From Puniceicoccaceae bacterium (GTDB taxonomy: Bacteria; Verrucomicrobiota; Verrucomicrobiia; Opitutales; Coraliomargaritaceae), in the NCBI GenBank assembly GCA_007692545.1, contig REBV01000216.1, forward strand, positions 1 through 34,084: DNA of 34,084 nucleotides, written 5' to 3'. Shown piece after piece: positions 1-34,084 of the stretch. How positions within the stretch are numbered: position 1 is the stretch's first letter; each line of letters opens with the position of its first letter. The notes beneath the pieces were generated by a model, which saw only the letters and a list, made by a program, of their open reading frames with translations, was not told the origin of the DNA and ran no database searches. The translations under genes were made by a program, and so were the position numbers.

Positions 1-1387
1 TTGCATTGCGGGCACTCTTTTGAATGGCATCGCCCGCCCCGGGATCGATATCGGCGAGGAGATTTTCAAAGACCATACCGAGCAACTCGGGATCGAGGGC
101 GACTTCCTCTTCCAGCGAGGTGTTTTCCTCGATGGTGAATTTGTATTGGGCGAAAATGCGGTTAAGACCCTTGGTTTTCACCAGTCCACCGGCGGCGCGT
201 CCGCGCTGGACTTCAATTGATTCGGCGTAGAAAAGTTCGTTCGGGATGGAGAAGACACCTTCCTCGGAGCGGTTGTTGGCGTTGTCGCCCTCGTCGCGCT
301 CGAAGAGGGCGGCATTGATGTAGGGCACCCGGTCGAAGAGCGAGCGGTCGAAGTCCTCATGCAGGGCGTCCGGGCTGAACCATTCCACCGAGGCGCGGTT
401 GCGCTCGCCGATGGGGCGGTGGAGGGCGTTGAAGAAGAGGTTTTGCAGGATGGCGCGGTAGTAGCTGCTGCTTTGCTGGAAGAGTTCGAGATTGAGCTCG
501 GCGGCATCGCTGTCCTGCACCAGGGGGTAAGCGCGGCCACGATAGTCGCGCAGCTCCAGGAGTTCCGCCGGGATCAGGCCGCGTTCCTTGAGGAACCAGC
601 AAAACATGAGGCGGCAGATCAGGCGCACGGTGAAGTCTTTGACATGGGCTTCGGCATTGTCGCCGAAATGGGCGGGGCACTCCGGCAGGCGAATCTTTCC
701 GATAGCATGCTGATACCAGGCGGCGACTTCCTTGTAGAAATCTTCGTTGAGGACGCGGTTGTCGAAAACGCGCTGCCATCTCTTGTGAAGTTCACGAAAG
801 TTTCTTGGGCGATCATTGCCACGATCCGGGACAACCAGTTGAAGCAGGAAACGTTTGTGGGCGGCATGAGGTTGCTCCGGGTGCACGTCTTTCAGGAGCG
901 AAACCTTGCCCGGCTTCTCGCCCTCGCGCCACTGCTGGCGATAGGCCGAGCGTTCGCAGGAAGCGAGGGAGATGCAGGTCTGATCGTGGTCGTATTTGTA
1001 AACCACGATGACGGGGGCGGCTTTGAAGGCGCGGTTGAAATCGCGTGTCAGGTTGGAGAGGTCGGTGCGGGTGGCGTGGGCATCGCCCAGATCGACAGCC
1101 AGAATAAAGAGGCCTTCATAGTCCGGACCGATTGAGGCTTCCACGGTCTCCAGGTCGTCGGCTGGCAGGTCGTGGCCGAAGGTGCCGTCTTCGACGCGAC
1201 CCACCAGGTAGATGCTCTGGATGATGCCGTGGGCATCCTTGAGCCCATCGCGGAAGAAGCGCTGGGGGCTGAGTGCCGCATCGGCCAGCGGGCTGAGGGG
1301 GATGTGCAGGGTCTCTTTGAACAGGCTACGGGCGGCTTGCAGCAGCGGTTCGTTGGAGAATTTGAGAAGTGCGGATTCGAGGGACAT
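1..1387 (-). CDS. Eco57I/type IIG-like N6-adenine DNA methyltransferase (N-terminal part; truncated by the left window edge)
   Basis: Own translation of the minus strand from ATG at 1387 (preceded in frame by TGA): MSLESALLKFSNEPLLQAARSLFKETLHIPLSPLADAALSPQRFFRDGLKDAHGIIQSIYLVGRVEDGTFG...FTVRLICRLMFCWFLKERGLIPAELLELRDYRGRAYPL...; frame stays open to position 1. It is not in the supplied ORF track because it runs off the edge. Starts 20 bp after the helicase stop. Confidence 0.75.
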   Translation of the reverse strand, partial: MSLESALLKFSNEPLLQAARSLFKETLHIPLSPLADAALSPQRFFRDGLKDAHGIIQSIYLVGRVEDGTFGHDLPADDLETVEASIGPDYEGLFILAVDLGDAHATRTDLSNLTRDFNRAFKAAPVIVVYKYDHDQTCISLASCERSAYRQQWREGEKPGKVSLLKDVHPEQPHAAHKRFLLQLVVPDRGNDRPRNFRELHKRWQRVFDNRVLNEDFYKEVAAWYQHAIGKIRLPECPAHFGDNAEAHVKDFTVRLICRLMFCWFLKERGLIPAELLELRDYRGRAYPLVQDSDAAELNLELFQQSSSYYRAILQNLFFNALHRPIGERNRASVEWFSPDALHEDFDRSLFDRVPYINAALFERDEGDNANNRSEEGVFSIPNELFYAESIEVQRGRAAGGLVKTKGLNRIFAQYKFTIEENTSLEEEVALDPELLGMVFENLLADIDPGAGDAIQKSARNA

Positions 1388-1407
1388 GGGTCAATGCGGT
1401 TGCTGAA

Positions 1408-4400
1408 TTATTTGCTGACGGTAAACCAGAGGATGAGGTCGCAGTTTTCCGGGTCGTATTGGGCTTCGAGGGAGTTTCGATCCGCGACCTGCGACTGGGT
1501 GGCGAGGTCGCCGCCCTGGATGCCGCTGATGAGATCGTCGAGGGCGTCACCCTCTGAGAAGGACCGCAGCCAAGTTTTGATCGATTGGGAACAGGCGTCG
1601 ATGGCCTGACTGTCGTTCTGGTCGATGGCTTGCGGGACAAAACGCGCTTCGCTCCGGTGATCGGAGAGAAACTTGAGCACCTCCCCGGGCTTGTCGAAGA
1701 TGGCTTGTCCGCGCTGGTCGATGTAAACCAAGTTGTGCCGATGGTAAGGCGTCTTGCTGCCGTTCTTGCGGGAGGGGTAACCCAGCAGGGCCACGATGCC
1801 GTCGGCACTGCCGTCCTGTGCTGTTTTGAAGCCGGTGTAGATCCCGAGCGGCATGGCTTCATAGAGCTTTTGGTCCTGGCTAAGCTCTTTGAGCAGATCC
1901 TGGCGGAAGATTTCCAAAGACAAATCCGAGAAATTAAGGCTCCGGCTCTGGTCTTCCAGTTCTTCCCAGGAGCTTTCGAGGTGTTCCAGCATACGTGCTT
2001 CCTGTTGCTCTTGGAAGGTTTCATCCTCAAGCCGCTCTTGCACCCGGTCGGTGATACCGGGCACTTCAGAGCCGGTGGTGGCAATGGCGATGGCGCGGTC
2101 TTCGACGCGTTTTTGCAGGCCGAGGTAGTCGTTGACCGATGCACTTGGCCAGAAGTTGATGCCGCGGACAGTATCGTTGGGTGAGCCGATGCGGTCGATA
2201 CGACCGAGGCGCTGGATTACCCGCACCGGATTCCAGTGGATGTCGTAGTTAATGACGGTGTCGCAGTCCTGTAAATTTTGACCTTCGCTGAGGCAGTCCG
2301 TGGCAATGACAATCTCGATGGGCTGGTCCAGCAGCTCGGCGACGCGTTCGTTGCGGGAACGCACCCAATCGCTCCATTGGTGATAACTGGACCAGTTGGA
2401 GGACTTCGCCTCAAAATCGGGCCAGTCCCGCTCCATGTAGAGCTTGGTGAACGGGCAGAAGCGTTCGAGCACGGGCTCGAAGTTCTTGACCACGGTATGC
2501 GGGGTCTCGGAGCAGCGTGCACCGTCGCCACTGATGCAGGCCATTTTCCCGTAGCCCCGGTGCCGGAGCTGATCGAAGAGGTAATTCGCGGTGTCGGTGT
2601 AGCTGGTAAAGAGCAGGAGTCGACGCTGCTCGGAGGGTTTGTCCGAATGAAGTTGCTCGTTAAGCAGGCCCATCAGGCGGTCCAGTTTCGCATCGGCGCT
2701 GGATTGCTCCTGTTCTTTGGCAATTTGGGCTTCGTAGTGGTCGAGGGTCTTGATGAGGCGTTCAAGCTGCCGGACATCGTCTTCGAGGTGTGCCCTGAAG
2801 GTATCGAAGTTTCCGGCCGCTGCGATTTCAGACAGGCGGATTTCCCGTTTGCCCAGCGGGATGTCCAGCGCCTCCTCATCCTTTGTGATTTGTGCCAGAT
2901 CGCCGCTGAGTTTTGCGTCCTCTTTGTGAGTTGCGTATTTTTCTGCGGCGGTGAGTGCAGTTTGGTGGACTATTTGAACGACCTTGAGTGTGCTATGGAA
3001 AGCCGACCAGGAAGACTCCAGCCGTTTGACCAACAATTTGTTGAGCATGACGACAAGGAATTGATCGCGCAGTGCTTCGTTTTCGAGAACGTTGTCCGAC
3101 TTGTCCTGTTTCTCGCTGTAAACGGCTGGTTTGTAGGCGGCGAAGAAGTTTGGGAGTGCCGCCAGGATGTCTTCGAAGCGCTTGAAGCTATCTATATTGA
3201 GGGAATCAAGATATTCATTTTGCGGAGGCTGCATCTCGGGGAAGGTCAACGTGTCCGTGAGTCCTTTGATGTGCCGCCGGGTGCGGGCAACGACCAGGCG
3301 GTCAATCAGGCGAATCACCTCGTCCGGTAACTTCTGCAACAGGCTCCGGATGTTGCGGTCGGGATCCTCGCTCCACCGCTTGAACTCCTTGCTGGCCGTG
3401 CGAAACTTGTTTTCGATGCTATCGACCAGTATGCCCTTGGCATCGGCAAAGCCATCGTCCTGATCTTTGACGATCAGTGAAAACTGGTTCCTCAGGTCGC
3501 GGAAGTCGTTGTTGATCGGCGTTGCTGACAACAGAAGCACTTTGACGTCTTTGTTCTTTTTTAATAGCTCCTCAACCAAGTATTGGTAGCGGCCTGACTT
3601 GCGGTTGCGCAGGTTGTGGCTCTCATCGATGACAATCAACTTCGGCGTGTCGCTTTGGAAATAGGTATCCAGTCGCCTCCCGTCAGTGTGGTTGGTTTCG
3701 ATCCGGTTGTCCTGCAGGTCGGTATGGTAGCGGATGGTGTAATCCAACTTGTCTGCATCGAAAATTGAACCGTTGTCTTTGAGGTAGCGTCTCCAGTTAT
3801 TCGATAGCTTCTTGGGGCATAGCAGAATGCTGCGGTAACCTTTATACTCGTAGTATTTGATGACGGCCAGGGCACTCCAGGTTTTACCCAGGCCGACGGC
3901 ATCTGCGAGCACGGCACCGTCGTAATCTTCGATCTTCTTGATCAGACTGAGCACACCCTTTTGCTGAAACTCGTAGAGCGATTTATAGATCTTTGTGTGC
4001 TTCAGGTGCCCGATGCGTTGCTGTAAACCGGCATCGGCCTCCAAATCGACCAGTTGATCGCGGAATAACTCAAACAGGGTTTTATAGTAGAGTTCGTGTG
4101 GCGTGTATTTGCGAAAAATGGACTCGATCTGTTCGATCAGGTATTTCTTGAAAGGGACGCGCTTACCGTCGACGGTCTTGTATGCATGGGTCTGGTCCCG
4201 CTGCCAGAGGTCATCGAACCAGCGGCAAATCTCCTCGTAGTCGGCGGCAGTACCCTGGCCGATGACGTTTAACTCAATGTTGGACGTGTGCTGCATACCC
4301 AGACCTGCTTCCGTCAGATTGGAACTGCCGCTGACGAAGTAGCACAGGGGTTTGCTGGGTGCGCGGAACAGCGTGGTTTTGGCGTGGCAGAAATTAGGCT

Positions 4401-4716
4401 CCACCGTGTGGACTTTGACTTTCTCCTGCTTGAGGAAGGCCACAGCCTCCTGGGCGACTTGGTTCAAGCGGAGCGCAGCATCCACGGTAATCGTCTCTGT
4501 TAGGAGATTGATAGGTTTTTCCCTATCCTGATCATTGCAGACGATGTCGCCTAAAACGAAGCGAAAGTCCGAAATCTTATCGTTCAGCTTCCGAGAGATG
4601 AATGAGAGGATGCCGACCGTGAAGTAGCCGCTGGTACAATCCAGCTTTCCCGTGCCGGTCTGCTCTTCGATCCATGAGGCAACACTTTTTTCTTTGGTTG
4701 AGTTATCGTAGAGCAT
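1408..4716 (-). CDS. PLD-domain / SNF2-type DEAD-DEAH helicase fusion (defence-type helicase)
   Basis: 1102 aa. N-terminal PLD-like region (HAKTTLFRAPSKPLCYFVSGSSNLTEAGL), helicase motifs ADAVGLGKTWSAL, VIDESHNLRNR, LLLSATPINND, and C-terminal VIATDCLSEGQNLQDCDTVINYDIHWNPVRVIQRLGRIDRIGS. Confidence 0.9.
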   Translation of the reverse strand: MLYDNSTKEKSVASWIEEQTGTGKLDCTSGYFTVGILSFISRKLNDKISDFRFVLGDIVCNDQDREKPINLLTETITVDAALRLNQVAQEAVAFLKQEKVKVHTVEPNFCHAKTTLFRAPSKPLCYFVSGSSNLTEAGLGMQHTSNIELNVIGQGTAADYEEICRWFDDLWQRDQTHAYKTVDGKRVPFKKYLIEQIESIFRKYTPHELYYKTLFELFRDQLVDLEADAGLQQRIGHLKHTKIYKSLYEFQQKGVLSLIKKIEDYDGAVLADAVGLGKTWSALAVIKYYEYKGYRSILLCPKKLSNNWRRYLKDNGSIFDADKLDYTIRYHTDLQDNRIETNHTDGRRLDTYFQSDTPKLIVIDESHNLRNRKSGRYQYLVEELLKKNKDVKVLLLSATPINNDFRDLRNQFSLIVKDQDDGFADAKGILVDSIENKFRTASKEFKRWSEDPDRNIRSLLQKLPDEVIRLIDRLVVARTRRHIKGLTDTLTFPEMQPPQNEYLDSLNIDSFKRFEDILAALPNFFAAYKPAVYSEKQDKSDNVLENEALRDQFLVVMLNKLLVKRLESSWSAFHSTLKVVQIVHQTALTAAEKYATHKEDAKLSGDLAQITKDEEALDIPLGKREIRLSEIAAAGNFDTFRAHLEDDVRQLERLIKTLDHYEAQIAKEQEQSSADAKLDRLMGLLNEQLHSDKPSEQRRLLLFTSYTDTANYLFDQLRHRGYGKMACISGDGARCSETPHTVVKNFEPVLERFCPFTKLYMERDWPDFEAKSSNWSSYHQWSDWVRSRNERVAELLDQPIEIVIATDCLSEGQNLQDCDTVINYDIHWNPVRVIQRLGRIDRIGSPNDTVRGINFWPSASVNDYLGLQKRVEDRAIAIATTGSEVPGITDRVQERLEDETFQEQQEARMLEHLESSWEELEDQSRSLNFSDLSLEIFRQDLLKELSQDQKLYEAMPLGIYTGFKTAQDGSADGIVALLGYPSRKNGSKTPYHRHNLVYIDQRGQAIFDKPGEVLKFLSDHRSEARFVPQAIDQNDSQAIDACSQSIKTWLRSFSEGDALDDLISGIQGGDLATQSQVADRNSLEAQYDPENCDLILWFTVSK

Positions 4717-5219
4717 TATAATTTTTCCAAATTCGTCGTCTCATAGGTCGTCGCGTGTCTGTTTGCAGTTCGTGCAGTGGGTATCCGCTGTTTGCAGCAT
4801 CAGATAAGACTTCCAACCTGACCGGTTTCACCCTGCCGATCTTATCGGCAGGGTGAGACATTTGTGTGACTCGCAGGGAGGCGAGGGCATTTCTGCCGGA
4901 GGAGCTAAGAATGTCGTAATACGGCATGAATGTGCAGCATAAGGCGAGAAAGACTGAAAGGTCACGAATTATCTGGTTATTGCCCTGCCTTAATTTAGCA
5001 TTTTCAGAGCGAACATCTTGTTCCTAGTGGCTATTTTTTTGGCATGTGGCCTCGTAAACTGGCAGTCGAGGTAAATCCCCTGAATCTGGAGCAGCTAAGG
5101 CTAGCGACTGATACAGGTTTCAAGGAGGCTGAATACACGCGGGGCACCTGAATAGCATTGGCAGGCGGCATCCGGTGAGTAGTTCTGTATCAGGGCGTCG
5201 AGTTCCGGTTCGGTGGGCA

Positions 5220-5255
5220 GGCGCTCGCAAGCGAGCACGCCACGAAACTACAGCC
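5220..5255 (+). repeat. 36-bp interspersed repeat, copy 1
   Basis: ggcgctcgcaagcgagcacgccacgaaactacagcc; 35/36 identical to 7237-7272; contains palindrome GCTCGC-AA-GCGAGC. Confidence 0.9.
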
Positions 5256-5321
5256 CCTCGGCTCCAGGCGGACCTGATCGGGATTTGCTTTTCGGCGGCA
5301 CTAGCTGCCGGGATTGGAAGT

Positions 5322-5759
5322 TCAGAGCTTGGCCACCTTTAAGCCTGCGGCTTTGGCGAGTTTGATTTGGCGGGTGTCGAAGCTGAGGAAGCGCTCGCAA
5401 CCGAGGGTGACGGCCATGGCGACATGAAGAATGTCGAGACTGCGGTTGCCCAGCTTTTCGCTGTGCTGTGCGCTTAGGCGTTCGGTCTCGATCAGGACAT
5501 TGCTTTGTGCGAGTTCCACGTTTTTAAAAATGCCTGCACTCAGGTCGGATAGAAGTAAGTTGAGCGAGTGGTCCCGTTGGGTGGCGGTAATTTCTTTTCT
5601 GAAGACGCGGAGGCGCAGGGCGTTGCGGAACTCCACTTGGTTGAGCCATGAAAAGGAGATAGGCACGTTTTGCCTGTCCATGAATTTTGCGGCGCGTTCG
5701 CTATTCGCATCCGGTGCGTAGAGCGAGCAAATGAAGCCGGTGTCCGCATAATCATTCAT
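5322..5759 (-). CDS. PIN-domain toxin (VapC family)
   Basis: 145 aa; PIN acidic residues in MNDYADTGFICSLY, NQVEFRNALRL, RSLDILHVAMA, FLSFDTRQ. 4-bp ATGA overlap with the upstream antitoxin. Confidence 0.88.
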   Translation of the reverse strand: MNDYADTGFICSLYAPDANSERAAKFMDRQNVPISFSWLNQVEFRNALRLRVFRKEITATQRDHSLNLLLSDLSAGIFKNVELAQSNVLIETERLSAQHSEKLGNRSLDILHVAMAVTLGCERFLSFDTRQIKLAKAAGLKVAKL

Positions 5760-6001
5760 CGCTCACCCCGCTCTTCGGAGAGCAGTTCGGTGGCCGTTTT
5801 GGGTAGTATTTGGTCACCGTAAATGGCGCGGAGGCGCTTTCTGAAATCAGGGCGTGGTCCACTCTTTTTATTGGATGCCATCGGCTGCAAGACGGCAATC
5901 GGCTGGTTTCGGCGGCGGATTTCGACCGATTCACCGAGGGCGATGCGCTCCATCAGTGCCCCAGTCTCGTGTTTGAGGCTACGTATGTTGACTGATTTCA
6001 T
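5756..6001 (-). CDS. Phd/YefM-like antitoxin
   Basis: 81 aa MKSVNIRSLKHETGALMERIALGESVEIRRRNQPIAVLQPM; typical Phd/YefM N-terminus, translationally coupled to a PIN toxin. Confidence 0.85.
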   Translation of the reverse strand: MKSVNIRSLKHETGALMERIALGESVEIRRRNQPIAVLQPMASNKKSGPRPDFRKRLRAIYGDQILPKTATELLSEERGER

Positions 6002-6050
6002 ATGTAATACATTTATGTGTCACAAATGCACGACTGTCAATATCGGTTGA

Positions 6051-6272
6051 GTGAGAATTGACCTGGTCGTCAAGATGCCCGCTTCGGAAACCTGGGCCAT
6101 CGAAATCAAGCACGGAACCGCACCGAAACCTGGTAAGCACTACAGTGAGACTTGCGATGATGTGGGAGCCGACCGAAAATACATCGTGTATGGGGGGGAT
6201 GACGTGTTCCCGCTCGGTCGCGGTGTCACCATGATTTTCCTGCAAAAACTGATGCAATTAATAACTGCCTGA
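6051..6272 (+). pseudogene. C-terminal remnant of a DUF4143-type AAA ATPase
   Basis: MRIDLVVKMPASETWAIEIKHGTAPKPGKHYSETCDDVGADRKYIVYGGDDVFPLGRGVTMIFLQKL resembles only the extreme C-terminal nuclease-like part of DUF4143 ATPases; no ATPase domain upstream. Confidence 0.6.
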
Positions 6273-6402
6273 GGAGGCCCCAACTGGCCAGCTTTTGGGC
6301 GGAGCGGGTGCCGCCTGCTTTAACATCGAAGGGCGAGGGGATCCAGCCTAGCACGGGCATGCCGATTTGGGCCCTGAGACGACGACAGAGGTCTGCTCCG
6401 TT

Positions 6403-6426
6403 GGCTGGGTGGCTGGGTGGCTGGGT
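6403..6426. repeat. 8-bp tandem repeat (ggctgggt) x3
   Basis: Direct reading: ggctgggtggctgggtggctgggt. Confidence 0.9.
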
Positions 6427-6521
6427 GGCGTTGGTTTCTGCGGTGACCGTTGCGGTTGTCGCGCTTTGTTGGGTCGCTTCGGTGTTGGTCGCAGATTGGG
6501 CCGGATTCTGTTTGCGGAACT

Positions 6522-6767
6522 TTAGTGAGCACCCTGGAGCCTGCCTGCCTCTGTATTCACCTCAATTTCCGCTTCGGCCATCAACCAGTGATACACATCA
6601 AATCCATCGTGGCAGCCTTGATTGAGATACATGAAATAAGCTCTTTGAGACACTTCATCTTCAGGAGATGTGACCGCAGGAACGATCGGCTTGAGTGGGG
6701 GCGTGGACGGTCTTGATTCGCGGGCGGCGCTTTGTTTTTTGGGTCGGGCTGGCTTTTTTAGTTTCAT
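6522..6767 (-). CDS. DUF2934-like small protein
   Basis: 81 aa with EDEVSQRAYFMYLNQGCHDGFDVYHWLMAEAEI, the DUF2934 pattern. Confidence 0.65.
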   Translation of the reverse strand: MKLKKPARPKKQSAARESRPSTPPLKPIVPAVTSPEDEVSQRAYFMYLNQGCHDGFDVYHWLMAEAEIEVNTEAGRLQGAH

Positions 6768-7236
6768 GCTCCTGATTTTATCCGAAAAAGTGGCTTAGTG
6801 CTATGGGGTGTAGCCCCACTGACGATGATATCCACGACGGTTGCACCCGGCTACTTTGAATGATTTTCCCCAGAGTAGATTTACCTCCGTTTTGACCAGA
6901 AATCAGAGACTTTTATGCGATTTTTATGGGCGTCTTAAAAATCCCAAATTTCTCTCTTTTTTGGAGTTCAACTCCTGATATGTATAGATTATATTGTGCC
7001 CATGATTAAGCGGATGATAGAGACGGAGTTTAAAACTCTGCTACAAGTGTTTTAATGTCATTCATTGCAAACGTCGGGTTTAGACTCTTAAGAAAGCTTA
7101 CGCGGGACGATTGCTGAAGCTGCATGCTGCGAAAGAAAACATTACAATAGTTTCGATTTTCAGCAAGGATGAATCGAAAAACTGCCAACCGCTGCGGTCA
7201 AGGGCATAACTGCTTGCGAAGACTGGGGGCTCCGTC

Positions 7237-7272
7237 GGCGCTCGCAAGCGAGCACGCCACGAAACTTCAGCC
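7237..7272 (+). repeat. 36-bp interspersed repeat, copy 2
   Basis: ggcgctcgcaagcgagcacgccacgaaacttcagcc; same orientation as 5220-5255, one mismatch; abuts the 3' end of the metallophosphatase gene. Confidence 0.9.
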
Positions 7273-7273
7273 T

Positions 7274-8242
7274 TCAGATCGAGGCATCGATGCTTTGGTT
7301 GGCGACAGATACGCCGCGCAGGCGGTTGGTGCGGGTAAATTCAAAATCCAGGCGTCCCAACACGACACCGCCGTGCCCGACTTGAGAGATGACCGTGGGT
7401 GCGTCGCCGGCTTTTTCCACAATTTCGGGCTCGTCCAGCAGCGTATGCGTGTGGCCGCCGATAATGAGGTCGATGCCGTGCACCTGATTGGCGACGATCT
7501 GGTCACTCACTTGTTCGGGATCGTCATAGCGGTAGCCGAGATGGCTGAGGCAGATCACCATATCGCAGTGGAAATCCTGCCGCAAGCGCTGTGTCATTTC
7601 CGAGGCGGTGGCGATTGCATCCCGATCCTGCACGCCCTGATGGAGGTGGGGCAGCACGAGGTTTTTGAAGGCAACGCCCAGCCCGAAAATACCGATACGC
7701 ACGCCGTCCACATGTTTAATAAGGTGTGGCCGGGTAAAGGCACCCATGGCTGGCGCACCGCTAAAGTCGTAGTTGGAGATGACGAATGGAAACCGGGCCT
7801 TGGGGGCGACTTCGACAAAGCCCTCTACTTTATTATCAAACTCATGGTTTCCGATGGTGGAGGCGTCGTAGCCCATCATGGACATCAGTTCGTAGTCGAG
7901 GGCACCCTCATAGAAATTAAAATACGGTGTGCCTTGAAACACATCACCGGCGTCGAGCAATAGGTTGTGCGGCTGTGCTTGTCTGATTTTTTTGATCAGC
8001 GCCGCCCGCCGCGCCGTGCCGCCCATGTTGGCATAGCGGCCCGAGCCATCTGGGAAAGGCTCGATCCGGGCGTGCGTGTCGTTGGTGTGCATGATGGTGA
8101 TGCGCTTCTGGCCCGAATCCAGCCTCCGCCCGTAGGCAGCAACTGGGCTCAGGCTCATCAGGCCCAGACCGAGACCGGCAGCGCTTACCTGCTTGATAAA
8201 TTGACGACGGGAGTGGGCCCTGATGAGAGCGGATGATTTCAT
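7274..8242 (-). CDS. Metallophosphatase / 5'-nucleotidase N-terminal domain protein with Tat-like signal
   Basis: 322 aa; HSRRQFIKQVSAAGLGLG Tat-like motif, ITIMHTNDTHARIEPFPDG, DAGDVFQGTPYFN, GNHEFDN, GGHTHTLL. Confidence 0.9.
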   Translation of the reverse strand: MKSSALIRAHSRRQFIKQVSAAGLGLGLMSLSPVAAYGRRLDSGQKRITIMHTNDTHARIEPFPDGSGRYANMGGTARRAALIKKIRQAQPHNLLLDAGDVFQGTPYFNFYEGALDYELMSMMGYDASTIGNHEFDNKVEGFVEVAPKARFPFVISNYDFSGAPAMGAFTRPHLIKHVDGVRIGIFGLGVAFKNLVLPHLHQGVQDRDAIATASEMTQRLRQDFHCDMVICLSHLGYRYDDPEQVSDQIVANQVHGIDLIIGGHTHTLLDEPEIVEKAGDAPTVISQVGHGGVVLGRLDFEFTRTNRLRGVSVANQSIDASI

Positions 8243-8305
8243 GCAGATGATGGTTGAAACAGAGGTGATGAGGCGGGAAGAATCCGGTTGAAGCGCACTC
8301 GCTTG

Positions 8306-9103
8306 TTATCGCCGGATACGTCCTTCGGTTGTTGGAGAAAGTTGGCGCTGGCTTTCGATGGATTCGATAAAAGCATCGCGTAGCAGAATGCCGGTGTCAC
8401 GCCGCTCAACCGGCTCCCAAAGTGTCGGCACGGGGCCGCCGCCGTCAGCCATCCAGTTGTTGGTGGCCAACCAGTAATAGTGATCGGAGCGCAGGGGGAC
8501 TCCCCCGACTAAGATATCGGTCGCACGATCACCGTCGATGCGCAGTTGTAGGCCACTGACGGGCTCGCCGCCTTCAATCGCCAGTTCGTTGGCAATCGCG
8601 CGGATTTGATCGCCGCTGAATTTCAGCAGGGTGATGTAGTTTTCAAAGGGCATGAGTTCGTAAATCATGCCAACGGTCACATCACCCTCCGGAATCGGCG
8701 TCCGCAGTCCACCCCGATTCAAGAGCGCAATATCGACCTCGCGCCCCAGGTAGCGGGAGGCGTGTTCGCGCGTGATATCGGCAGTGAGATTCCCCAGCGC
8801 ACTTTCCGGCTGACCCGACTCGATGACGGTGCGACTTACCGCGATGCGGCGATTCATCTCACGGTTCAGGGCCTCCGTGTATTTTAGCAGAAAAGCCTGC
8901 ATGTCGGCATCCGGCTCAACAGTGTCGTCTAGTGCCAGGTATTCAGGGCTGAAGCCGCTGCGCTCGTGTGCCAGATTATCCGCTGTGCCCGTATCGGAAA
9001 AGTGCCCGCAGCCGACCGTCAACAAGAGGCCGAAAAATAAAAGACTTCGCAGTAATCTATCTGCGAACACGCTGACATGCCGCGAAGCTGTAGGAGGCAT
9101 CAT
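8306..9103 (-). CDS. 5'-nucleotidase C-terminal domain protein (predicted lipoprotein)
   Basis: 265 aa; lipobox-like LLTVGC; GNLTADITREHASRYLGREVDIALLNRGGLRTPIPEGDVTVGMIYELMPFENYITLLKFSGDQI, typical 5_nucleotid_C. Confidence 0.85.
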   Translation of the reverse strand: MMPPTASRHVSVFADRLLRSLLFFGLLLTVGCGHFSDTGTADNLAHERSGFSPEYLALDDTVEPDADMQAFLLKYTEALNREMNRRIAVSRTVIESGQPESALGNLTADITREHASRYLGREVDIALLNRGGLRTPIPEGDVTVGMIYELMPFENYITLLKFSGDQIRAIANELAIEGGEPVSGLQLRIDGDRATDILVGGVPLRSDHYYWLATNNWMADGGGPVPTLWEPVERRDTGILLRDAFIESIESQRQLSPTTEGRIRR

Positions 9104-9233
9104 TCTTCAAATCTGTGAACAGAGTTGAGGCTGGTCAACCATGTTTATATGGAATGCATCAAGAGTCTGATTTAATATTGGTTTTGGGTTGAAGTGATCA
9201 CAATTGATTTAGACCCGTTGCTGGTGCGGCACA

Positions 9234-9272
9234 TTCGATGTGGCCGACCTGGAAGTATTTGGCCACTGGGTG
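9234..9272 (-). pseudogene. Degenerate remnant of the metH 3' end (tail copy C, core)
   Basis: Minus-strand translation HPVAKYFQVGHIE versus Met[14 protein letters not shown]; 32/39 nt identical to tail copy A (9915-10101). Weaker similarity seems to continue on both sides (about 9212-9300). Confidence 0.75.
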
Positions 9273-9302
9273 GCGTGAGGAGCTACTCCGGCGGGCTGGT
9301 GT

Positions 9303-9641
9303 TCATCGCGATTCAAAGCCCAGAAAACGCAGCAAGCTTTCCTCGATTTTCGTGAGCATAGCTGGACTGACTTTGCCGATGCGCTGACGGATGCGGTCGC
9401 GGCGGACGGCGGTGATTTTATCCACCATGACCTGTGAGGGCTGCTTTAAGCCATTGGCTTTATTCCCTTTCAGGGGGATGCGAAATAGGGGCGTCTGAAT
9501 TCGATACGAGGTGATCGGCAGCAGTGTGACCGACGGGTGCGCGGCGTTGAACAGGTCGGACTGGATGACGAGCGCCGGGCGTGGTTTCCCGTAGTCGCCC
9601 GCTATCACGCAGAGGACGATATCGCCGCGCTTTATTTCCAT
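9303..9641 (-). CDS. MazF/PemK-like toxin
   Basis: 112 aa from ATG at 9641: MEIKRGDIVLCVIAGDYGKPRPALVIQSDLFNAAHPSVTLLPITSYRIQTPLFRIPLKG. The annotated ORF start at 9779 is too far upstream. Confidence 0.88.
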   Translation of the reverse strand: MEIKRGDIVLCVIAGDYGKPRPALVIQSDLFNAAHPSVTLLPITSYRIQTPLFRIPLKGNKANGLKQPSQVMVDKITAVRRDRIRQRIGKVSPAMLTKIEESLLRFLGFESR

Positions 9642-9871
9642 TGGTCCAGATCGGCATCCGCCGCCCAGTCTTCGGCATCCTGTTGTGCGGCGATTTCGGA
9701 CTGACGGCACGCTTCGGCTGCCAGATCGTATTGTGCGTCGTGCTCCAGATAGTTCTCGAGTGCCCGGCTGATAATCCAATTCTTGCCCCGCTTTTCTTGT
9801 CGCGCTTTTCGTTCAAGCGCCTGGCGAAGCTTCGGGCTCAATCGGATGCTGGTGGTTATCGATGCACTCAT
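9632..9871 (-). CDS. Ribbon-helix-helix antitoxin partner of MazF
   Basis: 79 aa MSASITTSIRLSPKLRQALERKARQEKRGKNWIISRALENYLEH; 10-bp overlap with mazF. Confidence 0.85.
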   Translation of the reverse strand: MSASITTSIRLSPKLRQALERKARQEKRGKNWIISRALENYLEHDAQYDLAAEACRQSEIAAQQDAEDWAADADLDQWK

Positions 9872-9886
9872 GCGTATAAACTGTCC

Positions 9887-9905
9887 TGCAATAGTATGTA
9901 TTGCA
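9887..9905. promoter_or_regulatory. Inverted repeat (candidate TA operator)
   Basis: TGCAATA-gtatg-TATTGCA, 16 bp upstream of the antitoxin start; a minus-strand TTGATA-16 nt-TACTAT promoter-like pair overlaps it. Confidence 0.5.
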
Positions 9906-9914
9906 AGTAGAATA

Positions 9915-10101
9915 TCAATACCCCCGGATCGGCGCGAGCCATTTCTCGCAGACTTCCAGGCTGAGGCCCTTGCGGGTGGCGTAGTCCTGCATCTGGTCTT
10001 GGTCGATCGGGCCGACTTGGAAGTATTTGGCTTCGGGGTGGGCGAAGTAGAGGCCGCTGACGGCGCTGCCGGGGGCCATGGCGAAGCTGCTGGTCAGGGT
10101 G
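9915..10101 (-). pseudogene. Detached metH 3' end (tail copy A), last ~60 codons plus stop
   Basis: [61 protein letters not shown]; ungapped alignment of 9917-10101 to metH 11698-11882 gives about 14 mismatches in 185 nt. Confidence 0.93.
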
Positions 10102-10172
10102 CGGTTCACGCTAAAAATTTGGGGAGTTAAATGAAATCTTTAAATAATATGGATCTATGTTCACTTTTATCT

Positions 10173-10188
10173 TGATACTATGGTATCA
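10173..10188. promoter_or_regulatory. Inverted repeat upstream of the R-M operon
   Basis: TGATAC-tatg-GTATCA, 18 bp before the methyltransferase ATG. Confidence 0.5.
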
Positions 10189-10206
10189 CTTTGATGAATT
10201 CCTTGG

Positions 10207-11001
10207 ATGAATAAAAAGCATCAAAAAAAAGGAATTGTTTACCGGATGTCAGAAAATCTACACAGCGATCTACGTAGTGTGGCATACCATAAAGATACTT
10301 CTATTCAGCAGGTTCTTGATCAAGCGGTCGAAGAGCATATGGGGCAGTATAACTTAAAGTTGGCGACAAAGCCGCTCAGTGAAATCGAGCAGAGCCTGCT
10401 GAATTGTTGTGAGGGGAGGAGGTTCAAAACCATTATGGCAGATCCGCCCTGGCAGTTTCAGAACAGAACCGGCAAGGTGGCACCGGAGCATAAGCGACTC
10501 AACAGGTATTCAACGATGTCACTAGATGAAATTTGCGACCTTCCTGTTGAGGAAATTGCCGATGATACCGCACATTTATACCTCTGGGTTCCAAACGCGC
10601 TTCTGCCTGATGGACTAAGAGTCATGGAGGAATGGGGCTTTCAGTATAAATCTAACATCATTTGGCACAAGATTCGTAAAGACGGAGGATCTGACGGTCG
10701 CGGGGTTGGCTTCTATTTTCGTAATGTCACTGAAGTGTTGCTGTTTGGCGTTCGTGGAAAGAACGCACGGACTCTTGCGCCGGGGCGTTCGCAGGTGAAC
10801 ATGATACAGTCCCGTAAACGCGAGCATAGTCGAAAACCTGACGAGCAGTATCGGTTGATAGAGTCCTGCTCCCCAGGGCCCTATTTCGAACTTTTCTCAA
10901 GAGGTGTTAGGAAAGATTGGACTGTCTGGGGGAATCAGGCAGACGACGCGTATACGCCAAGCTGGGCAACCTATAAAAACCACTCGCAGAGTGTTGCCTA
11001 A
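10207..11001 (+). CDS. MT-A70 family adenine DNA methyltransferase with N-terminal ribbon-helix-helix-like segment
   Basis: 264 aa; motif IV KTIMADPPWQFQNRTG, LYLWVPNALLPDGLRVMEEWGFQYKSNIIWHK, FRNVTEVLLFGVRG; N-term KKGIVYRMSENLHSDLRSVAYHKDTSIQQVLDQAVEEHM looks like CopG/RHH. Confidence 0.88.
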   Translation: MNKKHQKKGIVYRMSENLHSDLRSVAYHKDTSIQQVLDQAVEEHMGQYNLKLATKPLSEIEQSLLNCCEGRRFKTIMADPPWQFQNRTGKVAPEHKRLNRYSTMSLDEICDLPVEEIADDTAHLYLWVPNALLPDGLRVMEEWGFQYKSNIIWHKIRKDGGSDGRGVGFYFRNVTEVLLFGVRGKNARTLAPGRSQVNMIQSRKREHSRKPDEQYRLIESCSPGPYFELFSRGVRKDWTVWGNQADDAYTPSWATYKNHSQSVA

Positions 11002-11028
11002 ATCGATAGACTCAGCCTTGCTTGCGGG

Positions 11029-11688
11029 ATGGAATTAACAGCAAGCTATGAGGGAGCTATCCCGCAAGGGATTCTAAGTAAATATCAGTTCTGTGAGGTT
11101 CGAAACGCAGCAGCTATTCTGAACGCGACGAGCCCACGGCTCTGGGAGGAAATTCTTTCAGTTTTGGATGGATTCTCTCTGAGCAAGGAAGACATTTGCG
11201 CGGCAGGAGGCAACAAGTCAGACATCGCAGCCCGGCTGGACGAAGCATTTCGTGAGCTTGGTTGGCGCGAAGGTAGGGTAGATACCTTGATTCAGTTGAA
11301 AGTAGCGACTTCTCCATACCGTAAAGTCGGTGAGGAGAAGGGAATCATAGTTGAGTCAATCGTCGAAAACAAGGGCTACAAGGTCGACAACTTCAAAGGC
11401 CGTGTTGCACTCGACGTAGAGTGGAACGCAAAGGACGGAAATTTAGATCGGGATGTGGGCGTATATCGCGCACTTTACGACGCGGCAGTGATTGATGCCG
11501 CAGTGCTTATCACTCGAACCCAGACGGACTTGAGAGATTTGGCTGTTAGATTGGATGCGGAATCAACAAAGTTTGCGACAACGACGACCACCAATCTGAA
11601 TAAGCTGCTCCCAAGGCTCACAAGAGGTGACGGTGGAGGGTGCCCCATTCTGGCCATCGCTATTAGTGCGCAAACTGTGGAAATGTAA
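11029..11688 (+). CDS. BglII/BstYI-like type II restriction endonuclease
   Basis: 219 aa; VDNFKGRVALDVEWNAKDGNLDRDVGVYRALYDAAVIDAAVLITRT resembles the catalytic region of the BglII/BstYI family; directly follows the methyltransferase. Confidence 0.75.
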   Translation: MELTASYEGAIPQGILSKYQFCEVRNAAAILNATSPRLWEEILSVLDGFSLSKEDICAAGGNKSDIAARLDEAFRELGWREGRVDTLIQLKVATSPYRKVGEEKGIIVESIVENKGYKVDNFKGRVALDVEWNAKDGNLDRDVGVYRALYDAAVIDAAVLITRTQTDLRDLAVRLDAESTKFATTTTTNLNKLLPRLTRGDGGGCPILAIAISAQTVEM

Positions 11689-11695
11689 TTTTTGG

Positions 11696-15406
<3,711 letters not shown>

Positions 15407-15472
15407 AAACGTATCAACATATACGGATGAATTGATATGATCAAGCCAGGAAAGTTTTTTAAAAAACGGATT

Positions 15473-15877
15473 CTATCCAGGAATCCAAACTGTAAGCTCT
15501 TCAAAATAATCACGGAGATAACCGCGATCCCGGGCGAGGAGGCGATCACTGTGGATCTGAGCATGTGCTCCAATTAGAAAATCCGGGACCATGATTTGTT
15601 TCTTGTTTGTCCTTTCCAAATATCGGGTAAAATAGCATCCGGCTAAGCGGGCACTGGTAAAGTCTCCTGGTGTAAAGCGGATGCCCCAGTCCTCGAGAAA
15701 CGCGGGCAAAGACTCCTCTCCGAGTGCAGGTAGAATCTCTGCTACAACGGTCTCGCATACAAGTAATACGCCTTCCGTCATCGCTTGCCTCAGGGCAGCT
15801 TCCGACGCTTCCGCCAGGGTCGGGTCGTCGGTCAGCACGTCGAGCAGGACGGAGCTGTCAACGGACGTGCGCATCAC
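15473..15877 (-). CDS. PIN-domain toxin (VapC family)
   Basis: 134 aa MRTSVDSSVLLDVLTDDPTLAEAS...VPDFLIGAHAQIHSDRLLARDRGYLRDYF. Confidence 0.87.
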   Translation of the reverse strand: MMRTSVDSSVLLDVLTDDPTLAEASEAALRQAMTEGVLLVCETVVAEILPALGEESLPAFLEDWGIRFTPGDFTSARLAGCYFTRYLERTNKKQIMVPDFLIGAHAQIHSDRLLARDRGYLRDYFEELTVWIPG

Positions 15878-16091
15878 GGGTTTGTTTTAGATAGTCATCG
15901 ACGGAGAGACCGCCCGGAATTATACCACGACCCCGCCACTTGCGTATCGGATCTTCCTGCTGGAATTTACGAGCCAGCAGAATTCCGTTTTCATCGGAAA
16001 ACTGCAAAACAGAGCCCGTCCGCAGTCCGAGTTTATCCCTTAACTTTTTTGGAATAGTTACCTGCCCTTTTTCAGAAACGATGGCATTCAT
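15858..16091 (-). CDS. AbrB/SpoVT-like antitoxin (VapB)
   Basis: From internal ATG: MNAIVSEKGQVTIPKKLRDKLGLRTGSVLQFSDENGILLARK; 20-bp overlap with the PIN toxin. Confidence 0.88.
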   Translation of the reverse strand: MNAIVSEKGQVTIPKKLRDKLGLRTGSVLQFSDENGILLARKFQQEDPIRKWRGRGIIPGGLSVDDYLKQTRDAHVR

Positions 16092-16258
16092 ACTTTTAAG
16101 ATAATAATTCCTACCTCTTATGCAAGGAACAAAAGGACTTAAAATTGCACCCCGCCACAAAAACGTCACACCTGCCAGGGGAGCTTGGTTATGCATTTCC
16201 TGGTAGCGCTATTATTTGCGCTGTAAGCATTGCTCTCGGATGTATGGTTGTTACGGTT

Positions 16259-17092
16259 CTACCAGCGACGCATGGATCGGTTGAGTCGGGCATAGTTGCC
16301 CCAGAATCGAATGACAGCGACATGGAGCGGGCAATCTTCGCGCACCAGCACGGACTGTCCGATTGCGAGCCCTTCGTCCCGGCGCCGACAAAGTTCATGA
16401 ATGGCATCTTTACGGGTGGGGTATCCGCGCCGATCCAGCCGCGAAATAGGGATGCTGTTTTCTTTCGCGAAGCGTGACCAGTTGTTTTTAAAGCGGCTGC
16501 TGATGAAATGCTGGCCGTCTCTGCGTAATTCGCGGGAAAGGTCACGCCTTTCGCGACCGTAGAGCCCGATCAGTTGTTTCGCACGCTCAAGAAATCTATC
16601 GTAGTCGTCTTGATAGCGGGTCGCTTTACAAAACCTGTTGGCGTCGATACCAGCTGCCTTGAGTCCTGCGCTAAAAGAGCCATAGGCTTGGAATGTGCGC
16701 TGGTGTAGGGTTGAGTGCCCGTTCTCGATTAAAGCAATCTGGGTGACATCGCCCGTCTCCTTGAAAATCCGTCGTAATTCGCTTTTGATGAAGGTCTTCG
16801 TGTATTTGCCGTTCTCGCAGTGCCGCCGGATATTAGCTGGTTCAAGGCCTATCCGGCGGAGCACTTCGTCCCAGTTTCCGAAAAAATTCATGGCGTTTCG
16901 GATCAAGGTGGGTTCATGGATGAGAATCTCACGCTGGTTTAAAGGATGCCCATGCAGGTGGATGGCCATGGCGCGATCCAGGATATACTCAGCGGTGGCA
17001 AAGGGTTCCCAATGTGGGAGGATTAGCTTTTGTTGCATCGTGAGCAGTGTATCTTTTTGTGAAACTATTGGGGGGAGCTTGCGTTTCGCCAT
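16259..17092 (-). CDS. Wadjet-linked protein of unknown function with tandem homing-endonuclease-associated-repeat-like units
   Basis: From ATG at 17092 (MAKRKLPPIVSQKDTLL...), overlapping jetD by 28 bp. Recurrent units end in LIRNAMNFFGNWDEVLRRIGLEP, TFQAYGSFSAGLKAAGID, SRFKNNWSRFAKENSIPI, AVIRFWGNYARLNRSMRRW. Confidence 0.7.
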   Translation of the reverse strand: MAKRKLPPIVSQKDTLLTMQQKLILPHWEPFATAEYILDRAMAIHLHGHPLNQREILIHEPTLIRNAMNFFGNWDEVLRRIGLEPANIRRHCENGKYTKTFIKSELRRIFKETGDVTQIALIENGHSTLHQRTFQAYGSFSAGLKAAGIDANRFCKATRYQDDYDRFLERAKQLIGLYGRERRDLSRELRRDGQHFISSRFKNNWSRFAKENSIPISRLDRRGYPTRKDAIHELCRRRDEGLAIGQSVLVREDCPLHVAVIRFWGNYARLNRSMRRW

Positions 17093-18225
17093 TTGCTGAC
17101 GGCGTCGCGAACGACAGCTTCCGGTAGGAATTCTTGTTCCAGTCTGCCTTTTTTGGCGCGAACTAGCGTTTGGAAGAGTGTATGTTCCTCTGTCGTGAGG
17201 CCTTTTCTTGGGAGGGGTGCAGGTTCGGGCTCGATGACGGCTTTGTTGTTTGCTGCACTGGCAAATGTTTTTGAGTCCATCAGTAATACGGTAAGCTTGG
17301 GGCTGTGTTGTCGTGCTTGTGCGAGCAGGCGCAGTCCCCAAGTGTCGAGGTCTCCCCAGTAGGCGATGCGCTTTTTGGCTATGCATCCTGCGCTGAGCCA
17401 GTTAAGGTTGTTGCCGGAGCCAAGCACGGCAAGGGTCTCCTTACTGTTCGGTAGGAGGTGGAGTGCTCGTTCGTTTTCGACGATAATGAGATGGCTGCCG
17501 GGGAGCGTCTGGAGTTGAGCTAGTTCATCGGCGCGGACGCGCTGTTGCTTAAAGGGGAGTAGTCGGCCGTCGAGATCGGCGACTAAGAGCCAGTGGGCTT
17601 TATCAGCTGCGGCATCGAGAAAGACTTCCAGTCCTTGCTCCGAGGCTGCGCCGTTGTGGCGTAAGTCGAGCAAGCGTATGATGAGAGCACGGTGCCGCTC
17701 ATAGAATTTCGTATCCACGCCAGCATAAGGCAAGGCCCGTAGTGGTCGCCCTTGAGCACAGGCGGGCTCCAGTGCGTCAGCGAGCTGCGAGGCACGGATA
17801 ATTTCCTTTGTCGGATGCCCACGCCAGAGATTGCATTGACGTATCCAGAGAATGTGGTCGCTGGGAGGTGTGTGGCGGCAGAGTTCGGAGAGCGTGGTGT
17901 ATTCGGCTGTAATGATTTTGTCACTACAAGCGGCTACCCATTCAGATGGGCGGTCGAGGCACCATGCCACCGGTGAGTCGATGGCGCTGCCAGCTGCTCG
18001 GAAGGGGATTGGTTTCCATTCGACTCTGCCCACGTTAACGGCTTTCCACGATTCGATGTGCGCACGCAGCTTTTCGATGTCCTCTGAGATCAAGCTGGCG
18101 GGCGGTCGACCGATGGGGAATCGCAGGGGCCACTCCTTGCTATTCACGCTCAAGCGGGCTTCACGTTTGTCGGCTTGTTGCCATTGTCGGCGCAAGCGTT
18201 CGGCGATCTCTTCGGGCGTTTTCAT
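17065..18225 (-). CDS. jetD: Wadjet JetD (DUF3322/DUF2220, Toprim-like nuclease subunit)
   Basis: Start MKTPEEIAERLRRQWQQADKREARLS at 18225; Toprim-like LIIVENERALHLLP and AYWGDLDTWGLRLLAQARQ; ATGA overlap with jetC stop. Confidence 0.9.
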   Translation of the reverse strand: MKTPEEIAERLRRQWQQADKREARLSVNSKEWPLRFPIGRPPASLISEDIEKLRAHIESWKAVNVGRVEWKPIPFRAAGSAIDSPVAWCLDRPSEWVAACSDKIITAEYTTLSELCRHTPPSDHILWIRQCNLWRGHPTKEIIRASQLADALEPACAQGRPLRALPYAGVDTKFYERHRALIIRLLDLRHNGAASEQGLEVFLDAAADKAHWLLVADLDGRLLPFKQQRVRADELAQLQTLPGSHLIIVENERALHLLPNSKETLAVLGSGNNLNWLSAGCIAKKRIAYWGDLDTWGLRLLAQARQHSPKLTVLLMDSKTFASAANNKAVIEPEPAPLPRKGLTTEEHTLFQTLVRAKKGRLEQEFLPEAVVRDAVSKWRNASSPQ

Positions 18226-21200
18226 TCTGTTTTTTGCGCAAGCCGCGCATCGAGTGCTTCCCAACGAATTGAGGTGAGTGTGGCGCGGGCGTCTTTGCGG
18301 TGGACGTTGATGACGGATCGGGTGTGGTCACGCAAGAGGCGCATTTCCTTGTCTGGAGTGACGAAGATCGGATGCAGCTGGAAGACCTTGAGCGCATTGA
18401 TGATACGCCGTGCGACCGAGCGGGAGCTTTTTGAGAAAGCTTCGTCGAGTATGATGGTGGCGTGAAGGGGAGCTTGACCTTCGCCGGGGCTGAGTGCGTA
18501 GCAGAGGGAGGCGGACAAAATGTAGCTGGCGATAATTTCTTTCTCCCCTCCGGATCCGCTTTGCGAGCCTTTGAATTTACTGGTGACTTCTTTCGAGCTA
18601 CGGTCGATTTCGGCTCCGTGAAACTCGACGCGGTAGCGAGGATCGAGCAGGGCGCGGGCGTGGAGGGTGTGTTTTTTCTCCACCGCTTCGCGAACGAGGC
18701 GGATGACTTCTTGCAGGGCTTTGAAGTGCTGCTCGCTGTCTTCGTCGCGTCTGAGGTAGGCAGCACGCAGTGTTTTAAGTGCGCGTTGGAGGGTGCGCAG
18801 GCTTTCGTGAGTGACATCCTGCACATCGAGTCGCAGGTAGCGGTCTTGTTTGAAGTCGATCTTTTCCAAGCTGCGGTTGAGTTCGGCGATGCGGTCGCGG
18901 ATTTGTTCGACCTCGTTTGTGATGGTGACCAATAGCTGTGTCACCCCTTGGTCGGACGACTGGTTCAAATAGGCTTGGAAGTCTTTCCGCTTCGCAGGGA
19001 GCGCTTCGTCTTGAAGCACACGCAGGCGCTCCAGGTAGGCGGGAATGTCTCTGAGCTCAGTGCCCGCCTCGGCTAGAGCGCCGGTATCTTGTTGTTTGGC
19101 GAAACCCATTGCGCGAACGAGGTTTTCGGCGATTTTGGCCCGGTGTTTCGTTAGCTGATCATTCGAATTTTCCAGGGCAACAGTTTGCTTTCGCTCATAG
19201 CTGTCGAGCTGTTTTGGAGTGACCTCCGCTGGCCATGGCAGGTGTTCCCGGACCAGTTCGGCCTCTTGGACGGTAAGGCCTTCGGCACGACGTTCGGTCA
19301 TTTGGTCGAGTTGTTCTTGAGCATTTTTGAGGGCTTCCTCCGCCTTGGCATGGTTGCCGATAGACTCACGCTCGATGCCTTGGGCGGTGGACAGTTCCTT
19401 CTCCGCATTTTGGAAAGCTTGGTAAGCTTTCCCCGCGTCGGAGTCTGGATTCTGGAGTCGTTGGAAGCGTTTCACGAGTACATCGAGCGAGTGCTGGGCA
19501 CCCGCGAGATCGATCTGTTCGTATTCGAGTTGGGACAGTTGACTGAGCAGCATTTGGCGGCTGTCCAGCTCGCTGCGTGCTTGTTTGGCGCTGTCGTAGT
19601 CTTTGCGTTTCGTGTCGAGCCTGGGCTTGGTTTCAGCAAGCTGGTGCTCCAGCATGGCGACGCGGTCGCGGTTATCGAAGCCGGTCAACCACCCGTGATC
19701 GAGCGGTTGTTGATCTTTTTTTTCGAAGTAGCGCTTCTTCCCGGAGAGTAGACCTTCGCGCGTGAGGGCATGGGGCGTATGGGCGAGGGCGTCTGGTGAG
19801 TCGACGCAGTGCAAATCGTGGTCGGCCAGAAAGTGCTTGAGTGCTTCGCGCAGTGGATGGTCTTTGAAGTGCAGCTTTCGGGTGAAGCCATCTTCCATGA
19901 ACTGAGCGGTCTTATGCCATTGTGCATCGGCAGCCCAGCAACGGATGTGGAGGCGGAATTGTTGTTGCCCGTTTATCCAGTGGAGCGCTTCCTTGAGCTT
20001 TTCGGCAGGAACGAGTAGACGCAGGCGGTTGCCTCCGAGGGCGCGTTCGATGGCGCCGCGCCAAGCACTTTCCCCGGCTTTCACTTCAATGAGCTCGGCA
20101 ACGAAGGGGAGCTCGCTGGGTGTTAGCCCGATTGCCTCACTCAGTGCTTCGCGCAGTGCCAGGTAGTCGCCCGGAATGTTGGTGTCCGTGCGGCGCTGGG
20201 CTGCTTGGAGTAGCTCGCTTAGTTTTGAATGCTCATCGCTGATTTGGTTCAGTTCCGCACCGAGTTGATTGACACGCTCTTGGGCGGCCTCTTTTTGTCC
20301 ATGACCGCTGTTTTTGAGTCGGGCGACCTCGGTTTGCATGCGGACGAAGCTTTTCGGGCTATTTGCTGCCTCGATCTTGAGATTGGTGCAGAATTGCTGG
20401 TAGTCCTGCAGGGCAGCTTCGCGTCTGCCGCATTCGTGTTTTGAATCTTTAATACGTGCTTTGAGGTCTTCGAGGTTTTGTCCGCCGGCGCGGAGGTAGC
20501 TTTCATGGCAAGTGTTTTTTGCCACTTCCAATTCCTTGGTGAGTGCTTCTGCCTTTTCCAATTTGGCTTTTTCCTTCTCGAGTCGGGCACTGAGGGCTTC
20601 GACTTCCGTTGTCCATAGCCGGTGTCCGTTTTCAGCCACCCAAGTCGGTAGCAGGCGTTTGAGTTTTTCGAATCGATTTAGTTCGCTCAAGCATTCGGTG
20701 AGCGACTTGTGGCCGCTTTGCACGGGGAGCAGCGAGCGCTCTTGCCTTTGTGCAGTCAGGAGTTCCTCGTGGATCTCGGTCAAGCGGTCGAAGTCGCCCA
20801 CAACCTCCGCCGCGCGGTCGAATTGGGAACGATCATCCAAGACCAGTTCACGGAAAATTTCGTCGATGCTGTTAAGCTGCTTTAGGCCTGCTGCCCGGTT
20901 GAGGAGCGCGAAGGCGTTGTCACTCACTTCGAAGAAACTACGCACGCGGGCGAGGAAGCCTGTTTTGCCTCCGGTCGAAGCATCATAAACTTGTGCGCTT
21001 TCATTACTGTCGTTGATGCGTTGTTTGAGGCGACGCAGTCCGCCCTCGTTGTGGAGTGTTAGCCAGTCTTCCAGCCCCTGTTCCGGATCGCGACTGAAGA
21101 TCCATGCGCGTTTTAAGTCTGTTGCAGAAAATCCGTTTCCATCGATCCAGAGTATGCCGCCTAGCCGAACGGTTTCGGTTTCGTTGAGGTAGGTGGCGCA

Positions 21201-21536
21201 GATGCCGGTCACGGTTTTTCCCCGGCGTGAGATGTGCGATGCATCGCCGCTGTCGTTGCCCGATCCGATGACGCCGCGAACGTAAGAAACGAGATCGCGG
21301 TCACTCTCGTGGCCGCCGGTCGAGGCGAGATTGTATTTCGGCCGGGCAGCGAGCAGGGTGATGTAGGCGTCGATCAAAGTGGTCTTGCCGCTGCCTGTTT
21401 TTCCGATTACGGCTGTGCCCTCGGGGTCGATGGCAGCGCGGTGGAGGCCGCTGAATGGACCCCAGTTGTAAAGGTCGATTTGCGAGAGTCGGAAGGCGGA
21501 GCGTTCGACTTGAAAGAGTTGTCCGGGATCAGTCAT
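18222..21536 (-). CDS. jetC: Wadjet JetC (SMC-like ATPase, COG4913 type)
   Basis: Walker A VIGKTGSGKTTLIDAYITLLAARPKYNLASTGGHESDRDLVSYVRG, coiled coils, signature GSQSGSGGEKEIIASYI, Walker B ATIILDEAFSKSS. Likely start MTDPGQLFQVERSAF, 8-bp overlap with jetB. Confidence 0.93.
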   Translation of the reverse strand: MTDPGQLFQVERSAFRLSQIDLYNWGPFSGLHRAAIDPEGTAVIGKTGSGKTTLIDAYITLLAARPKYNLASTGGHESDRDLVSYVRGVIGSGNDSGDASHISRRGKTVTGICATYLNETETVRLGGILWIDGNGFSATDLKRAWIFSRDPEQGLEDWLTLHNEGGLRRLKQRINDSNESAQVYDASTGGKTGFLARVRSFFEVSDNAFALLNRAAGLKQLNSIDEIFRELVLDDRSQFDRAAEVVGDFDRLTEIHEELLTAQRQERSLLPVQSGHKSLTECLSELNRFEKLKRLLPTWVAENGHRLWTTEVEALSARLEKEKAKLEKAEALTKELEVAKNTCHESYLRAGGQNLEDLKARIKDSKHECGRREAALQDYQQFCTNLKIEAANSPKSFVRMQTEVARLKNSGHGQKEAAQERVNQLGAELNQISDEHSKLSELLQAAQRRTDTNIPGDYLALREALSEAIGLTPSELPFVAELIEVKAGESAWRGAIERALGGNRLRLLVPAEKLKEALHWINGQQQFRLHIRCWAADAQWHKTAQFMEDGFTRKLHFKDHPLREALKHFLADHDLHCVDSPDALAHTPHALTREGLLSGKKRYFEKKDQQPLDHGWLTGFDNRDRVAMLEHQLAETKPRLDTKRKDYDSAKQARSELDSRQMLLSQLSQLEYEQIDLAGAQHSLDVLVKRFQRLQNPDSDAGKAYQAFQNAEKELSTAQGIERESIGNHAKAEEALKNAQEQLDQMTERRAEGLTVQEAELVREHLPWPAEVTPKQLDSYERKQTVALENSNDQLTKHRAKIAENLVRAMGFAKQQDTGALAEAGTELRDIPAYLERLRVLQDEALPAKRKDFQAYLNQSSDQGVTQLLVTITNEVEQIRDRIAELNRSLEKIDFKQDRYLRLDVQDVTHESLRTLQRALKTLRAAYLRRDEDSEQHFKALQEVIRLVREAVEKKHTLHARALLDPRYRVEFHGAEIDRSSKEVTSKFKGSQSGSGGEKEIIASYILSASLCYALSPGEGQAPLHATIILDEAFSKSSRSVARRIINALKVFQLHPIFVTPDKEMRLLRDHTRSVINVHRKDARATLTSIRWEALDARLAQKTE

Positions 21537-22284
21537 CGATGGAATCTTCCTTTGAGGCACTGCTGACATCGGCACCTGCTGTTGGGTGTGTTTCGGCAAG
21601 TTGCCTGAAATGCTGGAGTAGGAGCGTTAATTGCTCGGGGTTGGAGAGGTGGACGATGATGGGTCGAATGTTGATTTGGTTTTCCTTGTCCAGACGGCTC
21701 ACGATGCCGTGCTTATATAGGCTATCGATTAGATTGGTGAGCCGGTTGTGGTCACGTTGTTCGCTGCCGGAGGTGCCGAGATAGAGATCGAGTTGGGCGC
21801 GTAATTCGTCGGCATCAATTCGGGCACCGTCTGCGCCGATCCCGCAGTCTTGTTCGTAGGCCATTTGTATTTGGCGTAAGATGGCGACGAGTAACGACTG
21901 CTCTGTGGTGAAGCGTTGACGGCGCACGAGCGGATGTTGCCACGCCTCGTCGCTGTTTTCGGCGGCGTGGGATGGGATCGCTAGAAAAGCAAGGCCTCGT
22001 GGCTCGTCGAAGCGTAATTCGAAGTCGAGTGGTTCTAGAATGGAGGCGATGGCGGTTTGGTCGCGCAGTAGGCGGCGGTAGATATTGGGCTTTAACTTGT
22101 GTTCAACGAGCCCTTGTCGGACGAGTTCCTGCGCGGCGGCTTTGATCGGCTCGGGAGTCGAGGTGTCGGCACCCGGCGCTGTTTCCGGCATTTCCAGCGG
22201 ATTGGTTGCGGCTATGTCGGCATGATCGGGTTCCGGCGTTTCGTCCGGTTGCGGGTTGATTCGTTGATCGAAGTAATCGTCCAT
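21529..22284 (-). CDS. jetB: Wadjet JetB (DUF4194)
   Basis: 251 aa; VEHKLKPNIYRRLLRDQTAIASILEPLDFELRFDEPRGLAFL...LVRRQRFTTEQSLLVAILRQ; between jetA and jetC. Confidence 0.88.
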   Translation of the reverse strand: MDDYFDQRINPQPDETPEPDHADIAATNPLEMPETAPGADTSTPEPIKAAAQELVRQGLVEHKLKPNIYRRLLRDQTAIASILEPLDFELRFDEPRGLAFLAIPSHAAENSDEAWQHPLVRRQRFTTEQSLLVAILRQIQMAYEQDCGIGADGARIDADELRAQLDLYLGTSGSEQRDHNRLTNLIDSLYKHGIVSRLDKENQINIRPIIVHLSNPEQLTLLLQHFRQLAETHPTAGADVSSASKEDSIDD

Positions 22285-22287
22285 CAG

Positions 22288-23868
22288 TTATTCTATGTTT
22301 TCGCGTATAATGTCGGCTAGGGCATTTGCTTGAAGCTCCACGCGTGGAAAGAAAAATCGTGTGTTCTCATCCTCAGTGTCTGTGGGGAGTATGACGCATT
22401 CTTCCTCCTCGCCAAAGGGCAATTCGCTTTCACGGGCAAGGTTTAGCCAGAAGTTGAGCGTCTCGAGATCATACTCCGGTGGTAGGGCTTCGGCTAAGTC
22501 AGCTACGGTTTTGGGTGTTTTTTGTGCGCTCAGCCAAGCCAATGTTTTCTCGTAGAGAGCGACGCGGTCGAGTTCGCGGTTACTCTCGAGGTAGCTTTCT
22601 TCCAGCGCGTCGAGTGCGCCTTTCTGTTCTTCCAGGTTGAGGATGATGGCCTCGTCGTCGTCCAGTGATTTGTAGATGATACGCTCCGGCGCGGGCACCT
22701 GACCTAGGCCCGGCGCGATGGGGTAGAGGGGTGCAGGGGTGCGGCGGACGTTTTGTTGTGACCAGTCGATCTTGAGGACGGTTTCGGCAATTTCGTCGAG
22801 TAGTTTGCCCACACGATGGTGCTCGCCAGCAAGTCCGGTTTTGATGAAGCCGCGCACGTCCTTTTCGCTGCGGGCACGGGCGCGCATGACGTTTTCTGAT
22901 TCATCAATTAGGCGTGAGACGAGGGAGCGCAGCTCACTCGCTTGCTCGGGTGATAATGCCGCAGCGCAACCTTCGAAGTCCAGCAGCCGCCGTATACGGT
23001 GACGCATTTTGTCCAGCTCGTTGCTGCGGGCGATCTGTTCGTAGAACCCGCTGAAGACTTGCCCTTCCGGTGTGCGAACCAGTGCTTCGTTGGCCGAAAG
23101 TAGGCGCTGGACGACTTGACCGCGATTATTATCGTCGCGTATAATCGATTGGCGCAGTTCGTGGTCGGCCTCTCGGTAGGAATCCTCAACACGGCGGAAA
23201 TCGGCTCGTAGGCTGGTGGCGAGGCTGTAAACCTCTCGTATTTCCTGACCGGCCTGCTCACCTTCCAAGACTTCGAAGTCACCGCTTTGCACTTTTGCCA
23301 GTTCTGCCTCCAGTTCATTGATCTTCTGTTTGAGGTAATCGCTGCGCTTTTCTTTGTCCGGATTCATTCGGGCTTCAAGCGTTTCGATTCGTTGCTGCAC
23401 GGTAGCCAAGCGTGAGGCGGTCGAAGTCATCATGCGCTCGCGGATGCTTTCGACGAAGCGGAAAGCACTTTGCAGTGCATCTGTGGCGAAGACGAGTCCC
23501 CCGCGCTCTACGAGCAGGCCTTTTCGAATCCATTCGCGTATTTCCTTGCGGGCGAGTGCGGGAAAGTCGTCGTTATGGATGTCGAAGTCCGGGTTGTTGG
23601 CATGGGCGGTCAGTAGCTTGGTCAATGCCGTGCGTGCATCTTCGAGCGGAATCTCACCGCCTGCATCTTTAAAGAGTGGTTTCAGGCAGCCGATGATCAA
23701 GGGAGCGCGGTGTGCTGCAAGGAGTTGCCAGGCTGGGTGTTGCTGGCGGTCGAGTATAAGTTCGCTCGTCGCCATGGTAGCCTCGGGGCTATCTGTAGCT
23801 ATGCGCGACGAGCTTGGCTGTGGACGAGCAAAAAGGTCGGGCTGTGCGGCTTTAGGCATGCGCGGCAT
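22288..23868 (-). CDS. jetA: Wadjet JetA (DUF3375)
   Basis: 526 aa; HPAWQLLAAHRAPLIIGCLKPLF...RFVESIRERMMTSTASRLATVQQRIETLEARMNPDKEKR; DUF3375 pattern in the canonical jetABCD order. Confidence 0.88.
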   Translation of the reverse strand: MPRMPKAAQPDLFARPQPSSSRIATDSPEATMATSELILDRQQHPAWQLLAAHRAPLIIGCLKPLFKDAGGEIPLEDARTALTKLLTAHANNPDFDIHNDDFPALARKEIREWIRKGLLVERGGLVFATDALQSAFRFVESIRERMMTSTASRLATVQQRIETLEARMNPDKEKRSDYLKQKINELEAELAKVQSGDFEVLEGEQAGQEIREVYSLATSLRADFRRVEDSYREADHELRQSIIRDDNNRGQVVQRLLSANEALVRTPEGQVFSGFYEQIARSNELDKMRHRIRRLLDFEGCAAALSPEQASELRSLVSRLIDESENVMRARARSEKDVRGFIKTGLAGEHHRVGKLLDEIAETVLKIDWSQQNVRRTPAPLYPIAPGLGQVPAPERIIYKSLDDDEAIILNLEEQKGALDALEESYLESNRELDRVALYEKTLAWLSAQKTPKTVADLAEALPPEYDLETLNFWLNLARESELPFGEEEECVILPTDTEDENTRFFFPRVELQANALADIIRENIE

Positions 23869-24029
23869 CCTTACGGTTCATTGCAGAAGCGCAATTCTTG
23901 AATGTAGCGGACGTCTGCTCGGCGGATGGCCGCCGGTGTGAGTGAATGAAGCATCCGTAAAATTCTGTTTTTGCATTTCAGGAAATGACTCCCTGTTATA
24001 GGGGTAGGACACAAGCTGGAAGCTCGCGA

Positions 24030-26755
24030 CTACTTTTCCGGCGGCTGGGCGAGGGTGGCGAATTTGGCGAAGCTGGCGGCGAGGCTTTGTAGGCTTTCCT
24101 CGTCGGGAAGGGTGAGCTGTAGGGTGGGGCGGCCCTCTTTGTCGCGGGTGACGCATTGGTTGAGGCCTTCACTGAATTGCCTTTGTAGTGCGGCTTGTGT
24201 TTTGTCGGCTTGTGGGGCTTTCGATTCGGGGAGGAGTTTTTCCAAAAAGGCGAAGGCAGCTGTGAGCATCTGGCCGCCGCTGGCGGCAAGTTCGCTCCGG
24301 CGGGATTGGAGGGCGGCCTCGGTTTCGGCGCGTTGGCTTTCATCGGCATTGGCGTCGGGTTCGGCGCCGAGGAGGATTTCGAGGCGGCGCTTGAGTTCTT
24401 CCATCCCGCTTTCGAGGGCGACGCTGTCGGTCTCGGAGTCCATGTCAAGGGCGGCGAGGGCGAGTTCTTTTTTGGCCGAAAGGGTGTCGAGGAGGCGCTC
24501 TTCGAGGGTGTCTTCAGTCACGAGGATATAGACCTGGACGGGGCGCTTTTGCCCCATGCGGTGGGCGCGGGCGATGCGTTGTTCGAGGATGGCGGGGTTC
24601 CAGGGCAGGTCGACGTTGATCACGGTGTCGGCGGCCTGAAGGTTGAGCCCGGTCGAACCGGCGTTGGTCATAATTATGAAGCGGCAGGCGGGATCGCTCT
24701 GGAAAGTTTTGACGAGTTGCTGGCGTTTCTTTTGCGGCACCTGACCGTCGAGGCGGACGTAGCCGGCGCCGACTGCGTCTAACTGTTCTTCGATTAAGTT
24801 CAGCATTTGTGTCCATTCGGAGAAAACGACGACTTTGCGCTCGGGTTCGGCATGGAGTTGCCCGATCAGCTCAGCGAGTTTTTCGAGTTTGCTGGAGTAG
24901 CCGGGGCGTTGCTTGTCGACGAGGGTGGTGCTGTCGGCCGCCATGCGGCACATGAGGAGGGCGCGTTGCAGGCGGATGAAATCCATCTCGGTGAGGTAGC
25001 TTTTCCGGGTGATGGAGGCGACAGTCTGGGCGTGGACGGCATGGAGTTCGGCCTGCTCCTCGGTGGCGGGGATGCGTATGAACTGCGTGGTGCGCGGGGG
25101 GAGTTCGCCGAGCACGGCGTCGCGGGTGCGGCGCAGAAGGATCGGCGCAATGCGTTTGCGCAGCTGGTCGAGGTTTTCTCGATGGCGGTGACTTTGCCGT
25201 CTTCGTTGACCACGCGGTGCTGGTTGAAAAAGCGGTAGGCGGGCCCGAGCCTTTGGTCATCGATGAACTCGACGACGGAGTAGAGCTCGTCGATGCGGTT
25301 CTCCATCGGGGTGCCCGTCAGAACGAGGGCGAAGGGGGAGCGTAGGGCTTTGATCACGCGGCTGGTTTTTGCCTCCCAGTTTTTAATGCGTTGGCCTTCG
25401 TCGAGAATAATCAGATCCCACTGGCAGGCTTCGATCGCGAGGATATCTTTCATCACCTGCTCGTAGTTGCAAATGGTGAAAAAGGCATCGTTGGCGTATT
25501 GCTCGGGGCGCTCGGCGGCGGCACCGAGGACTTGCTGGGCGCTGAGGTCGGAGAAGCGCTCGATTTCGGTCTGCCACTGCGACTTGAGGGAGGCAGGGCA
25601 GATGACGAGGACTTTACGGATGTTGGCCTCTTCGCGCAGGTAGGCGGCGGTGCCGATGCCTTGGATGGTTTTGCCGAGTCCCATGTCGTCGGCGAGGATG
25701 GCGCGGCAGGCACCGGCGGCGAAGGCGATGCCGTCGAGTTGGTAGGGGAGCAGTTCGGTCTTGAGGAGGCTTTTACGGAGCGGATGTTTGGTGGGGTTTT
25801 TGCGTATAGCGGCGGTTTTGGTTTCAAGGTGGTGGTGTAGCAGGATGGCCTGAATCCAGCTTTCGGCGTCGGGGTAAATACGCACTTCGTGGCCTTCGGC
25901 TTCGATCTGGCGGATGAGTTCGAGGAGCTGGTGGACGGCCTCGGGCGTGGCGGGGTCGGGCAGGGCGTCGTAGGCTTTGAGACGGGCGCGGGTCTTCATC
26001 CGCAGCTTCATCTTTTCCGGGCGCAGGAGGCGGGGGAGAATATGTTCCCCGTAGCTAAGGGCGATGGCGAATTCGCGCTGGACGTGGGGGCGGGCGCGTT
26101 CGGCGGTGGTGAACTTGCGCTGGATGTGGGCTTGGAGTTTGATCAGGTGTTTGCAGGTGCCGAGCTGGTTGGTTTTGAAATCGCGGCAACTGCAAAAAGC
26201 GTCGCCCGGCTCGAAGCTGCGGTAGGCCGCGCGGTAAGTTTTGCCAGACTGGTGGTTGTAGATTGTGTAGTCGGCCCAAGGCGTTTCCGGCTCTTGGCTT
26301 TCGATCCGCATGCGCTCTTCTTTGGCGCGCTTTTCACGTTGGGCCAGCGCGTAAGTGATCAGTGAGTCGGGATCGAGTGATTCCCAGGGCGGCTCCTCGC
26401 CCGGCGGGATGGAGAGTCCGAGCTCGAGCTTGTTATTGAGGATAAGATTGAGAACGGCCCCTTGCAGTTCGCCGTCTTGCTCGCAAGGCGTGCAACTAAT
26501 TTGCAGGCGCTTGCGTTTGTGGTCGGAGAGGTCGAGGGTAACAGCGGCGACGCGCTTGCCCTTGATCGCTGCCGGGAAGCGAACCCGCATGCGTTTGGTA
26601 CCGAGCTTCACTTGCGCCGGAATGTTGATTTCGTAGCGGCGACCTTCGTTGAGCAGTCGCTTGGCATCGGCGCCGAGGAGTTTTTCAGCCCGCTTCAGGT
26701 TCAGGCGGGAGAGGTGATCGTGGAGCTTGAGTTGTTTGGCGGGTTTGGTGGCCAT
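24030..26755 (-). pseudogene. SWIM/SNF2 family helicase split by a frameshift
   Basis: ORF 24866-26755 (SWIM-like FCSCRDFKTNQLGTCKHLI, ADDMGLGKTIQ, LDEGQRIKN) changes frame after GKVTAIEK; the C-terminal half continues in ORF 24030-25115 (NAGSTGLNLQAADTVINVDLPWNPAILEQRIARAHRMGQ). The shift maps to the AAAA run at about 25174-25177. Confidence 0.85.
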
Positions 26756-26957
26756 AGTATTTTTCGGAATTCAGATGGTAAAGGAAGCAAAGCGCTAATC
26801 TGTGAGGATGGCTGGCATTCTGGCAAGCCGAACACAAGATCGTGAAGTCCTTTTTTGCCCCGTTCACGGCCAGGAGCTTGAGAGTATCCATTTGCTGCCG
26901 CGCGGATTTGTTATTTTTGCTTAGCTTGCAAATTCGTACTAAAAATGTGAACAAGCC

Positions 26958-26991
26958 AAAAAAAAGCTCTGCGGAAAATCCGCAGAGCTTT
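26958..26991 (-). terminator. Intrinsic terminator
   Basis: Perfect 12-bp stem aagctctgcgga-aaa-tccgcagagctt at 26964-26990; U-tract on the minus strand from the A-run 26958-26965; downstream of the 27016-27504 gene. Confidence 0.9.
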
Positions 26992-27015
26992 GTCAAATTG
27001 GGACTGAACAGTCGT

Positions 27016-27504
27016 TTAAGCTAGCAACTCAGCATTGACCGAGAAGCTGGACTTCTTATCACCTTTGTCGCCGCAGGTCTTGTCACCACAGCCTGTGCTG
27101 GCAAGGAGGGAATCAGAAACCGCTAATTCACACTTGGTTTCTTTCTTCTTTTTGTCACCGCAGCTTTTTTCGCCGCACTCTGCGCTGGCAACCAGGGAAT
27201 CAGAAACCGTCAATTCACACTTGGTTTCCTTTTTCTTTTTGTCACCGCAGCTTTTTTCACCACACTCAGCGCTGGCAACTAGGGAATCGGAAACCGTCAA
27301 TTCACACTTGGTTTCCTTTTTCTTTTTGTCGCTGCAGCTTTTTTCACCGCACTCTGAGCTGGCAACGGTGATTGCAGCTTCGCTGAATTCAGTTTTGGTG
27401 TCTTTTTTGTCTTTGTCACCGCCGCTACCAGGGCAGCAAGTGGTGCCCGCATAGGCGAGTGAAGCGGATAAAGCAAGAATTGCAGTTAAGAGTATTTTTT
27501 TCAT
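27016..27504 (-). CDS. Secreted Cys/Lys-rich tandem-repeat protein
   Basis: 162 aa; signal peptide MKKILLTAILALSASLAYAGTTCC; repeats of ASAECGEKSCGDKKKKETKCELTVSDSLV. Confidence 0.85.
   Translation of the reverse strand: MKKILLTAILALSASLAYAGTTCCPGSGGDKDKKDTKTEFSEAAITVASSECGEKSCSDKKKKETKCELTVSDSLVASAECGEKSCGDKKKKETKCELTVSDSLVASAECGEKSCGDKKKKETKCELAVSDSLLASTGCGDKTCGDKGDKKSSFSVNAELLA
27111..27371. repeat. Three 87-bp tandem repeats (29 aa each) inside the Cys-rich gene
   Basis: Repeat phase aatc(a/g)gaaaccg starts at 27111, 27198 and 27285 (period 87). Confidence 0.9.
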
Positions 27505-27667
27505 ATGAGGAGTGTTTTATCGGGTTTCTGTTGGTTGATTATTGTTTTTGAGATTTAGATGCCTCGGTATTGAGAGATTTTAGCCTCACATTTGTTCCCG
27601 AAAGTTTTAAAAGATTATATTTATTGCAAGTTAGCCTTCTATCTACCCAGGCAAGGTGTGTTCAAAT

Positions 27668-28159
27668 TTATAATTTGTCAAGGGCCGCCAGGACATCGGC
27701 TGCCTGATCCGAGGTGGATGCCTTGAGGTCGCGCCAAATGAGCACCCCATCTCGAAAGATGTAGGCTTGTCGACTCCAGCGCCCTTTGCCAAAGGCGTCT
27801 GCCAGGGCTCCCTCGGTGTCGGCCAGGAGTGTGAAGGGAAGGTTGTGTTTTTCGCGAAAGGCAGCCTGGGTTTCGGCTGCGTCGGAAGAAACGCCAAAGA
27901 TACGGACATCGCGTGCACTGAGCTCGTCCCAGGCATCGCGCAAGCTGCAGGCCTGCCTGGTGCAGCCTGGAGTCATCGCCTTCGGATAGAAAAACACCAG
28001 CGTGGTGCCAGTAGCCAGCGCTTCTCCGAAATCAATGGACGTGCCGTCGTCGATGACCGCTTGCACCTGTGGGGCGGGACTGCCGATCGCAAGCGGTGCG
28101 GCGTGAAGAAATGATTGAAAGAGAGAGAAGACCATAAGTGTTTTGAAAAGCATTTTCAT
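27668..28159 (-). CDS. Secreted Bcp/PrxQ-type peroxiredoxin
   Basis: 163 aa; signal peptide, FFYPKAMTPGCTRQACSLRDAWDEL with the two Cys spaced as in PrxQ. Confidence 0.88.
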   Translation of the reverse strand: MKMLFKTLMVFSLFQSFLHAAPLAIGSPAPQVQAVIDDGTSIDFGEALATGTTLVFFYPKAMTPGCTRQACSLRDAWDELSARDVRIFGVSSDAAETQAAFREKHNLPFTLLADTEGALADAFGKGRWSRQAYIFRDGVLIWRDLKASTSDQAADVLAALDKL

Positions 28160-28196
28160 AGTCTCATGATCGCTGAATGAGCTGAAGGCTTACAGT

Positions 28197-28622
28197 TTAC
28201 TTTGCTGGTTCGGAATAAAGTGTCGAAACGCTGGAAAGGTCGGCCAGTTTTTGGGTGGTGCGCTCGAGGCGGCTGGCCAGAGTTTTCATGATTTTTACAG
28301 CGATTTCGGGGTGATCCTGGACCAGCGTTTCCAAATTTTCGGTCTCAAAGCGTATCACCTTTGTTTCGCTCCGGGCACGAATTGTGCAGGTGCGCGGGCT
28401 GTTCAGGATGTCGCCGATCTCTCCAAAGACAGTGCCCGGATAAATCAGCACGTTCAGTAGCATGCCGTCCTTTAAAACTTCGACGGCCCCTTTTTCCAGG
28501 ACGTAGAAGCCTTTGCTCGGGCTGCCTTGTTTGATGATGGTTTCTCCGACGCGAAAAGTTTCCTCTTTTTCCATGAGGAGATTTAGACACTGAATGTTCC
28601 AATAGACAAGCGTATCTTTCAC
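28197..28622 (-). CDS. Stand-alone cyclic nucleotide-binding domain protein
   Basis: 141 aa; FRVGETIIKQGSPSKGFYVLEKGAVEVLKDG...GTVFGEIGDILNSPRTCTIRARSETKVIRFE; no HTH domain. Confidence 0.85.
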   Translation of the reverse strand: MKDTLVYWNIQCLNLLMEKEETFRVGETIIKQGSPSKGFYVLEKGAVEVLKDGMLLNVLIYPGTVFGEIGDILNSPRTCTIRARSETKVIRFETENLETLVQDHPEIAVKIMKTLASRLERTTQKLADLSSVSTLYSEPAK

Positions 28623-28675
28623 TGGCCCGGCGAATTACATTGACGGACTTCGGAGCGGTTTTAACACATTGAAAT

Positions 28676-29476
28676 ATGCCACGCATACTATCCATATTCG
28701 GTTTTGTTGTCTTCGCCTGGGTGATAGTTGGGTGCTCGCCACAGGGAGTTGAGGTCGTCAGCGAGACGGATGAGCGGCAGTATCGCCTGGGGCAGGATTA
28801 CAAAAACCAGGGGCGGATGGAAGAGGCCCTGGGGGCCTTTCAGCGGGTCATCGATGCACGGCGCGATGCTCCGGAGTCGCATCTGGAAGCGGGTTATATT
28901 TACCTGCGGACCTTGAAAGACCCGATACGGGCGATTTATCATTTCGACCGCTATTTGCAGCATAAACCACAGTCGCCCCAAGCCAGACAGGTACGCCAGT
29001 TGATCGAAACCGCACAAAAGGAATTTGCCCGTCAGTTGCCGGCACGGCCCTATGAGGGGGAGTTGGACCGAATCGATATGATGGATCTGGTTAAGTCGTT
29101 GAAAGAGGAAAATGACAGCCTAAAGCGGGACTTGATCTCGGCCACGGCTCGGGTGGAGCAGTTGGAAAATGTGCTGGGTCAGGCTCGACGCTCCACTCAG
29201 GTGTCCTCCCAGACCAGCAATGTGGCGGTGGCTCCACCCCGGGTTCAGTCGCAGCCGACCCAGCCTGCGGCTTCGATTCGGGAGTCCAGTGCGCAGGCAC
29301 CCCGCCCGAGTGATGCGCCGCGAAGCTATACCGTGCAATCGGGCGATACGCTGAGTGCAATCAGTAACCGCTTCTATGGTACACCTTCCCGCTGGATCGA
29401 TATTTATCAGGCCAATCGAGACCGTCTCTCCAGTGAGAGTGCGTTGCGTGTGGGCCAGGAAATCCGCATCCCCTAG
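28676..29476 (+). CDS. TPR-LysM lipoprotein
   Basis: 266 aa; lipobox VIVGC, TPR-like N-half, C-terminal LysM SYTVQSGDTLSAISNRFYGTPSRWIDIYQANRDRL. Confidence 0.88.
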   Translation: MPRILSIFGFVVFAWVIVGCSPQGVEVVSETDERQYRLGQDYKNQGRMEEALGAFQRVIDARRDAPESHLEAGYIYLRTLKDPIRAIYHFDRYLQHKPQSPQARQVRQLIETAQKEFARQLPARPYEGELDRIDMMDLVKSLKEENDSLKRDLISATARVEQLENVLGQARRSTQVSSQTSNVAVAPPRVQSQPTQPAASIRESSAQAPRPSDAPRSYTVQSGDTLSAISNRFYGTPSRWIDIYQANRDRLSSESALRVGQEIRIP

Positions 29477-29534
29477 TGCTGCCTTTGTCAGGTTTCGTTT
29501 GCCGTGGTGGGCGAAGCGGTTATTTTGAATACTG

Positions 29535-30683
29535 ATGAGTAGACTTTATTTCGACCACAATGCGACGACCCCGCTTTGCCCGGAGGCCAAGGCTGCGTGG
29601 TTGGAAGTGGTGGATACGCATTGGATGAATCCATCCAGCCCGTATCGGGCCGCCGCTGCAGTCCAAGTGCGTCTTGAGGCGGCCCGTGCCGAATTGGCTG
29701 ATTTGTGTCAGGTGGAAGCGGAGCGGCTGGTCTTTTGCTCGGGGGCGACGGAGGCCAATAATGTGGTCTTCCGTCACTGGGCGCAGCGCCTGCCGGCGTC
29801 GGGTCGCGTCGGCTTAAGTCCGGTCGAGCATCCCAGTGTGCTGGAAGCGGCTAAGCACTACTTTGGGGAGCGCATCGAATACCTCCCGGTGGATGCAGCT
29901 GGGCGGGTGGACATGGCGGTCCTGGAAAAGCGCTTGGGCGCAGGGGGCTTGGCCGCAGTATCCATCATGGCGGCCAATAATGAAACCGGCGTTTTGCAGG
30001 CTTGGCCCGAGGCCGCGCAGCTCTGTCGGCGGGCGGGTGTGCCGTATCACTGCGATGCCTCCCAGTGGGTCGGCAAGCAGCCCATGACGGGTATGGGGGC
30101 GGGGCACTACGTGTCGGGTTGTGCGCACAATTTCGGTGGACCCAAAGGGGTGGGTTTTTTGATATTGCCGAGCCAGGGGGACCCCTGCCGGATCACTTTT
30201 GGGGGTGGTCAGGAATACGGGCATCGGGCCGGGACTGAGGATGTGGCCGGCGTGCTCGCTATGTTGGCGGCTCTGCGCGCGGCGAAACCACAGGCGACGA
30301 CCGCCCGGGATGCATTCATTGCGGAAATCACCCAGCGGGTTGCGGGCACGCAGGTGTTGGGTGAGGGTGCTGAGCACTTGTGGAATACGGTCGCTCTGGT
30401 CATGCCGGAATTTTCCAGCACCCGCTGGGTGCGCGCCCTCGAAAAGGCGGGCTGCTGGCTATCGTCCGGTTCGGCCTGCTCGACCGGGCATGCTTCAGTC
30501 TCGCACGTCTTGTTGGCGATGGGCCTGGATGCCGCCGTGGCCGGGCGCGTGCTGCGTGTTAGCTCTGGCTTCGAGACGAGCCGAGCGGATTGGCAGGCCC
30601 TGGCCGAGGCTTTTACGGGGGCATATCAAAGCCTGCGGGAGGCGGACGCAGCGTCGCCGTCCAAGGTGATTTCCATCGACTGA
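29535..30683 (+). CDS. Cysteine desulfurase (NifS/IscS family)
   Basis: 382 aa; YFDHNATTPLCPEAKAAW, HNFGGPKGVGFL, catalytic SSGSACSTGHASVSHVL. Confidence 0.93.
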   Translation: MSRLYFDHNATTPLCPEAKAAWLEVVDTHWMNPSSPYRAAAAVQVRLEAARAELADLCQVEAERLVFCSGATEANNVVFRHWAQRLPASGRVGLSPVEHPSVLEAAKHYFGERIEYLPVDAAGRVDMAVLEKRLGAGGLAAVSIMAANNETGVLQAWPEAAQLCRRAGVPYHCDASQWVGKQPMTGMGAGHYVSGCAHNFGGPKGVGFLILPSQGDPCRITFGGGQEYGHRAGTEDVAGVLAMLAALRAAKPQATTARDAFIAEITQRVAGTQVLGEGAEHLWNTVALVMPEFSSTRWVRALEKAGCWLSSGSACSTGHASVSHVLLAMGLDAAVAGRVLRVSSGFETSRADWQALAEAFTGAYQSLREADAASPSKVISID

Positions 30684-30698
30684 TTGCAAGCCGAACCG

Positions 30699-31775
30699 AT
30701 GCGCATTCTCAATCTACGCTTACAGAACTTCCGCAATGTCGAATTTGCCGAACTGGCGTTGACGGGTGATCGCCACTTTCTTCTCGGTCAAAACGGGCAG
30801 GGTAAGTCGAACGTGCTGGAGGCCCTGGGCCTGATCACGGCTCTGCGCTCTTTCCGGACCCAGACGCTGTCGGTCCTGGCGCGCAAGGGGCAGGCGGAAT
30901 ATGCCCTGGCCTATGAACTGGAGCACGAGATCGAGGGCCGCACCTCCCTTGAAATTCGCGCCGGGCGCGGGGGGCGGCAGGTGCAGATCGACGGCGAAAA
31001 AGTGACCCGGCTGGTTGATTTTATCGGCCGTTTTCCGGTGGTCACGTTATGCTCCGGCGACATTATGCTCCTGCGCGGAAGCCCGGCCGAGCGCCGGCGC
31101 TTTATGGACCTAAGCCTGTCCGTAGTCAGCCGCCCTTACTACCTCGCGCTGCGGGATTTCCACCGTGGCATCGCGGAGCGCAATCGCCTCCTGAAAAAGG
31201 GCGGGAGTGCTGCCGAGTTTTCTGCCTTCGAGGCTGAGATTGCTCCGCATGCCGCCCGGATTGCCGCCTTTCGCACGACGGGGATGGCGCATTTTCGCCG
31301 GGTGCTGGGGGAGGTCTATAATGAAATCGCTGAGGCTGAGGAGGGCCCGGAGCTGGTGTTTAAACCGAACGTGGACGCAAGCGATACAGAGGCCTACCTG
31401 CGCCTGTTGCGCGATGGTCGGGAGCGCGACCGCATCCTGGGGGCCACTCAGCGTGGCCCGCACCGGGATGACTTTAGCCTCGCGTTGACCGTGGGTGGCG
31501 CCCGCGAATACGCCTCAGACGGCCAGCAACGCGGACTCTGCGTGGCCCTGCGTATCGCGCAGGCCAGCTACTACCGCGAGCAGCTCGGCCGAGTACCGGT
31601 CCTTTTAGCCGACGATGTCCTGGGAGAGTTGGACCCTGTCCGCCGGGAGGGGTTCTGGCGGGCCTGCCCGCAAGATGTGCAGATTATTGCCAGCGGCACC
31701 GAGTTGCCAGTGGACTCGGTCAACTGGGTCGTGAATTCTGTGGCCGGCGGCTGCGTTCAAAGATGCACGCGATGA
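30699..31775 (+). CDS. recF: DNA replication and repair protein RecF
   Basis: MRILNLRLQNFRNVEFAELALTGDRHFLLGQNGQGKSNVLEALGLITALRSFR...LLADDVLGELDPVRREGFW. Confidence 0.95.
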   Translation: MRILNLRLQNFRNVEFAELALTGDRHFLLGQNGQGKSNVLEALGLITALRSFRTQTLSVLARKGQAEYALAYELEHEIEGRTSLEIRAGRGGRQVQIDGEKVTRLVDFIGRFPVVTLCSGDIMLLRGSPAERRRFMDLSLSVVSRPYYLALRDFHRGIAERNRLLKKGGSAAEFSAFEAEIAPHAARIAAFRTTGMAHFRRVLGEVYNEIAEAEEGPELVFKPNVDASDTEAYLRLLRDGRERDRILGATQRGPHRDDFSLALTVGGAREYASDGQQRGLCVALRIAQASYYREQLGRVPVLLADDVLGELDPVRREGFWRACPQDVQIIASGTELPVDSVNWVVNSVAGGCVQRCTR

Positions 31776-33052
31776 CTCTGCCCAATCGGCTCGATCCAGC
31801 TCTCCGTGACGCCGGCTCGTCCGGCATATTCGGGCCATTGCCTGACCGCCTGGCTGACTTCGGTATAAATGCGGCGGGCGGTGCCTCGTTTGAGCAGGGC
31901 CTGCTGGGCAGTGGCTTCGAGGTCGGTCAGGGTGAAGTGGTCGCGCTTGCCGTTGACTGACATCTGGTGCCGAGCGGTCCAGTCTCCGTCCGGATTGTAA
32001 CTAAAGGTCACATCATAGGCGGGGGCGAGGGCCCACTGGCCGGCCTGGTTCATCAGGAAGGCGATGTTCTTGACGTGATCGTCCTGGTTGCGCGCGACGA
32101 TGTTAAAGACCATGCGGCGGAACTGCGCTTCGACCGAATCGGCGGCTAGGCCCAGTTGGCGCATCGTGAGGAAGGCCTGCTCGTAGCTGTGTGCTCCGGC
32201 GGCATTGAAGTCGTAGTGGGCGAGTGCGCCCAGGCTCTGCATGTGCAGCTTGCTGCCATCGGGGCGGCGGTCGAAGCGCTTAGTCATGAAATGGCGGCGG
32301 CCATTCTCCTCCAGCAGACGGCATTCGCTCATCTGGATGCCCGCCGCCTTGGCCATCAGGTAGTAGGCATACTCGACTGCACCATAGCCTTGGGGGTCTT
32401 CCAGCTCTTTATCCCGATTGCCCGATACCCCGTCGAATTTGAGTAGCCAATATTCGAAAAAAGAGTCGCTCTCAATCTGCCCGGAGCGCACTTCATTGGT
32501 TTCCCGGTTCCAGGCGATGATCGCCTTGGCCCGGGCACCACCCGCCGAAGTGCCGACCCGCAGGATGTCTTTCAGGGCACTTTCCCGTTTGCCGCTGGCA
32601 AAACTGCCCTGGAGATTTTTACGCTGACTGAGAATTTCCGTCGCCAGTGAGACCAGGGCATCGATCTCAATTTTTCGGGCCTGGGCTGGGCGTGGTCCGA
32701 GGCCCGGGCTGAACTCCAGCGCCCCCATGCCGCGCTTCCCGATATAACAAAGCCGCTCGACCGGATTGAAGTCGGCGGGGCGCCGCCCTTGAGCGGCCAG
32801 CCAACTGTCAATCAAGGCATGACCAAACTTGTCCGGCAGAGAGTCGGCGACCAGACCCGGCAAACCGGAAAATGTCTCTCTCGGCAAATTAGGAAATCGG
32901 TAGATGTCTTGACGTAAAGGCATTTGTAGGGGTGCGACTTCGATCCCGCTCTCGATAAAGTCTTCGGCATATTGGAAGGCGGCGCAGCGACTGGCCGCAT
33001 CCCAACGGATGGCACCGATCCGGCGCCCCCAAAGTTGGATATCGGCTAACAT
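31757..33052 (-). CDS. hipA: HipA-like serine/threonine kinase toxin
   Basis: 431 aa; GTSAGGARAKAIIAWN, RRHFMTKRFDR, VARNQDDHVKNIAFLM, LAPAYDVTFSY. Overlaps recF 3' end by 19 bp on the opposite strand. Confidence 0.93.
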   Translation of the reverse strand: MLADIQLWGRRIGAIRWDAASRCAAFQYAEDFIESGIEVAPLQMPLRQDIYRFPNLPRETFSGLPGLVADSLPDKFGHALIDSWLAAQGRRPADFNPVERLCYIGKRGMGALEFSPGLGPRPAQARKIEIDALVSLATEILSQRKNLQGSFASGKRESALKDILRVGTSAGGARAKAIIAWNRETNEVRSGQIESDSFFEYWLLKFDGVSGNRDKELEDPQGYGAVEYAYYLMAKAAGIQMSECRLLEENGRRHFMTKRFDRRPDGSKLHMQSLGALAHYDFNAAGAHSYEQAFLTMRQLGLAADSVEAQFRRMVFNIVARNQDDHVKNIAFLMNQAGQWALAPAYDVTFSYNPDGDWTARHQMSVNGKRDHFTLTDLEATAQQALLKRGTARRIYTEVSQAVRQWPEYAGRAGVTESWIEPIGQSHRVHL

Positions 33053-33103
33053 AGTTCTAGGGTTTAGGGTTATGCCAGGGTTCTACGATGCGTTTACCGG
33101 CTT

Positions 33104-33445
33104 TTATTCGGCCCAGGTCCAAGTGCCCTTTGTGCCCTTGGCTTCTTCGGTAGGCGGCTCTTTTCCGCTGGCTCGCTGGCGCAGGCGACCTTGCAGTTTG
33201 AGCATTTGCATGGGGCTCGGTGTGGGTTCCGGGATGAGCTGGTCGAGCTGCTCGATCATGCCGAGGGCACGCAAGATGCGTAGAAACATATTGAGCTGCG
33301 GCGCTGCCGTCCCGTTTTCCAGCCGTTGCAGAGTGCGCACGCCCACACCAGCCTGGTCGGCTAGATCCGCCTGTGTCAGATCCCGGTCGAGACGGATACG
33401 GGCCAGTCGGCCCCCGATTTCACGGATCACGGTTTCGTCTGTCAT
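33104..33445 (-). CDS. hipB: HipB-like XRE family regulator/antitoxin
   Basis: MTDETVIREIGGRLARIRLDRDLTQADLADQAGVGVRTLQRLENGTAAPQLNMFLRILRALG; upstream of hipA on the same strand. A start at 33463 is also possible. Confidence 0.85.
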   Translation of the reverse strand: MTDETVIREIGGRLARIRLDRDLTQADLADQAGVGVRTLQRLENGTAAPQLNMFLRILRALGMIEQLDQLIPEPTPSPMQMLKLQGRLRQRASGKEPPTEEAKGTKGTWTWAE

Positions 33446-33462
33446 CAATCTATCGATCTTCA

Positions 33463-33486
33463 TTATCTGTATAAAATGACAGATAA
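33463..33486. promoter_or_regulatory. Inverted repeat upstream of hipB (candidate operator)
   Basis: TTATCTGT-ataaaatg-ACAGATAA; a nearby direct repeat of taaaatgaca is also present. Confidence 0.5.
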
Positions 33487-33628
33487 ATTTAAAAAATTCA
33501 AGTAAAATGACAAAAATGATGTTTTAGTAAAAAACCGTTAAACGTCTTTAAAGGCACTTAATTTAACAATATTAGAAATAAGCGTCAGTTTAGGCATTTA
33601 GCGAATAGGCGGGGATCGGTCCTTAAAT

Positions 33629-34084
33629 TTAGCGCACGGGTGAGGGTAGTTGCTGGGCGCGGTTGCGGAGACGGTCGAGGGTGGTGGCGTTTTGTCCGGT
33701 TTCGAAACCACTGCCCAGGCTCATGATGGCGCTGGCCAGGAAGTCGTCGATCACGACGGCGTGTTGGCTATCGGTGAGCAGGCCGATGAAGCGACCGTTT
33801 TTTGAAAAAGCGAAGTCGCCCCGCGAGGAGGCGAAATTGGCGAAGAGTTGGCCGAGGGCGGGTCGATCCATTTTGAGGAAGCGCTCACTTTCGGTCAGGC
33901 GGCGGAAGCCGGTGCGGCCGAAATTGCTGGCATCATTTTTGACCAAAACCGCCTCTTCCCAGCGCTCGGGTTGGCGGGCGAGGGGGAAGGTTTCCAGTCC
34001 GGAGGCCTCAACGATGGACTTGGGCAGGGGGACGAAGAGAATGCGCGGATCGGCACTCAGGAAGCCGACCTGGCTGACCGGTAT
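33629..34084 (-). CDS. Conserved-looking protein of unknown function, truncated by the right window edge
   Basis: Frame is open to the edge: IPVSQVGFLSADPRILFVPLPKSIVEASGLETFPLARQPERWEEAVLVKNDASNFGRTGFRRLTESERFLK...; the ORF-track start at 33946 is an internal TTG. Confidence 0.6.
   Translation of the reverse strand: MPVSQVGFLSADPRILFVPLPKSIVEASGLETFPLARQPERWEEAVLVKNDASNFGRTGFRRLTESERFLKMDRPALGQLFANFASSRGDFAFSKNGRFIGLLTDSQHAVVIDDFLASAIMSLGSGFETGQNATTLDRLRNRAQQLPSPVR

Follow-up and report, generated by a model that had tools for sequence, protein, structure and literature searches.

Directly after jetD in a Wadjet operon of a Puniceicoccaceae bacterium lies an ORF of 277 codons, which raises the question of whether it encodes a fifth Wadjet component or is only a neighbor of the system. 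In Wadjet, the JetABC SMC motor extrudes DNA and the JetD nuclease cleaves closed circular plasmids. The window, i.e., the whole stretch of 34,084 nucleotides analyzed here, is an entire contig (REBV01000216.1, here C312) of a genome assembly that comprises 321 contigs, with a completeness of 92.6% and a contamination of 6.6%. Neither an Rfam nor a tRNA scan gave a match in the window, and no description of a fifth Wadjet gene was found in the literature, as judged from titles. As argued below, the locus is an ordinary, complete type I Wadjet system on a defense island of ~11.5 kb, and the fifth ORF is most likely an N-terminally truncated passenger rather than a Wadjet component. The features concerned are listed in Table 1.

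Table 1. Positions in the window of the Wadjet genes, the fifth ORF and the surrounding island
Feature	Position	Strand	Match or remark
jetA (DUF3375, MukF-like kleisin)	22288..23868	-	PADLOC JetA1, E 9.9e-188, from residue 32; Pfam DUF3375, E 6e-94
jetB (DUF4194, MukE-like)	21529..22284	-	PADLOC JetB1, E 2.6e-76
jetC (MukB-like SMC ATPase)	18222..21536	-	PADLOC JetC1, E 0; JetC 8as8, E 1e-297
jetD (Toprim nuclease)	17065..18225	-	PADLOC JetD1, E 3.9e-151; JetD 7til, E 1.3e-105, and 8q72, E 5.6e-101
Fifth ORF, 277 aa, HNH_repeat-type helical repeats	16259..17092	-	Alternative start ATG 17038
jetD/fifth-ORF overlap, 28 bp	17065..17092	-	Encodes no residues conserved among relatives
VapBC-like toxin–antitoxin pair (MazE/AbrB antitoxin, PIN toxin)	15473..16196	-	Island edge
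SNF2-family helicase, frameshift-split, island cargo	24030..26755	-	
Putative acquired block, approximate extent	15450..26960	.	Same-genus genomes lack it between metH and the 27016 gene

The Wadjet core itself proved to be unexceptional. A first-pass annotation of the window had described jetA-B-C-D as a contiguous, complete type I operon, and this description was borne out: all four products match JetA1, JetB1, JetC1, and JetD1 in PADLOC (E 2.6e-76 to 0), Pfam agrees, and the junctions comprise a 3-bp gap between jetA and jetB, an 8-bp overlap between jetB and jetC, and an ATGA overlap between jetC and jetD, as had been noted there. JetC and JetD align over nearly their full length with Wadjet proteins of solved structure. 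The ATP-site (ATPase) motifs of JetC are in place in the alignment to 8as8, the catalytic Glu of JetD aligns with the position mutated in 8q72 (E248A), and the GDxD motif is kept. The true start of jetA is probably 23775 rather than 23868, since GAGG lies just upstream of that ATG and the JetA profile begins at residue 32. The operon shares all four genes, the A-B-C-D order, and the tight overlaps with the solved type I systems of E. coli (8as8 and 8q72) and P. aeruginosa (8dk2 and 7til); no difference was found in the four core genes, and the window adds an ORF after jetD. Judged by orthology, the operon is probably working and would restrict circular plasmids.

The next gene had been taken to start inside jetD. 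The 28-bp overlap does exist when ATG 17092 is used, but it hinges on the choice of start: ATG 17038, located 27 nt past the jetD stop, is an equally possible start, and no clear Shine-Dalgarno site was found at either ATG. Residues 1 to 11 of the fifth protein match no relative, and residues 1 to 21 have pLDDT values <50 in the AlphaFold model. The jetD stop falls at codons 9 to 10 of the fifth ORF and similarity to relatives begins at residue 12 to 24, that is, at the jetD stop or at most about 36 nt past it; therefore, the overlap encodes nothing conserved. The in-frame coding signature likewise sets in at the end of jetD and runs to the stop codon, at the same level in the fifth ORF (0.122) as in the jet genes (0.07–0.27). 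An annotation artefact, i.e., a frame that is not translated, would fit the lack of a clear ribosome site at both starts, but the coding signature along the whole ORF and the protein similarity to relatives (E 7.6e-41) make such an artefact scarcely credible. The fifth ORF is thus a coding frame, and since it is open over all 277 codons with a codon signature like that of the jet genes throughout, it was either recently truncated or is still selected.

What this frame encodes was examined at the level of profile and structure. The resemblance to homing-endonuclease-associated repeats suggested by the first reading was supported by a PF18780 match over two stretches (25.4 bits, E 1.8e-5), just under the curated Pfam cut-off of 26; two of the relatives described below (L002 and L003) score above the gathering cut-off of this family. 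One publication (PMC8078820) lists PF18780 in its table of modelled repeat families. The repeat signal exceeds chance: with an independent repeat HMM, derived from other proteins, the fifth protein scored 44.9 bits, whereas none of 1000 shuffled sequences scored above 12.0. This HMM placed three units (residues 35–87, 104–151, and 221–268). AlphaFold predicted four all-helical units (about 34–89, 99–154, 161–211, and 227–276) with a mean pLDDT of 78.8 and a pTM of 0.38, leaving the arrangement of the units uncertain; the third of these was missed by the repeat HMM. A motif proposed for all four units, (F/W)-G-(N/S)-(W/F/Y)-x-x-x-(L/A)-x-x-x-G-(I/L), held strictly in unit 1 only (FGNWDEVLRRIGL); unit 2 reads YGSFSAGLKAAGI, and units 3 and 4 (FKNNWSRFAKENSI and WGNYARLNRSMRRW) do not fit. 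The fifth protein thus shares two matched stretches and a predicted helical repeat architecture with the PF18780 family, from which it differs in its divergent units 3 and 4 and in having no HNH nuclease domain, as no Pfam nuclease match and no HNH-like pattern were found in it. A PDB sequence search gave no match to the fifth protein itself, and the match of the family profile in the PDB was limited to a Ros zinc finger (E 7e-4), a part absent from the fifth protein. Foldseek searches against the PDB and viral structures gave no match at E <= 1e-3.

Comparison with relatives revealed that the N-terminal part of the family is missing from this protein. A search of the order (273 genomes) turned up just two relatives: one belongs to the same genus (G049) and the other to a different family. 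A profile search of 388 genomes of the phylum added two further full-length relatives along with many generic HNH_repeat-like proteins. The sole close relative is 38% identical to the fifth protein. A GTDB genome scan returned one relative locus only; 72,556 plasmid records, 50,697 phage records, and IMG/VR gave no match, and the family profile had a single match in the whole host genome. All four full-length relatives (L002, 314 aa; L003, 631 aa; L042, from a 913-aa frame; and L043, 513 aa) consist of an N-terminal repeat, a ROS/MucR-type CxxC-H-H zinc finger near residues 69 to 90, a linker, and then repeats; the linker after the finger reads PHWEPL in three of them. The fifth protein, which shares the linker and repeats with them at about 20–39% identity, aligns from its own residue 12 to 24 only to their residues ~110–124 onward, so that the N-terminal repeat and zinc finger, ~110 residues present in all four, are absent from it. 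A convincing candidate for the missing N-terminal piece was not found in the rest of the window. On the simplest reading, the 5′ part was lost at the jetD junction rather than never having been present, and ATG 17092 is an out-of-frame ATG inside jetD. Because the fifth protein is an N-terminally truncated member of this zinc-finger and HNH_repeat family, the overlap with jetD looks like a by-product of the junction and not a designed coupling. Co-transcription of the fifth ORF with the jet genes is plausible.

An accessory or regulator of Wadjet, as the first reading had proposed, would be expected at other Wadjet loci, and this expectation was not supported. The phylum sample contained 22 further jetD loci, and in none of them does a relative of the fifth protein follow jetD within the downstream flank examined (about 530 to 1490 bp). 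Five of these 22 jetD products are 47–55% identical to that of the window, one of them from the same genus, and no further close jetD was found with a broader sampling of the order (373 genomes). Neither of two annotated plasmid Wadjets has an HNH_repeat-named gene directly after jetD, going by annotation names; in one of them, the annotation places a "hypothetical protein" some 500 bp past jetD. Conversely, the flanks of the relatives' loci (most about 1.5 kb, 10 kb for L025) contained no Jet protein. In the same-genus genome with the closest relative (G049), Wadjet lies on a different contig from the relative and has no relative beside it; the relative there adjoins RadC-like and ThiF-like genes, named from reading their translations. 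Near the closest relative, positions 13783–16131 of L025 (PBYS01000054.1) carry consecutive ubiquitin-like, E2-like, JAB-like, and ThiF/E1-like genes, again from reading, a run resembling the ubiquitin-like conjugation operons of bacteria. Across the sampled genomes, the family was found mostly away from Wadjet, an outcome that the first-pass annotation itself had named as speaking against its proposal.

The surroundings of the operon point to its acquisition as part of a larger block. Three genomes of the genus carry a homologue of the window's 27016 gene within about 160 to 700 bases of metH, with no jet, fifth-ORF, or SNF2 genes at this site, and in two of the three this is followed by ahpC and TPR-LysM genes, matching the window. 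On the metH side, the window's DNA similarity to these three stops at 15445–15451, and on the other side it starts again near 27400; they also seem to share a terminator-like hairpin near 26970. Because the metH site is free of the island in these genomes, the ~11.5 kb from about 15450 to 26960 (VapBC, fifth ORF, jetDCBA, and frameshifted SNF2) are best read as an acquired block, with loss from the same-genus relatives instead of gain in the window genome as a formal alternative. No direct or inverted repeats of at least 10 bp join the two island edges. The VapBC-like pair sits between the fifth ORF and metH. The SNF2-family helicase is split into two overlapping frames, one with the SNF2-rel domain and the other with Helicase_C, and is either a frameshifted pseudogene or an assembly error; 14 further genomes from this genus gave no match to it at E <= 1e-60. 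The 27016 gene (27016–27504, minus strand) encodes a 162-aa protein that looks secreted and contains internal repeats rich in Cys and Lys (SAECGEKSCGDKKKKETKCELTVSDSLVA). Outside the island, the window also carries a HipA-like kinase gene (31757–33052, minus strand; HipA_C E 3.9e-52), and a second PIN-domain protein is encoded at 5322–5759 (minus strand), with homologues of about 31% identity near metH in two genomes (G227 and G033).

These observations bear on what the fifth ORF is. It is most likely a passenger, since its relatives adjoin Wadjet in no other genome examined; what speaks against this reading are the frame, open throughout with a jet-like codon signature, and the operon position and common strand, which would give co-expression with the jet genes. 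A lineage-specific Wadjet accessory, namely a repeat protein that binds DNA, is translated together with JetD, and alters substrate recognition or protects the host chromosome, would account for this position, the 28-bp overlap, and the strand, and it would suit the jet-like coding signature and the DNA-binding type of the repeat family. Since close relatives of this jetD are few (the five noted above), such an accessory is possible, position being its support; yet the absence of recurrence at the 22 jetD loci and the two plasmid Wadjets, the life of its relatives apart from Wadjet, and the N terminus missing at the jetD junction make it improbable.

The ORF could also be a functional gene in its own right, encoding a short-form DNA-binding repeat protein that is a mere neighbor of Wadjet and perhaps serves as a regulator or in another island system. 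Its long open frame and normal codon signature suit this idea, as does the occurrence of short HNH_repeat proteins (about 200–285 aa) without a zinc finger elsewhere in the phylum; its closest relatives, however, carry the zinc finger and the common linker after it, and it has no ribosome site of its own, so we consider an independent gene unlikely. Very improbable, in our estimate, is that an HNH_repeat protein lost its zinc finger on joining jetD and was then taken up into the Wadjet of this lineage as a fifth subunit, tuning DNA recognition or protecting host DNA.

Under the preferred reading of a truncated passenger, a defense island of ~11.5 kb with jetABCD would have inserted upstream of metH, and a zinc-finger and HNH_repeat gene would have become joined to the 3′ end of jetD, losing its first ~110 residues there. 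The fifth ORF would be the remaining C-terminal part with four helical HNH_repeat-type units. Run-on transcription from the jet operon probably reaches it, its truncated product is possibly still translated, and this product may still bind DNA weakly. The case pairs a Wadjet island with its counterpart in the same genus, a site beside metH that lacks the island, and it illustrates how arguments from operon position can mislead, since the seemingly co-translated fifth gene is probably a truncated passenger at a junction. Were it instead a real subunit, the fifth protein would give Wadjet a new DNA-binding component.
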